Source: Caldilineaceae bacterium (GTDB taxonomy: Bacteria > Chloroflexota > Anaerolineae > Caldilineales > Caldilineaceae). Taken from it: a DNA stretch of 64,000 nucleotides. Numbering within the stretch: position 1 is the stretch's first letter; each line of letters starts with the position of its first letter. The position numbers were made by a program, and so were the translations under genes. Below, piece by piece: positions 1-64,000 of the stretch. Below the pieces are notes generated by a model, which worked only from the letters and a program-made list of their open reading frames with translations, was not told the DNA's origin and searched no databases. The stretch spans positions 62,001-126,000 of the forward strand of contig JAJDXQ010000036.1 in NCBI GenBank assembly GCA_022823185.1, given 5' to 3'.

Positions 1-651
1 GAGCAGTTTGCCGGGTACGGACAGACCAAGGTTGGTGGGACAGTGGTCGACGAGTCCTCGCTTGTGGCTGCCGGGCCAGACGCAGAGGCAACCGTTCTCG
101 ATATTGACGTCCATAAGGGAGAACCAGACGGTGAGCATCTGCGTTTCGTCGGCTTCGGGGCGGACAACGCCGTGGTCCTGGTGGACGGGCGTTTTGCCGA
201 GCTGCACGCGCCCTGTCTCCTCGTTTACCGGTGTGAGATGTTCGGGCGGCTTGAGGCGGACGTGTTGCACAGGATTCGAGTAGATTTCGCCACCAAGAAT
301 TGATTCGACCGCGTCGAGCAGACTCTCGTTGGTCAACATGCGGAAGACAGCGGGGCCGGCCCAGAATGGCGTGTCGGGCTTGACGTTACCCTGGGGCAGG
401 GAGAAGTCGAAGTATTGGGCGTGGACTTTGCCGCTTTCCTGGTAGATTGCGATGAGGCGTTCGGAGAAGGGCAGATCCTCGTAGAGGGAGGAGATCTCTG
501 CGGAGTCATACAGTTCCTGCGCGAGGTTGTCCAGCACCCCTTTGTATTCCTCGATGACCGGGTCTATGTCCTCTTCGGGACTGAAGACATCCTGGACAAT
601 GACATAGCCGTGTTCGTCATAGTGTTCAAGCTGTTCGGCCGAGAGTTTCAT
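1..651 (-). CDS. Phytanoyl-CoA dioxygenase family protein (3' end truncated by window start)
   Basis: Not in ORF track (edge-truncated). Hand translation of the minus strand: MKLSAEQLEHYDEHGYVIVQDVFSPEEDIDPVIEEYKG...VHQDHGVVRPEADETQMLTVWFSLMDVNIENGCLCVWPGSHKRG; HxD and WPGSH motifs typical of PhyH family. GGAGG upstream; alternative ATG at 657. Confidence 0.85.
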   Translation of the reverse strand, partial: MKLSAEQLEHYDEHGYVIVQDVFSPEEDIDPVIEEYKGVLDNLAQELYDSAEISSLYEDLPFSERLIAIYQESGKVHAQYFDFSLPQGNVKPDTPFWAGPAVFRMLTNESLLDAVESILGGEIYSNPVQHVRLKPPEHLTPVNEETGRVQLGKTPVHQDHGVVRPEADETQMLTVWFSLMDVNIENGCLCVWPGSHKRGLVDHCPTNLGLSVPGKLL

Positions 652-700
652 GGTCATGCCCTCCTGTATGCATTCCCAATGAACAAGGTAAAGATGAATG

Positions 701-1825
701 CTACGTGTTGCGTGTGTCTTCGGTCATGTTTTCGCTGCGCAGCTGGGCTGCGCGTATATCGTACTTGCCAGGGCGCTGCGGCGTCAAGTGGCCTGATTCC
801 ACCATGAGGTCGAGGGGATTGACCCGCGTCTGGAGGGGCAAATCCACTCTTTCGTGCATGCGGGCGGATTCGTATACGGCGTGAATCATCTGGAGGGCTT
901 TATAGCCCTGCTCTCCCTGCCCGCGGTGGGCGTCGACCTTGCCTTCGACCCAGTCGGCCAGTTCGTCAGCCTGGGCGGTCGCGCCTTCCTGCCATTCGAA
1001 ACGATTGCCCAGTCCTGCCACGGTATAGAACTTGCCGTCGGGCACATGCTCTTCCCAGCGGCCGTTGCTCTTGGCATTGAGGATCTGAAGGGATTGGGTT
1101 GTCAGACTGATCATGCCGTCGCTGCCGAAGATCTGCGCGCCCTGATAGTAGTCGGGCACGAGGTCGCTGAGGATCAGGGCCCGGGGACCGCCGGCGAATT
1201 GGAAGACGGCCATGGCGCGGTCCTCGATGCGCGTGGCGCGTTCGTGCTGGTCAGTTTTGCGTTCGATGTTGCCCATGACCCAAACGCAGTCGTCGTCAGA
1301 GAGCAGGTAGCGGTACATGTCTGTCTGGTGTGAACTGTAGTTGGGGAGACCGGCTCCGCCCATGCTCTGGATGAGGCTGACTTCGCCGATGGCATTGCAG
1401 CCGATGAGCTCTTTGGCGAGTGTGTATGCTGGCAGGAAGCGGCGCTGGTGGCCGATGGCGAGCTTCACGCTGTTTCGGCGGCAGGCGATCATCATCTGCT
1501 CGGCTGCGCCGACTGTATCGGCCATGGGTTTTTCGCATAGGATGGCCTGCGGTTTGAATGCGGCTGCGGCGATGGTCCAGGGGGCGTGCCCTTTGTGCCA
1601 GGTGCAGATGGAGACGACGTCGGGGCGCTCCCTTTCCATCATTTCGCGGCCGTCGGTGTAGTGCGCGGGGGCGATGTCGAACTGGGCGTTCTTTTCGGCC
1701 ATGGCCTCCTGGCTGAGGTCTGCCAGAGCGACGATGTCAAAGCGGTCTGAGGCGAGGTAGCCGTGGATGTGGTTTGCTGAGATGCCGCCTGCGCCGATCA
1801 CGGCGGCACGAAGTTTACTAGGCAT
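701..1825 (-). CDS. Gfo/Idh/MocA family NAD(P)-dependent oxidoreductase
   Basis: 374 aa; N-terminal AAVIGAGGISANHIHGY Rossmann motif, ILCEKPMADT (EKP motif). Confidence 0.9.
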   Translation of the reverse strand: MPSKLRAAVIGAGGISANHIHGYLASDRFDIVALADLSQEAMAEKNAQFDIAPAHYTDGREMMERERPDVVSICTWHKGHAPWTIAAAAFKPQAILCEKPMADTVGAAEQMMIACRRNSVKLAIGHQRRFLPAYTLAKELIGCNAIGEVSLIQSMGGAGLPNYSSHQTDMYRYLLSDDDCVWVMGNIERKTDQHERATRIEDRAMAVFQFAGGPRALILSDLVPDYYQGAQIFGSDGMISLTTQSLQILNAKSNGRWEEHVPDGKFYTVAGLGNRFEWQEGATAQADELADWVEGKVDAHRGQGEQGYKALQMIHAVYESARMHERVDLPLQTRVNPLDLMVESGHLTPQRPGKYDIRAAQLRSENMTEDTRNT

Positions 1826-1940
1826 TGTTACATCCGTACAGAGCTGGTTGGCACGGGAGCCTTTCTCAAACGGAGTCGGTCAGTGACTTCAGTCTTCGCT
1901 GTGGGCGAACTCTCCAGGCAGTCTGTTGGGCGGATTGCGA

Positions 1941-2726
1941 TTAGACAGAGGTATAACCGCCGTCAACGACCAGGATTTGGCCGGTGACCATGCGGGCGGC
2001 ATCGGAGGCCATGTAGATGACGGCGCCGGCGATCTCATGGGGTTCGGCGATGCGTCCCATGGGGATTTTTTCCAGGTTTTTGGCGAAGTCCGGGTTCTGG
2101 ATGGCCTGTTCGAGGAGCGGTGTACGGGTAAATGTGGGCGCGACCGCGTTGACGGTGATGCCGTGGGGGGCCCATTCGACAGCGAGCGAGCGGGTCATCT
2201 GGCCGACGGCCCCTTTGGCCGAGGCGTAGATAGAGCGGAGCGGGCCGCCAACGACGCCGACCTGGGAGCTGATGGCGATCACGCTGCCCTGGATTTCGGC
2301 TTCGATCATACGGCGGGCGCATGCAGTGGACATGAAGAACGCGCCTTTGAAATTGACGTCGGAAATGAAGTCGAACTCGTCTTCAGAGTAGTCGAGGGCG
2401 GGCTTTGGGCTGTTGTAACCGGCGTTGTTGACGACGGAATCAATGCGGCCAAACGTGTCCCATGTCTGGGTGACGAACCGCTCGATGCTGTCGAGGTCGG
2501 TCACGTCGAGATGCCAGGCTTCGGCCTGGACGCCGTGGGAGCGGCAGAGCTGGGCGGTTTCTTCGCTTTCGCTGACGGTACGGCTGCCAAGGGCCAGGCT
2601 GGCGTTGTAGCGGGCGGCGGTTTCGGCGATGGATTTGCCGATGCCTTTCCCGGCGCCGGTAACGATCATGACTTTGCCGCTCAGGTCGAAACTTACTTCA
2701 TCAGACACGTTGGTCTCCTTGTTCAC
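1941..2726 (-). CDS. SDR family oxidoreductase
   Basis: 261 aa; VTGAGKGIGKSIAE, NNAGYN, YASAKGA, C-terminal VTGQILVVDGGYTSV. Confidence 0.93.
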   Translation of the reverse strand: MNKETNVSDEVSFDLSGKVMIVTGAGKGIGKSIAETAARYNASLALGSRTVSESEETAQLCRSHGVQAEAWHLDVTDLDSIERFVTQTWDTFGRIDSVVNNAGYNSPKPALDYSEDEFDFISDVNFKGAFFMSTACARRMIEAEIQGSVIAISSQVGVVGGPLRSIYASAKGAVGQMTRSLAVEWAPHGITVNAVAPTFTRTPLLEQAIQNPDFAKNLEKIPMGRIAEPHEIAGAVIYMASDAARMVTGQILVVDGGYTSV

Positions 2727-2857
2727 AATTGGCCGCAGGTGAGCGTTTAGCTGAGTTTCTGCGATGTTGCTCGAGGAAATGCGGGAAAGAGTTGGGCGTT
2801 GGTGAAATGCCGGTCCTTGTATTCAGCCGGTCCTGGCTGACGTTTTCAGGGGGCCGG

Positions 2858-3700
2858 TTAGTTGCGTTCGATGCCGGCGTCGTTGAATGCCTGCGCCAGG
2901 ACCTCGTAGGTCTGCGTTGCGACCGCCAGAGGGTAGTAGGGAGTGCGGCGCTGCACCATATTGCTGATTTCGGCGGTAATGAAGCCGGTATATCCATGGC
3001 GCTGCATGGATTTGAGGTAGGCAACGTAGTCGAATTCCCCTTCGCCGGGGACGAGGAATTCGAAGTCGGGAACGACGCCGCGTTCGTCTTTGACGTGTGT
3101 GTGGCGGGCAAGCGGCGCCAGCTTCGAGACGGACTCCTCGATGCCGATGCCCATTACATTGAAATGGCTTATGTCGAAGTTGACTGCGACGGCGTCAGAG
3201 CCGACGCGACGGATTACTTCGGTCGTGCGGTCAGGCGTGTCGATGATGGAGCCGACGTGGGGTTCGATGGCGATGGTTACGCCCTGGCTTTCGGCGTACT
3301 GGGCGGCTTCCTGGATGCGTTCGACGAGCATGTCCAGCTTGCTGTCCCAGTCTTCCGGCGCCCCTCCGGCGGTGGTGTCGATTACGGGCGGTCCGTCGGG
3401 CCCCGCCCAGTCTACGGCGAGGTCGATAGTTTGTTTGAGGCGGTGGAGGTTGGCGGCGTGGTTGGCGCTGTCTTCATCCATGAGGCTGACGTGGCCTGCG
3501 ATGGCGGGCAGTTGGAGATTATGCTCGCGCAACAGGTTGAGGATACAACGGCGCTCGTCGGAGGTGAGCGATTCGAGAGCCGTTGTGTGGTGGGAGAGGA
3601 CTGTGAGCTCTACCCCGTCGAAACCGAGGCCGCTGAGGTGGCGGACGATGGCATCAATGGGAACCGCTGGCATGCCCCAGGTGCTGAATCCCAGTTTCAT
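2858..3700 (-). CDS. Sugar phosphate isomerase/epimerase (xylose isomerase-like TIM barrel)
   Basis: 280 aa; MKLGFSTWGMPAVPIDAIVRHLSGLGFDGVEL...AIEPHVGSIIDTP...FDISHFNVMG...HTHVKDERG. Confidence 0.88.
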   Translation of the reverse strand: MKLGFSTWGMPAVPIDAIVRHLSGLGFDGVELTVLSHHTTALESLTSDERRCILNLLREHNLQLPAIAGHVSLMDEDSANHAANLHRLKQTIDLAVDWAGPDGPPVIDTTAGGAPEDWDSKLDMLVERIQEAAQYAESQGVTIAIEPHVGSIIDTPDRTTEVIRRVGSDAVAVNFDISHFNVMGIGIEESVSKLAPLARHTHVKDERGVVPDFEFLVPGEGEFDYVAYLKSMQRHGYTGFITAEISNMVQRRTPYYPLAVATQTYEVLAQAFNDAGIERN

Positions 3701-3874
3701 GGTTGTGATTGCCTGTTTCTACGCTCTTTCGATGGTCTGGGGCGTTCCTGACCAGTGTATTGGATGGGCTTTTCTAGCTTCACATGATGATACGGAATTG
3801 TCGTGGAAAGCGCAAACTTTCTCACGACGGTTGCGACACAGTTCGGTCGAGGGGGATTGGACAGGAGAAGCGGG

Positions 3875-4813
3875 TCATCCCAGGGTAACGACGCCCTTTA
3901 CATAGGACGGGTCGCCGGCTAGGATCTCTTCCATGAGTGAGGGGTAGCCTGCAAGGGTTGCGGTGTGGGTGACGAGGGGACGCAGATCGAAAACGCCGGC
4001 GTGGATGAGGCGGATAGCCTGGGGGAATGTGTTGCGAATTCTGGACGAGGGCGAGGAGTTGACGATGGTGAAGCCGCCCAGGTGCCATTTTGTGGGGTCG
4101 AAGGTGGCATTCTGGCCTTTTATCCAGCCGAACAGGTTGATGCGGCCGCCGCGTTTGACGATGTCGGCGGCGAGGTCGAGGCCGGCCTGGCTTCCGGATG
4201 CGTCAACGACGACGTCGATGTTGCGGGCGAACAGGGCGGCGACGAGGTCGCCGGGGTCGTGGTCGGCAGGGTTGACGGTTTCGGGGGCGCCCTGCTGGCG
4301 GGCGAGGGCCAGGCGCTGCTCGGCGATGTCGATGGCGATGAGCTCGCCGACGGGGGAGTGGAGGAGGCCCTGGAGGATGAGCTGGCCCATGAAGCCGCAG
4401 CCGATGAGGGCGACGGTCTCACCGGCATGGAGCTGGGTTTGATCGATGCCCGTGACGGCGCAGGAGACGGGCTCGACGATCCAGTGCTCGTCGGCGAGGT
4501 CGGAGTCGGGGATGGGGTAGATGCTTTGGCTGGGTAAGTTACGGATCGTTGCGAAGCCGCCGCCGGCGACTCTGTCGCCTTCTTTGAAGCCGGAGACGCC
4601 TGGTCCGACTTTGGTGATGTAACCTACGCCTTCGTGTCCCGGTGGGGCCATTGGGACCATGTCAGAGCCGAGCTTGGCGGTGACGATGTCCCAGGAGCAG
4701 ATGCCGCAGGCGCCGCCGGTGACTTGGACTTCGCCTTCGGCTGGGTCGTTGATTGGGGTGGTGAAGAGGTCGATGGCGCCGTTGTCGAGGTAGCGGAGGG
4801 TCTGGGATTGCAT
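3875..4813 (-). CDS. Zinc-binding alcohol dehydrogenase family (MDR) protein
   Basis: ORF track extends to 5062, but the plausible start MQSQTLRYLDNGAI is at 4813; PPGHEGVGYITKVG, VALIGCGFMGQLILQ motifs. Confidence 0.88.
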   Translation of the reverse strand: MQSQTLRYLDNGAIDLFTTPINDPAEGEVQVTGGACGICSWDIVTAKLGSDMVPMAPPGHEGVGYITKVGPGVSGFKEGDRVAGGGFATIRNLPSQSIYPIPDSDLADEHWIVEPVSCAVTGIDQTQLHAGETVALIGCGFMGQLILQGLLHSPVGELIAIDIAEQRLALARQQGAPETVNPADHDPGDLVAALFARNIDVVVDASGSQAGLDLAADIVKRGGRINLFGWIKGQNATFDPTKWHLGGFTIVNSSPSSRIRNTFPQAIRLIHAGVFDLRPLVTHTATLAGYPSLMEEILAGDPSYVKGVVTLG

Positions 4814-5078
4814 GTTGGTGTTCCTTGTTTTTTGGGAATGGTAACACAGGGGGAACTGCAACGGCGAACGGCGACGGTGAACGGCAACATCTTTTGAGCC
4901 ACGGAAGGACACGGAGGGGCACGGAGAATGGCAGGGGAAGGGCGCGAGGGCAAGAGCGGCTCTGTGGAATGGGTGGGGGGTTAGCGGAACAGCAGAGATT
5001 ATGCTAGTATGCGGCTGAGATGGGCCTGTTTGGGATGGCCCAAATGTGGACTTTACGGACAATATAGGAGGATTGAAA

Positions 5079-6437
5079 ATGAAGGGGAAGAGTTCGAGGT
5101 CGCTGTCGCGGCGAGCGTTTGTACGATTGGCGACGATGGGCGCCGGCGCGGCGGCGCTGGCGGCGTGCGCGCCTGTGGCGGCGCCGGCAGGAGGCGACGA
5201 CGGAGGAGACGCCGGGATGGCGGAGCCGACGTCGGTAACGTTCCTTACTCAGGGCGGCGGCGAAATCTCGTTTTTGCGATACGAGCCGCTGATTGAGGAT
5301 TTTCAGGCGGCGAATTCGGGCATTACGATTGATCCGATATGGGAGCCGGGCGGCGCGATCGAGATTCAGACGAAGCTGCTGACTTTGATCGCGGCGGGCG
5401 ATGGGCCGGATGCCTATTGGGCGCACAGTTACACGAACTCCGGTCAGGCGGTGCGAAACATCCAGCTGGATATCAACCCGTTTATCGACGCGGACGACGA
5501 CATCAGCGGCGACGACTTTCTGCTGGCGGCGTACAAGGATTTTCAGTACGAGGGCAGGCAGATTGGGTTCCCGCGTGAGACGACGAGCACTGTGATCATC
5601 TACAATGCCGAGTTGTTTGACGCGGCGGGCGCGGCGAGGCCGGGCGACGGCTGGACGTGGGCCGACTTCGCGGAGAGCGCGGCAGCGATCACGCAAGGCG
5701 AAGGGACGGAGCGGGTCTTTGGAACGGCAGACTGGCATCTGAACCGGAACACGTGGATCAAGATGTGGCAGAAGGGCGGCGACGTTTTGAGCGCAGACCG
5801 CACGCAGTTCACGATGAACCAGGAGCCGGGTATTTCGCAGGTGGTTGAGATACAGGGCTGGCATGATGAAGATAGCGGATTTCACGTGCCGGCGACTGTG
5901 CGTGAGGCGGGCGGATTCGGAACGGGTGATCTGTTCACGACGGGCCGGATCGGCATGTTCCCGCAGTTCTCGGTGTTTTCGAATGTGATGAGCTCGGAGT
6001 TTGAGTGGGATATCGCGCATCTTCCGGTGGATGACGACGATACGCAGACGACGCGGGTTGCGTCGGCCGGACACAGTCTTTACAGCGGCACTGAGAATCC
6101 GGATGAGGCGTGGCAGTGGATGAAGTTCCTGGGCGGCGAGAACGCGTTCCGGCACTGGGTGGATGCGACGGGGTTGAATGTGCCGTCGTTGAAGGTGGTG
6201 GCGGAGAATCTGCTGGAGGCGAGCGCGGATGCGCTGCCGCCGAGCGCGCAGATCATGTTGGATGCGTTTGAGTACGGCAGGCCTGAACCTGTTGCCGGTG
6301 ACTGGATTGGCGTGCACCGCGAGGTGCAGCCGGCGCTAAACTCGATCTACGGCATTGAGAAGGCGGATGCGCAGGCGACGCTGGATGCGATTGCGAGTCG
6401 GGTTGAGGAGCTGGCGGTCTACGTGCCAGGTGTGTAG
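5079..6437 (+). CDS. Extracellular sugar-binding protein of CUT1 ABC transporter (Tat lipoprotein)
   Basis: AGGAGG RBS before ATG 5079; SRRAFVRLATMGAGAAALAAC Tat motif plus lipobox; family 1 SBP-like body (ending EELAVYVPGV). Confidence 0.9.
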   Translation: MKGKSSRSLSRRAFVRLATMGAGAAALAACAPVAAPAGGDDGGDAGMAEPTSVTFLTQGGGEISFLRYEPLIEDFQAANSGITIDPIWEPGGAIEIQTKLLTLIAAGDGPDAYWAHSYTNSGQAVRNIQLDINPFIDADDDISGDDFLLAAYKDFQYEGRQIGFPRETTSTVIIYNAELFDAAGAARPGDGWTWADFAESAAAITQGEGTERVFGTADWHLNRNTWIKMWQKGGDVLSADRTQFTMNQEPGISQVVEIQGWHDEDSGFHVPATVREAGGFGTGDLFTTGRIGMFPQFSVFSNVMSSEFEWDIAHLPVDDDDTQTTRVASAGHSLYSGTENPDEAWQWMKFLGGENAFRHWVDATGLNVPSLKVVAENLLEASADALPPSAQIMLDAFEYGRPEPVAGDWIGVHREVQPALNSIYGIEKADAQATLDAIASRVEELAVYVPGV

Positions 6438-6445
6438 CATTTTAC

Positions 6446-6487
6446 CTCGTAGGGTTTAAGGGAGGTGACTCCCTTAAACCCTACGAG
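6446..6487. promoter_or_regulatory. Perfect 19-bp stem / 4-nt (GTGA) loop inverted repeat downstream of SBP gene
   Basis: CTCGTAGGGTTTAAGGGAG-GTGA-CTCCCTTAAACCCTACGAG read directly; starts 9 nt after the SBP stop codon; no T-run. Confidence 0.9.
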
Positions 6488-6517
6488 TAGACCCCGCTTT
6501 GGGTCGGAGCCCAACGT

Positions 6518-6528
6518 AACAACCGAGA
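6518..6528 (+). repeat. Direct repeat copy A (AACAACCGAGA) flanking the ATPase cassette
   Basis: Identical 11-mer at 8801-8811. Confidence 0.6.
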
Positions 6529-6787
6529 TCGAGAGAAAAGAGAGTCATTATTGGATAGTCTGACATCCAGGATCTGATTCCTGACTGTCGTTTGATTGTA
6601 TTTTGCTGGCTTGATCTGCAATATTCCTTGGGGAGGCAAGACGCAACCGGGCGTTCCGATGTGTCGTCTGGCCGCCGCCGAGAAAGCGGCGCAAAAGGGG
6701 AGGGCGATCAGACCTATAGGGATGGCCCAAGTGAATCTTCTACTGTCGCCCGAGCCTCGGTAGTCTCAATTGGGTTGGAGAGTCAGG

Positions 6788-8038
6788 ATGTTTCGAGACA
6801 TATCATTTGTCAACTATCGCACACATCGCGAGTCGTCCATTTCACTACATCCGATTACCCTACTGGTTGGCAATAACAACTCCGGGAAATCGAATATTTT
6901 ACAGGGGCTTCAGCATCTTTCCCGCCTTGTTTGGCGCTCCCATCCAAGGCGCAGTCGTGCCGAACTTTCCAGCGTGCATTGGGGGCCCGACTTTTTTCGC
7001 CATAAATATCGCATGGCAAAAGACGACGAGCCCTTAGCTTGGTCAGTTACTTGGGAAGAAGATGGCGCAAAAGTCAGGTATGAACTAGAGCTCGTTCAGG
7101 TGAAGTCTACGAGAGATTTCGTACGGTGCCGAGAGAGAATTGAGCATATGTGCGGGAGTGGAGCTTGTCACGAGATTGTCAGCGGATACGAAGGGGATTC
7201 AGACCGTCTTGAATTACAAACTAAAGTCGATGGGGACCGGGATATACCGGTGGAGGCCAGGAGGAACCTCAACACTTTTTTTGAAAAGCTAGGCGGCGCG
7301 TTTGCATACCACTTTCAACCCTCTCATCTGAACAACTCGTTAGTTCGAGAGGCCAAGATCGACCCTTACAAAGTGGACGAAATGGTGCGAATTCCCTCCA
7401 AGATCGGCTATGAGGGCGGAAACTTTCAGAGGCTGTTGTTTTATGCAAAGGAGCGCGAAGAGCGAGTGTTTTCGCGCTTTGTCGCTCTCGTCAGACGCTT
7501 CAACGATGACTTTCATAGTGTCCGACTCAATGAAAATGGTATTCCCATCTGGGAGTTTGATTTTGGCTGTGTCAGGTCCGACCGACTCTTGGAAGAATTC
7601 ACTCCTGACTTGCTTTCAGACGGATTTCTCAAAGCTGCCGCGATTGCATTGATGGTATCTTTGGACAGGCCACCATCGATAATCATGCTTGAAGAAATAG
7701 AAAACGGTATTAACCCTGGGAACATTCGTGAAGTGATGCACTGGCTGTGGCAGGCAGCTTCGACCCATCGGGAAATCGGGAGATCGCAATTCCTATTGAC
7801 TTCCCATAGTCCTACAGTTCTGCGGGAGTTCTCTGAAAACCTGGACAGCGTATACACATTGCGCCTGGACAGACCTTCGCACCAGAGCGACGTAAGAAAC
7901 CTCAATGATTCTCTGGAAACCTTAGTCGGGATCGGCGCAGTGGAAGGTGAATTCAGGGACGACGCCGGCGGAAATCGCAAGGTCAAGATTCCACCCTATC
8001 AGTTAACGGAACTCTGGTATTCAGGAACGATAGGGTAA
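6788..8038 (+). CDS. AAA/ABC-type ATPase of the OLD/AAA_21-like class, putative defence protein
   Basis: MFRDISFVNYRTHRESSISLHPITLLVGNNNSGKSNILQGLQ (Walker A), SIIMLEEIENGINPGNIREVMHWL (Walker B-like), FLLTSHSPTVLREF (H-loop). ORF track start 6770; ATG 6788 fits RBS better. Confidence 0.85.
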   Translation: MFRDISFVNYRTHRESSISLHPITLLVGNNNSGKSNILQGLQHLSRLVWRSHPRRSRAELSSVHWGPDFFRHKYRMAKDDEPLAWSVTWEEDGAKVRYELELVQVKSTRDFVRCRERIEHMCGSGACHEIVSGYEGDSDRLELQTKVDGDRDIPVEARRNLNTFFEKLGGAFAYHFQPSHLNNSLVREAKIDPYKVDEMVRIPSKIGYEGGNFQRLLFYAKEREERVFSRFVALVRRFNDDFHSVRLNENGIPIWEFDFGCVRSDRLLEEFTPDLLSDGFLKAAAIALMVSLDRPPSIIMLEEIENGINPGNIREVMHWLWQAASTHREIGRSQFLLTSHSPTVLREFSENLDSVYTLRLDRPSHQSDVRNLNDSLETLVGIGAVEGEFRDDAGGNRKVKIPPYQLTELWYSGTIG

Positions 8039-8044
8039 CAACAC

Positions 8045-8761
8045 ATGCCTTGCAGGATCGGGATTATTGGCGACGGTCCGACTGACCTGAGTATTGTTGG
8101 GCGGCTCGCAGAGTGCGCAGCTACCCTCAATGTGAGCCGTACCCTATCCGTGGAGCTAATCGAGCTCCGTCGTCAGAATCTTCGGGACGCGGTGGACAGA
8201 TACTGGAAGGAAGCGATCCGCTCGGACGATTACAGTGTCACAGGACGGGCCGGCCTGAAGCTACTTGGCGCGGCGTCTGCGATGCTTCATGGCGCCATCA
8301 ACGACTTTGAGAGCAGTCTGCGGGGCGAAGGAGTCTCCTGGAGGGATGTTATCGTCCTTTCCACTGATACAGAGCGACACTTTGCAACTTCTGACAGGTA
8401 CTTTGACGCTTGGGCCACACACATGCCAAAGATCCTGTTGACCGCAGCCGAGAAGACGTGTCATCAACTGATTCAATGGGGACGCGATCCCTCTATTGTT
8501 CCAACCATCGTTCCGTTGCCGCTGTTCCCGTCTTCCGAAACGATTGTGGCGGCGGCAAAGGACAACTTCGGCGCCATTCACGGCTTGCGTCCGGGCGAAT
8601 TGAAGGTGAAGCTATACAACGTAAGAGATCTGAAAATGCTCTCGAGAGAAGAGTTCGAGAGACAGGCAATGGAACCGCTTACCAGGAATTCAATCGAGCA
8701 GATCTTCAGGCTCATTCCCGAGAGCAGACCACTTATCCATGTTCTGCTTCAACGATGGTAA
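8045..8761 (+). CDS. Putative TOPRIM/DUF4276-like partner of the ATPase; function unknown
   Basis: 238 aa; IGIIGDGPTDLSIVGRL start resembles the 'EGxTE' start of DUF4276-type proteins; VIVLSTDTERH acidic motif; 6 nt downstream of the ATPase stop codon. Confidence 0.5.
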   Translation: MPCRIGIIGDGPTDLSIVGRLAECAATLNVSRTLSVELIELRRQNLRDAVDRYWKEAIRSDDYSVTGRAGLKLLGAASAMLHGAINDFESSLRGEGVSWRDVIVLSTDTERHFATSDRYFDAWATHMPKILLTAAEKTCHQLIQWGRDPSIVPTIVPLPLFPSSETIVAAAKDNFGAIHGLRPGELKVKLYNVRDLKMLSREEFERQAMEPLTRNSIEQIFRLIPESRPLIHVLLQRW

Positions 8762-8800
8762 GGGGTATGCGTTTTCCCAAGATTGCTCTCAATCGGGAGG

Positions 8801-8811
8801 AACAACCGAGA
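8801..8811 (+). repeat. Direct repeat copy B (AACAACCGAGA) flanking the ATPase cassette
   Basis: Identical 11-mer at 6518-6528. Confidence 0.6.
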
Positions 8812-8855
8812 ATAGTTTTAGGCTTTCGGTGAGCAGGACATAGAAGGGTTAGGTT

Positions 8856-9767
8856 TTGGCCTCATTGCGAAAAAACTCTCGCCGGCTGCTTTGGACGGAG
8901 GCGAGGGACGGCTATCTGTTCATATTGCCCTGGATACTGGGGTTCATCATTTTCACGGCGGGGCCGATGCTGGCGTCGCTGTATATTTCGTTTACGCGTT
9001 GGGAGATGGTGACGCCTTCGGTGTGGGTGGGCCCGGCGCAGTATGTGAAGCTCTTCAACGATGACAGGTTCTGGCTGAGCCTGTACAATACGAGCTATTA
9101 CGTGTTCATCGGGGTGCCGCTGCATCTCTTCATGGCGCTGCTGGCGGCGCTGGCGGTGAATCTGAATCTGCGGGGCATCCGCTTTTTCCGGACGGCGTAC
9201 TATGTGCCGTCGCTGACGCCTGTGGTGGCCAATTCGATATTGTGGGTGTGGATTTTTCACCCGAATTGGGGGCTGGCGAACGCGTTTTTGCAGTGGATCG
9301 GGTTGGAGGGGCTCTACTGGCTGCAGGATCCGCGGCTGGCGAAACCGGCGCTGATCGTGATGAGCTTCTGGTCGATCGGGGGCCAGATGGTGATCTTGCT
9401 GGCGGGGCTGAAGGGCATACCGGTGGAGTTGTACGAGGCGGCATCGATCGACGGCGCGAACTGGTGGGGGCGTTTCTGGCGGATTACGCTGCCTTTGCTG
9501 ACGCCGGCCCTGTTTTTCAATCTGATTATCGCGATTATCGGGGCGTTTCAGGTGTTTACGCAGGCCTACATCATGACCGAGGGCGGTCCGAACTATTCGA
9601 CTTTATTCTACCTGCTGTATCTGTTCCGGGCGGCATTTGAGAATTTCCGGATGGGCTACGCCTCGGCGATGGCATGGGTCCTGTTTATCATCGTCCTGCT
9701 ATTTACGATTCTGCAGTTTGCGCTGTCGGATCGCTGGGTTTTTTACGAAGGAGACTTGCGCCGCTAG
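8856..9767 (+). CDS. Carbohydrate ABC transporter permease (MalF/UgpA type)
   Basis: 303 aa, TTG start; LYEAASIDGANWWGRFWRITLPLLTPALFFN EAA motif. Confidence 0.92.
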   Translation: MASLRKNSRRLLWTEARDGYLFILPWILGFIIFTAGPMLASLYISFTRWEMVTPSVWVGPAQYVKLFNDDRFWLSLYNTSYYVFIGVPLHLFMALLAALAVNLNLRGIRFFRTAYYVPSLTPVVANSILWVWIFHPNWGLANAFLQWIGLEGLYWLQDPRLAKPALIVMSFWSIGGQMVILLAGLKGIPVELYEAASIDGANWWGRFWRITLPLLTPALFFNLIIAIIGAFQVFTQAYIMTEGGPNYSTLFYLLYLFRAAFENFRMGYASAMAWVLFIIVLLFTILQFALSDRWVFYEGDLRR

Positions 9768-9789
9768 GGCGCGGGGAATCATTTTGGGG

Positions 9790-10644
9790 ATGCAAACGTT
9801 ACGCAGCCGGGCCGCAATCGAAGTACTGCTGGCCGGATTCTGGTATTTGACGCTGAGTGCTTTCGCGCTGGTATTAGCGTTGCCTCTGGTCTGGCTGCTG
9901 TCGACATCATTGAAGACAGGCAGTCAGACATTCCTGATGCCGCCCAAGTGGATCCCGGAACCGATTGTGTGGAGCAACTATTCGGAGGCGTTCAAGGCGG
10001 TAGCGTTTCACGAGTATTTCTGGAACACGGCGCGAATCGTGATTTTCGCGACGACCGGGACGCTGTTGACTGCCTCGCTGGCGGCGTACGCGTTTGCGCG
10101 GCTGCGATTTCCGTTGCGGGAGCCGCTCTTTCTGCTCGTGCTGTCCACGATCATGCTGCCTTCGATCGTAACGCTGATTCCGACCTTCATCGTGTTTCGG
10201 ACGTTGGGGTGGATCGATACGTTTTTGCCGTTGATCGTGCCGTTGTGGTTCGGCGGGGGCGCGTTCAACATCTTCCTGTTTCGCCAGTTCTTCATGACGA
10301 TTCCGCTGGAGCTGGACGAAGCGGCGCGCATTGACGGAGCGAGCAATTTACGCATTTACTGGGGCGTGATTCTACCGCTTTCAAAGCCAGTGTTGGCGAC
10401 GATAGCAGTGTTTGCGTTTATACACAATTGGAACGACTTCTTTGAGCCGCTGATCTATCTTCAGAGCCCCGAGAATTGGACAATGGCGATTGGCTTGCGG
10501 GGCTTTCGAGGGCTTTACTCGACCGAGTGGAACCTGATGATGGCGGCTTCAACAGCGATGATCGCGCCGCTGCTCGTTCTGTTCTTTTTTGCGCAGCGGT
10601 ACTTTGTGAGCGGCATTCAGATGAGTGGATTGGCGGGGAGATGA
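9790..10644 (+). CDS. Carbohydrate ABC transporter permease (MalG/UgpE type)
   Basis: ATG at 9790 (ORF track starts 9637); ELDEAARIDGASNLRIYWGVILPLSKPVL EAA motif. Confidence 0.92.
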   Translation: MQTLRSRAAIEVLLAGFWYLTLSAFALVLALPLVWLLSTSLKTGSQTFLMPPKWIPEPIVWSNYSEAFKAVAFHEYFWNTARIVIFATTGTLLTASLAAYAFARLRFPLREPLFLLVLSTIMLPSIVTLIPTFIVFRTLGWIDTFLPLIVPLWFGGGAFNIFLFRQFFMTIPLELDEAARIDGASNLRIYWGVILPLSKPVLATIAVFAFIHNWNDFFEPLIYLQSPENWTMAIGLRGFRGLYSTEWNLMMAASTAMIAPLLVLFFFAQRYFVSGIQMSGLAGR

Positions 10645-11708
10645 TAGAAAAAAACGGGCTGGTGGTTGATACGGATGTTCACCCGGCCGTGAATCCAGAG
10701 CGCGTGCGGGAGCGGTTGCCTGAACCGTGGCGGACTCGATATGGCGGCGGCAACCGAGGTCCCGGCAACCTGGGCTGGTGGAATCCGATGGGAGTGGAGC
10801 GCGCGGACGTGAGTTTGGTGGACGGGCGCAGGATACACGGTGACCCGGATCTGCTCCTTGAGCGCTTTCTCGACAGATACGGGATAGACTACTGTGTGTT
10901 TTTGCCCGGCGGCATCCTGCACATGGCGCAGTCACCGGAACCGGACTTTGCGGCGGCGGTGATCAGCGCGGTGAATGATGTGTTTGTGGAGGAGTGGCTG
11001 CCGAGTAGTCCCAGGTTTCTGAATTCGATTGGTGTATACGCCCACGTGCCGGAGATGGCGGTTGCGGAGATACACCGGCTGGGGGGGCATCCGCAGGTTG
11101 TGCAGGTGCAGCTGCCGAGCGGTGCGCGCACCCCGATGGGTCAGCGTGTATTTCATCCGATCTATGAGGCGGCGAGCGAATACGGGCTGGCCATTGCGAT
11201 TCATCCGGGATCGGAAGGGGTGGGCCTGTCGGGCCCGCCGAATGCGGCGGGGTATCCGACGAGTTATTTTGAGTGGCATACGACGCTGGTGAACAGTTAT
11301 ATTGCACATTTGACGAGTATGCTGGCAGAGGGCGTGTTTACGAAGTTTCCTGACTTGAAGTTTGTGATGGTGGAGGGGGGGATTTCGTGGCTGCCGCCGA
11401 TTCTGTGGCGGTTGGACAAGAACTGGAAGGCGTTGCACTCGACTGTGCCCTGGTTGAATGAGCTGCCGAGCGAGGTTGCGGCGCGGCATATCCGGTTGAC
11501 GACACAGCCCCTGGAGGAGCCCCCGGACGACGGGCATTTTCACCAGATGCTGGAGATGTTTGCGGCGGAAGAGATGCTGATGTTTTCGAGTGACTTTCCC
11601 CACTGGGACGGTGACGCCCCGGATTTTGCAGTGCGGCAGTTCCCGGAGGGGCTGCGGTCGCGGATTATGGGCAGGACGGCCGCCGAGTTGTATGGATTGG
11701 ACGGATAG
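10641..11708 (+). CDS. Amidohydrolase family protein
   Basis: MIEKNGLVVDTDVHPAVNP...IAIHPGSEG...FPDLKFVMVEGGISWLP...LMFSSDFPHWDGD; ATG overlaps the upstream permease stop. Confidence 0.88.
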   Translation: MIEKNGLVVDTDVHPAVNPERVRERLPEPWRTRYGGGNRGPGNLGWWNPMGVERADVSLVDGRRIHGDPDLLLERFLDRYGIDYCVFLPGGILHMAQSPEPDFAAAVISAVNDVFVEEWLPSSPRFLNSIGVYAHVPEMAVAEIHRLGGHPQVVQVQLPSGARTPMGQRVFHPIYEAASEYGLAIAIHPGSEGVGLSGPPNAAGYPTSYFEWHTTLVNSYIAHLTSMLAEGVFTKFPDLKFVMVEGGISWLPPILWRLDKNWKALHSTVPWLNELPSEVAARHIRLTTQPLEEPPDDGHFHQMLEMFAAEEMLMFSSDFPHWDGDAPDFAVRQFPEGLRSRIMGRTAAELYGLDG

Positions 11709-11763
11709 CATGTAGGGGAAGAGGACGAGCCGCGCAAGGGCGCAAAAAACGAGTTTCTGAATT

Positions 11764-11788
11764 GGGGGGCCGGGGCGCGCGGTCCCCC
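11764..11788 (+). terminator. Probable intrinsic terminator after the amidohydrolase gene
   Basis: GGGGGGCCG-gggcgcg-CGGTCCCCC (9 bp with one G-T), followed by TTTCTGATCTTT; 55 nt downstream of the stop. Confidence 0.5.
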
Positions 11789-12083
11789 TTTCTGATCTTT
11801 AGGGGTCTGGCGGAGGCAATGTGGGGGTAGGTCTCAAGTTGGTTGTCTGCGAAGCGCGGCGAAGGGCGATTAATCCGCGAAGGTGCGCGAAGAACGGCTG
11901 GGGCACGCGTGAAACGTCTGTCAGGTCTTCGGGCCAAGCCGCGGCACTGGCGGCGAGTAAGGGATCCCACAAAGGACGGTGCAGTGTGGGGGAAGGCCGC
12001 TGGGGACAGGCCAGGGTCGCCCGCCAAAGGTGAAAGGGTAGTAGTCAATGGGTGGCGGGGCGGGAATCTTGAGGAGGTGGCGT

Positions 12084-12890
12084 ATGGTTGGAGCGGAAGG
12101 GTTGGGGCGGGCGCTGGCGGAGGTATGGCAGGCGTGCGGTGTCTTGGCCATTGGAGTGGAGTCGCTTCCCGGAGACCGCGAGGGCGCGTACTTGGTTCAG
12201 GACAAGATGACGGAAGTATTGGAAAGCGAGTTTGGCGAGACGGTTGCGGGGTGGAAAGTGGGGGCGACGAGTGTGGGCGTTCAGCGGGCGGAGGGATATG
12301 ACGGGCCGATACCGGGGAGGATTTTTGGCACGACAGTTTACAGGGACGGGGCGGTTGTGCCGCGCGCGCGGCTTCAGCAGGGAATGGTCGAGGCGGAAGT
12401 TGGATTTCGGTTCAGCGCTAAACCGAAGGAGCGGGAGGGCGCATTTACGGCAGTGGACCTGGTTGGGCTAGTGGAGGCGATGCCGGCACTCGATATTACG
12501 AGCACACGCTATGCCGCCGGGTGCCGGGCCGGTTGGACGCCAATGCAGAATATGCTGGCGGGGATCGCGGACAATGGGAATGGCGGGCTGGTCGTCTTGG
12601 GCGAGGCGGCGGCGAACTGGCAGGTGTTGGACCTGAAGCAGATGTTGGCGGCGCTGCAGGTTAACGATAGGGAGACGGCGCCGCATCTGCTGGGCGCGCG
12701 GCGGCGCGATCCCATTGAGGCGCTGGCGTGGACTGTAAACCACGTGTACGAGCGCGGCTTTGGAATCAGGGCCGGCGATGTGGTGTTGACAGGCTCGCTC
12801 ACGGAACCCCAGGAGCTTCATGCTGGGGACAGGGTGGAGTGCAGGATGCCCGGGTTGGGCAGTGTGCGCTGTCAGGTAAGTTTGGCGTAG
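12084..12890 (+). CDS. 2-keto-4-pentenoate hydratase / FAH family protein
   Basis: GAGGAGGTGG RBS before ATG 12084; GWKVGATSVGVQRAEGYDGPIPGRIF...VVLTGSLTEPQELHAGDRVECRMPGLGSV. Confidence 0.82.
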   Translation: MVGAEGLGRALAEVWQACGVLAIGVESLPGDREGAYLVQDKMTEVLESEFGETVAGWKVGATSVGVQRAEGYDGPIPGRIFGTTVYRDGAVVPRARLQQGMVEAEVGFRFSAKPKEREGAFTAVDLVGLVEAMPALDITSTRYAAGCRAGWTPMQNMLAGIADNGNGGLVVLGEAAANWQVLDLKQMLAALQVNDRETAPHLLGARRRDPIEALAWTVNHVYERGFGIRAGDVVLTGSLTEPQELHAGDRVECRMPGLGSVRCQVSLA

Positions 12891-13624
12891 ATGTCTCCGC
12901 TGTTCTGACCGAGTTCCAGACTGTTCAACCGCGCTGTCATCTTGTCGGGCGTGAGCCAGGTCCGCTCCTGCAGCTGTTGCGATTCGCCTGGACTCCAGTT
13001 GTACAGGTAGCGGCCCAGGGATTCGAGTCGGGCGATGCAGGCGATGGCCTGGGCGGCGACGGCCGGGATGTATTCAAACGAGATTAGGGGCAGGGGCTGC
13101 GAAAGGCCGCTGAGGACGTCGAGCTCGGCGCCTTCAACATCTATTTTGCAGAGGTCGGGCAGGCCGAAGCGGGTGATGAGGCCGTCGAGCGTTGTTTGCG
13201 GTGCGGTGACGGCGTCATCCCAGGAGACGCGGGCGAAGGAGGGCGAGCGGGCAACCTGGTCTTTCCAGGCGGAGGCGGTGGTGGAGACGGTGGGTGTACG
13301 GCGGCTGATGTGGAGGGCGGCTGCGCCTTGCTGGCTGCCGAGGGCTGCAGGGATGAGGGTGAAATCGCTGTTGCGGCCGTAGAGCTTGCGCAGGAGGGCG
13401 GCGAAGATTGGTTGGGGCTCGACGGCGACGCAGGATGCGCCGAGGCGGAGGAAGACGCGGGAGCGGTTGCCCACGTGAGCGCCGACGTCGAATACGAGGG
13501 CGCCTGGGCGGATGAACTGGGCATAGAAGCGGCGGTCACGGCGGGCGCGGCCGGGCTTGCCGTAGTAAATGAGGAGCGAACGGGCGAGGCCCCAGGCGGT
13601 CCAGAAGTTGGCGGCGGGCGTCAT
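12872..13624 (-). CDS. FkbM family methyltransferase
   Basis: 250 aa; VFDVGAHVGNRSRVFLRLGASCVAVEPQP...KIDVEGAELDVLSGL. Confidence 0.9.
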   Translation of the reverse strand: MTPAANFWTAWGLARSLLIYYGKPGRARRDRRFYAQFIRPGALVFDVGAHVGNRSRVFLRLGASCVAVEPQPIFAALLRKLYGRNSDFTLIPAALGSQQGAAALHISRRTPTVSTTASAWKDQVARSPSFARVSWDDAVTAPQTTLDGLITRFGLPDLCKIDVEGAELDVLSGLSQPLPLISFEYIPAVAAQAIACIARLESLGRYLYNWSPGESQQLQERTWLTPDKMTARLNSLELGQNSGDIYAKLT

Positions 13625-14553
13625 GGCGGCGGGAGGCCGGGAGGATGCCGAGGGGAGGGCCGGACCGGGTCCGCGCCTGGCGCGACAGGGTCGGGGTGCA
13701 GTTGTCGGAGGCGGGAGGTCCAGAAGGAGAGGGAGAAGAGAAAGTCATGTCGCTGGGCCAGGGCTCGTGTTTCTTCAAGCAGCTGTTCAGGCGTGCGCGG
13801 GGGCAGGTCGGTTGCGAAGAAGACGGTTGTGCTGCCGCGGCCGCGGCAGGTGTAGACTGTGGAAAAGAGGGCGCGGAGGGCGCTGGCAACGCTATGGAAA
13901 GCGGGGTCGTTGTTGCCTAGATTTATGGCGAGGAGGCCGTGGGGGGGGATGCGATTGCGGCAGAGGGCGAGAAAGGCAGCTTCGGTGGCGTGTTCGGGCG
14001 AAACGCCATGGTCGCAGAAGATGTCGAGGAGCATGAGGTCGTAGCTGGCGGTGTCCTGCTGCAGGAAGGCGCGGACGTCGGAAACGGAGAGTGAAAGGCG
14101 GTCGTCGGGTTGGAAGCCGAAGAAGCGGGTCGCGGCGGTGACGACAGGTGCGGCGATTTCGACACAGGTGAGACGGGCGTGCGTGAGGTGATGGTGGAGC
14201 GTGGTGGCGAGGCAGCCGCCGCCGAGCCCGCTGAGAAAGATGGAACGGGGGGAGGGAAGCCAGAGAAGGGAGAGGATCATCGCCTGGGTGTAGGAGCTCT
14301 GGAGGCGGAGAGGCTGGCGCAGGTCCAGGGCGCTCTGAATCCAGTCGGTATTGGCAGTTTCAGCGTCCAGCATCCAGAGGACGAGGCGCTGGCCTTCGCG
14401 GGTGACGGCGACGTAGTAGCCCTGCCACTGTTCAGTGAAAAGGGTGGTTTCGCGGGTTTCGGCCCAGCGGCGGGCGTTGCGGAGCAGGCGGGCTTCGTTG
14501 GCTTGCTGCCAGGGATCTATGGGGTGGGATCTTTCTTGGCTGTCAGCGTTCAT
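13621..14553 (-). CDS. Spermidine synthase-like (fused-MTase family) protein
   Basis: 310 aa; YTQAMILSLLWLPSPRSIFLSGLGGGCLATTLHHH...LTCVEIAAPVVTAATRFFG...YDLMLLDIFCDHGVSPEHATEAAFL; 4-bp overlap with the FkbM gene. Confidence 0.75.
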   Translation of the reverse strand: MNADSQERSHPIDPWQQANEARLLRNARRWAETRETTLFTEQWQGYYVAVTREGQRLVLWMLDAETANTDWIQSALDLRQPLRLQSSYTQAMILSLLWLPSPRSIFLSGLGGGCLATTLHHHLTHARLTCVEIAAPVVTAATRFFGFQPDDRLSLSVSDVRAFLQQDTASYDLMLLDIFCDHGVSPEHATEAAFLALCRNRIPPHGLLAINLGNNDPAFHSVASALRALFSTVYTCRGRGSTTVFFATDLPPRTPEQLLEETRALAQRHDFLFSLSFWTSRLRQLHPDPVAPGADPVRPSPRHPPGLPPP

Positions 14554-14697
14554 TGGTTTCGGCTTTCGGGCTTCGTCTTATCATAATGACTGACAGGAGA
14601 AAATTCAAGGGCGCGGGAACGGCGGGGACGTGGGAATGATTTGGATGATTCCGTGCGAGCGGAAATGGGCGTTCACAGGGGATGTTTTCTGTGGTGA

Positions 14698-15669
14698 ATG
14701 GGAGGGATGACAGGGATGGCTGACGTTGTCAGGCCGGATGGGCCTACCTTTTATTTTATCGGGGTAACGACGGGGCAGTCTTCGTCGAGGCGCGTTTTTC
14801 CGCTGTGGATGGAGGCGCTGGGGCGCGAGGAAGTGTCGCTGGTGGGGATTGATATGGCGATTCACGATGCGCCTGAGCGATACCGGCAGGTGGTGCGGGA
14901 GATTAAGGAGGGTCCGCTGGCGCTGGGTGCGCTGGTGACGACGCATAAGATCGACCTGCTGGCGGCGGCGCGGGACCTGTTTGACGAGCTTGGGCCGTAT
15001 GCCAGGGCGACGGGAGAGGTCTCGAGCATCGCGAAGGATGGTAACAGGCTGGTGGGAAGGGCGACTGATCCTGTCGCGGGCGGGTTGAGCCTGGATTCGA
15101 TTCTAGGTGAAAGATACTTTGGACGGACGGGCGGCGATGCGCTGATGCTGGGGGCAGGCGGTTCGGCGGTTGCGTTGACGTTACACCTGATTGGGAAGGA
15201 AAGGGAGGCGGACAGACCGCGGCGGATTGTGGTGGTCAACCGGTCGGCGCCGCGCCTGGCGCGGTTGCGGGAGATGGTGGAGCGGGAGTTGGCGGCGAAG
15301 AGAGGAGCGATAGAGTTTGCGTTTATACAGAACAGTGAGCCGCGGCGCAACGATGAGGTATTGGCTGGTCTGGCGCCGGGGAGTCTGGTGGTCAATGCGA
15401 CGGGGATGGGGAAGGATACACCGGGTTCGCCGTTAACGAACCGCGCGGTGTTTCCCAGAGGCGCGGTTGTGTGGGAGCTGAATTATCGGGGCGAGTTGGA
15501 TTTCATGCGGCAGGCGGAGGCGCAGGCGGCCGAGCGCGGGCTTACGGTGGCGGATGGGTGGGAGTATTTTGTGCATGGATGGACGCAGGTGATTTCGCAC
15601 GTGTTGCATGTGGAGATTGACAGGGAGATGTTTGGGCGGCTGTCAGACCTGGCAGTGGGGGTCAGGTAG
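14698..15669 (+). CDS. Shikimate/quinate dehydrogenase-like (AroE superfamily) protein
   Basis: 323 aa; FIGVTTGQSSSRRVFPLWM...LVTTHKIDLL...ALMLGAGGSAVALTLHL; start may be 14707 or 14716. Confidence 0.7.
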   Translation: MGGMTGMADVVRPDGPTFYFIGVTTGQSSSRRVFPLWMEALGREEVSLVGIDMAIHDAPERYRQVVREIKEGPLALGALVTTHKIDLLAAARDLFDELGPYARATGEVSSIAKDGNRLVGRATDPVAGGLSLDSILGERYFGRTGGDALMLGAGGSAVALTLHLIGKEREADRPRRIVVVNRSAPRLARLREMVERELAAKRGAIEFAFIQNSEPRRNDEVLAGLAPGSLVVNATGMGKDTPGSPLTNRAVFPRGAVVWELNYRGELDFMRQAEAQAAERGLTVADGWEYFVHGWTQVISHVLHVEIDREMFGRLSDLAVGVR

Positions 15670-15744
15670 GGAAGCTGCGGTTACCAGTTGTTTAGGGCAG
15701 TGAGCAGCGTGCAGGGGTTGGTTTAAGGGAGTGAGAGTACGAAG

Positions 15745-15769
15745 TAGGGCGCCCGCGAGGGGCGCCCTA
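15745..15769. repeat. Palindromic element TAGGGCGCCC-gcgag-GGGCGCCCTA
   Basis: Perfect 10-bp arms; related cores at ~41084, ~53475 and 57869. Lies between convergent genes. Confidence 0.75.
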
Positions 15770-15784
15770 TGGGGAGGAGTTCTG

Positions 15785-17542
15785 TTATCTACGCCAGGGC
15801 AAGGCGAGTGTGGGCGTGTTGGTGTAGCGGTCGGTGGTGATGTGGAGTCGGGCGCCGGCGCCGGGGGCGAGGTTGACGTCGAATGTGTCGCAGGAGATGT
15901 CGAAGGTTTGGTCGTTGCTGGCGACAGTGCCGAACTGGTGCTCGGCGTAAGCGCCAGCCTGGACTGTGACACGGCGGCCAGATGTTTGGCTGGTGTTGAC
16001 GAGTGTCAGGGTGACGGAGTCGTCGGTGAGCTTCTGGACGAGGGCAGCGACGTCGGGCGGGATGCCGGCGCGTCTCTGGTCGGGGTCGAAGTAGCGTAGG
16101 CGGGCGTGGAGCGGGCCGCCGGTGCGTCCTGTGGGCAGGCCGCCGAGCATGAGCCTGGTCAGGTTCTCGGTGACGGCGGGGTTGATGTGGTTCATGTCGT
16201 CGGAAAGGCGTGTGTCCGGGGTGGCCGTGTCGGCGCGCATGACCTCGAGGTTCTGCCTGAGCCGGTCGAAGTCTGAGAGGAGCGCCTGTTCGGGGAAGCC
16301 GGGGTTGTCGCCTTCGAGGAACTGGATCCAGGGGTCATCGGCGAGGAGGTCGCGGTGCGCCGAGTCCATGGACCAGTAGTAGACTTCAAGCGCTCCGGAG
16401 GTGAAGGGGTGGGGCTGGAAGTCGTACCAGTCCTCCGCACCAAAGTAGTCGCCGTAGGCGTTGGGATACATGAGCTGACCGTCGATTTCACGGGCGTTGG
16501 CGTTAATGTGGTCGATGACGCCGCGCCACGTGTCGGCGTAGCGGCGGTCGCCTGTGAGGATCGTGGCGTTGCCGAAGCCGTGAATGGCGCGGGTGTGGAA
16601 GTAGGTGCGGTGCGCGAGCTCGCCGGTCTGGGGCACAGTGACGGTGAAGCCCCATCCGTAGACGCCGCCGTACCAGCGGCCGCCGCATGCGCTGCCGATG
16701 ACACCGTCGAGGCCGACGTTGGTGGGGATGATGCCGCCGTTCTGGCGCGTGCGTTCGACCCATTGGTCGACATAGTCGACGATCCACTGGCGGTATTTGT
16801 CTTCGTGCGCGAGCATGAAGGCGTTGAGGGGCAGGATGGTGGCGGCCATGTTGATGGGGTGGTCGCCGACGACGTCGTTGTAGTCTTTGAAGTGGGCGAT
16901 CATTTCGTCGTAGCTGCGTTCACCGTGCCCAAGGCGGAAGCGCCCTTCCACTTCGATGGGGTCGCCGGCCCAGTCGAGGCCGGTGGCTTTGCGGAGCAGG
17001 GGACCGCGACTGCCGTTGAACATGCTGCGGATCAGCTTGCGTTCGGGGTCGTAGTTCGTGGCAATCGGGTCTTCGTCCATGTAGAAGCCGGCGAAGCGGC
17101 GGCAGCGAAGCTGGAATTTGGGGTCGTCGGGGTCGGAGAGGCCCTGGAGGAAGAAGGCGGAGAAGCCTTCGCCGTTGTGGAACCAGTCGAACATGACTGG
17201 GAATTCTTTGAAGTACATGCCGTCGCGTGCCATTGGCACTTCGACGGTTTTTGCTTCTGTGTACTGTTGGAGGTGGCCTTCCCAGCCGAGTTTGTAGAGG
17301 TCGAGGATGTCGTCGTCGGCGCCGAGGGCGTGGAGCATGGTCCAGTTGAGGATATTCTCGGCGGCGTCGTCGGGGCCGTCGTCGCCGCCCCAGCGGGGCA
17401 CGCAGAGGAGGTAGCCGCGGCTGTCGAAGTAGTGTTCGAAGAAGGCGCGGCATCCTTCGGCCTGTTCGCGAAGGAGTCTTCGTTGGAGCAGGGCCCAGTG
17501 GGGTGGGGGCATTGGAGTGGTGATATTCAGTGTGGTGGTCAT
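15785..17542 (-). CDS. Hypothetical protein, possibly (alpha/alpha)6-barrel glycan-active-like fold
   Basis: 585 aa, Trp/Tyr/Asp-rich (LGWEGHLQQYTEAKTVEVPMARDGMYFKEFPVMFDWFHNGEGFSAFFLQGLSD); codon-consistent ORF; no family confidently recognised. Confidence 0.6.
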   Translation of the reverse strand: MTTTLNITTPMPPPHWALLQRRLLREQAEGCRAFFEHYFDSRGYLLCVPRWGGDDGPDDAAENILNWTMLHALGADDDILDLYKLGWEGHLQQYTEAKTVEVPMARDGMYFKEFPVMFDWFHNGEGFSAFFLQGLSDPDDPKFQLRCRRFAGFYMDEDPIATNYDPERKLIRSMFNGSRGPLLRKATGLDWAGDPIEVEGRFRLGHGERSYDEMIAHFKDYNDVVGDHPINMAATILPLNAFMLAHEDKYRQWIVDYVDQWVERTRQNGGIIPTNVGLDGVIGSACGGRWYGGVYGWGFTVTVPQTGELAHRTYFHTRAIHGFGNATILTGDRRYADTWRGVIDHINANAREIDGQLMYPNAYGDYFGAEDWYDFQPHPFTSGALEVYYWSMDSAHRDLLADDPWIQFLEGDNPGFPEQALLSDFDRLRQNLEVMRADTATPDTRLSDDMNHINPAVTENLTRLMLGGLPTGRTGGPLHARLRYFDPDQRRAGIPPDVAALVQKLTDDSVTLTLVNTSQTSGRRVTVQAGAYAEHQFGTVASNDQTFDISCDTFDVNLAPGAGARLHITTDRYTNTPTLALPWRR

Positions 17543-17688
17543 TCTGTCGTTCCCTTTGGCTGAAATCGGCTTCTGTTTGACCTGTGATGGTCACGGAAAA
17601 GGGCAGAGGGCAATGATCCGCGAAGATCGCGAAGTGTCGCGAAGAGAGGCAACGGCAAGTGAACTCCGAAAGGGGCGGCGCTGGTGGT

Positions 17689-18807
17689 TCATGGGTTGGC
17701 GGGCTGGCGGGATTTCGCTTTCAGGAAGACGGCAATGGTGGCGAAGGCGGCGATGACGCCCTGGACTGAGACGGCGAAGCGGGGGTTGACGGTTTGGGCG
17801 AGTGAGCCGGTGACAAGCTCGCCGGGCAGGCCGATGCCCTGGCTCAAGGATACGGTGCTCATGGCGCGGCCGCGCATTTCGTTGCTGGAGGAGCTGAGCA
17901 GGATGACGTTGCGCATGGTGTAGAAGCCGGCCTGGCCTACGCCTGCCAGGAATTGAAGCAGCATGGCCAGGTGGAAAAACGGCGCGAGGGCAAAGAGGAC
18001 CCAGGCGACGCATTGGAGCAGTGATCCGGCGGCGAAGATTGCTTGGAAGGAGAGACGGCGGCGCAGGCGTTGGGTGAGAAAGAGGCCTACAAAGGAGCCG
18101 AGGCTGAAGCTGCCGTTCAACATGCCGAGGCCGATGGCGCCCCGGTCGAATACATCGCGGGCGAAGACTGGCATGAGGCTGAGGGCGGGAAAGACGAGAA
18201 CGTTGATGAGCGCAGAGACGGCGACGACGGTGAGCAGGCCGGGGTTGCCGCGCAAATAGGCTATACCTCCAGCGATTGAGTTCCAGACGCCGCCTTCGGC
18301 GACCGGTGTTGTCTGGGGCAGCTGGAGGCGGCCGAGCCAGACGAGAAGGACGATGTTGAGTCCGGTCAGCGCGATGAGGGCGTTGATGCCGGCGGCGGTC
18401 CCGTAGTAGTCGAGGAGCCAGCCGGCAAGGTAGGCGCCGGCGCCGAGCAGAATGCTGTGGGTAAGGGCTTCGAGGAGCATGGCGTCGGGGGTGAGGCGGT
18501 TGCCGAGGAGGTCGGGCACGAGCGCGGCGCGGGCGGGCGCGTCGACTGTCCAGGCGGCTCCGATGATGAAGGCGGCGGCGGTGATCTGCCAGGCGCTGAG
18601 TTTTCCGTTTTGGAAGAGGAGGAGGAGCGAAAGGCAGGCGGCGAAGATCACGAGCTGGCTCAGAATGAGGGTAGTTCGTCTTCCGAGGCGGTCGCCGATG
18701 AAGCCGGCGAAGCCGCCGAGGGCGAGCTGGGCGGCGCGACGCCAGAAGGTGAGCAGGGTCACCGCGAGCGCGGAGTCGGTCATATCGAGGACGACGACGC
18801 CGGCCAC
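17689..18807 (-). CDS. MFS transporter (true start probably upstream, up to ~18913)
   Basis: Multiple TM segments, GFIGDRLGRRTTLILSQLV MFS motif A. In-frame translation upstream of the GTG at 18807 (…RHLLLSSVLWWQTYSIWVV) adds most of TM1. Confidence 0.85.
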   Translation of the reverse strand: MAGVVVLDMTDSALAVTLLTFWRRAAQLALGGFAGFIGDRLGRRTTLILSQLVIFAACLSLLLLFQNGKLSAWQITAAAFIIGAAWTVDAPARAALVPDLLGNRLTPDAMLLEALTHSILLGAGAYLAGWLLDYYGTAAGINALIALTGLNIVLLVWLGRLQLPQTTPVAEGGVWNSIAGGIAYLRGNPGLLTVVAVSALINVLVFPALSLMPVFARDVFDRGAIGLGMLNGSFSLGSFVGLFLTQRLRRRLSFQAIFAAGSLLQCVAWVLFALAPFFHLAMLLQFLAGVGQAGFYTMRNVILLSSSSNEMRGRAMSTVSLSQGIGLPGELVTGSLAQTVNPRFAVSVQGVIAAFATIAVFLKAKSRQPANP

Positions 18808-18920
18808 GACGACCCAGATGGAGTAGGTTTGCCACCAGAGAACGCTGCTGAGCAGAAGGTGGCGGTAGGTTGGCCGCGCGAGCGGGGCAAGAAGGCCGGC
18901 GCTGCCTTCCTCGGAGTGCG

Positions 18921-19577
18921 TCAGTCTGCGGCTCCGTTGGCGGCCCAGAGCGCGCCCTGCCGCATCATCTTCTGTACGGCTGGCCGCGTGAAGGTGTCGG
19001 AGGTGTGGCCGAGCGTGGTGTAGAAGACGCGTCCTTGGCCGTAAGGCTTAACCCAGGCCATGGGTTGCGGCCTATCGGCCCACTGGGCGCTTGCCAGGAT
19101 GTGGATTGCGGGGTCCCAAGCGGTGATGTAGATTTCGTCGTCGACCTCAAAGTCGTCAATGCCCTGCATGACGGGGTGGGAGTCGTCGGCGACGTTGACG
19201 GTGAAGGTAAGGCCGGGCGGGTGCCAGTTTGCATGGCCGCCGAGCAGGTCTGCGGCTCTGCCGCCGATCCACCAACCAGTGCCGTGTACGCCAACGAGCC
19301 CTTTGCCTGATGCGACGAAGTTGACGAGGCCGTCTTCCTGTTCGGTGGAAAGTTCGGAGTGGTAGGTGACGGAGCCGTCGTCGTGGCGTTGCGAACGGGT
19401 GAAGCCGGTTCCGAGAACGCAAACGTCCTGACTGGCGAGGGAGGGGGAGGCAAAGATGTCCTTGTCGTCGGTCACGGTTACGTTGATGGCGGGGTCGTCA
19501 CCGAGGAAGCCGGCGATGACATCGGCGCTGGAGGCGAAGCCGTGATTGGCGCCGGAGAGGATGAGGACGTTGGTCAT
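18921..19577 (-). CDS. ThuA domain-containing protein
   Basis: MTNVLILSGANHGFASSADVIAGFLGDD...GLVNFVASGKGLVGVHGTGWWIGGRAADLLGGHANWHPPG...YGQGRVFYTTLGHTSDTF; ORF track N-terminal extension to 19913 rejected. Confidence 0.88.
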   Translation of the reverse strand: MTNVLILSGANHGFASSADVIAGFLGDDPAINVTVTDDKDIFASPSLASQDVCVLGTGFTRSQRHDDGSVTYHSELSTEQEDGLVNFVASGKGLVGVHGTGWWIGGRAADLLGGHANWHPPGLTFTVNVADDSHPVMQGIDDFEVDDEIYITAWDPAIHILASAQWADRPQPMAWVKPYGQGRVFYTTLGHTSDTFTRPAVQKMMRQGALWAANGAAD

Positions 19578-19809
19578 GGTCAGGCCTTTCTGGTGGTGTT
19601 CTTGGCGGGCGAAGGAAGGGTTAGGGGAATGATAGCATAGGGCTGGGGGAGGGGGAAACGATGGGGGAGGCAGTATGCGTGGCACTTGGAGGGCATTGGA
19701 GAATGGGTTGGGGGAGGACTCGTGCGCTTGCTTTTCTGGGGGAGTGGGGGCAAGATGCTGAGAGTGAGTCTGGACGAAGTTATCGACGGGTGAGAGAGGG
19801 GGAGGCAAG

Positions 19810-20697
19810 ATGGCGACTGAGGTGATGCAGGGTGTGTATCCGATATTGGTGACGCCGTTTGATGAGGAGTCAAGGGTCGATGAGGAGAGTTTGCGGCGTT
19901 TGATTGAGTTCAATTTGGAGGCGGGCGTTCATGGGTTGGGCGTTGCACTGGGGAGCGAGGTGTATAAGCTCACTGAGGCGGAACGGGGGCGCATGACCCG
20001 CGCTGTTGTGGACCAGGTCGGTGGACGCGTGCCGGTTGTGATCAATACGGGGGCGAACGGGACGGACCTGGCGGTGCATTACAGCAAAATGGCGCAAGAG
20101 AATGGGGCGGATGCGTTGATGGTGCTGCCGCCGTCATTTTTCCCGGCTGGCGCGGAGGAGGTTGCGGGGTATTACCGGGCCATTTCGGACGCTGTGCCAC
20201 TGCCGATTTTTATTCAGGATGTGGCGGCGTCACCGATTTCGGCTGGCCTGGCGAAGCGGCTGGCAGAGGAGTGCGAGTGGGTACAGTACATTAAAGTGGA
20301 GAGCTTTCCGGTTGTGGCGAAGGTGGCTGCGATGGTTGCGGAAGCCGGGGATGCGCTTACGGTTTTCGGAGGCGCGGGCGGCGGATACTTTATTGAGGAG
20401 ATGCGGCGCGGGTCGGTTGGGACAATGCCATTTTGCACACAGCCTGAGGCGTTCGTCGATATTTGGAACCGCGTGCAAGCCGGAGATGAGGCGGGCGCGT
20501 GGGAGACATTCTACAGGCATTTGGCTCCGGTGGCGCGGCTGACGGCACAGGGCGCGGGTCTGTTTCACGGCGTGCATAAGGAGATTCTCGTGCATCGGGG
20601 CGTGATACGGACGGCGGTAGTGCGGGCGCCGGCGCCTTCGCTGGATGCGGTGACGAGGAGGGAGTTGGAGGCGCTGCTGGAGGAGTTGTATCCGTAG
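19810..20697 (+). CDS. Dihydrodipicolinate synthase (DapA/NanA) family protein
   Basis: 295 aa; MQGVYPILVTPFDEESRVDEESLRRLIEFNLEAGVHGLGVALGSEV...YIKVES. Confidence 0.9.
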   Translation: MATEVMQGVYPILVTPFDEESRVDEESLRRLIEFNLEAGVHGLGVALGSEVYKLTEAERGRMTRAVVDQVGGRVPVVINTGANGTDLAVHYSKMAQENGADALMVLPPSFFPAGAEEVAGYYRAISDAVPLPIFIQDVAASPISAGLAKRLAEECEWVQYIKVESFPVVAKVAAMVAEAGDALTVFGGAGGGYFIEEMRRGSVGTMPFCTQPEAFVDIWNRVQAGDEAGAWETFYRHLAPVARLTAQGAGLFHGVHKEILVHRGVIRTAVVRAPAPSLDAVTRRELEALLEELYP

Positions 20698-20796
20698 AAC
20701 TGCGGAGGAACTGCCGTGGTTCGTGGTCCGGAGGGTGCGGCCGAGAGCGAGAGTGCTTTGACAAGAGGGATTTCATGGAAGGAGGGTGGAGGACTG

Positions 20797-21948
20797 ATGA
20801 AGATTGTAGATATTGAGGTGGTTCCTTTTCGGGTAGTGCGGGAGCAGTTTCATCAGGGACGGTTCAGTTTTCCGCGGGAGGTGACCCAGACGCTGACAAA
20901 GGTGGTGACGGACGAGGGGGCTGAGGGGTATTACTTTGGGGGGCACGGGCACGGCGACGCGGATGGGTTGACGCCGGAGGACCGGGCACAGATGGAGGGG
21001 CGGCTGAAGGGTATGGTGGTGGGTGAGGACCCGTATGACAGGGAGCGGTTCTGGCACTGGATGTGGGTGGCGAATGTGCCGGAGCATCTGCTGAGCGCGC
21101 TGGACTGCGCGTTGTGGGATCTGCAGGCGAGGGCGATGGGTGTGCCGCTGTACAAGCTGCTGGGCGGGTGCCGGGACAAGGTAAAGGCGTACGCGAGCAC
21201 CTTTCCGAATATGGGGAGCGTGGAGGAGTATGCGGCTCATGCGGCGGCGTGCAAGGAGGAGGGGTATACGCACTATAAGATTCACCCGTACTATTTCTGG
21301 AACCCGGTGACGAAGGAGCCGGTTCCGGGCAGGCCTTCGCATATTGAAAAGGATATTGAGGTGTGCCGGGCGGTGCGGGCCGCGGTCGGCGATGATATGG
21401 TGCTGAGCTTTGATCCGTGGGGCACGTACCGGACGTATGAGGAGGCGTACAAGGTGGGGCGCGTGCTGGAGGAGCTGGGATTCTACTGGTATGAGCACCC
21501 GATGAATGAGTACCGGGTTCAGCCGTATATCAAGCTGTGCCGGGAGCTGGACATTCCGATTCTGTCGCCGGAGATTGCGGCGGGCAGTTTGTATACACGG
21601 GCGGACTGGATTTTACGGGGCGCGTCGGACATGACACGGATAGACGTGCTGCGCGGGGGCATTACGGGCGTGCGCAAGATGGCGGCGGTGGCCGAGGCGT
21701 TTGGCGTCCGGTGCGAGATCCATATGAGCGGGTTTGCGAATCTGCAGATTCTGGGGTCTACGAGTGAGGATACGTGCGAGTATTATGAGCGGGGACTGCT
21801 GGCGCCGGGAATTGATTGCAATACGGCGCCGCCTTATCTGGAGGATATTGGAGACAGGATGGACAGTGATGGGTATGTTCATTTGCCCCAGGAGCCTGGG
21901 ATGGGGTATCGGATAAATTGGGACTACATCGAGGATAATCTGGTGTAG
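20797..21948 (+). CDS. Mandelate racemase/muconate lactonizing enzyme (enolase superfamily)
   Basis: MKIVDIEVVPFRVVREQF...SALDCALWDLQARAMGVPLYKLLGG...LSFDPWGTY...WYEHPMNEY; start chosen at 20797. Confidence 0.92.
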   Translation: MKIVDIEVVPFRVVREQFHQGRFSFPREVTQTLTKVVTDEGAEGYYFGGHGHGDADGLTPEDRAQMEGRLKGMVVGEDPYDRERFWHWMWVANVPEHLLSALDCALWDLQARAMGVPLYKLLGGCRDKVKAYASTFPNMGSVEEYAAHAAACKEEGYTHYKIHPYYFWNPVTKEPVPGRPSHIEKDIEVCRAVRAAVGDDMVLSFDPWGTYRTYEEAYKVGRVLEELGFYWYEHPMNEYRVQPYIKLCRELDIPILSPEIAAGSLYTRADWILRGASDMTRIDVLRGGITGVRKMAAVAEAFGVRCEIHMSGFANLQILGSTSEDTCEYYERGLLAPGIDCNTAPPYLEDIGDRMDSDGYVHLPQEPGMGYRINWDYIEDNLV

Positions 21949-22027
21949 GGGAACAGCGGGGGAACTGCGAAGAACGGCGGGGGTACTGCGGGGGAGTGGG
22001 AGACAGACGGGGCGGACCAGGAAGGGC

Positions 22028-23053
22028 TCAGAAGGCTACGCCGAGTTTGACGTTTTCTTCGGGCGCCGCGGCGATTTTGGGGTAGGCGTGGAGCAGGTCG
22101 TCGAAGGGGACGACGGGCTGGACGACGGGTTCTGATTTGAGACTACCGTCGCAGAGGAGGCGCCAGACGACTGAGAAGAGGCGGTTTTCGTCCCAGTTGG
22201 GGTATTCGGGGTTTGGTTCGCTGCAGGCGCGGGAGAATACAATGGTGGGGCGGTTGAAGTGGGCTTCGGCGCCCAGGTCGAGGCCTGCGGGGTAGCTGCC
22301 GGGCCAGGCGCCGGCGACGACTGTGCCGAGGTAGGCGACGCCGCGCAGGGCGGCCTGGAGGGCGGAGTAGTGGCCGCTGTAATCGACGCAGACGTCGGCC
22401 CCGCGTTTGGCGGTGGCGAGCTTGATTTCGAGGCCGGCATCGCAGGCGGCGGGGTCGAGGACGAGGTCGGCTCCGCACTCTTCGGCGACATCGCGGCGTA
22501 GGGGGATGGGGTCAACGGCGATGACGGGATGCGCGCCGGCGAGCTTGGCGAGCTGAACGACGAAGAGGCCGATGGCGCCCATGCCGAAGACGGCGACAGC
22601 GTCGCCGATGCGGATGTGGCCGTCGCGGACGGCGCCGAGGGCGAAGTCGGCGGGGTCGAGGCATACGGCGGCCTGCCATGGGACGCCGTCGGGGAGTTTG
22701 CGGGCGCGCGCGGCGGGCCAGACGTGTTCCTGGCGGAAGGAGCCGTGTGCGAAGACGGTCTCGCCAAGGTCGAAGTCGTGTACGTCCGAGCCTTTTTCGA
22801 TGATTTCACCGACACACATGTTGCCGAGACCGCTGGGGTAGGTGACCATCTGGCTTTCGTGGGTGAAGATGTGGAGATCGCCGTCGTAGTTGCCGCGATG
22901 GCCGGCGTAGCCTTGGAACATAGCCATTTCGGAGCCGTGTTTGGCGGCGCCGAAGCGGCTGCGGACGCGTATCTGGTCGGGTGCGAGGGGAGGGCTCTGG
23001 TAGTCGCGGAAGGCGACCTGTTCGCGGGCGGGGGCGATGAGTTCGGTGGGCAT
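22028..23053 (-). CDS. Zinc-binding alcohol dehydrogenase (MDR) family protein
   Basis: MPTELIAPAREQVAFRDYQSPPLAPDQIRVRSRFGAAKHGSEMAMFQG...VAVFGMGAIGLFVVQLAKLAGAHPVIAVD; start 23053. Confidence 0.88.
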   Translation of the reverse strand: MPTELIAPAREQVAFRDYQSPPLAPDQIRVRSRFGAAKHGSEMAMFQGYAGHRGNYDGDLHIFTHESQMVTYPSGLGNMCVGEIIEKGSDVHDFDLGETVFAHGSFRQEHVWPAARARKLPDGVPWQAAVCLDPADFALGAVRDGHIRIGDAVAVFGMGAIGLFVVQLAKLAGAHPVIAVDPIPLRRDVAEECGADLVLDPAACDAGLEIKLATAKRGADVCVDYSGHYSALQAALRGVAYLGTVVAGAWPGSYPAGLDLGAEAHFNRPTIVFSRACSEPNPEYPNWDENRLFSVVWRLLCDGSLKSEPVVQPVVPFDDLLHAYPKIAAAPEENVKLGVAF

Positions 23054-23363
23054 GGCGTTTCTCCTGGGAGGGCGGGCGATTGGAGCTGGCGTCAGGGACG
23101 GCTGCCATCGACGCTGCCGGTTTGGGTTTGGTGACAGGCTGTTCTCTGTCCAGGCTTCAGCGATAACGGTGGTATGGGTTCTGGCGCCGAATCCGCTGGG
23201 CAGTTGTACTGAGGCTTCATCTGGCAGGTTGGCGAATCCGGTAATTGGATAGACTGAATTGTACCCCTTTTCGAGGAAGCAGGGCAATTGTGTTGCTTCG
23301 ATCCTCTGTGCTATTCTTTCTCCGCCGAAACAGGACAATTGAACAATAGGGTGGGAGACAACT

Positions 23364-24350
23364 ATGCCTCTCTGGTTAGCGCGCAGTGACGTGGAAAGCC
23401 TGTTGGACATGCCGGCGGCGATCGAGGCGGTGGCGGAGTCGTACCGACTGGACTATCTGGGGGAGGCAGAGCTGCCTGTCCGCACGAACATACCGGTCGC
23501 CCGGCATGAAGGAAGCCTGATGTCGATGCCTGCCTATCTGGGCGGGGAGATGGATGCGCTGGGCGCGAAGCTGATCTCCTTCTACGGAACGAATCCATCG
23601 GTGCGAGGGCTGCCTGCGGTGCAAGGGAGTGTAATGCTTTTTGACGGCAGGAACGGGGCGCTGTTGGCGCTCATGGATGCCGGGTTTCTGACGGCTATGC
23701 GCACGGGCGCGTCGGGCGGAGTGGCGGCCCGCTACCTGGCGAGAGAGGATGCACGAACGTTGACGATCTTTGGGAGCGGGGCGGCGGCGCCGTACCAGGT
23801 GGAGGCGGCTGTATGCGAGCGGGAAATTGAACAGATCTTTGTGTTGTCCCGTAAACCTGCGCATGCAGAGGCTATGGCGGCCACCCTGGCGCGAGACTTG
23901 GAAATCGAAGCCAGCGCTACCGACGATATCGAGATGGCAGTAGGGGCGGCTGACATACTGGTTACAGCCACGAGCGCGCATGAGCCGCTCTTCGAGGGTG
24001 GTCTGCTGCGGCCCGGCGTTCATATTACGGGGATTGGTTCGCATCTTCCCTACGCGAGTGAGGTTGACGCGGAGACGCTGAAGCGGGCCAAGGTTGTCGT
24101 TGATCAGATGGACGCTTGCCTGGCCGAGGCTGGCGACCTAATCCGTCCGATCGAAGATGGTTTGTACAGTGCTGAGCGGATTCATGCGGCGATGGGCGCG
24201 ATTATCGCCGGGGACCGACCCGGCAGGCAGAACGAGGAAGAGATCACCTTCTTCAAGTCGGTTGGTCTGGCGGCGCAAGACGTGGCGGTTGCCAAGGTTG
24301 TCTATGAGAGGGCTGTGGAGCAGGGCGCTGGCATCAGGTTGGACGGGTGA
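23364..24350 (+). CDS. Ornithine cyclodeaminase/mu-crystallin family protein
   Basis: 328 aa; [46 protein letters not shown]. Confidence 0.92.
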
Positions 24351-25351
24351 TGGGACGAATGGCAGATTCAGCAACGAAGGCGGAATTTGAGCTATCCGAC
24401 TTTGAGGTAGGCAATCCTAAACATGCGCGGTGGTCGGTCGAACTTTGGAACGACGGCACGGGCGGCGAGATTCCGATCACTGAGAGATTCCTGCGTTACA
24501 ATTTGACGGCTGATGCCGGAATTGAAAGGGCTGGGCAGCTGGCGATGGTGGATGGCCGCGCAGTTGGCTTTGTGCTGTACAGTGCGTACCCAGGGGCGCC
24601 GGCTGCGATTCATACGGATGTGGCGGGCTGGATCGAGGCGATCGCGGTGGCGCGGGCGTACCAGGGGCAGGGGATTGGGCGGTCGCTGCTGGGGTGGGCC
24701 GAGGAGAGGCTGGCGGCGGTGGGAAAGTCGGGCGGCCGCGTCGTGGCAGGCGGTGGATTGCGGCCCTTTGTGCCGGGGCCCGTAGCCGATTCGGCGGGAG
24801 AGGCGTTCTTTCTGGCTTGCGGGCACGGTTACGCGGAGCAGCCGTACGCTTGGGATACGGCGAGTTCGCTTGGCGGTTACAGGCCGCCAGCGCTGCGCGA
24901 GGTGGCGGCGGCGGCGCGGCCAGGGGCCCCGGGACAGGAGGCGGAGCTGGTAGCTTTCCTGGCGAGGGAGTTTCCGGGGCGGTGGCGGTGGCAGGCGGAG
25001 AGGTTTCTGGAGGAGGGAGGGCGGATTTCAGACTACATGCTGCTGTGGACAACGGAGGGTGTGCAGGGAGCGTGCCGCTTGACGTTTGAGGACTCCGTCA
25101 GTCCGGTGGAGCGCTTTTTTCCGTACGGGCTGCCGCGTCCTTGGGGGCAGTTGGGTTCGATCGGGGTCAGCGCGCATCTGCGGGGGCAGGGGATGGGGCT
25201 GTACCTGCTTGATGCGGGATTGAGACGGCTGCATGACAGCGGCGTCAACGGTTGTGTCATTGACTGGACGACGATTGTTGATTTCTACGCCAAGTGCGGG
25301 TTTGCTCCGTATCGGAAGTGGGCCAGGTTGGAGAAGCGAATTGACGGCTGA
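24347..25351 (+). CDS. Protein with two GNAT-like acetyltransferase domains
   Basis: 334 aa; YQGQGIGRSLLGWAEERL and LRGQGMGLYLLDAGLRRLHDSGV...DFYAKCGFAPYRKW; GTGA overlap with the upstream gene. Confidence 0.82.
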   Translation: MMGRMADSATKAEFELSDFEVGNPKHARWSVELWNDGTGGEIPITERFLRYNLTADAGIERAGQLAMVDGRAVGFVLYSAYPGAPAAIHTDVAGWIEAIAVARAYQGQGIGRSLLGWAEERLAAVGKSGGRVVAGGGLRPFVPGPVADSAGEAFFLACGHGYAEQPYAWDTASSLGGYRPPALREVAAAARPGAPGQEAELVAFLAREFPGRWRWQAERFLEEGGRISDYMLLWTTEGVQGACRLTFEDSVSPVERFFPYGLPRPWGQLGSIGVSAHLRGQGMGLYLLDAGLRRLHDSGVNGCVIDWTTIVDFYAKCGFAPYRKWARLEKRIDG

Positions 25352-25441
25352 AGGATCGGAGGGGAGACGCGAGGGTCTTGCGCTGAATAGGCATGTATGG
25401 CGGGGCAGTGTTTACCCGTAGGTAAGGAGGGCGGCGAGTCG

Positions 25442-26662
25442 ATGCGAGTCGTTGGGTTGATGAGCGGTACGTCGGCGGACGGGATAGACGCGGTTGCGGC
25501 GGAGATCAGAAGTACAGAGGATGGGCTGGGGATGCGGCAGCTCGCATTTGAGCATGTTGCGTGGTCGGCGGAAGAGAAGGGGGCGATAGAGAGCTTAATC
25601 GCGGGCGGCGGAGATACGCGCAGCTTGAGCCGAGCGGGATTTCAGCTTGGGGCGCGTTTTGCCGAGGCGGCTTTGCGCGTCGTCAGACGAAGTGGACTGG
25701 GGCTGGGGGCGTTCGATCTGATTGGGTCGCACGGGCAGACTGTTTGGCACGAGGTGGAGGAGGGCGGCGTGGTTCAGTCGACGCTGCAGATTGGTGAAGC
25801 GGCGGTGATCGCGGAACGAACGGGGATCACGACGGTGGCTGATTTTCGTGTAGCCGACGTAGCCGCGGGTGGGCAGGGCGCGCCGCTCATTTCGATATTT
25901 GACCAGTATTTTCTGCGGCCGGCGGCTGGTTCAGAAGGATGCCGGGCGGTGCAGAATATCGGGGGGATTGGCAATGTCACGTTTTTGACGGGCGGGGAAT
26001 CGGAAGGGGCGACACTGGCATTTGATACGGGGCCGGGCAATGCGCTGATCGATTGGGCGGCGGCGCACGCGACGGACGGGGCGATGCAGTATGACGAGGA
26101 CGGGCGGTTGGCGGCGCAAGGCCGGCGCGAGGATTCTTTGGTTGAGCGGTGGCTTGGCCATCCTTTTTTCCAGCAGAAGCCGCCGAAGTCGACCGGGCGG
26201 GAGTTGTTCAGCGGCGAGATGGCGGCGAGGTTTCAGCAGGAGGCTGCGGATAATGGACTGTCGGCGGCGGACTTCACGGCGACGGTGACTGAGCTGACCG
26301 CGGCTTCGATTGCGGAGAGTTATCGAAGATTTGCGCCGAAGCCGGTGGCGGAGGTAGTCGCGTGCGGGGGCGGGGCGCGCAACCCGTTTCTGCTGGCGCG
26401 GATCGGCGCCCAGTTGAGGAGGCGGTGCGGGGGCAACGTACCGATTGTCCGGTATGGGGAGGTCGAGGGCGTGCCTGGTGACGAGGAGTCGAAGGAGGCG
26501 CTGGGGTTTGCTCTGCTGGCGCGGCTGACGATACGGGGAGAGAGCGGCAACGTGCCGGCCTGTACCGGCGCGAAGGGGGCGCGCGTATTGGGGAAGATTT
26601 CGCCGGGTCGAAACTTCCAGGCGTTGGTGGAGAGACTGCAGGGGAATGTGGATAGTGGATAG
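25442..26662 (+). CDS. anmK: Anhydro-N-acetylmuramic acid kinase
   Basis: MRVVGLMSGTSADGIDAVAAEI...GSHGQTVWHE...FDTGPGNALIDWA...VACGGGARNPFLLARI. Confidence 0.95.
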   Translation: MRVVGLMSGTSADGIDAVAAEIRSTEDGLGMRQLAFEHVAWSAEEKGAIESLIAGGGDTRSLSRAGFQLGARFAEAALRVVRRSGLGLGAFDLIGSHGQTVWHEVEEGGVVQSTLQIGEAAVIAERTGITTVADFRVADVAAGGQGAPLISIFDQYFLRPAAGSEGCRAVQNIGGIGNVTFLTGGESEGATLAFDTGPGNALIDWAAAHATDGAMQYDEDGRLAAQGRREDSLVERWLGHPFFQQKPPKSTGRELFSGEMAARFQQEAADNGLSAADFTATVTELTAASIAESYRRFAPKPVAEVVACGGGARNPFLLARIGAQLRRRCGGNVPIVRYGEVEGVPGDEESKEALGFALLARLTIRGESGNVPACTGAKGARVLGKISPGRNFQALVERLQGNVDSG

Positions 26663-26746
26663 GGGTTTGCGGGCGGCAGGAAGTATGTATAAGTGGGGCA
26701 GGTTTGCATCATATGGTTCGTGGAGGGTCGGTTATCGGCGGGTTGG

Positions 26747-29464
26747 TTACATCATGGATATGGGATCGATATCGATGCGCCAGCCAAAGGGGATGTCGAT
26801 GCCGTTTAGGAAGGCGGACGGGTTGGCGGTGCGGATGATGATTTGCCAGCGGTAGTAGCTGCGAATGCGGGCGAAGGGCGCCGGGGCAGGACCCATCAGG
26901 TCGACGCCGTCACCCCAAATGCCCAGCTGCTCGGCTCTTAGTTGCAGGTTCTGCATCATGCGGGCGGTCTGTTCGTGGACGTTTGTGAGATTTTTGTGCC
27001 AGTAGATTAGGCGGGCAAGCCTGCTGACAGGCGGGTACTGCTGCTCGCGTCTGAAGGTCATTTCCTTTTGATAGAAAGCGTGATAATCGTGTTCGGCTGC
27101 GGCCTGGAGGGCGTAGTGTTGGGGCGTGTAGCTTTGGAAGATGACGCGTCCCCCTCTGCGGCTGCGGCCGGCGCGGCCTGCGACCTGTGTGAGGAGCTGG
27201 AAGGTCCGTTCGGGGCCGCGAAAGTCGGGAAGGTAGAGGCCGACGTCGGCGGCGACGACGCCGACAAGGGTCACCAGAGGCAGGTCGAGGCCTTTTGCGA
27301 TCATCTGCGTGCCGACAAGGACATCGGCTTCGTGGCTGGCAAAGCGTTCGAGGATCTGTTCGTGGCTGCCTTTGCGGCCTGTGGTGTCTCTATCCCAGCG
27401 GAGGAGACGTGCGCGTGGGGCGATCTGGCTGACGAGCTCTTCGATGCGCTGCGTGCCGGCGCCGAAGAAGCGGATGCGGCGGCTGAGGCAGTCGGGGCAG
27501 CTTTCGGGGATGGGTTTGCGGGCGTTACAGCGGTGGCAGATGAGCTGGGCGGCGCGTTCGTGGTAGGTGAGCGGGGAATCGCAGCGGGGACATTCGGCGA
27601 CATAGCCGCAGTCCCGGCACATGACGAAGGAGTGTGTGCCGCGGCGGTTGAGGAAGAGGATTGCCTGTTCGCCGGCGTCGAGGACGGCGTGGAGCTCTGA
27701 TTGGAGGCTGCGGCTGAAGATGCTGCGATTGCCGGCGCGCAGCTCCTGGCGCATGTCGACAATTTCAACAGGCGGGAGGGCGGCGTACGGGGCAGCCGCA
27801 GGATTTTCGCCCGATTCGGGGTGTGTTTCCCGGTCCAGGTCGGCGTGGCCCAGGACGCGGTCGGGCATTTCCAGCAGGCGCAGACGTCCTTGTTGGGCGG
27901 CGTGGTACGCGTCCAGGGAGGGTGTGGCTGTTCCGAAGAGCAGGGCGCTGCCGGTGGCTTCCGCCAACTGGGTTGCGATCGTGCGGGCGTCGTAGAAGAG
28001 GGTAAAGCTGCCCCATTCATCGGTGTCCTGTTTGTAGGTGGACTCGTGTTCTTCGTCGATCACGATGAGGCCGAGGCGGGCCAGGGGGGCGAAGAGGGCG
28101 CTGCGCGCGCCGACGATGATATCGATCCTGCCGTCGCGCGCCCTGCGCCAGACGTCGTAGCGCTGGCTGGTGTTGAGGCCGGAGTGGATGACGGAGACGC
28201 GGTCGGGGAAGCGGCCGGCGAAGCGGGCGACCGTTTGCGGTGTGAGTGCAATTTCCGGGACGAGGACGATGGCCTGGCGGTTGCGAGCGAGGGTTTCGGC
28301 GATGGCGCGCAGGTAGATTTCGGTTTTGCCGCTGCCGGTTGCGCCGTGCAGGAGGAACTGGTTACTTCGCATAGTGTGAATGTAGTCGGGTGGGTCCTGG
28401 GGGCGGCTATGGGAGTCCGGTTGAAGGGCCGGTTGCATGAAGCAGCTGCGGCGGATCCTGTCCCAGACTTGCCGTTGTTGGTCGGTCAGATCCGGAGGTT
28501 GCGTTCTGGGGTAGAGGCGGCCGCCGAGGGGATCGCGGTAGCGCACTTTCTGCTCGAGACGAATCAGCCCGGCCTTTTGCAGGTTGCGGAGTCGGTTGAG
28601 GTCGGTGTCGACCTGCGCGTAGAGATCAGTTTTCCAGAGAGGGGCGCGGGCCTGGGCAAGGGTCTGCAGCACGGGCTCATAGACTGATGCACCGCGCAGT
28701 TCAAGAATCGCCTCCTCGGTGGCCGCGGGAGACTGGGCCAGGACCACCATTTGATCCCGTTCATGTACCAGTCCTTTTTTCTTCAGAGCGGTGAAGGGGA
28801 TTCTGGAGGGAAGGTTGAGAGTGGTTCTCAGGTCGTTGAAGGAGAGAGTGCGGGAGGGCGCGTTCAGGAGGGCGGCGAGGATCTGGGTCTGCCTGGTGGA
28901 GCGCCCCAGTGTGAAGAGGCATTCGCGGATGGAGGCGGGGTCGACCAGCAGTTCAATCTGTTCCTCCCGCTTCAGGCGGACTTTCGGCGGGTCGCCGCTC
29001 TTGCTGAGCAGGCCCGGAGTGAGAAAGAGTTTGGCGGCTTCGGAGACGGGGGCAACGTAGTAGTCGGCGATCCAGAAGGCCAGCTCGATCTGTTCCGGAG
29101 ACATGACCGGCTGCGGGCGCGCCAGCCGGGAGATCGCCTTGGTTTCAACCGGGGAAGATTCTGCCGGGCCAACGACGACGCCCTGGACTTCCTGCGCGCC
29201 AAATGGGGCCCAGACCAGGTGGCCGGTCTGGACGGTATCTCTGAGACTTGGGGGGAGGTGATAGTGAAATGTCTGATGGCGGGCAGCGCCGCCGGTGCGC
29301 TGGTGTACTGACTGGGGGTCGGGGAGGTCCGTGCGCGCGTTGGGGCCGGCCTCGCCAGTTGGGCCTGTCAGAGCATCTGCGGGAGGGGGCAGGTCCTGCC
29401 GCCTGAACGATCGTCGGATTGGCAGGAAGATAATCAGTTCAACGAGAGGTTTTCGTTCAGACAC
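26747..29464 (-). CDS. priA: Primosomal protein N' (replication restart helicase)
   Basis: 905 aa; LLHGATGSGKTEIYLRAI, VPEIALTP, IVIDEEHESTYKQ, zinc-ribbon Cys pairs (CRDCGYVAECPRCDSPLTYH), VAGRAGR. Confidence 0.95.
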   Translation of the reverse strand: MSERKPLVELIIFLPIRRSFRRQDLPPPADALTGPTGEAGPNARTDLPDPQSVHQRTGGAARHQTFHYHLPPSLRDTVQTGHLVWAPFGAQEVQGVVVGPAESSPVETKAISRLARPQPVMSPEQIELAFWIADYYVAPVSEAAKLFLTPGLLSKSGDPPKVRLKREEQIELLVDPASIRECLFTLGRSTRQTQILAALLNAPSRTLSFNDLRTTLNLPSRIPFTALKKKGLVHERDQMVVLAQSPAATEEAILELRGASVYEPVLQTLAQARAPLWKTDLYAQVDTDLNRLRNLQKAGLIRLEQKVRYRDPLGGRLYPRTQPPDLTDQQRQVWDRIRRSCFMQPALQPDSHSRPQDPPDYIHTMRSNQFLLHGATGSGKTEIYLRAIAETLARNRQAIVLVPEIALTPQTVARFAGRFPDRVSVIHSGLNTSQRYDVWRRARDGRIDIIVGARSALFAPLARLGLIVIDEEHESTYKQDTDEWGSFTLFYDARTIATQLAEATGSALLFGTATPSLDAYHAAQQGRLRLLEMPDRVLGHADLDRETHPESGENPAAAPYAALPPVEIVDMRQELRAGNRSIFSRSLQSELHAVLDAGEQAILFLNRRGTHSFVMCRDCGYVAECPRCDSPLTYHERAAQLICHRCNARKPIPESCPDCLSRRIRFFGAGTQRIEELVSQIAPRARLLRWDRDTTGRKGSHEQILERFASHEADVLVGTQMIAKGLDLPLVTLVGVVAADVGLYLPDFRGPERTFQLLTQVAGRAGRSRRGGRVIFQSYTPQHYALQAAAEHDYHAFYQKEMTFRREQQYPPVSRLARLIYWHKNLTNVHEQTARMMQNLQLRAEQLGIWGDGVDLMGPAPAPFARIRSYYRWQIIIRTANPSAFLNGIDIPFGWRIDIDPISMM

Positions 29465-29634
29465 TTGCCGATCCGTTGGGAATTCGGCTCATATGTTCGT
29501 GGCCGCTGTTTGAATCTTAGCGCAGAATCGCCATGGCTGGCAAAGGAAGGGTACGGCAATGGAGGGCTAGAGGGGCGGGAACGCGCACGTCCGCTTCGCT
29601 GAAGAGGCGGAAGTGGGATTCAGGGGAAGGCAGT

Positions 29635-31029
29635 CTACCATCTGCGACGGCGTTGGAAGGTAAAGAGCCGTGTGAAGCGGAAGATCAGCGCGTAGACATA
29701 GACTTGCCAGATGCCGATGGGAAGGGCAATGGCGGCTGGAAGGTATGCCGTGACAGGATGGCCGATGATTGAGGCGTCCAGGCTGTTGAATAGGCTGGCG
29801 AGGAGCGCGTAGGAAACGAGGCCGAGCAGAATGCCCATCAGCGGCTGGATGGTTGAGCGGACGATGTACTGACGGTCGAATTCTTCGTGCACCCTCATGC
29901 GTTCGAAGAGGAAAGAGACTGTGCCGAGGCAGCCGCCGATGCCGCCGGCTGAGACAGTCCAGAGGATGGAGGAATAGTGGGACGTGTTCCATCCGGTGTT
30001 TGTAGAAATCCAGCTGACTGTTTCGTTTACGCGGAGCGGATAAAGATAGAGGACGGCGGCGAGACCGCCGAGCCCTGAAAGCCAGAGGATGAGCAGGAGG
30101 AAGGTTCTCAGGGCGATGCCACGGGAACGGCTGCGGCTAAACCTGGCGCGATCGATGATCTGTTTGGCCTGTTCGATATTGTACTGGGCTCTCTCGATGC
30201 GGTAGGGGTGGCCGGCAATAATTTCCCTTGCTTCTCGCAACAGGGCCAGGGCGTGGCCCGTGTTTTCGCGGCGCGTTTCCCGGACATGGTCGATTGCCTG
30301 GTACAGGCTGATGATTTCCTCTTCAATCATATGGACTTCGGTCGGGGTCGTTTCGGGCCCGACCTGGACCTGGCTCCAGTCAAGCGAAGGCGCGGCAGTC
30401 ACCGGTGTATCAAGAAGGGATTGCGAGTGCGGGGGATGTTGTGATTTTTGAAGCGGGTAGCTTTGGGACTGAGAGTCGGAGAGAGGCGCGTGTTCCAGTT
30501 GCGTTTCAGGGGAGCGAGTTTCGTCGAGAGCAGGCTGGCTGGGTTCAAAGTGAGCGGGCGTCAGTTCAGCGTTATGCGGGATATCCTGTTGTGGGGAGGG
30601 TGGCGGGCTCCCGTGGTCATCGGCGCGATGGACAGTTGATTCGGGGGGCGTTGGAGGCTGGTCGAGGGCTTGAGAAGGTGCGAGGCGGTCCTGAGACAGG
30701 GCGGTGGTTGGCCCTCCGTCCGGATTGGTGGGGGGGCCGGTGTCAGGAGCGTGTGATCCGGTGGGCGCGACGGCGCCGGGCTGCGTGTGTCGATCCTCGT
30801 TCAGCACAGGGGCTCCGGGGACGGGTTCGCGGCCCGCGGCCAGCTGTTCGAGCAGGTATTCGGCACGTTGGCGCAGGGCGGCCAGTTGAGCCGCCGATTC
30901 TTCCAGCATGTGCAGGGAAGGGAGCTCGTCTTGCTGTCGGTCTTTAGGAGCAGGAGCCGCCTGAGAGTTATCGGACGGTTGTGCGTTGTCGGCCGAATGT
31001 CGGGAGGCGTTATCTGAATGGTTTTTCAA
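29635..31029 (-). CDS. Hypothetical membrane protein: long low-complexity N-terminus and C-terminal TM helices
   Basis: 464 aa; Pro/Gln/Ser-rich N-terminal half, helical middle, hydrophobic LRTFLLLILWLSGLGGLAAVLYLYPL and later TM segments. Confidence 0.7.
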   Translation of the reverse strand: MKNHSDNASRHSADNAQPSDNSQAAPAPKDRQQDELPSLHMLEESAAQLAALRQRAEYLLEQLAAGREPVPGAPVLNEDRHTQPGAVAPTGSHAPDTGPPTNPDGGPTTALSQDRLAPSQALDQPPTPPESTVHRADDHGSPPPSPQQDIPHNAELTPAHFEPSQPALDETRSPETQLEHAPLSDSQSQSYPLQKSQHPPHSQSLLDTPVTAAPSLDWSQVQVGPETTPTEVHMIEEEIISLYQAIDHVRETRRENTGHALALLREAREIIAGHPYRIERAQYNIEQAKQIIDRARFSRSRSRGIALRTFLLLILWLSGLGGLAAVLYLYPLRVNETVSWISTNTGWNTSHYSSILWTVSAGGIGGCLGTVSFLFERMRVHEEFDRQYIVRSTIQPLMGILLGLVSYALLASLFNSLDASIIGHPVTAYLPAAIALPIGIWQVYVYALIFRFTRLFTFQRRRRW

Positions 31030-31456
31030 ATTTCGCTACAGTTCATTCTGCATGGCTAAATACCCGACGGCTGCACGGGAACGACGGAGGGGAGGTCGAT
31101 CCAACGTGTTCAGGCGGTTGTATATCACTATATCATACGGTTTTGATGGGGGAAAAGGATTGTTTGGGGGGCGGGGAGAAGTGCAGCGTGTTGTCTGGAC
31201 GGGGATTTGGGGGGATTGAAGGGATTTGGGGAATGGTTGGCGTCTGGCCTGGGATGCGCCGCGGGGCGGGGGGAGGGGGAAGGGCGGTTGATCCACGGAG
31301 GGACACGGAGGGACACAGAGAAGTGCGGAGGAGGGTGAGGGCTGAGGGCCGGGATGGTTGCGGGCAGGCAAAGGGGATTGGTATGGTGGGATTGTGTGCA
31401 TGTGGGATGTGGGTATGGTCGGGCAAAAAGGCTGAGCGCTGAAATTGGCGATAGAT

Positions 31457-31486
31457 TTGACAGTTCCGGCCTATGGCACGTATAAT
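31457..31486 (+). promoter_or_regulatory. Sigma70/SigA-type promoter upstream of rpmH
   Basis: TTGACA (31457-31462), 18-nt spacer, TATAAT (31481-31486). Confidence 0.75.
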
Positions 31487-31534
31487 CGACTATTGGTAGT
31501 TATTCTGAATTGATATCATTGGAGGGTTGAGGAA

Positions 31535-31699
31535 ATGCCTAAACGAACCTGGCAACCGAAGGTTCGCAAGCGATTGCGCACGCACGGCTTTCGCAAGAGG
31601 ATGAGCAAACCAGGCGGCCGCAATGTACTGAAGCGGCGCCGGCGTAAGCAGCGTTCCGAACTGTCGGTCCAGCTTTCGACAAGGAAACGAACATTCTGA
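31535..31699 (+). CDS. rpmH: 50S ribosomal protein L34
   Basis: Below ORF track size cut. Hand translation [54 protein letters not shown]; precedes rnpA. Confidence 0.95.
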
Positions 31700-31877
31700 T
31701 TGCTCAGTTCATTCATGGACCGAGCTGGAAAGCGCGCCACAGTTGAGTTTAGTGGATACTGGTTGAGGGAAAGTCGGGGCGTGCGTTGAAGCGGGAGCGG
31801 GCCGCGGCTGGACGGGCAGGGCTTTTGCGAGTATTTGCGGGCAGGATTTGGGATGAGGATTTTGGAAGCAGAACGGC

Positions 31878-32252
31878 GTGAGACGGCGATTCCGGATTCG
31901 GGACAATGAACTGTTTCAAAGGGTTCGCCGGCAAGGCAGATCGTACAGCAGCCATCTGGCGGTTCTTTGCGTAGAGGAGAATCAGCTTAGCCACAGCCGG
32001 TTTGGGTTTTCGGTAAGCCGGCGCATAGGGAACGCAGTGGTGCGGAACCGGGTGAAGAGGCGGATGCGGGAGTCTGTGCGGCTGCGAATGGGGCAGTTAC
32101 AGACCGGGTGGGACTGCGTTCTGATCGCCCGATACCCGATTCGCAAGGCGTCCTACGGCCAGATTGACGCAGCGGTTGGCCGACTGTTTCGCAGGGCAAA
32201 GTTGGCGGTAACGGAAGGCGGGTCTGCGAAGGGCATTGCAAGAGGGACGTGA
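31878..32252 (+). CDS. rnpA: Ribonuclease P protein component
   Basis: FGFSVSRRIGNAVVRNRVKRRMRES signature; GTG start. Confidence 0.95.
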   Translation: MRRRFRIRDNELFQRVRRQGRSYSSHLAVLCVEENQLSHSRFGFSVSRRIGNAVVRNRVKRRMRESVRLRMGQLQTGWDCVLIARYPIRKASYGQIDAAVGRLFRRAKLAVTEGGSAKGIARGT

Positions 32253-32255
32253 CGC

Positions 32256-32465
32256 GTGCGGGCGTTCTTGCTGCTACTGATCAAGGGATATCAGAGATGG
32301 ATTTCGCCGCTATTGGGAAGCAATTGTCGCTTTTATCCGACCTGCTCCCGTTATACCTATGAGGCGGTGGAGCGATACGGGGCGGCGCAGGGACTCTGGA
32401 TGGGCCTGCGGCGGGTATGTCGATGTCACCCATGGAATCCGGGGGGAATTGACCCGGTGCCCTAG
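32256..32465 (+). CDS. yidD: Membrane protein insertion efficiency factor YidD
   Basis: [63 protein letters not shown]. Confidence 0.95.
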
Positions 32466-32718
32466 AGGATTGTTGAATTCTACGTGCGCGCCCCTTGCTC
32501 ACTTGACTGCAGGAGGCTCCGAAAGGCGAGGCAGGGTCGCCTGACGGCGTCAGACCGTATCAGGCGCAGCAGGACGGCAAAAGGCAGGATGCCGCTGACG
32601 CCATTCGGGAGAGATTGCCGGACTACTCGAAGGCTTGCGACGTTTCAGGCCACGTCAGATGAGGTGTAACCCGGCCCGGCCGGCGCCAATAGATGGCACG
32701 GCGATTAGGAGATAAACG

Positions 32719-33720
32719 GTGAATCGCAGAAGGATACTCTGGCTGTTGATCCTCGTGTCAGCGGCGCTCTTGCTTGGCGGGTGCGGCGTGCCGCGGGAAG
32801 GAGTGGTGGATTGGAACACAGCCGAGCCATCGGGATGGTGGCAGGTGATCATCGTCTTTCCGCTGGCGAGGTCCCTCATCTGGCTGAATACCAGTCTTGT
32901 CAATATGGACATACCGTACAGTTGGGGCTTTGCCATCATACTGTTTACGGTCATTATCAAGTTGATCACGTTCCCGTTGACGATGATCCAGATAAGGAGC
33001 ATGCAGGCGCAGAAGAATCTGCAGCCGAAACTCCAGGAACTGCAGAAAAAGTTTGGCAAGAACAAGGACAAGATGGCGCAGGAACAGATGAAGCTCTACC
33101 GGGAGGCAGGGGTGAACCCGTTGAGCGGCTGTCTGCCGATGATTGTTCAGATGCCGGTTCTGTTCGGATTGTATTCGGCGCTTGTTGCGCTGGGCCCCTC
33201 GTTGACGGACGCCAGGTTCTTTTGGATACCGGATCTTGGCTTTCCTGAGTTTACGCGCGGTCTTGCCTGGATCCCCGAAAAGTTCAACGGCGGTGAATAC
33301 TACACATTGTTCGCTTACCTGGTGCTCCCGGCCCTGCTCATGGTCAGTCAGGTCTATATGCAGCGGATGACGACGGCGACCACGCCGACGGCGAGTGGGG
33401 GTCAGGCAGGCATGATGAAGCAGATGACGACGATGATGACCTTGATGTTCGGCTTCTTCACGCTGCAGGTACCGGCGGGTCTGTCGTTGTATTGGGTGAC
33501 GAGCAACCTGTTGCAGCTGGGTCAGACGTACATCGCCAACTATCTTAGCGGCGTGAACAACGCGATCGCGCCGGCCGAGCCCCAGGCCGTGGCTGCCACG
33601 GCAGGCGTGACCTCGTCGGACGGGGCTGCGGCGGTGACGCCGGCAGCGGAACCCACAGAGGCGCAACGCAAGAGGACGCCTCGTCGTCGACGGAACCGAC
33701 GCAATCGAAAGAGACGATAA
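32719..33720 (+). CDS. yidC: Membrane protein insertase YidC/Oxa1
   Basis: 333 aa; YSWGFAIILFTVIIKLITFPLTMIQIRSMQAQKNLQPKLQELQKKF; N-terminal lipobox-like LLGGC. Confidence 0.95.
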   Translation: MNRRRILWLLILVSAALLLGGCGVPREGVVDWNTAEPSGWWQVIIVFPLARSLIWLNTSLVNMDIPYSWGFAIILFTVIIKLITFPLTMIQIRSMQAQKNLQPKLQELQKKFGKNKDKMAQEQMKLYREAGVNPLSGCLPMIVQMPVLFGLYSALVALGPSLTDARFFWIPDLGFPEFTRGLAWIPEKFNGGEYYTLFAYLVLPALLMVSQVYMQRMTTATTPTASGGQAGMMKQMTTMMTLMFGFFTLQVPAGLSLYWVTSNLLQLGQTYIANYLSGVNNAIAPAEPQAVAATAGVTSSDGAAAVTPAAEPTEAQRKRTPRRRRNRRNRKRR

Positions 33721-33721
33721 G

Positions 33722-34591
33722 ATGACTAGAGGTCAGAGCTACGATTACACGGCGAAGACCGTGGATGAAGCCGTTGACCTGGGTTTGCGCCAGCTCGGTG
33801 TATCCCGGGATGAGGTGGACGTCGAGGTCGTACAGGAGGGAAGCCGCGGGTTGTTGGGAATCGGGGCGAGCGACGCACAGGTTCGGCTGACGCTCGTAGA
33901 GTCTGATGATGAGGAGGAAGAGACTCAACCCGAGGAAGCGTCTGAAGCGGTAGTCGATGCTACGGTTGAGGATGAGGGGAAGCCAGAAGATTCGTTTGAC
34001 GAAGAGATGCCGGCCGTGGCCGCCGAGCTTGCGGCTTCTGAGGAGGAGGAGAGTGAGGAGGAGCCGGGCGGCGCTGGGGCGGAAGAGTCGCAACTGGACT
34101 TCGATGCCGATGCGGATGCCGAGGAGGCCGATCTGGAAGATCTTGCGTTTGATCTGCTCAACCAGATGCTGGTTCATTTGGGAATTGAGGCGGAAATCGA
34201 TCTTATCTGGTCGGACGACCCGGATGATAGCGAGCCGGCCCTGATCTTGAATGTTGTTGGCGACGATCTGGGGATCCTGATTGGGCGAAATGGTGAGACG
34301 CTGTCGAGCATTCAGTATCTGATTCGTCTGATGGTGAACCAGGAGTTGCACCGCTGGAAGAATATCGTAGTTGATATTGACGGGTACAAGCAGAGAAGGG
34401 CCGAGCAACTGAGCCAGCTGGCCCACCGCCTGGCGGAGCAGGTCGTCTCTTCCGGGCGGCCAGCCTCACTGGAACCGATGCCGGCGAGCGAGCGCCGCCT
34501 GGTCCACATTGCCTTGCGCGACCACGAACAGGTTTATACGGAGAGCACAGGCGAGGACACGCGGCGGAAGGTGCAGATTCTGCTCAAGTGA
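33722..34591 (+). CDS. jag: Jag/KhpB family RNA-binding protein (Jag-N, KH, R3H)
   Basis: KTVDEAVDLGLRQLGVSRDEVDVEVVQEGSRGLLGIG; LGILIGRNGETLSSIQYLIRLMVN; R3H-like ERRLVHIALRDHEQVYTESTGEDTRRKV. Confidence 0.93.
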   Translation: MTRGQSYDYTAKTVDEAVDLGLRQLGVSRDEVDVEVVQEGSRGLLGIGASDAQVRLTLVESDDEEEETQPEEASEAVVDATVEDEGKPEDSFDEEMPAVAAELAASEEEESEEEPGGAGAEESQLDFDADADAEEADLEDLAFDLLNQMLVHLGIEAEIDLIWSDDPDDSEPALILNVVGDDLGILIGRNGETLSSIQYLIRLMVNQELHRWKNIVVDIDGYKQRRAEQLSQLAHRLAEQVVSSGRPASLEPMPASERRLVHIALRDHEQVYTESTGEDTRRKVQILLK

Positions 34592-34736
34592 GATGCGGGG
34601 GCAGTACTGTGTCTGTAGCAGAAGCCGTGCAAGGCCTGATTACCGGAACCGCAGTCATTCGTGAAGGCTTACGGCGGCGGCAAGGCTTCTTGGAGATGGC
34701 TGCGGGAGCCCATCGTCAGCCACCTGCGGTAGGTCA

Positions 34737-35612
34737 ATGACGATCGATTTCTTGGCAATTGGAACAGTTACCCGCGATATCGCGACTGCGGACCCCACTA
34801 CAACCGAATATGTATTGGGAGGCACGGTCAGTTTTGCGGCGGTGACGGCAGCCCGATTGGGGCGCAGTCCTGTGGTCCTGACCCGGGCGGGGGATGATGT
34901 CGATCTGTCGGAGTTGCGAGATGCGGCCGAGGTACACGTATTGCCCGCCGAGAAGACAACGACCTTTGCAAATCTCTACTCACGAGAGGGGCGGATTCAG
35001 TACTGTTATACGCCGTCGCCTCCGATCGGGGCGGATGACATACCGGAACGGCTGAGGGACCCGCATATCGCGCTTCTCGGGCCGCTGGTCCAGGAGGTCC
35101 TGCCGGACGTGGCGCCATCGTTTGGCGGCGGAACGATTGTGGCGGCTGTGCCGCAGGGATGGATGCGCCGCTGGGACGGCGAAGGGCGCGTCTACCCAAC
35201 GCCATGGCGCGACATGTCCCGGATACTCCCACACCTTGACGCGTTAATTCTGTCGATAGAGGACATCGACGGCGATTTGGGGCAGGTGACAACGTTTCTC
35301 GACTATGTATCGCTGGTCGTGCTGACGGCGTACCGGGACGGGAGCACAGTATACCGGCGGCGCGCCGATTCGGGGGTGGAGGTCGTGCCGATTCCGCCGC
35401 GCCCGGCGCGGGAAGTCGATCCCACAGGGGCCGGGGACATTTTTGCCACGGCTTTCCTGTTGAGGCTGGATGAGACGGGAGACCCGATTGACGCGGCCAG
35501 GTATGCCAACATTACGGCCTCGTTCGGCGTTGAGGGACAGGGCGTGCAAGGTGTTCCGAGCCATGAGACAGTTTTGGACTATATGTCGAAGCATCCCTGG
35601 CAACGGGATTGA
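34737..35612 (+). CDS. PfkB family carbohydrate kinase-like protein
   Basis: 291 aa; GGTVSFAAVTAARLG...REVDPTGAGDIFATAFLLRL. Confidence 0.88.
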   Translation: MTIDFLAIGTVTRDIATADPTTTEYVLGGTVSFAAVTAARLGRSPVVLTRAGDDVDLSELRDAAEVHVLPAEKTTTFANLYSREGRIQYCYTPSPPIGADDIPERLRDPHIALLGPLVQEVLPDVAPSFGGGTIVAAVPQGWMRRWDGEGRVYPTPWRDMSRILPHLDALILSIEDIDGDLGQVTTFLDYVSLVVLTAYRDGSTVYRRRADSGVEVVPIPPRPAREVDPTGAGDIFATAFLLRLDETGDPIDAARYANITASFGVEGQGVQGVPSHETVLDYMSKHPWQRD

Positions 35613-35686
35613 AGGGCGCCTGTACAGGAGCAGAGGGACAGTAGGAAAGGACTCGGAGAGGGCGATACCTTGGTTGCGGGCGAGAG

Positions 35687-36478
35687 ATGAAGGCACAGAT
35701 TTTTGCCATCGCCAATCAGAAGGGCGGCGTGGGCAAGACGACAACTGCGGTCAGCCTGAGCGCGTATCTGGCCAATGCGGGCAGAAAGATCCTGCTGGTA
35801 GACAGTGATCCGCAGGCGAACGCAACGACCAGCATGGGCCTTGACCCCAGAAAGCCCGGGCCGAGCATTTACGAGGTCTTGATAGACAACAGGCCGGTTG
35901 AGGAAGCGATTACGCCGACAGCAGTTGCTGGTTTGAGCATGGTCCCGGCCAATCTTGACCTTGCGGGCGCAGAGGTCGAGATGGCGGCTAGGATGGCGCG
36001 GGAGCAGCTGCTATCCAAGGCGCTAAGACCGCTTCATCGCGATTATGACTACATCTTTGTTGACGAACCTCCCAGCCTGGGATTGATAACAATCAATGGA
36101 CTGACCGCGGCAGACGGGATAATCATTCCTGTGCAGTGCGAGTACCTTGCTCTCGAAGGATTGAGCCAGCTGCTGGAGACGATTCAGCAGGTGCGAAGAG
36201 TCCTGAATAGCAGACTGCGCGTTGCAGGCGTATTGCTCACGATGGCGGACGCGCGCACAAATCTGAGCAACCAGGTTGTGGAGGACGTACGAGAACATTT
36301 CCCAGTTGAGACATTTGAAACGCTGATCCCCCGTTCTGTTCGTCTGGGCGAAGCCCCGAGCCACGGTCTGACAGTGCTGAACTATGCGCCAGAGAGCGCG
36401 GGCGCGAAGGCATATCAAGAACTGGCTGCTGAGTTTGTGGATAGATTCCCCGTAGGGGTCGGTGCGGCCCCAGGATAG
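35687..36478 (+). CDS. parA: Chromosome partitioning ATPase ParA/Soj
   Basis: MKAQIFAIANQKGGVGKTTTAVSLSAYLANAGRKILLVDSDPQANATTSMGLD; deviant Walker A. Confidence 0.95.
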   Translation: MKAQIFAIANQKGGVGKTTTAVSLSAYLANAGRKILLVDSDPQANATTSMGLDPRKPGPSIYEVLIDNRPVEEAITPTAVAGLSMVPANLDLAGAEVEMAARMAREQLLSKALRPLHRDYDYIFVDEPPSLGLITINGLTAADGIIIPVQCEYLALEGLSQLLETIQQVRRVLNSRLRVAGVLLTMADARTNLSNQVVEDVREHFPVETFETLIPRSVRLGEAPSHGLTVLNYAPESAGAKAYQELAAEFVDRFPVGVGAAPG

Positions 36479-36528
36479 AGGACGGGGCTTCCTGAAGAAG
36501 GCGCGCAAGAGTCAGTGGACGATTGACA

Positions 36529-37473
36529 ATGAGCAGAGAGACTGGATTGGGACAGGGCAGCGAACGTCGAAGACAAGGGTTGGGCCGCGGATTGGGGGCC
36601 TTGCTCGGCCGGGCGGCCGCTGAGAGCGCTGGCGAGGCGGACGAGCAGGATGGGCTGCCCAGAGAAGGGGGCGTTCTCGATATTTCCGTTGACGAGATCC
36701 AACCGAATCCCCAACAGCCGCGTTCGAGCTTTGATGTAGGCAGCCTGGTTGAACTGGCGACTTCGATTCGCGAGCACGGTATGATACAGCCGTTGATTGT
36801 TTCCGAGCGTCCTGATCAGCCGCAGCGCTACTGGTTGATTGCGGGGGAGAGGCGGTGGCGCGCTGCGCGGCGGGCCGGGCTGGCAGAGGTGCCGGCAATT
36901 GTACGGGAGGCGACGAGCCAGCAGCAGCTGGAGCTGGCGCTTGTGGAAAATTTGCAGCGCGAAGATCTGAGCCCGCTGGAGGAGGCGTCGGCCTTCAATA
37001 CACTGATTGACCAGTTCAGCCTGACGCAGGCAGAAGTCGCGTATCGGGTGGGCAAGAGCCGGTCGGCGGTGGCGAATGCGGTGCGTCTTCTGGGGCTGCC
37101 GGTTGAGGTACGGACTGCTCTGAATGACGGGTTGGTTAGCGCAGGACACGCCCGCGCGCTTCTGGGGCTGGAGAGCGACGATGACAAGTTGCGGGCGCTG
37201 GAGGAGATTGTTGCAAGGGCGTTGAACGTGCGGCAGGCTGAGGAGCTGGTGCGGCGCTGGCAGGCGGAGCCGGCGGTCAGGGAGCCGGTGGAGGAGGATC
37301 AGCAGATGAAGGCACAGATGCGTTTCTGGGAAAACCGTTTTCGGGACCGGCTCCAGACCAAGGTGAGCCTGGAACGCAAGGGGGATGGTAGCGGCCGGCT
37401 GGTCGTACACTTCTACAACGATGAAGATCTTGAGTCGATTTACCGGGAAATTGTCGGAGATGAAGCCAATTGA
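36529..37473 (+). CDS. parB: Chromosome partitioning protein ParB/Spo0J
   Basis: GLGRGLGALLG...ISVDEIQPNPQQPRSSFD...WLIAGERRWRAARRAGLAEVPAIV...LVENLQREDLSPLEEA. Confidence 0.95.
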   Translation: MSRETGLGQGSERRRQGLGRGLGALLGRAAAESAGEADEQDGLPREGGVLDISVDEIQPNPQQPRSSFDVGSLVELATSIREHGMIQPLIVSERPDQPQRYWLIAGERRWRAARRAGLAEVPAIVREATSQQQLELALVENLQREDLSPLEEASAFNTLIDQFSLTQAEVAYRVGKSRSAVANAVRLLGLPVEVRTALNDGLVSAGHARALLGLESDDDKLRALEEIVARALNVRQAEELVRRWQAEPAVREPVEEDQQMKAQMRFWENRFRDRLQTKVSLERKGDGSGRLVVHFYNDEDLESIYREIVGDEAN

Positions 37474-37586
37474 GCTCCGGCATAAGAGCGGGGCGCTGTC
37501 GGCGGGAATGAAGCGGCGCGGACGGGATATTGTCATTGAGTTGCACTCTCTTGCTCGACTCTGGGGAGATTAACCGGGAAATCCGC

Positions 37587-38303
37587 ATGGCTGAGAAGCT
37601 TGGCGATGCCTTTCAGACAGAACAGAATCGTGTTGCGGATCTGCTTGAAGAGGCATTCGCCGATCTGCCAGAGGCATTGTCGCAGTTTGTCCGCAGTGAA
37701 ATGGCGGAGGAGCGGATTCTGGCAGGGGTTGTCCTGGCCTCGGCTGCGCCAGAGGAAGATTCGACCGAGCGTGAAGAAAGGCGGGTCGCGCTGGCTGCGG
37801 CGCTGGAGCTTCTACAGGTTGCGCTGAACATCCATCGATTATTGCTCAGATCGGAGCAGATAGATACGATCGACAATGTTCTGCTGGGTGGAACGATTTT
37901 GGCGGGCGACTTCTGTTTTAGCCGGGCGGCCGTGCTTGCCGCGCGCACGTGCCATCCGGGCGTGGTGACAGTGTTCGCTAAGCTGCTGCAGACGCTGAGC
38001 GAGGCCAATTTGCGGCGTGTCATGATCAGGGACGGCGCCAGCCGTGAGAGCGTAGCGGCGGAGGAACGCGCAGCCCTGTTTGAGAGCGGGGCGGCGGCCG
38101 GGGTCATGCTGGCGGAGCTTGCAGAAGATGAGATGGAAGAGGTGGTTGCGTACGCAGCTTGCGTGAGTCGAGCCGGAACGGTGGTCAGCGCCAATTCCTG
38201 GGGCAAGGCGGCGGGGCGAAGACTTGACAGACTGCCGCTGCGCCAGAGGGAGCGCTGGGGCCTCCTTGTGGAGATGGACGGTCTCTATGGGAATCGGGGC
38301 TGA
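37587..38303 (+). CDS. Degenerate polyprenyl-synthetase-like protein (inferred)
   Basis: 238 aa; IHRLLLRSEQIDTIDNVLLGGTILAGDFCFSRAAVLAARTCHPGVVTVFAKLLQTLSEANLRRV resembles the trans-prenyl synthase helical core, but Asp-rich motifs are missing. Confidence 0.5.
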   Translation: MAEKLGDAFQTEQNRVADLLEEAFADLPEALSQFVRSEMAEERILAGVVLASAAPEEDSTEREERRVALAAALELLQVALNIHRLLLRSEQIDTIDNVLLGGTILAGDFCFSRAAVLAARTCHPGVVTVFAKLLQTLSEANLRRVMIRDGASRESVAAEERAALFESGAAAGVMLAELAEDEMEEVVAYAACVSRAGTVVSANSWGKAAGRRLDRLPLRQRERWGLLVEMDGLYGNRG

Positions 38304-38321
38304 GCCGGGAGGGGGAGGAGT

Positions 38322-39596
38322 GTGCGCGTGAAGCGGGTGCTGTTGCTCACGACTCCCAACAGCTATCGGACGCGGGACTATGTGGACGCCGCGGCGCGTC
38401 TGGACATAGAGACTGTCATTGCCGTGGACTTGCCTGAGAAGCTGGCGGAGGAGTGGGACTTTCCGCTGGGAGCAGACTTCGGCAGGCCTGAGGAGGCGGC
38501 AAAACAGCTTGTCGGCGCGCTGGCCGGAGGGGGCAATTCCACGAGAGCGGGGGGCGGCTTCGACGCTGTCCTGGCGCTGGATGACGCCGGTTCCCGGGTG
38601 GCGGCGCTGGTCGCGGAGGCGCTGGGACTGCCCCATAACGACCCGGAGGCGGCTGAAGCTGCGCGCAACAAGCATCTGATGCGCCGCATGTTGGCGGCGT
38701 GCGGCGCGCCCGTGCCAGCGTTTGCTGAATTCCGGACTGGCGAAAACCTGAAGGCGACGATCATAGGGGCTGAAGAGAAGATTGGGTATCCCTGCGTGGT
38801 CAAGCCGGTGGATTTGAATGGAAGCCGGGGGGTAATCCGGGCGAATCTGCGGTGTGAGTTGGGCGCGGCGATAAGAAGACTTGGGGCGCTGATCGGGGTA
38901 GGGAAGCCGTTCCTGATTGAGGGTTATATTCCAGGGGTGGAGGTCGCGCTGGAAGGACTGCTGGACGGGGACCGACTGCATTGTCTGGCGCTTTTTGACA
39001 AGCCGGATCCCCTTGAGGGACCGTATTTTGAGGAGACGCTCTACGTTACGCCCTCGCGCCTGGCGGCGGAGATGCAAGAGAGGATAGTCAGGACGACTGA
39101 GGCGGCTGCCAGAGGGTTGGGCTTGCAGACTGGTCCCATTCACGCTGAGCTGCGGATCAACTCCGAAGGTCCCTGGATCGTGGAGGTGGCGGGCCGTTCG
39201 ATCGGCGGGCTGTGTTCGCGGATACTGCGATTTGGGATGGAAGTGGGGAACAGGAGCTCGCTGGAGGAACTCATCCTGCGGCAGGCGTGCGGGTTGCCCT
39301 TGGAGAACCTTGAGAGGGAATCGAGCGCGGGCGGGGTGATGATGATTCCGATCCCGGCGGCAGGCATTCTGCGGCGGGTGGATGGGTTGGATAAGGCGAA
39401 GCAAGTGGCCGGAGTCGAGGATGTGCAGTTTACGACCCGGCTCGATCAGTCACTGGTTCCACTGCCTGAAGGGGATGCCTACCTGGGTTTCATTTTTGCG
39501 AAGGGCCGATCGCCGCGCCTGGTCGAAGAGGCGTTACGAACGGCGCACAGCAGGTTGGCGTTCGAGATTGACCCGGAGTTTGCGCTCCTCGCGTAG
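38322..39596 (+). CDS. ATP-grasp domain-containing protein
   Basis: 424 aa; NKHLMRRMLAACGAPVPAF...IGYPCVVKPVDLNGSRGVIRANLRCEL...FLIEGYIPGVEVALEGLL...HAELRINSEGPWIVEVAGRSIGG. Confidence 0.9.
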   Translation: MRVKRVLLLTTPNSYRTRDYVDAAARLDIETVIAVDLPEKLAEEWDFPLGADFGRPEEAAKQLVGALAGGGNSTRAGGGFDAVLALDDAGSRVAALVAEALGLPHNDPEAAEAARNKHLMRRMLAACGAPVPAFAEFRTGENLKATIIGAEEKIGYPCVVKPVDLNGSRGVIRANLRCELGAAIRRLGALIGVGKPFLIEGYIPGVEVALEGLLDGDRLHCLALFDKPDPLEGPYFEETLYVTPSRLAAEMQERIVRTTEAAARGLGLQTGPIHAELRINSEGPWIVEVAGRSIGGLCSRILRFGMEVGNRSSLEELILRQACGLPLENLERESSAGGVMMIPIPAAGILRRVDGLDKAKQVAGVEDVQFTTRLDQSLVPLPEGDAYLGFIFAKGRSPRLVEEALRTAHSRLAFEIDPEFALLA

Positions 39597-39605
39597 AGGA
39601 TCCTC

Positions 39606-39926
39606 CTATTTGCGGGGCGCGCCTTTGCCTGCGGGCACACCTGGAACCGCTCCTGGTGTTCCTTCAGGTGTCCAGCCTTCAGGCATTTGCGCGCCTTCCC
39701 CAAAGAAGAACTCTTCCATCTGCTGCATCAGGAATTCGCGTGCCTGCCCATCACCCAGGCTGAGGCCATAGTGGTTGATGAGCACGACCGAGTATTGCAT
39801 CCACATGTCCCAGCCGGCTTGCGAGATGTTTTCGAACACTCGCTGGCCTAACTCGCCGGGGTAAGGCGGCCCTTCCAAGCCGGGCAACTCCTGTCCGATT
39901 TTTGCGCACTGAACTGTGCGAGCCAT
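39606..39926 (-). CDS. YggX-like Fe(II) trafficking / oxidative damage protection protein
   Basis: 106 aa; VQCAKIGQELPGLEGPPYPGELGQRVFENISQAGWDMWMQYSVVLINHYGLSLGDGQAREFLMQQMEEFFFG. Confidence 0.85.
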   Translation of the reverse strand: MARTVQCAKIGQELPGLEGPPYPGELGQRVFENISQAGWDMWMQYSVVLINHYGLSLGDGQAREFLMQQMEEFFFGEGAQMPEGWTPEGTPGAVPGVPAGKGAPRK

Positions 39927-40002
39927 ATGTCCACTCCAGACGCAGAATGATTGGAACTGAGGGCTACATTATAGGGCTCTCTATGAACGCTTGTCAAGAG
40001 AG

Positions 40003-41019
40003 ATGCGCCTTCTATTCCTAGGGATGCCGGGGCTGTTCAGCTTTCTGGTCCTGGAGGGGCTGATCGCGCGCGGGTTCAAGGCGTCGGCGGTCCTGCTTAC
40101 AGGGTCGGAAAGTGATGTTCTTCGGCCTTTGTACGTGCCGGAGGCGGGCAGGGAAACGCATCCTGCGGGGGAGGCTGAACTGCACATTGTCAACCCTTCG
40201 GTTGGAATTGGCGTGCGCGTCGATGGAGGGGGCGCGGCGGAGGGCGGGCATCCTCTTGCTGGAACGGGGACGTTCGCGGCGTCTTACGGGGGGCCGCTTC
40301 GCCTGGCGACGCGAGAGGGAATCCCCGCCTATGCGAGTGGCGACATTGGTCATCGAGAGGTGAGGCGGTGGCTGGGGGAGATGGCGGTGGATGTTGTGTG
40401 CGTTGCCTGCTGGGATCGCGTCATTCCCGCATCCGCGCTGGCCATTCCACGTTTAGGGTTTCTCAATGTGCATCCTTCGCTGCTGCCCTTTTACCGTGGG
40501 CCGTATCCTCTGTTCTGGCAGTTTCGAGAGGGGGAAAGGGTGACGGGCGCGACGGTTCATTGGATGGACGGCGGTCTGGATACGGGCGATATTGCGGGGC
40601 AGCGGGAGCTTCTGTTTGAGGATGGGATGCGGGGCGCGGAGGCGGAAGCCCTGTGCGCAACCGCGGGGGCCTCGCTGGCGGCAGACGTTTTGGAGGCGTT
40701 GGGGCGGGGAAAGGATGTTCGGGAACGGCAGACCGAAGGCGGAAGCTATTTTGGCCGTCCTTCGGCGGCGGACTTTTCGGTCGATGCCGGGTGGCATGTT
40801 CGCCGGGCATTTAATTTCATGCGGGGGACGGCTGAGTGGCGGATTCCGTTCCGGTATGAGGGCGATGCTACTGTGAGGTGGTTTCGGGATGCGCTGGCGT
40901 GGCGGGAAGGGGCGCCTGGGGAGAGCGCTGGGGGAGGGGCTGTGTGGGCGGCGTTTCGCGGCGGTTCGGTGCTGGCGCTGGAGGGGCAGGAGGGCAGAAC
41001 TACAGTGGTTAGTGGTTAG
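40003..41019 (+). CDS. Methionyl-tRNA formyltransferase-like formyltransferase
   Basis: MRLLFLGMPGLFSFLVLEGL...LGFLNVHPSLLPFYRGPYPLFWQFREGERVTGATVHWMDGGLDTGDIAGQ; alternative TTG at 39991. Confidence 0.88.
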   Translation: MRLLFLGMPGLFSFLVLEGLIARGFKASAVLLTGSESDVLRPLYVPEAGRETHPAGEAELHIVNPSVGIGVRVDGGGAAEGGHPLAGTGTFAASYGGPLRLATREGIPAYASGDIGHREVRRWLGEMAVDVVCVACWDRVIPASALAIPRLGFLNVHPSLLPFYRGPYPLFWQFREGERVTGATVHWMDGGLDTGDIAGQRELLFEDGMRGAEAEALCATAGASLAADVLEALGRGKDVRERQTEGGSYFGRPSAADFSVDAGWHVRRAFNFMRGTAEWRIPFRYEGDATVRWFRDALAWREGAPGESAGGGAVWAAFRGGSVLALEGQEGRTTVVSG

Positions 41020-41149
41020 TGGTCAGTGGTCAGTGGCGGACGGGGAGGCGCTGCGGGGCAGGCATGTGGAGGAGCGACGGGGAGGGCGCCCACAAGGGGG
41101 GGAACTACAGTGGTCAGTGGCGGGGGGGGAGGCGCCGCGGGGCGGGCAT
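40997..41149. repeat. Imperfect intergenic direct repeat (two copies) with GTGGTTAGTGGTCAGTGG tandem array
   Basis: Copies at 40997-41065 and 41102-41149 share GAACTACAGTGG...TCAGTGGCGG..GGGGAGGCGCyGCGGGGCrGGCAT; array at 41004-41036. Confidence 0.8.
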
Positions 41150-41261
41150 AATGAGAACTGTAACCGATTTGGCGGCGGGCTGTTGTCGGGGGAGGTTCAG
41201 ATCGACTACAATGGGCTGGCCACACAGCAATCCAAGAGTTTAGCGAGACAGGAGATTTCAG

Positions 41262-42269
41262 ATGGCGTTGATGACAATACCTCCGGGGATGAAGATTGCG
41301 GCGCAGATGTCGCCGGAAGCGGATGAAGGGGAGCTGCAGTTTGTCAAGCAGATGGGGCTGGACTGGGCGGTCTGCTGGACGGACGGCGAACACGCAGGCT
41401 ACGAGTACTATGCACGTACCAAGGAGCGTTTTGAGAAGGCCGGCGTTCAGGTTTACGGTTTTGGCAACCGGGAGGTTCACAACCAGGATGCGATTGTGCT
41501 GGGATTGGAGAACCGGGATGCCAAGATTGAGGAGTATGTAAGTCATCTGCGGGCGTTGGGCAAGGCGGGGATTCCCTATACGACCTATGCGCATATGGGG
41601 AATGGCATCTGGAGCACGGAACGGGAGTTGACGCGAGGGGGGGCCTCGGCGCGGGGCTTTGACCTGGCAAAGGCCGAGGCGGGCCACTGGGCGGGCAGGT
41701 ATTATCATATGCCGCTTTCGCATGGCCGGCGGTACTCGGAGGATGAAATCTGGGAGAATTTCCGGTATTTTGTGTCGCAGGCGGCGCCGGTGGCGGAAGA
41801 GGAGGGGGTCCGCATCGGGATTCATCCGGATGACCCGCCGCAGCCGGAGCTTGCAGGCGTGCCGAGGTGTATATTAAGCAGCTACGACGGCTACCACCGG
41901 GCGATGGAGATGGCGGACAGCCCGAATGTGGGAATTTGTTTCTGTATTGGATGCTGGTTGGAGGGCGGAGACCTGATGGGCAAAGGGGTTGAGGAGTCGC
42001 TGCTTCAGTTCGGACAGAGGGACAAGCTGTTCAAGATCCATTTCCGCAACGTTGACCAGCCGTTGCCCCACTTTGTGGAGACTTTTGTAGACGACGGGTA
42101 CTTTGATATGTACAGGGCGATGCGGGCGCTGGCGCAGACCGGTTTTGACGGGGTCCTGATTCCGGATCATATTCCGATGATGGCGAACGATCGCCGGGTT
42201 GGGACGGCCTACACGATCGGCTATATGAAGGCGCTGCTGGCAAGGGCCGAGGATGAGGTGAAAGGTTAG
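41262..42269 (+). CDS. Mannonate dehydratase-like (UxuA family) TIM-barrel protein
   Basis: 335 aa; GIHPDDPPQPELAGVPRCILSSYDGYHRAMEMADSPNVGICFCIGCW...FKIHFRNVDQPLPHFVETFVDDGYFDMYRAMRAL...IPDHIPMM. Confidence 0.88.
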   Translation: MALMTIPPGMKIAAQMSPEADEGELQFVKQMGLDWAVCWTDGEHAGYEYYARTKERFEKAGVQVYGFGNREVHNQDAIVLGLENRDAKIEEYVSHLRALGKAGIPYTTYAHMGNGIWSTERELTRGGASARGFDLAKAEAGHWAGRYYHMPLSHGRRYSEDEIWENFRYFVSQAAPVAEEEGVRIGIHPDDPPQPELAGVPRCILSSYDGYHRAMEMADSPNVGICFCIGCWLEGGDLMGKGVEESLLQFGQRDKLFKIHFRNVDQPLPHFVETFVDDGYFDMYRAMRALAQTGFDGVLIPDHIPMMANDRRVGTAYTIGYMKALLARAEDEVKG

Positions 42270-42277
42270 GTGGCGAT

Positions 42278-43144
42278 ATGGAGACGGTAGGGATACTCAG
42301 CCCGGGGGACATGGGGCATACGGTAGGGGAGCGGCTCCGGACACACGGGCTGCGGGTGATCGCGCATTTGAAGGACCGGAGCGCGCGCACGCGCGGGCTG
42401 GCGGCGAAGGCGGGGATCGAAGAGGTCGAGACGTTCGAGGCGCTTGCGGAAGAGGCCGATGTCTTGCTGTGCATTCTGGTTCCGGCTGCGGCCGAGGAGG
42501 CGGCGCAGAAGACGGCGCAGGCAATAAGAAATACGGGCGCGGATGTTCTGTACGCGGACTGCAATGCGGTCGCGCCGGAGACGACGAAGAGGATTGGGGC
42601 GATCATCAGCGAGGCAGGGGGCCGTTTTGTAGATGCTTCCATTATTGGGCCGCCGCCGCGACGCGAAGGGGCGACGCGATTTTACGCGTCGGGAGAACAT
42701 GCGGGTAGCCTGGCGAAGCTGGAGGCGTACGGGCTCGACGTGCCGGTGGTCAGCGAGCGGATTGGCGACGCGTCGGCGGTCAAGATGTGCTATGCAGGGT
42801 TGACAAAGGGTTTGACGGCTCTATGCACGAATCTCCTGGTTGCGGCGGAGGCGCTGGGCGTGCGCGAGGCGCTGTTTGCGGAGTACAATTTGAGCCAGGG
42901 GCCGATGCTGAAGCGGATGGAGGGGGGATTGCCGGGCATGCCGCCGAAGTCGAGACGTTGGGTGGGTGAGATGGAAGAGATTGCGGCGACGATGGCGAGT
43001 GTGGGGATGTCGCCGAAGTTTCATGAGGGCGCGGCGGAGATTTACCGGTTGGTGGGCAGTTCGACGCTGGCGGACCGGACGCCGGAGGATCCTGACGAGC
43101 CGACGCTGGAGGAGATGTTGCGCGTGCTGGTGAAGATGTTGTAG
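42278..43144 (+). CDS. NAD(P)-dependent oxidoreductase (3-hydroxyisobutyrate DH-like N-domain, DUF1932-like C-domain)
   Basis: 288 aa; VGILSPGDMGHTVGERLRTHGLRVIAHL...SAVKMCYAGLTKGLTALCTNLLVAAEALGVREAL. Confidence 0.85.
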   Translation: METVGILSPGDMGHTVGERLRTHGLRVIAHLKDRSARTRGLAAKAGIEEVETFEALAEEADVLLCILVPAAAEEAAQKTAQAIRNTGADVLYADCNAVAPETTKRIGAIISEAGGRFVDASIIGPPPRREGATRFYASGEHAGSLAKLEAYGLDVPVVSERIGDASAVKMCYAGLTKGLTALCTNLLVAAEALGVREALFAEYNLSQGPMLKRMEGGLPGMPPKSRRWVGEMEEIAATMASVGMSPKFHEGAAEIYRLVGSSTLADRTPEDPDEPTLEEMLRVLVKML

Positions 43145-43249
43145 GGGGATGGGCCTAAGGCGGCAGATCCTCAAGTAGGCACGGAGGCCGGCGACCAGTC
43201 TGGCTCGCGCTTCCATCTGGCGCGGGCAAGGGCATTCTGCGCCTGGGCG

Positions 43250-43555
43250 TCAGATTCGGTCGAGGAAGGGATCGTCGTCGATGTGGGGGAATGTTGGGCC
43301 GATGTAGGGCACGGGTGGAAGGTTGTGCCATTCGCGCAAGATCTGGTAGGCCACCGAGGTGAGCATTTGGCAGGCACCGACCGCTTCGCGCCATTCGGGA
43401 CGCTTGATTTCGGCGACGGTCTCTTCATAGGGCAGGATGCCGAAATCCCAGGCTCCGCAAAGGCGAGCCAGAAAGTCCACTCGATCGGCCAGGGTCTCCA
43501 AGGCCTCCGGCGGCTCGGTGTCGGGATACAAGGTTCCGTCAATCCAATCCTGCAT
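43250..43555 (-). CDS. Hypothetical protein overlapping the AbiEii-like gene
   Basis: 101 aa; MQDWIDGTLYPDTEPPEALETLADRVDFLARLCGAWDFGILPYEETVAEIKRPEWREAVGACQML; overlaps upstream stop by 17 bp. Confidence 0.55.
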   Translation of the reverse strand: MQDWIDGTLYPDTEPPEALETLADRVDFLARLCGAWDFGILPYEETVAEIKRPEWREAVGACQMLTSVAYQILREWHNLPPVPYIGPTFPHIDDDPFLDRI

Positions 43556-44240
43556 TGTTAAACTTCTCTCTGAACCAGTTCCTGGTTCTTTCGGCCTCGC
43601 TTCTTTGTTGTTGATTCGCGATGCTGGGCAAGGGTCGCCGCATTTCTATTCGCGAGAGACTTGTGGTGATCGCCAGCGTTGCGCGAGAACGTGAGGTCGA
43701 TCCTCCGCTTTGCGCCTGCCTCTCGCGCCACAGCAGCCAGCAATCCTGAGAGGTGGCTGCTTGAGTTTCACATACGGCGAAAATGTCAAGAAAGTCTCGC
43801 GGCGCTCCTCTTTCAACAAGGGCGACCATTTTACTTGCAATCAGGTCGTTGAGGCTGTCGAGTTGAACGTCTGTCCACTGTGCGGAAACTGATTTCTCCA
43901 ACTGAACAGATCGATCCGCAATCTGAAAGCTAAAGACGGTCCTCCCTTTGCGGCGGAGCTCGATACTACAGACGTCGCCCCACTCGTGAATGCTCAGGTC
44001 TCCATGGTCTGCCAGAACTTTGGAGATGAGTTCCACGGCCTGCCGCCTTTGCGCGGTGGTGGCCCCCTCAGACCACCGGGCGTCAACGCCACGATTTCGC
44101 CTGTGGTCAATGTAGTGCAACAGACCGAAAGCCCCTCCGATTGAGATAACCTGTCCCAGCCTGGCTGAAGCCAGCGCTTTCAAACATTCCTCCGCGTAAG
44201 GAGGAATGTTCGAGGGGCGACCTGGCCAACCAGCGGGCAC
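43539..44240 (-). CDS. Nucleotidyl transferase AbiEii/AbiGii-like toxin family protein (alternative TTG start at 44183)
   Basis: 233 aa; VISIGGAFGLLHYIDHRRNRGVDARW and LNDLIASKMVALVERGAPRDFLDIFAVCE pattern typical of AbiEii-like nucleotidyltransferases. Confidence 0.72.
   Translation of the reverse strand: MPAGWPGRPSNIPPYAEECLKALASARLGQVISIGGAFGLLHYIDHRRNRGVDARWSEGATTAQRRQAVELISKVLADHGDLSIHEWGDVCSIELRRKGRTVFSFQIADRSVQLEKSVSAQWTDVQLDSLNDLIASKMVALVERGAPRDFLDIFAVCETQAATSQDCWLLWRERQAQSGGSTSRSRATLAITTSLSRIEMRRPLPSIANQQQRSEAERTRNWFREKFNNAGLD
44183..44210 (-). promoter_or_regulatory. 11-bp inverted repeat whose 3' arm contains a candidate SD for the AbiEii-like gene
   Basis: Minus strand AACATTCCTCC-TTACGC-GGAGGAATGTT, then TTG (44183) 5 nt after GGAGG. 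Confidence 0.6.
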
Positions 44241-44248
44241 GCTGACTC

Positions 44249-45148
44249 TCAGATTTTGAGGCCGCTGAGGACGACGCCCTGGATGAAGTAGCGCTGGGCG
44301 GCGGCGAAGAGGGTGATGACGGGCACTGTCATGATGGCGGCGGCGGCCATGAGGAGGTGATCGCGCGGGTCGCTTGTTTCGAGGGGAATGTTCTGGAAGA
44401 AGCGGAGTCCGACGGCGGCGGTGAAGAGGTCGACTCTGTTGAGGTAGATGAAGGGACCGAAGAACTCATTCCAGTCGCCGAGGAACTGTAGGATTGCAAC
44501 GGTGGTGAGGGCGGGCTTCATGAGAGGCAGGAGGACGCCCCAAAGAATGCGGATGGGGGACGCGCCGTCCATGAGCGCGGCTTCGTCCAGGTCTCTGGGG
44601 ATGGACATGATGAACTGGCGCAGAAGGAAGATCATAAAGGCGCCGCCGCCGAGCCAGGAGCCGATTGTAAGCGGGACGTAGGTGTTGATCAGTTTGAGGT
44701 TGAAGAAGAGAACGTACTGGGGAATGAGCGTCACCTGGGTTGGGATCATCATGGTTCCGAGCATGAGTACGAACCAGATCTCCTTGCCGATGTAGTTGAA
44801 TCGGGCGAAGGAGTAGGCGGTCAGGGAGCCGGTGATGATGACGCCGGGGATGGTGATTGCGGTGATGAGGAAGCTGTTTCCCATCCAGCGAGCAAAGGGC
44901 ACTGACACGAAGACCCGGGCGTAGTTGCCCCACTGGGGAACGGCGGGCAGGAGGTGCGGTTCGAAGGAGCGTAGCTCTTTCCACGTCTGCAGGGAGCTTG
45001 ACACAGTCCAGAACAGGGGGAAGGCAAACATCAGGGCCGCGGCCGTGAGGAGGACATACGTGACGGCTTTTTGGATGCGATTGCGTCCGCGACGGTAGAC
45101 ATCGGCACGGAGTTCTGTGCTGGGCAGTCTTTCGATAGTTGCGGCCAT
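44249..45148 (-). CDS. Carbohydrate ABC transporter permease (MalG type)
   Basis: 299 aa; DLDEAALMDGASPIRILWGVLLPLMKPAL EAA motif. Confidence 0.92.
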   Translation of the reverse strand: MAATIERLPSTELRADVYRRGRNRIQKAVTYVLLTAAALMFAFPLFWTVSSSLQTWKELRSFEPHLLPAVPQWGNYARVFVSVPFARWMGNSFLITAITIPGVIITGSLTAYSFARFNYIGKEIWFVLMLGTMMIPTQVTLIPQYVLFFNLKLINTYVPLTIGSWLGGGAFMIFLLRQFIMSIPRDLDEAALMDGASPIRILWGVLLPLMKPALTTVAILQFLGDWNEFFGPFIYLNRVDLFTAAVGLRFFQNIPLETSDPRDHLLMAAAAIMTVPVITLFAAAQRYFIQGVVLSGLKI

Positions 45149-45154
45149 CTTCTC

Positions 45155-46099
45155 TTAGCTCCCGTAGTAGAAGACCCAGCGGCGAGAGAGTCGCAGCTGC
45201 CAAATGGTGAGGGACACGATAACCAGGGCGAAGAACCAAGCCAAGGTGGCAGCGTAGCCCATGTTCCAGTAGTCAAAGGCTTGCCTGTAGAGGTGCAGGC
45301 TGTAGAAGGTAGTGGCGAATCCGGGGCCCCCCTCCGTGGCAACGAAGGCGGCGGTGAAAACTTGCAGTCCGCCGATGACGCCGAGAACCATGTTAAAGAA
45401 GATGGTCGGGGTCAACAGGGGGATGGTGACGTGGCGGAGTTTGTGGAAGGCGGTGGCGCCGTCAATGGAGGCGGCCTCATAGAGGGATTCGGGGATGCCC
45501 TGCAGGCCGGCGAGGAAGATGATCATGCGCGTCCCGCCTAGGCCTTGCCAGAGGCCCATGAAGATTAGAGAGGGGATTGCCCAGCGGCGGTCTCCGAACC
45601 AGCCTGGCGGGTCTGACCAGCCGATGTCGACCAGCCACTGGTTGATGATGCCGAAATCGGCGTGAAGCAACCATTTCCAAAGGACTACTGAGGCAACGAT
45701 AGGCACTAATGAGGGCATGAAGAAGAGAGTGCGATAGGCAGCGAGGCCCCGCAGTTTTGCGTTGAGCAGGATGGCCAGGAACATGGAGCCAAAGACGCCG
45801 AGAGGGATGCCCACGCCGGCATAGTAGAAAGTGCGGCCCAGGGACGTATAGAAGAGGGGGTCATCGGAGAACATCTTGATGTAGTTTTTGAGGCCGATCC
45901 ATTCGGGCGCGCTGAGGACATCGTACTTGGTGAAGCTCAGGTAGAGGGAGAAGAGCCCGGGGCCGAGGAAGAGCCCAAAGAAACCGATCAGCCAGGGGGT
46001 GAGGAAGAGGTATCCGTAGAAGTTTTCCCGCCTCTGACGCGAGGTTGTGAGCATTTCAGAAAAGCCCGACAGTTTCAGCCGGTTGGCCATCGTCGCCAT
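45155..46099 (-). CDS. Carbohydrate ABC transporter permease (MalF type)
   Basis: 314 aa; SLYEAASIDGATAFHKLRHVTIPLLTPTIFFN EAA motif. Confidence 0.92.
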   Translation of the reverse strand: MATMANRLKLSGFSEMLTTSRQRRENFYGYLFLTPWLIGFFGLFLGPGLFSLYLSFTKYDVLSAPEWIGLKNYIKMFSDDPLFYTSLGRTFYYAGVGIPLGVFGSMFLAILLNAKLRGLAAYRTLFFMPSLVPIVASVVLWKWLLHADFGIINQWLVDIGWSDPPGWFGDRRWAIPSLIFMGLWQGLGGTRMIIFLAGLQGIPESLYEAASIDGATAFHKLRHVTIPLLTPTIFFNMVLGVIGGLQVFTAAFVATEGGPGFATTFYSLHLYRQAFDYWNMGYAATLAWFFALVIVSLTIWQLRLSRRWVFYYGS

Positions 46100-46118
46100 G
46101 GGTTACTCCGAGAACTGG

Positions 46119-46155
46119 GAGCGGCGGGCAGCGCAAGACGCCCTGCCCGCCGCTC
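46119..46155. promoter_or_regulatory. 13-bp inverted repeat between SBP and permease genes
   Basis: GAGCGGCGGGCAG-cgcaagacgcc-CTGCCCGCCGCTC. Confidence 0.8.
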
Positions 46156-46173
46156 TGCCGCAGCCTGAGAAGA

Positions 46174-47517
46174 TCAGGCCGGTTCCATATCCAGAACGGC
46201 CTGGATGTTGTCGTTCAGGTCCTGCAGTCCTTTCTCGAATTCGACCGGCTGGTGAGGGTCGAGGAGGAGGTCGGTCCACTGCTGGACTGCCGAGGTGTAT
46301 TCGCGACCGCGTGAGTTGGCAGGCGCGTGCGCGGGGATCCCGTTTTCGAGGCTGGAGATAAACCAGTCGTGGATGGGATCTTCGTCGATAAGCGACTGGA
46401 CAACGTCGGGGCGGACCATGGCGAAGTTGCCGGCGACGAGGTTGAAGCTGAGGCTGCCGTCATGTCCTGCGATGTGGCGGAGGAACTGGAAGGCGACATC
46501 AGCGTGGTCCTGGTCGGTGCGGAGGTTCCAGGTGCCGCCGCGCAGCTGGGACGGGTAGCGTCCATCTTCGCGTGCGGGGAAGAGAATCTGCCAGGCTTTG
46601 GCAACTGATTCGTCTTCAATCTGGTTGTTGAAGTTGCGAACGCAGAGGGAACCGCACCAGTTCATCGTGAGCAGACCGGCGACGAGCGCGCCGCCGGCGT
46701 TTTCGAGGTCTCCGGGGGCGGGAAGCACCTGGTCGACGACACCGAGGTCGTAGGCCCACCGCATCGCTTCGGTGGCATTGGAGTCCTCAAGAAGGAGACA
46801 CTGGGTGCCTTCTTCGTTGATGAGCGAACTGCCAAACAGGCGGCAGAGTACGACGACGGTTGCTTCGTTGTGGCTGATGTTGAGCCCGAAGCGTTCGCCT
46901 TCAACGTAGAAGGAGTGGGCCCATTCGTGAATGGTATCGATTGAGACGTCGCGGCCGACGGGGTCGGGGACATCAAGACCCGCTTCTTCGACATGGACTG
47001 CGTTGAGCACCAGGGTGTCAAAGCCTGCCCAACCCCAACTGGGGAAGCCATAGAGCTGACCCTGGTAGTATTGCAGGCCCAGAAAGTGCTCAAACCATTC
47101 TGAGAGGGGGGTGTCATCAGCGGCGACGAGCTCGTCGATCGGCATGATGATGCCTTTGTTGATGGCGCGCCAGAAGTGGTAGTGGGAGGGGTCGAAGGCG
47201 ACGACTTCGCCGAGGTCGCCGGCGGCCTGCGCGGCGTACATTTTGGCGTAGTTATCCTGCTGGCCGGAGCCGGCAAGGGGTCGCAGTTCGATGGTGACGT
47301 CGGAGTGCATCTCAGTGAAGGTTTCGATGCGCTCTTCGTTCCAGCCACTGCCGATGCCGCGGAAGGTATCCCATCGCAGGTGGACGGGCTCCATGGCGGC
47401 GCCTTCGTCGGCCATGTCCCCTTCGGGGGCGGCCGGGGCGACACATGCGGCAAGCGCGCCGGCGGAGATTGCTACGGCGCCTTGCAGGAATGAACGTCGT
47501 GAAACCAGGTTTTTCAT
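46174..47517 (-). CDS. Extracellular sugar-binding protein (Tat lipoprotein)
   Basis: SRRSFLQGAVAISAGALAAC Tat plus lipobox; family 1 SBP-like. Confidence 0.9.
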   Translation of the reverse strand: MKNLVSRRSFLQGAVAISAGALAACVAPAAPEGDMADEGAAMEPVHLRWDTFRGIGSGWNEERIETFTEMHSDVTIELRPLAGSGQQDNYAKMYAAQAAGDLGEVVAFDPSHYHFWRAINKGIIMPIDELVAADDTPLSEWFEHFLGLQYYQGQLYGFPSWGWAGFDTLVLNAVHVEEAGLDVPDPVGRDVSIDTIHEWAHSFYVEGERFGLNISHNEATVVVLCRLFGSSLINEEGTQCLLLEDSNATEAMRWAYDLGVVDQVLPAPGDLENAGGALVAGLLTMNWCGSLCVRNFNNQIEDESVAKAWQILFPAREDGRYPSQLRGGTWNLRTDQDHADVAFQFLRHIAGHDGSLSFNLVAGNFAMVRPDVVQSLIDEDPIHDWFISSLENGIPAHAPANSRGREYTSAVQQWTDLLLDPHQPVEFEKGLQDLNDNIQAVLDMEPA

Positions 47518-47621
47518 TATCTCCTCCGAGGAGTGTGACGGAACTTGAAGATGATGGTTTAGAACCCCGACCCGGAGTCCGTCGGGTTCCGGGCCGGGGG
47601 GACTTTCGTCTCAGGAGAGAG

Positions 47622-48956
47622 TTAGACGAGCGGATCCTTGTCCAGCACCTCCTGGACGAGGAGGTGAGTTTGCTCGACACCCTCTTCAAAGATTACGGCT
47701 TCGGTCCAAATAGCCTGGAGGTTATTGTTCATGGTGTTGACGAATTCGGATGTGCGGGCATTGGCGGGCCGGTGCCACTTGCGCGGGCCTTCAGGGTAGA
47801 TTTCCTGGTGCTGGCGGAAGATGGGATGGATGGAATTGAGCTCATCGCTTTCCCACACGTCCTTGCGTCCACCTGGGCTGCCGGCGCCGAAGAAGACATG
47901 CTCGATGCCGTCTTCCTTGGTGGAGTAGAAGTCCAGGATCTGGAATGCTTCGGAGGGATGCTGGGAGTTGCCGGTGATGCCGAAGGCGGCGGCGGACACC
48001 TGTGAGCCGCGCAGTCCTGTAGGTCCTATGGGCCCGACGACGGCATCCCAGTCGAACTCGAGGTCACCGTCATTCTTCATGTTGTTGAGGCGGCCGATCC
48101 AGCCTGTGGTCGTGTTGAAGATGCCCACGGTTCCGGCAACATAGTTGTTGGCGACCTCGTCGCCACACTGGCAGGGATCGATCCCATGAGTATGCTGCAG
48201 ATCGTAGAGCCAGCGAAGCCCGGCGATGGATTCCTCCTGGTCCAACAAGGAGGTTGTGCCGTCCTCGCTGATGGCATCGCCGCCGAAGATACGGAGGTAT
48301 GAGGGGATGTGCTCCTGGCCGGTGCCAAATGAGCGGACTCCCCAGACTTCGGGCGGGTCGGTGATGGCCTGCCCGATGGTTACGTAGTCGTCGACAGTCC
48401 ATTCAGGGCTTGGGGCCTCGGCGCCTGATTCAGCGATGAGGTCTTTGTTGTGGTAGTAGGCGGTGGTGCCGTAGTGGCCGTGATTAGGGATGGCGTGCAG
48501 CTGCCCGTCAAGGGTTACAGCAGCGAGCAGGGAGTCCCAGAACTCAGAGAGGTCGAAGTCTTTGGCGGCGACGATGTCGTCGAGTGGGACGAGGACGCCC
48601 TTGGCCTTGTGTTCCGGCGGGTTGTTGAGGTATGTCCAGACAACGTCACCGACGGTGCCGGAGGCGGAAAGAGCATAGATCTTGGGGTACATCTCGTTGC
48701 CGGGCAGTTCATCGAATTCGATGACGAGTCCTGGATTCTGCTCTTCGAACAAGTCTTTGCGGCTGATGTGCCAGTCTGCGTGCGTACCCAGGCGTGTGTG
48801 GAAGAGGAGTGTAATCGGCTCTTCCGATGCCATCGAGTCACCTGCGCCATCGTCAGCGGGGGCTCCAGCCGGCACACAAGCGGACAGCGCTAAAGCGCCC
48901 GTTGCTACCAAGCCGCCGGTCAAGAATTGACGCCGACTCACGTGTTGCCTAAGCAT
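47622..48956 (-). CDS. Extracellular sugar-binding protein (Tat lipoprotein), second system
   Basis: MLRQHVSRRQFLTGGLVATGALALSAC; ATG 48956 preferred over ORF track start 49043. Confidence 0.9.
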   Translation of the reverse strand: MLRQHVSRRQFLTGGLVATGALALSACVPAGAPADDGAGDSMASEEPITLLFHTRLGTHADWHISRKDLFEEQNPGLVIEFDELPGNEMYPKIYALSASGTVGDVVWTYLNNPPEHKAKGVLVPLDDIVAAKDFDLSEFWDSLLAAVTLDGQLHAIPNHGHYGTTAYYHNKDLIAESGAEAPSPEWTVDDYVTIGQAITDPPEVWGVRSFGTGQEHIPSYLRIFGGDAISEDGTTSLLDQEESIAGLRWLYDLQHTHGIDPCQCGDEVANNYVAGTVGIFNTTTGWIGRLNNMKNDGDLEFDWDAVVGPIGPTGLRGSQVSAAAFGITGNSQHPSEAFQILDFYSTKEDGIEHVFFGAGSPGGRKDVWESDELNSIHPIFRQHQEIYPEGPRKWHRPANARTSEFVNTMNNNLQAIWTEAVIFEEGVEQTHLLVQEVLDKDPLV

Positions 48957-49017
48957 TGATCGTTCCTCCTTTAGGAATGCAGCGGAAAAGAATACAGGAA
49001 AATAGCCAGGGAAATGT

Positions 49018-49944
49018 TCATCCTTTGATACCGGACATGACAATGCCCTGAACGAGGTAGCGTTGCGCCAGGAAAAACATGATGATGATCGGCGCGGTCA
49101 TCATCACGCTTGCCGCCATCAGGAGATGGTATTTCGGCTCGGTGTCATCGGCAAAGCCGGCAACCGCCTGAAAGTATCGAATGCCGATGGCCAAGGTGTA
49201 CTTCGACTTGGTATTGAGGAAGATAAATGGCTGAAGAAACTCGTTCCACTGCGACATGAATGTCAGCACGGCCGCCGTTGCGGTAACTGGGATGGAAAGC
49301 GGCATCAGAATCTGCCAGAAGATGCGGAGGTAGTTTGCCCCGTCTATGCGGGCAGCTTCATCCAAGTCGATTGGGATACTCATAAAGAACTGACGCATGA
49401 GGAAGATCAGGAAGGCGCTGCCTCCGAAGAACGAAGGGACGATAAGTGGTCTGTAAGAGTCCAGCCAACCAATTTCAGCAAACATCAGATATAGGGGAAT
49501 CAATGTTACTTCTACAGGAAGCATCATGGTGCTGAGCGTAAGGATAAACAGCACGTCGCGCGCAGGGTACCGGAAACGTGCGAAAGAGTAGCCGACGAGA
49601 GCGGCAGTGAGAACAGCGCCGAAGGTTGAGACGACGGCCACGAATGTCGAATTCCAAGTCCAGGTGGCCCAAGGTACGATTTCAAATACGGTGGGATAGT
49701 TTTGGAATTGCGGGATTTCCGGAAGCCAAGTGGGGGGAAATCGAAACAGCTCCCCTCCACGTTTCAGCGAGGAGAGAACCGTCCAAACAAAGGGGAACAT
49801 GAAGACGGCGGAGCTGGATACAGCGATCAGATATAGAATGCCGCGGCCAAAGGCGCGCTGAAATGAGGCTGACTGAAATGCGCCGACAGGTATGAATCCT
49901 CCTCCCGCCTGCTTGCGGTTGCGTGTAATTACTTCTCCTGCCAT
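49018..49944 (-). CDS. Carbohydrate ABC transporter permease (MalG type)
   Basis: MAGEVITRNRKQAGGG start at 49944; DLDEAARIDGANYLRIFWQILMPLSIPV. Confidence 0.92.
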   Translation of the reverse strand: MAGEVITRNRKQAGGGFIPVGAFQSASFQRAFGRGILYLIAVSSSAVFMFPFVWTVLSSLKRGGELFRFPPTWLPEIPQFQNYPTVFEIVPWATWTWNSTFVAVVSTFGAVLTAALVGYSFARFRYPARDVLFILTLSTMMLPVEVTLIPLYLMFAEIGWLDSYRPLIVPSFFGGSAFLIFLMRQFFMSIPIDLDEAARIDGANYLRIFWQILMPLSIPVTATAAVLTFMSQWNEFLQPFIFLNTKSKYTLAIGIRYFQAVAGFADDTEPKYHLLMAASVMMTAPIIIMFFLAQRYLVQGIVMSGIKG

Positions 49945-50894
49945 CAGTCCACCTCCCCCGCGTAGTATACCCAGCGCCGCGACTGCCTGAACTGAACATA
50001 GGTGAAGACGAATAAGACGAAGAAAAAGATCCATGCAAGTGCCGAGGCGTAGCCCATTTCAAAGTACTGGAAAGCTCGTGTGTAAATGTGCAGTGCATAG
50101 AACCAGGTAGAGTATGCTGGCCCGCCCTGGGTAGCGACGTAGGCGGCGGCAAATACTCTCAATGCGCCGATGATGCCAAGAACCATGTTGAAGAAGATTG
50201 TCGGGGTAAGCATCGGTAGGGTCACGTTGCGGAATTTGGCCCAGATTCCGGCGCCGTCCACGACGGCGGCGTCGTAGAGTTCTTGGGGAACACCCTGGAG
50301 GCCGGCCAGAAAGATCAACATGGTATTGCCGCCGATGGCGCCCCACATGGCCATAATGATGAGGCCGGTCATGGCCCAATCGGGGTCGCGGAACCAGCCG
50401 GGCGCGTTATCGCTGCCGGTGATGGTGCGAATCCAGTGGTTGATGGGGCCCACGTCGGCATTAAAGATCCAACCCCAAAGGACGGCGGCAGCGACAATCG
50501 GGGTCAGATGGGGCAGGAAGAAGAAGGTACGAAACCAAGTCGTTCCTAACAGGGCCTGGTTCAGGAGCATTGCCGCGGCGAGAGCGCCGATAAGCGAAAG
50601 CGGGACGACGATCAGTGCGTATCGGAAGGTGAGCATCATCGAGGGCCAGAAGAGGCGGTCTTTCGTGAAAATCTCGATGAAGTTTTTGAGGCCGACAAAT
50701 TCGGGCGGGTTGACGATGTCGTAGCGGGTGAAGCTGAGGAAGCCGGAGGTCATCATTGGACCGACGATGAAGAGAATGATACCAAGCAACCAGGGCGACA
50801 GGAATATGTAGCCGGCGATCGCTTCCTTGGCGCGCAGGTTGGTCATCCACCGGGGAAGCGAACTCCGCGTGCTCGTCATCGCCTCGGTACTCAT
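49944..50894 (-). CDS. Carbohydrate ABC transporter permease (MalF type)
   Basis: 316 aa; ELYDAAVVDGAGIWAKFRNVTLPMLTPTIFFN. Confidence 0.92.
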   Translation of the reverse strand: MSTEAMTSTRSSLPRWMTNLRAKEAIAGYIFLSPWLLGIILFIVGPMMTSGFLSFTRYDIVNPPEFVGLKNFIEIFTKDRLFWPSMMLTFRYALIVVPLSLIGALAAAMLLNQALLGTTWFRTFFFLPHLTPIVAAAVLWGWIFNADVGPINHWIRTITGSDNAPGWFRDPDWAMTGLIIMAMWGAIGGNTMLIFLAGLQGVPQELYDAAVVDGAGIWAKFRNVTLPMLTPTIFFNMVLGIIGALRVFAAAYVATQGGPAYSTWFYALHIYTRAFQYFEMGYASALAWIFFFVLFVFTYVQFRQSRRWVYYAGEVD

Positions 50895-52882
50895 AGCGTC
50901 CTCTCCCTGACCATCTCATGACCTTCGTATAGATCGCGGGCGACAGTTCCCTGGCTTTGGGCGGGGGGGTCGACGCCCAGGATGTGGCAGAATGTTGGGA
51001 CGGCGTCCACGGCGTGGATGTAGCCGAGCCGGTCGACGGGGCGTTGGTAGCCCTTCTTCAGGCCGGGGCCGTCGAGGAAAAGGGAGCCGAATGTGGACGA
51101 GAATCCGTTTTCGGTCGGGATGAAGCCGCCGTGGTGGGCGCCGTAGACGAGGGGCGCGCCGACATTGCCTCCGCCTTCGATTCCAAGCCACTGAACGTAG
51201 TAACCGCTGACGTAGTCATGGTCCCAGGCGAAGATGACGTCGCCGCATTCGTCTCCCCACTGGCCGAGCAGGTAGGCGTCGCGCTTGGGCAGCGCGATGG
51301 CGACCACCGTGTTGCCGGTTTCTTCGTCAACCCAGGTTCGAAGCGCGGTGAGAAGCTCGCGCTCGATCTGGTCGAATTCAGGGCCGGGTTCGGCGTTGAT
51401 CGTAATGTCGAAGCCGCGGCGGGCAAGGTAGGCTTTGGTGCGATCCCAGTCGATCTTGTCGGGAGGGGGGTCCAGGTCCTGGGCGACGGCGTCTTCCCCA
51501 CCGTTCTTCAGGACGAGGAAGCCCTTGTCGCAGAGGAACTGCCGCAGGTTGGCGATGCGAACGTCCGGGTAGGCTCCATGGTCGGAGATGATGCCGACAT
51601 AGACTTCGCCGCCGTTGCTGTTGGCCTCGTCGGCGGCTGCGTACATGAGGCCGAGGACGCGATCGCCGACCTGGTAGGCGCGGCGGAAGTAGTCCATGTA
51701 CTTTTCTTTGGTTTCGGGATTGAAACCGGGACAGACGGGATCGACGTCAGCCAGATGAATGTGATTGATATAGTCATACAGGTGCCAGTGGCAGGTGAAG
51801 TAGGCGCAGTCTCTTTCGTGGAGCATGTAGTTGGCGACGTTGGCGAACCAGATGCCTTGGTACTCGCACTCCTCGAGGGCGGTATCGTAGTCGATCATGC
51901 CTGAGGTGTAGGGGGTCATGGAGGCATGTTCCTGGTAGGGACCGAAACGGTCGATCAGCTCGGCTTCGAGTTCAGCGTCGCCGTAGGTAAAGCCGCTGGT
52001 ATAGGTAATCTGGGTTCGGTAGAGTTTGAGGCCTGTGCAGTCGGGGGCCAGCTCCATCAGTTTGAAGCGGACCGACGCCTGCTGGTCATTGCCGTCGATG
52101 CGAAACTGTTCGATGGCCCAGTCACTCCACTGGCCGACGTTGCAAGCGGCGACGACGTCGCTGCCGTCTCGCGTGCGGCAGATGAGGACGCGGTCGTAGC
52201 CGGCGCCGCGGCTGTCGAGGGCCAGCAGGTGGAAGTCGTTTGGGTCGCCGCCGATGCGGGCTGTGACCGTGAAGGTGGTTGCAAGGGGCGGCGAGGCGTT
52301 GGCGGGAAGGTTGATCCAGCCGTCCGCGGCGGCCAAGGGGGGCACGGGCTCAACGCTGCGGGGGCCGGAAATCGCGGAGCCGTCGTGTGCCATGGCCACA
52401 TCGCTTGCCTTGGAGGCATCGGTCGTGTAAGCCTGGGCCGCGGCCACTTCGAAGTCAGTGCTGTTGTGTCCGGGGGCGCCGAAACCGTCGACAACGTAGC
52501 CGATTTCCACGCCTGATGGATGGGCTCCGGGGTAGTGTACGGCGACGCCTTTAAGGCCGGCGCGCTCCAACGCGTTCCAGATGCGTTCGGCGTTGTTGGC
52601 GCGGCCGTCGAAGCTACTGACGCTCACGTCCTCTTCGTTGGTATTGGACTTGCGCTTGATCACGGTCTGCCAGGTTGGGACACTGTGGGTGCCGGTATGC
52701 GCGCCGGTGGAGAGGGTGGCCCAGTTTGTGGGGGTCCATACGGGGAAGGAGGGATAGGTCTCGTTGACGGTGCCCTGGTTGAGCAGGCGGCTGAAATTGG
52801 GCAGGCAGCCTTCGGCCGCGAAGTACTTCATCATCGGCGTGACGAATCCGTCCATACCGTAAGCGTAGATTTTCTTCGACAT
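50891..52882 (-). CDS. Alkaline-phosphatase-superfamily / type I phosphodiesterase-nucleotide pyrophosphatase-like protein, no signal peptide
   Basis: MSKKIYAYGMDGFVTPMMKYFAAEGCLPNFSRLLNQGTVNETYPSFPVWTPTNWATLSTGAHTGTHSV...GIISDHGAYPD...YGAHHGGFIP; overlaps the next permease by 4 bp. Confidence 0.85.
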   Translation of the reverse strand: MSKKIYAYGMDGFVTPMMKYFAAEGCLPNFSRLLNQGTVNETYPSFPVWTPTNWATLSTGAHTGTHSVPTWQTVIKRKSNTNEEDVSVSSFDGRANNAERIWNALERAGLKGVAVHYPGAHPSGVEIGYVVDGFGAPGHNSTDFEVAAAQAYTTDASKASDVAMAHDGSAISGPRSVEPVPPLAAADGWINLPANASPPLATTFTVTARIGGDPNDFHLLALDSRGAGYDRVLICRTRDGSDVVAACNVGQWSDWAIEQFRIDGNDQQASVRFKLMELAPDCTGLKLYRTQITYTSGFTYGDAELEAELIDRFGPYQEHASMTPYTSGMIDYDTALEECEYQGIWFANVANYMLHERDCAYFTCHWHLYDYINHIHLADVDPVCPGFNPETKEKYMDYFRRAYQVGDRVLGLMYAAADEANSNGGEVYVGIISDHGAYPDVRIANLRQFLCDKGFLVLKNGGEDAVAQDLDPPPDKIDWDRTKAYLARRGFDITINAEPGPEFDQIERELLTALRTWVDEETGNTVVAIALPKRDAYLLGQWGDECGDVIFAWDHDYVSGYYVQWLGIEGGGNVGAPLVYGAHHGGFIPTENGFSSTFGSLFLDGPGLKKGYQRPVDRLGYIHAVDAVPTFCHILGVDPPAQSQGTVARDLYEGHEMVRERTL

Positions 52883-53529
52883 TGCAGGCCGGTCTCTCCC
52901 ACTGCGTTGTCCCATCGATACGATAGGCGGTTCAGGTCGCTGCCAGCTGCTTTGGAATTGCCCGGTCCGGGAAAGCGGGTTGGCAGTGCATTCAGGGCGC
53001 ATGAATTTGGGCGAGGCGGTTGCCCAGCAGTCATGCAGCGGCATTCGCGGTGTTCTTCAATGGCTCGCGTTCCCCTGCGCTGTGTGCGTCTGAGCGTGCA
53101 GTTGTTGTGTCGGCGAGTCACTATCTATATTTGTGTATAGGCTTACACGCTCCAGAGAACAGAGGTTTTCAGGCGACGTTATCGGTTCGTTGCGTTTGCT
53201 GGCAACAGGATTGGGAGCCGTTGGCTTGACCGGGAAACCCGGAAAGTCAAGGTGTTCGAGGCCAGGCTTTCCAAACAGAGGCTCTTGGCGCTAAACACCG
53301 AATTCAAGGCGGGTCGGGGCAATTATAGTTTAAAGAATCTGATTCTGCAAACGGTGCATTGTGCAGCGTGGGACGGGAGGGACCGAACGGCAAGAACCGT
53401 CTTGTCCGCGAAGGGACGCGAAGAACACCTAACTAGCCTGAGGAGGAGCGTAGTGTGGAGTGGGAATGGGGAGAGGGCGCCGGTGAAGGGCGCCCGACAG
53501 AAGGTGGGCCGGCGGCAAGCGGTTAGCGG

Positions 53530-53739
53530 TTAGCCTGTCATCATGCCGACGATTTCCATGGCGACGACGGCGAGGAGGGTAAAGACGATCATCAGAGCAG
53601 CCCAACCCCCGAAGAGGTAGCTGGCAAAGGCATAGGCATTGGGACGGCCCTCGGCAGGCGAATCCGTGGCGTTGTCTTCCGATACGATGGTTTCTTCGGC
53701 TTGCGGCGTTGCGGTTTCCTGAACGTTCTCCTCGGACAT
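53530..53739 (-). CDS. Small hypothetical membrane protein
   Basis: 69 aa; acidic N-terminus and one C-terminal hydrophobic segment (FASYLFGGWAALMIVFTLLAVVAMEIVGMMTG). Confidence 0.5.
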   Translation of the reverse strand: MSEENVQETATPQAEETIVSEDNATDSPAEGRPNAYAFASYLFGGWAALMIVFTLLAVVAMEIVGMMTG

Positions 53740-54013
53740 AGTTCCTCTCCGTCAGAACTGGATGAAGTGTTTATTCGTCGGGGCGGCGCAGAGGGCAGGT
53801 GACGGGGCACACGCTGCCTGGCCAAGACGCGGCGGCGAAGGAAGCCAGTGTTTGCGGCCATTCGCTATCGCCACATTCAACCCGTGAACCGGCGGTCAGT
53901 GCAAGCGATTATAGCACGAGAGAGGCTGTCTGCACGATTTCAGGTAGATGGAGGGGCGCGCTACAATGGAACTTTGAACGCAGGCATGGACGGAGAAGAG
54001 ACTGGAGGTGGAG

Positions 54014-54955
54014 ATGGAATATCGTACATTTGGCCGGACTGGATTGCAGGTCAGTGTTGTCGGGCTGGGGGCAGGCGGGCCGAGCCGGTTGGGAATGGCA
54101 ACGGGCCGCAGCGAGGAGGAGTCGATCGCGGTGGTGCGGCGAGCTCTCGATCTGGGGATAAACTATATTGACACGGCCGAGGCGTATCGGACGGAAGAGA
54201 TAGTCGGCAAAGGGATTCGAGGGGTTGACAGGGACGAGCTGGTCATCTCGAGCAAAAAGGGGGCGGGGCGCGGGGGCGAGCTTGTGCCGGCGGAGGAGTA
54301 CGTTTCTGGCGTGGAGGCCAGCTTGAAGCGGATTGGGGTGGAGACGATCGACGTATACCACCTTCACGGTCTGACTCTGAACGAGTATGGGCATGCACGC
54401 GATGAGATTTTTCCGGCATTGAGGAGGATGCAGGAGGAGGGGAAGATCCGGCATCTGGCGGTGAGCGAGAGGTTTGGTTCGGACCTGAGCCATTCGCTCC
54501 TGCAGAAGGTGATCGAAGACGATGCCGTGGACGTCGTGATGGTCGGATTCAACATTCTGAATCAGACGGCGCGAGAAAGCGTGTTGCACGCAACGCAGGA
54601 GAAGGGGATCGCGACGGAGTGCATGTTTGCGGTGCGCAGGGCGTTCAGCAACCCGGCGCGTCTGCGGGAGATTCTGGTGGAATTGCGGCGCAGCGGCGAG
54701 ATTGAGGCGGATGCGCTGGACCTGTCAAAGCCGTTGGACTGGGTGATCGAGGAGAGCGACGCGCACTCGTTGGCGGAAGCGGCCTACCGGTTTTGCCGCC
54801 ATGAGCCAGGGCTGGACGTGATCCTGACGGGGACGGGCAATGTGCGGCACCTTGAAGAGAACGCGGCATCCCTGCTGAGGCCGCCGCTGCCGGAAGGAGT
54901 GACGGCGCGCCTGCGGCACATTTTCAGACGCGTGCACTCGGTAAATGGCGGTTGA
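54014..54955 (+). CDS. Aldo/keto reductase
   Basis: MEYRTFGRTGLQVSVVGLGAGG...GINYIDTAEAYRTEEIVGKGI...VISSKKG...IDVYHLHGL. Confidence 0.92.
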   Translation: MEYRTFGRTGLQVSVVGLGAGGPSRLGMATGRSEEESIAVVRRALDLGINYIDTAEAYRTEEIVGKGIRGVDRDELVISSKKGAGRGGELVPAEEYVSGVEASLKRIGVETIDVYHLHGLTLNEYGHARDEIFPALRRMQEEGKIRHLAVSERFGSDLSHSLLQKVIEDDAVDVVMVGFNILNQTARESVLHATQEKGIATECMFAVRRAFSNPARLREILVELRRSGEIEADALDLSKPLDWVIEESDAHSLAEAAYRFCRHEPGLDVILTGTGNVRHLEENAASLLRPPLPEGVTARLRHIFRRVHSVNGG

Positions 54956-54980
54956 ACGGGGGCTCCTTCTTCGAGAGGAG

Positions 54981-57665
54981 TCAATCCAGCAGCTCGATGG
55001 TTCCGCTGCCGCCGTCGATGCGTACTTTCTGGCCGGTCTGCAGGCGTTCGGTTGCCCGGTCCACGCCGACGACAGCGGGGATGCCGTATTCGCGGGCGAC
55101 GACGGAGCCATGGGTCATCATGCCGCCGACTTCGGTGATCAGGCCGCCGGCTGCGAGGAAGAGGGGCGTCCAGGAGGGGTCGGTTCCCGGGCAGACGAGG
55201 ATGTCACCTGGCTTGAGTTTGGTGTCGATCGGGTTGAAAACGACCTGCACGGCGCCTTCGATGAGACCGGGGGAGACGCCAGAGCCGACAAGCGTTTTTT
55301 CGTCTGCGCCGGCGGCGGCGGTGAGGCCGGCGTAGAAAGCAGTTCCGTCGCTGAGGATGATGCGGGGGATGGAGCGCCGGCTGCGTTCGCGGCGATCTTC
55401 GTCCCTGCGGGATCGAACCAGTTTCTTCCAGTCTCCTGGCGCGTGCATGGCAAGCGTTTTGAGCTCGCGCATGGTGAGGTAGAAAATGTCGTCGGCTCTT
55501 CCGAGGACGCCCTTGTCGGCGAATTCCTGGCCACTTTCGAGAAGGGCGGCGCGAATCAAGCCCGAGACGCGGACCATGGTGAATTTGGGCGACTCGCGGA
55601 AGCCGGACAGTTCACGGACGCGTTTGGCCAGCTGACGCACGAGCCAGCCTGCAATCGGGGTCCGAAATGAGCTGGCAGCGGTTGTGGCAAGAAGGTTCGC
55701 GGCGCGGGCGGCGCTTTCTTGTCCACGACGAAATACTCGGTCAGGGCGGGCTTCCTTGTCGTTCTGGGAGAGGTAGCTTTGCAGAGAACGGATGATGGGC
55801 AGGGGCTGTTCGGCCCAACGGGGCTGGCCGATGTCGAGCTCGGCAAGCCCGCGCATGCCATAGCGGTCGAGGAAGCCTTCCAGCGCCGCTTGCGTTGAGG
55901 GAGTCAAGTCCCGGCTTGCGTACAGGCGGGCCAGATATTCCGGGTCCGCGGAGGTGAAAGAAGCTGCCTCCACAGTGTCTTCGAGGATGCGCTGGGCGAC
56001 TTGCCAGAGCTCCAGGTCCATTTCAGTTGTTACGTTGTTGGGGAGACTGCGGGTCAGTTCGAGAGCCAGGGACGAATCAATTTCAGTGTTTCTGCCTGCA
56101 AGAAAGGCGGCGAGCTGGTTCAGTATGTTTAGCGAAACGTAGCCGGTCATGATTGTGGGCATGAAGAGGGGCAGCAGGAAGGGAAACTGGGCATTGTAGC
56201 AGAGCCATTCCAAGAGGTCGATGCGCTGGTCGAAGGTAACGGCTTTGCGGATTCGTGCTTCTACGCTGGCGATGTGCGCTTCGACGGCGGACTGTACGGC
56301 CTGGCTTTGTTTGTCCGGTTGGAGGAAGGCTCTGACGACTGATTTGAGCAGCCGAAGGATAAACGGCGCCGCGACCGCCACGAATTGGGAGCGAATGGGG
56401 CCGGAAACAAAGAGAGGGCCGGAAATCAGCTCCTGGATGGCCTGTGCGCCGCCGGGTTCGACCATTGGGAGCGCTTTGGTGAAGATAAGGCGTCCGACGG
56501 GATTGCGCAGCGCGGGGGAGATGTTGATCCAGGGGCGGCTGCCGACGGAATAGAGGAGCCGCTGGTTGTCAAGTGTTGCGCCGGGGAAGGCGAGGTTGGC
56601 GATGCCGGCGAAGAGGCCGCGGAGCACGTCCATGCCGAGCGGGGTGAAAGGAGTCAGGACGCCCTGGATGGCTCCGAGTGAGATATAGGCCAGCGTTTCA
56701 TCGTTTTCAGCGGAAGGGGGCAGTGGGAATAGGGTTGTGATGGGTCTGGATTGGAGCAGGAAGAGTTCCCCGCCGGCGATGGCCCATTCGATGTCCTGGG
56801 GACCGTTGTAGAGGGCGGCCACTTTCGAGCCCATTTTTGTGAGCTGGGCGAGTTGCTCTTGCGAGAGTGTCTGTTCTGCGGCGCGATCGGAAGTATTTTC
56901 CTCAATGCCGCCAGCAGGCGCAGCGGTGAGTGTGGTCGCCTTGGCTCCGAGATGCTGATGGAGGACCTGACAGGTAGTGGTATCGAGTACGAAGTGGTCG
57001 GGTTCAACCTGGCCGCTGACGAGGGCTTCGCCAAGGCCGAAGGCGGCGTCAATCACTGTTTCACTGCGCTTGCCTGTCAGCGGGTTGGCGGTGAAGAGGA
57101 CGCCGGATACTTCGCTTTGAACCATCTCCTGCACGACGACTGCGAGCGCGACACAGGACTGGTCAATGTCGTAGCGGGCTCGATAGGCGATGGCGCGTGC
57201 CGTCCACAGGCTGCTCCAGCAGTTGACAACAGCCTGGAGGAGGGCATCGTCTTCAAGCACGTTGAGGAAGGTATCCTGTTGACCGGCGAAGGACATGCCG
57301 GGAAGGTCTTCGGCGGTGGCCGAGGAGCGGACGGCAACGGCGGGACGCCCCATTTGGGCGTAGGCGGCGATAATCTGGCTGAAGAGCTCGGCGGGGACTT
57401 CGCTGTTTTGGATGCGAGCGCGCAGTTTGTCGGAGAGAGACGCGAGGGCCTGGGGATCGGTCGTGTTGATAGCAGCCGTTTGGTCAGCCATCCATCCGGT
57501 GAGGCCTGCGTGTTCGATGAAGGAGGCGTAGGCGTCGGTGGCGATGATGAAGCCGTAGGGGACGGGGAATCCCGCCCTGGCCAATATAGTCAGGTTGAGG
57601 CCTTTGCCGCCGACGCGGGACAGAGAGGCGTCGGGTGTGTCGAAGGGCAGGCAGTGGGGATACAT
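54981..57665 (-). CDS. Phosphoenolpyruvate synthase-like PEP/pyruvate-binding protein
   Basis: 894 aa; LSRVGGKGLNLTILARAGFPVPYGFIIATDAY...AVRSSATAEDLPGMSFAGQQDTFLNV...GGMMTHGSVVAREYGIPAVVGVDRATERLQTGQKVRIDGGSGTIELLD. Confidence 0.92.
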   Translation of the reverse strand: MYPHCLPFDTPDASLSRVGGKGLNLTILARAGFPVPYGFIIATDAYASFIEHAGLTGWMADQTAAINTTDPQALASLSDKLRARIQNSEVPAELFSQIIAAYAQMGRPAVAVRSSATAEDLPGMSFAGQQDTFLNVLEDDALLQAVVNCWSSLWTARAIAYRARYDIDQSCVALAVVVQEMVQSEVSGVLFTANPLTGKRSETVIDAAFGLGEALVSGQVEPDHFVLDTTTCQVLHQHLGAKATTLTAAPAGGIEENTSDRAAEQTLSQEQLAQLTKMGSKVAALYNGPQDIEWAIAGGELFLLQSRPITTLFPLPPSAENDETLAYISLGAIQGVLTPFTPLGMDVLRGLFAGIANLAFPGATLDNQRLLYSVGSRPWINISPALRNPVGRLIFTKALPMVEPGGAQAIQELISGPLFVSGPIRSQFVAVAAPFILRLLKSVVRAFLQPDKQSQAVQSAVEAHIASVEARIRKAVTFDQRIDLLEWLCYNAQFPFLLPLFMPTIMTGYVSLNILNQLAAFLAGRNTEIDSSLALELTRSLPNNVTTEMDLELWQVAQRILEDTVEAASFTSADPEYLARLYASRDLTPSTQAALEGFLDRYGMRGLAELDIGQPRWAEQPLPIIRSLQSYLSQNDKEARPDRVFRRGQESAARAANLLATTAASSFRTPIAGWLVRQLAKRVRELSGFRESPKFTMVRVSGLIRAALLESGQEFADKGVLGRADDIFYLTMRELKTLAMHAPGDWKKLVRSRRDEDRRERSRRSIPRIILSDGTAFYAGLTAAAGADEKTLVGSGVSPGLIEGAVQVVFNPIDTKLKPGDILVCPGTDPSWTPLFLAAGGLITEVGGMMTHGSVVAREYGIPAVVGVDRATERLQTGQKVRIDGGSGTIELLD

Positions 57666-57868
57666 CGGACCCTCTCTGTGAGTCGTTTTCATTGTCTTTT
57701 CATGGTATCTCGGTGGGAACAAAGGGGGGCCGAGAGAGGTGTCTGGATTGGGCGCTAGTGTATGTGATGAGGTTGTGCGTGTCAAGCGGGGAGAGGGAAC
57801 TGCGGGGGAAGGAGCGAAGGGCGTGTTGGCGTCTCTGAGTGGAGGCGTGTTTCTGGGCGGGTGGGCTT

Positions 57869-57889
57869 GGGCGCCCATAAGGGGCGCCC
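57869..57889. repeat. GGGCGCCC-ataag-GGGCGCCC palindromic element
   Basis: Perfect 8-bp arms; same core as 15745-15769. Confidence 0.7.
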
Positions 57890-58111
57890 CTACAGGGGGT
57901 TGCGGCGTAAGGGAGCGGTGAAAGGGAAGGGCGAGTAATCCGCCGTGGGGCGGGGAATCGGAGGATCGCACGCTGATGTCTGGAGCCCGTTTCTATAGAC
58001 TACCCCAAAATGGGTTGCACACTTTGGGACGCGGGTGTTGACGACTCTGTGGGATCTTAGTATTCTTAGGCGGTTCCTCTAACCCCTTCCCTTTCATGTA
58101 AGGAGAGCGCA

Positions 58112-59713
58112 ATGTCACGGGAGAATGAACGCGGGCAAGACCGGGTGGATGTGAAAGTCGTGGGCGAGAGTCTTGCCGCATCAGAGAAGATATTGACGGA
58201 TGAGGCGCTGGCGTTTGTCGCTGAGCTGCACGGGGCGTTTGATGCGAGGCGTAAGGCGTTGCTGGCGGACCGAGCGGAGAGACAGGCCCGGATCGACGCG
58301 GGTGAGACGCCGGGATTCCTGGCGGAGACGGAGGCAGTGCGCAGCGGGGACTGGCAGGTTGCTGACACGCCGGACGATTTGCAGCGTCGCTGGGCGGAGA
58401 TAACAGGGCCGGTTGACCGCAAGATGGTGATCAATGCGCTGAATTCGGGCGCGGACGTTTTCATGGCGGACTTTGAGGACGCGAATTCGCCGACGTGGGC
58501 GAACTGCGTGGAAGGGCAGCTGAATCTCTACGATGCGGTTCGGCGGCAAATACGGTTGGAGGATGAGGCGAGGGGGCGGATCTATGAGCTGAATGATGAG
58601 ATCGCGACGCTCCTGGTGCGGCCGCGGGGATGGCATCTGGTGGAGAAGAATGTGCTGGTGGACGGGGAGCCGGTCGCGGCGAGTCTTTTCGACGTGGGGC
58701 TGTATGTATTTCACAATGCGGCAGAACGGCAGAGGCGAGGCAGCTCCTGCTATTTCTATCTTCCCAAGCTGGAGAGCCATCTGGAGGCGCGGTTGTGGGC
58801 CGATGTTTTCGCCCATGCTGAGGATGCATTGGGCATAGCACACGGTTCGTTCCGTGCGACGGTCCTGATCGAGACGATCCTGGCGGCGCTGGAGATGGAG
58901 GAAATTCTCTATGAGCTGCGCGACTATTCGGCAGGCCTGAATGCGGGTCGGTGGGATTATATTTTCAGCGCGATCAAAAAGTTCCGGAACAGTCCTGACA
59001 CGGTTTTGCCGGAGCGGGCGCAGGTTACAATGACGACGCCTTTCATGCGTGCGTACACGGAGCTGCTCGTCCGGACGTGCCACAAGCGCGGGGCACACGC
59101 GATTGGAGGAATGGCGGCCTTCATTCCGAGCAGGCATGATCCTGCGGTGAACGAGGAAGCCCTGGCGAAGGTGCGGGCGGATAAGGAGCGTGAGTCCGGC
59201 GACGGGTGTGACGGGACCTGGGTGGCGCACCCGGATCTGGTGCCCCTGGCGCGGGGGATATTCGAGGAGGCGACGGGCGGCGCTCCGCACCAGAAGCAGC
59301 GGATGCGGGAGGATGTGGCGGTGACAGCGGAGGAGATTGTGGATGTCGGTGTACCCGGCGGCACGATTACCGAGAGTGGGCTGCGTACGAATGTGGACGT
59401 ATCACTGCAGTATTTGAACGCGTGGCTGCTGGGAAACGGCGCGGCGGCGATTTACAATTTGATGGAGGACGCGGCCACAGCGGAGATTTCGCGATCTCAG
59501 ATCTGGCAGTGGATCCGGCACGGGGCGAAGCTGGAAGACGGACGGCCTGTCACGCGAGCTGTGTACGAGCAGATTCGGGACGAGGAGCTGAAACGGCTGG
59601 GCGAGTTCGGGCCGGGCCGGTTGGAAGAGGCGGGCGAGATCCTGGACAAGCTGATTCTGACAGATGAATTCGAGGAATTCCTCACACTAATTGCCTACGA
59701 TTATCTGACGTGA
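58112..59713 (+). CDS. aceB: Malate synthase A
   Basis: 533 aa; [44 protein letters not shown]...[63 protein letters not shown]. Confidence 0.96.
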
Positions 59714-59767
59714 GCGAGTATAACCTGAATCGGGACCAAAAACCGGGTTTGCCATGTTCGGTTCGAG

Positions 59768-60091
59768 GTGGTAGTTCTGTTAGACTTAATGCAATTGTCT
59801 TTGGGCGAGAATGAACAAGAGATGACAGAAGGGGCGCAGGGCAAGATTCCCAGGCCATTGAAGAAACGAATAGATGAAGCGCCGTCGGCAACGGTCTTTC
59901 TGTTGCTGCATGTCAACGGAACTGGACCTGGGCAGGAGGCGGCGATCGAGCGGGCTGGATTTACCGTGAGGCATCGGACTACGATTGTGCCCTGTATCGC
60001 TGTGAGTGGTCCTGGCCAAGGTCTGCGGTCCTTATTGAAGGAGTCGTGGCTGGTCCGGGTTGAGGAGGACGCGGCGGTTCAGACTTGGTAG
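59768..60091 (+). CDS. Standalone subtilase-propeptide/inhibitor-like protein (inferred)
   Basis: 107 aa; residues VFLLLHVNGTGPGQEAAIERAGFTVRHRTTIVPCIAVSGPGQGLRSLLKESWLVRVEEDAAVQTW resemble the pre-catalytic segment of the adjacent subtilase. Confidence 0.5.
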   Translation: MVVLLDLMQLSLGENEQEMTEGAQGKIPRPLKKRIDEAPSATVFLLLHVNGTGPGQEAAIERAGFTVRHRTTIVPCIAVSGPGQGLRSLLKESWLVRVEEDAAVQTW

Positions 60092-60397
60092 TCAGGAAGG
60101 GCGCTGGCCGGGTCTGGCGCCGGTTGGGGTCAAGCCGGCAGTGTGCATGGTTGGGAGGAGAGGCAGTTTCGGGCAGGGCAACGGTCAGGACGACGGTTTG
60201 GGTTCTGCGCAGCAGGAAGGAAGCAGTTGTTGATCGTCCGCGGGGCGTCTCAAGCTGGTAAGCTCCGGGACGGGTGGATTGCTGGTTAACAGGTGTGTTG
60301 CAGCGTTGCGGCACTGACGCGCCCATTATTCGTTTAGGCGAATTTGCGAAATTGCGCTGGACGTGGGCAATGGACGAGATCAGGAGGAGTTTGGCCG

Positions 60398-61699
60398 ATG
60401 TATGTGGAGAAGTACTCTGCCCATGTTCGGGATGTGATTGAACAGGCCCGAGTGGCCCATGATGAAGTAGAGGTGATTGTCAGATTTCATTCAAGCGGCG
60501 GACAGAGGAGTATTGGCCGTTTGGCGGCGGGCGCCGGCGCAATCAGGGTGAATCAGGAATTCCGAGTCATTCCGGCCACAGCTGTCACGCTTGATCCTAC
60601 GACGATTGACGAGTTGGCGAATTCGGACGATGTGGCGGAGATCTGGCTGGACGAGGTCGTGCATATCATGTTGGATGTTTCGACTCCGCATATCAGGGCG
60701 CCGCAGGTGTGGGAGCAGATGCGCAATGACGGTGAGGGGGTCACGATCTGTATTGTCGATACGGGTCTTGACGCAACGCACGCGGACTTTTCCGGTCGTG
60801 TGGGCTTGACGGCGGATTTCAGCGGGAAGGGCTCACCGGTGGACGGCAACGGCCACGGCACCCATGTGGCGTCGACGGCGGCAGGCACAGGCGCGGCCAG
60901 CGGGGGAAAGTACATTGGCGTTGCCCCCGGGGCCACGATCATGGCGGCCAAAGTTCTTGCGGACAATGGTAGCGGGCGCATGAGCAACGTGATGGCGGGG
61001 CTGGAGTGGGCGGCGCAGAACGGAGCGGATATTCTGAATCTGTCGCTGGGCAGTCGAGGCAGCAGCGACGGCTCTGATGCGTTGAGCACGATGTGCAATG
61101 CGATCGTGGATATGGGCAAGATCATGATAGTGGCGGCCGGGAACAGCGGGCCGAGGCAGAGTACGATAGGCAGCCCGGGCGCGGCTGAGAAGGTGATTAC
61201 GGTGGGCGCGTCCAACGACCAGGACAGCGTCGCGCGTTTCAGCAGCCGCGGGCCGACGGCCGATGGGCGGATCAAACCGGACGTGGTCGCGCCGGGAAGC
61301 AGAATTGTCGCGGCGCGGGCGGCGGGGACTTCGGTCGGGCAGGTGGTGGATGACAATTACACGACGGCCAGCGGGACGAGCATGTCGACGCCGCACGTGG
61401 CGGGGCTGGCGGCGCTGATGCTGCGGGCGAATTCAGGACTGGGCCCGGCAGAGATCAAGAATATGCTGATGGCCACGAGCGTAGACATCAACAATGCCGA
61501 GTTCGGGCAGAATGAAGCCGACAAGAATATCCAAGGCGACGGCCGCATTGATGCGTTGACCGCAGTCCAGTTCGCTGATTCGGGCCAACAGCCTCCTCCG
61601 CACAAACCTTCTCTTCCTGTTCCGTCGCCGCCTTCACCCGGCCCCAGTCCTCCGGTTGGCTGTATGGCAGCGCCTCTGAAGCTTCTAAGACTGATCTAA
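60398..61699 (+). CDS. S8 family serine peptidase (subtilase) without obvious signal peptide
   Basis: Triad CIVDTGLDATHADF / GNGHGTHVASTAAG / SGTSMSTPHVAGLAAL; AGGAGG RBS; ATG 60398. Confidence 0.93.
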   Translation: MYVEKYSAHVRDVIEQARVAHDEVEVIVRFHSSGGQRSIGRLAAGAGAIRVNQEFRVIPATAVTLDPTTIDELANSDDVAEIWLDEVVHIMLDVSTPHIRAPQVWEQMRNDGEGVTICIVDTGLDATHADFSGRVGLTADFSGKGSPVDGNGHGTHVASTAAGTGAASGGKYIGVAPGATIMAAKVLADNGSGRMSNVMAGLEWAAQNGADILNLSLGSRGSSDGSDALSTMCNAIVDMGKIMIVAAGNSGPRQSTIGSPGAAEKVITVGASNDQDSVARFSSRGPTADGRIKPDVVAPGSRIVAARAAGTSVGQVVDDNYTTASGTSMSTPHVAGLAALMLRANSGLGPAEIKNMLMATSVDINNAEFGQNEADKNIQGDGRIDALTAVQFADSGQQPPPHKPSLPVPSPPSPGPSPPVGCMAAPLKLLRLI

Positions 61700-61748
61700 T
61701 CCAGGCGAACGAAGTTAATCGGAACGAGTTGGGCGGCGCGGCAGGCGA

Positions 61749-62624
61749 ATGCCGGCGCTTGCCCGTTTTTGTGATCGCGGGGTAAGGGAGACTTCAGACG
61801 TTGCGATGGGGGATTCAGAGATTTCTGCGAGCGAGTTGGAGGAACGGGCGCGCAAACGGGAGGCGATCGGTCTTTCGCGGGTCCGGCCCAAGGCCAAGGC
61901 GGTTGTTCACAGTCCTCCCGAGGCGGGGAGGAACCTCTTTGGCGCGGCGCTGGGACTGGCTGCGGTTGTTGCGGCGGTGGCGGCGATTGTCTTGTGGCGG
62001 GCCGGGTTCTACATGAGCGGGTCGTACGGGGGCCAAACACTGGCCCCGCCGGAAGCGGGACGTCTGATGGCGCGCGATGATTTCGACGATCCATCCTTTG
62101 CGCTGTCGGTTGGCGGGGGCGAAGACGCGGATCTGGGCTATGTGGGAGACCTCTACAGGATCAGGGTGGATCGCGCCGGGGAGATGGCGTGGGCTACGTT
62201 GGGGCAATTGAATCTCGGCGGGTACCGGTTTGAGGTTGACCTGCGTCTGGCTTCGCAAGGCGATTTTGCCTGGGGATACGGCGGCCTGATCGCGCGCTAC
62301 AGGAATCGCGACAATTTCTATCTGTTCGCAGTGGACAATGATGGCCAGTACAAGGTCGAGCTTGCAGAACGGGGCGCCTGGCGCACGGTTCAGCCGTGGA
62401 CGGAGTCGGCTGCGCTTTCTGACGGGCGCCGGAACGTCCTCGCGGCGCTCGACGACGGCAGGAGGCTGCGATTTGCCATCAACTCTGTTGTCGTTTATAG
62501 GGTGGCCGATCCGAGACTGCCGGTGGGTGATATTGGCCTTGTCGTGGGCGCGCGCAGTCAGGGCCGGGCGGAGGGTCTCTTCGACTGGGCGGCAATCTAC
62601 GAAATCCCGATTGACAGGCAGTAG
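61749..62624 (+). CDS. Membrane-anchored protein with C-terminal LamG/DUF1080-like beta-sandwich (inferred)
   Basis: 291 aa; single TM FGAALGLAAVVAAVAAIVLWRAGFYM, then GYGGLIARYRNRDNFYLFAVDNDGQYKVELAERGAWRTVQPW...GDIGLVVGARSQGRAEGLFDWAAIYE. Confidence 0.65.
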   Translation: MPALARFCDRGVRETSDVAMGDSEISASELEERARKREAIGLSRVRPKAKAVVHSPPEAGRNLFGAALGLAAVVAAVAAIVLWRAGFYMSGSYGGQTLAPPEAGRLMARDDFDDPSFALSVGGGEDADLGYVGDLYRIRVDRAGEMAWATLGQLNLGGYRFEVDLRLASQGDFAWGYGGLIARYRNRDNFYLFAVDNDGQYKVELAERGAWRTVQPWTESAALSDGRRNVLAALDDGRRLRFAINSVVVYRVADPRLPVGDIGLVVGARSQGRAEGLFDWAAIYEIPIDRQ

Positions 62625-62699
62625 AAATCAGGGTGCGTTCCCCGGGGCGGTAAGGGCCAGGGACAGGCGGGCCCTGGATATGTCGCGCCCGCAGGCGGT

Positions 62700-63359
62700 T
62701 TAGTCGAGGCGTATTTCGCAGCCGACGACGTCATAGGCTTTGACGCGGGCGTTCGCGATGGGGGTATCGTTCAGCTGAGCGCGGAAGACGGTCCAGATCA
62801 TGGTGTCGACCGGAGCGCCGTCTGTGCCGGCGCCGCGCCGGCGAAGCAGCGCTTCCTGTACGAAGCCCAGTTTGCGGGGGACTGAAGCGCTGCGGACGTT
62901 GGCGGGGTCGCAGTGGATTTCGACTCTGTCTACCTTGTTGACGGCGAAGGCCACTTTGGTGAGGGCGGCAGAGGATTCGGTCGCCAGCCCCATGTTGATG
63001 CGGTCGGCGCGAATCCAGTAGCCGATTTCAAGGGCGTTTGCGCCGATACGTTTGTGCAGGCCCGATCCGCCCCAGACCTCCCTTTCATCAGGCGAAAAGA
63101 TACCAAAAACATAGTCGTCATCCCGGTCGAAGGCGGCGCGCCAGCTGCGGAGAAGGGCGATTTTGTCCTCCAGGGATGAAGGTTCGCTGGCGGCCCAGGG
63201 CATCCACTCCCGCAGGTGTTCAAGGCTGCGGGAGATGGCGTCGAGGAGGGCTTTGGCGTCGGACGGTTGCCAGCAGCGCAGCACCAGGCGTTCGGTTTCG
63301 ATGCGATAGGCAGGGCACTGCGCTGACCGGATGGATTGGGCGCTGATTTGGGATGTCAT
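62700..63359 (-). CDS. GNAT family N-acetyltransferase (RimJ/RimL type)
   Basis: YRIETERLVLRCWQPSDAKALLDAI...EIGYWIRADRINMGLATESSAALTKVAF...NVRSASVPRKLGFVQEALLR. Confidence 0.9.
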   Translation of the reverse strand: MTSQISAQSIRSAQCPAYRIETERLVLRCWQPSDAKALLDAISRSLEHLREWMPWAASEPSSLEDKIALLRSWRAAFDRDDDYVFGIFSPDEREVWGGSGLHKRIGANALEIGYWIRADRINMGLATESSAALTKVAFAVNKVDRVEIHCDPANVRSASVPRKLGFVQEALLRRRGAGTDGAPVDTMIWTVFRAQLNDTPIANARVKAYDVVGCEIRLD

Positions 63360-63385
63360 TGCCGGTGGGAACCTGGATGGCGGGG

Positions 63386-64000
63386 CTATTCCTCTGAGCT
63401 TTGCCGCTCGCGGCCGGAGTCGGCCTCGGCCTGGGTCCCTGGCGACCACTCGACGGCGATGGGTTCGGGATCTTTGCGCACGAAGGTGAGTTTGTCCTCT
63501 CCGCCTTCTTCCTTGGTGAGATAGTCGATCAGGATTTCGTCGCCGGTGCTGTATTCGGCGCGCAACAGCCGTTTGCTCAATTCGTTTTCCACCTGTTTCT
63601 GGAGCAGGCGGCGAAGCGGACGGGCGCCGTATTCGGCGTGGTAGCCGGTGTCGGCGAGATGATTGCGGGCCTTTTCCGTCATCTCGACGGCGATTCCGAT
63701 TTCGTCGAGGCGCTGGGCGATTTCTTCCATGAGCAGGGTTACGATGTCACGAACGTCTTCCCTGGAGAGCGTGTCGAAGATGATGGTTTCGTCGATGCGG
63801 TTGAGGAATTCAGGTCGGAAAAGCCGTTTCATCTGTTTACTATACTCGCCCTGGACGAGGGCGCTTTCGTCCAGCTCCTGGGTGGCAAAGCCGAGCGGGC
63901 CGCGTTTGATCGAATCTGCGCCGACGTTGCTTGTCATGATGACGACGGTGTTGCGGAAGTTGACCGTTCGGCCCTGGCCGTCGGTCATGTGGCCGTCTTC
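63386..64000 (-). CDS. clpC: ATP-dependent Clp protease ATP-binding subunit ClpC (5' end truncated by window end)
   Basis: [35 protein letters not shown]...[27 protein letters not shown]...[23 protein letters not shown]. Confidence 0.93.

Follow-up and report, generated by a model that had tools for sequence, protein, structure and literature searches.

A two-gene cassette of an ABC-type ATPase and a TOPRIM-like effector candidate inserted in a sugar transporter operon of a Caldilineaceae bacterium

In the genome of a bacterium of the Caldilineaceae, phylum Chloroflexota, a sugar ABC transporter operon is interrupted by two genes coding for an ABC-type ATPase and a 238-aa partner protein, and on balance we read this cassette as a horizontally acquired two-gene immunity module, probably directed against phages or other mobile elements, in which a sensor ATPase would work together with a TOPRIM-like nuclease. 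The window (the whole stretch of 64,000 nucleotides that was analysed) carries all features discussed here on its forward strand. The gene of the substrate-binding protein (SBP) of the transporter (5046-6437; SBP_bac_8 4.5e-23, SBP_bac_1 1.3e-20), a host gene with orthologues in 14 other genomes of the same genus, lies on the left of the cassette. It is followed by the ATPase gene (416 aa; 6788-8038, the best start being the ATG at 6788 and the stop ending at 8038), by the partner gene (8045-8761) after a gap of 6 bp, and by the host gene of the first of two permeases (8856-9767; BPD_transp_1 5.9e-16), whose first few codons are unlike those of relatives that lack the cassette. Both open reading frames, their motifs and the flanking transporter genes were found where a preliminary description of this DNA had placed them, and the lower GC content noted there was confirmed as well (0.494 for the ATPase gene and 0.545 for the partner gene, compared with 0.618 for the SBP gene). 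The 1-kb segments of lowest GC content in the whole 64 kb fall in the cassette (0.49, against a mean of 0.610 and sd of 0.031); the second-lowest region, at 48751-50250 (about 0.53), holds an SBP/permease cluster of the ordinary kind. No known defence genes were seen among the neighbours examined in the window, an Rfam search of the cassette for structured RNA gave a sub-threshold match only, and a promoter/terminator scan returned no more signals than were obtained in shuffled sequences.

The insertion was examined by comparing the window genome (G000) with others of its genus, 17 same-genus genomes in all, within a wider set from the bacterial family (G000-G045); genomes of this kind are presumably of sponge origin. 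The orthologous permease was present in 15 of the 17 same-genus genomes, with 89-100% aa identity, and in 13 of these 15 the junction was empty, the SBP gene being followed directly by the permease gene after a spacer of 84-345 bp. The pair occupied the junction in G000 and G008 only. The empty sites included those of the closest relatives (94.5% and 92.6% nt), and similarity to them ended with the stop codon of the SBP gene (6437) and resumed around 8870, meaning that a segment at 6438-8870 (right edge approximate) stands in place of the short spacer of the 13 empty relatives. This comparison supports the insertion and horizontal acquisition of the cassette, and the earlier proposal that it had entered the transporter operon was borne out by it. 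It is highly improbable that the pair regulates or serves the surrounding sugar transporter: although it runs in the direction of the operon in both genomes that carry it, the same transporter is kept without it in 13 relatives, and all other members of the cassette family adjoin unrelated genes.

G008 belongs to another clade of the genus, and its pair (contig C7, 6183-8147; L038), which occupies the same junction between SBP and permease genes, is a divergent one. The two cassettes share 65% aa identity in the ATPase and 48% in the partner, and as DNA only a part of the ATPase gene can be aligned (70%), the spacers not at all, whereas for the host proteins the identity is 87-93%. A tree built from the host genes on either side placed G000 with G014 and G013, and G008 with G006 and G011, all four of these companions having empty junctions. 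Since the G008 pair is both divergent and found in another clade, the simplest history suggested is that this junction was entered twice, independently. A single ancestral insertion in the genus followed by many losses is possible, in our view as the less probable course of events; it would explain why the two genomes agree in junction, gene order and orientation, but it fits poorly with their separation among empty sister genomes, with cassettes that are more diverged than the host genes and barely alignable as DNA, and with the empty spacers, in which we noticed no convincing cassette remnant, only a 13-nt match. The SBP-permease junction may be a recurrent landing site.

The preliminary description had also interpreted an 11-bp repeat as a target-site duplication or recombination scar. 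The identical 11-mer AACAACCGAGA is indeed present at 6518-6528 (left copy) and 8801-8811 (right copy), as exact matches and with no other copy in the window. A target-site duplication would have left a single copy at the empty sites; this reading fails because AACAACCGAGA was found in none of the 13 empty loci and because both copies fall inside the replaced segment, which extends from the stop codon of the SBP gene as far as about 8870, and not at its boundaries. When the two flanks were shuffled by dinucleotides, words of 11 or more bases in common turned up in 43 of 5000 trials (0.9%), and they did so in 45 of 1230 placements of the same geometry elsewhere in the window (3.7%); the flanks of the G008 cassette had no common repeat longer than 7 bp. 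The repeat is probably due to chance. The cassette lies downstream of a perfect hairpin with 18-nt arms and a 6-nt loop (6446-6487, a self inverted match over 42 nt), directly 3' of the SBP stop, which is probably a terminator or attenuator of the SBP mRNA. In empty relatives with short spacers (loci L034-L047 were compared) hairpins also follow the SBP stop, with sequences that differ between clades; these post-SBP hairpins are likely an element setting the ratio of SBP and permease expression.

The ATPase has a Walker A motif (GNNNSGKSN), a signature-like motif (LSDGFLKAAA), a Walker B motif (IIMLEEIE) and an H-loop (LTSHS), and it matched the AAA_21 profile (1.1e-24) as well as RecF and SMC profiles. 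Its model (pLDDT 80) resembled the heads of Rad50, SMC and PtuA in Foldseek searches, at E of about 1e-11 to 1e-13. There is no fused TOPRIM domain, the protein ending at residue 416 in a short tail with the conserved sequence ELWYSGTIG. The PADLOC matches of the ATPase (AriA, HEC-01A, PDC-M07A, MAD3, AbiLi and others) all belong to a single broad superfamily, and the best-scoring AriA model (PDLC02980, 6.8e-28) has 304 positions and corresponds in length and region to the generic AAA_21 match, thus being unspecific; for these reasons the ATPase cannot name the system.

In the partner, three motifs were recognized: IGIIGDGPTD (motif I, residues 5-14), VIVLSTDTE (motif II, residues 102-110) and FPSSE (motif III, residues 161-165), which in the family take the acidic forms GDGxTD, TDxE and FPSxE. 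Among the 15 aligned partners G11, D14, D101, D108, E110, F161, P162 and E165, together with other residues, were invariant, and the D10 and D108-x-E110 positions were kept in 15 of 15 if exchanges of D and E are allowed (the D10 position is E in L063); these are not the canonical TOPRIM letters. The partner of the window had no match in Pfam, PADLOC or PHROGs, and comparison with NCBIfam and PDB returned only CsgG, at noise level (E 0.14 and 0.6). The AF2 model of the partner is of the alpha/beta type (pLDDT 86.3, pTM 0.85), with strands predicted at residues 4-8, 37-40, 102-108 and 154-160 and the acidic residues placed at strand ends.

A weak resemblance was found to PDC-M31B of PADLOC, which matched 10 of the 15 partners (best E 0.0012) and not the partner of the window. 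Several of the PDC-M31B-type proteins that we retrieved follow an ATPase whose tail resembles that of the cassette ATPase, and they carry EGxTD, DxD and a later E. In a joint alignment D10-G11-T13-D14, D101, D108-x-E110 and E165 fall on the PDC-M31B motif columns, most cassette members having D for E in motif I and DxE for DxD in motif II, and a deep Deltaproteobacterial member retaining the canonical E in motif I (REGFSD). HHalign comparison of the partner with PDC-M31B was significant over motif I only (P 1.2e-4, probability 55%); a forced global alignment reached a probability of 5%. On the basis of the motif order and the weak PDC-M31B match, a divergent TOPRIM-like domain is the best reading of the partner that its sequence suggests. 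Of the earlier proposal of an ATPase paired with a TOPRIM-like protein, the two-gene cassette and its placement in the broad ATPase/TOPRIM kind of defence system held. Foldseek with the confident partner model found nothing at E<=1e-3 in the PDB or among viral models, so that structure did not confirm the TOPRIM fold.

The first relatives of the cassette were found on a Planktothrix plasmid, and further ones by means of the ATPase alignment, which identified 20 loci in the genome contigs; a scan of the contigs with the single partner sequence gave no relatives. The members are mostly cyanobacterial, with one Desulfobacterales and one Deltaproteobacteria genome in addition, and the pair is rare (2 of 46 genomes of the bacterial family, 2 of 396 in the class of the window genome, and 11 of 386 sampled Cyanobacteria). 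One copy is plasmid-borne, and there were no relatives in IMG/VR or phage records. Two of the 20 loci, the distant L066 (6310-6876) and L067 (10275-10844) of Vicinamibacteria, were not counted as members: there a 189-aa protein with VLVVPEDPILNGHIL, perhaps another small TOPRIM-like partner, follows a distant ATPase (23% identity). At every family locus examined an ATPase with an ELWYSGTIG-like tail is located directly upstream of the partner, and the pairing is obligate. Both genes show signs of purifying selection in their codon-position differences (second against third positions, 0.18 vs 0.68 for the ATPase and 0.27 vs 0.65 for the partner), and copies that look broken were seen at L056, L058, L062 and L118. 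The neighbours differ at most of the family sites, the pair being in most cases an isolated one with unrelated genes around it.

On plasmid p1 of Planktothrix pseudagardhii (L003, 1841-12675) the order of genes is HmaA, ATPase, partner, HmaB, a 194-aa protein and HmaC. The flanking genes matched HmaA (4.4e-157), HmaB (5.3e-127) and, downstream, HmaC (7.3e-119); the 194-aa protein had no Pfam or PADLOC match. Defence candidates have been drawn, in published work, from genes that lie within Hma systems, and antiviral activity was found for several of them (PMC12988326). In Anabaena lutea (L054, 1397-3534) a HEC-01A/HEC-01B pair (2e-103 and 1.2e-23) was found about 5 kb from the family copy. This distribution bears on a quite unlikely alternative, in which the cassette would be an accessory pair for DNA repair or recombination of the RecF/Rad50 type, the ATPase binding DNA ends and the partner processing them. 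The RecF and SMC profile matches of the ATPase and its closest solved folds (heads of Rad50, SMC and PtuA) agree with such a role; however, the pair is absent from about 97% of the sampled cyanobacterial genomes and from nearly all relatives, close kin have empty sites, one copy sits inside the Hma system and several genomes hold broken copies.

For the favoured reading as an immunity module, a mechanism can be proposed by analogy with PARIS, in which a hexamer of the AriA ATPase holds AriB and, when phage proteins are sensed, AriB is freed as a tRNA-cleaving TOPRIM dimer (PMC12409363). It is from this analogy that we assign the sensing and holding role to the ATPase and the cutting role to the partner. 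The Rad50/PtuA-like ABC ATPase would be sensor and keeper at once, and its conserved tail ELWYSGTIG may serve as a docking site for the partner. A product of the invader, once sensed, would cause the ATPase to set the partner free or to activate it. The partner would be a metal-dependent TOPRIM-like nuclease using the carboxylates D10, D108-x-E110 and E165; cleavage of nucleic acid (tRNA or DNA) would then stop the infection, in the manner of AriA and AriB in PARIS. What the data show are the pair itself, its insertion and its obligate character, the conserved motifs of the ATPase and the acidic ones of the partner, the traces of purifying selection and the single Hma-embedded relative; the TOPRIM fold, the nuclease activity, the trigger, the formation of a complex and the immunity itself are what we infer here. 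Alternatively, the cassette may be a toxin-antitoxin or selfish pair, in which the ATPase restrains the partner, a toxic nuclease, and which is kept for addiction rather than immunity. The layout of two genes with a 6-bp gap, the mobile pattern, the stand-alone position at most sites and the plasmid-borne Planktothrix copy would suit such a pair, but an ABC ATPase whose active site is complete exceeds the needs of an antitoxin and the Hma-embedded copy points to defence; we consider this alternative unlikely, if somewhat less so than a repair function. The two ideas overlap in PARIS-like systems.

Pairs of an ATPase and a TOPRIM-like protein form a large and mostly uncharacterised class of bacterial immunity. 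The immunity module proposed here adds to it a family whose partner escapes Pfam and NCBIfam and is scarcely covered by PADLOC, and the clear comparison of empty and occupied sites, together with the natural Hma-embedded copy, makes it a compact candidate that lends itself to testing. With their changed residues, the acidic motifs of the partner would be a test of the extent to which TOPRIM chemistry is able to drift. We tentatively put forward a bolder proposal: the partner might be the founding member of an effector family not yet described (GDGxTD / TDxE / FPSxE), whose catalytic residues are TOPRIM-like but altered and whose chemistry or target could thus be new, and in this genus the junction between SBP and permease genes might be a preferred landing site that has taken divergent cassettes at least twice.

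The statement made earlier that the subtype is not assignable was supported, in that the cassette could not be assigned to PARIS, AbiL, RloB or DUF4276. The cassette is similar to OLD and to GajA of Gabija in that an ABC ATPase head at the N-terminus goes together with TOPRIM-type chemistry, putative in our case; these were rejected on account of the separate genes for ATPase and partner, the lack of a C-terminal TOPRIM domain and the next gene, which is not a helicase (no GajB). RloA/RloB was set aside with no RloB match of the partner. The ATPase fold recalls PtuA of Septu, which was among the top Foldseek matches, and Septu was rejected in turn, the partner being not HNH and having no HNH/PtuB match. 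HEC-01/DUF4276 likewise consists of an AAA_21 ATPase (HEC-01A matched ours at 1e-21) and a small partner, and is an Hma-embedded candidate, as is one relative of the cassette; the partner had no match to DUF4276 or HEC-01B up to E 10, with hhalign probabilities of 0.1% against the DUF4276 profile and 1% against the HEC-01B protein, and its profile comparison with DUF4276 proteins of the same bacterial family was negative. DUF4276 proteins occur in 29 of the 46 genomes of the bacterial family, with 1-8 matches per genome in the genus of the window. By eye, the SDGSSD and HRDAE motifs of the Anabaena lutea HEC-01 pair resemble those of the partner; the profile comparison was not significant.

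PARIS itself was rejected as an assignment, with no AriB, DUF4435 or TOPRIM model matching any of the 15 partners in searches of Pfam and PADLOC up to E 10. The cassette nevertheless resembles it in the separation of an ABC ATPase from a TOPRIM effector, putative in our case, and in the proposed logic of sensor and effector (PMC12409363). The cassette is nearest to PDC-M31, an unvalidated PADLOC candidate (PDC-M31A/PDC-M31B), with membership not demonstrable: the partner of the window has no PDC-M31B match, its relatives match at about E 1e-3, and the rest of the protein gives no significant alignment. PDC-M31B had no matches in the phylum of the window genome. PDC-M31A matched the ATPase at 4.6e-10, a score exceeded by many other AAA_21-type models. 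In both, an ABC ATPase is followed by a partner of about 225-240 aa, the acidic motifs come in the same order (EGxTD / DxD / E in PDC-M31B and GDGxTD / TDxE / E in the cassette family), and the tails of the ATPases are alike (LSRLWVMGHLGG in PDC-M31 and LTELWYSGTIG in the cassette family).
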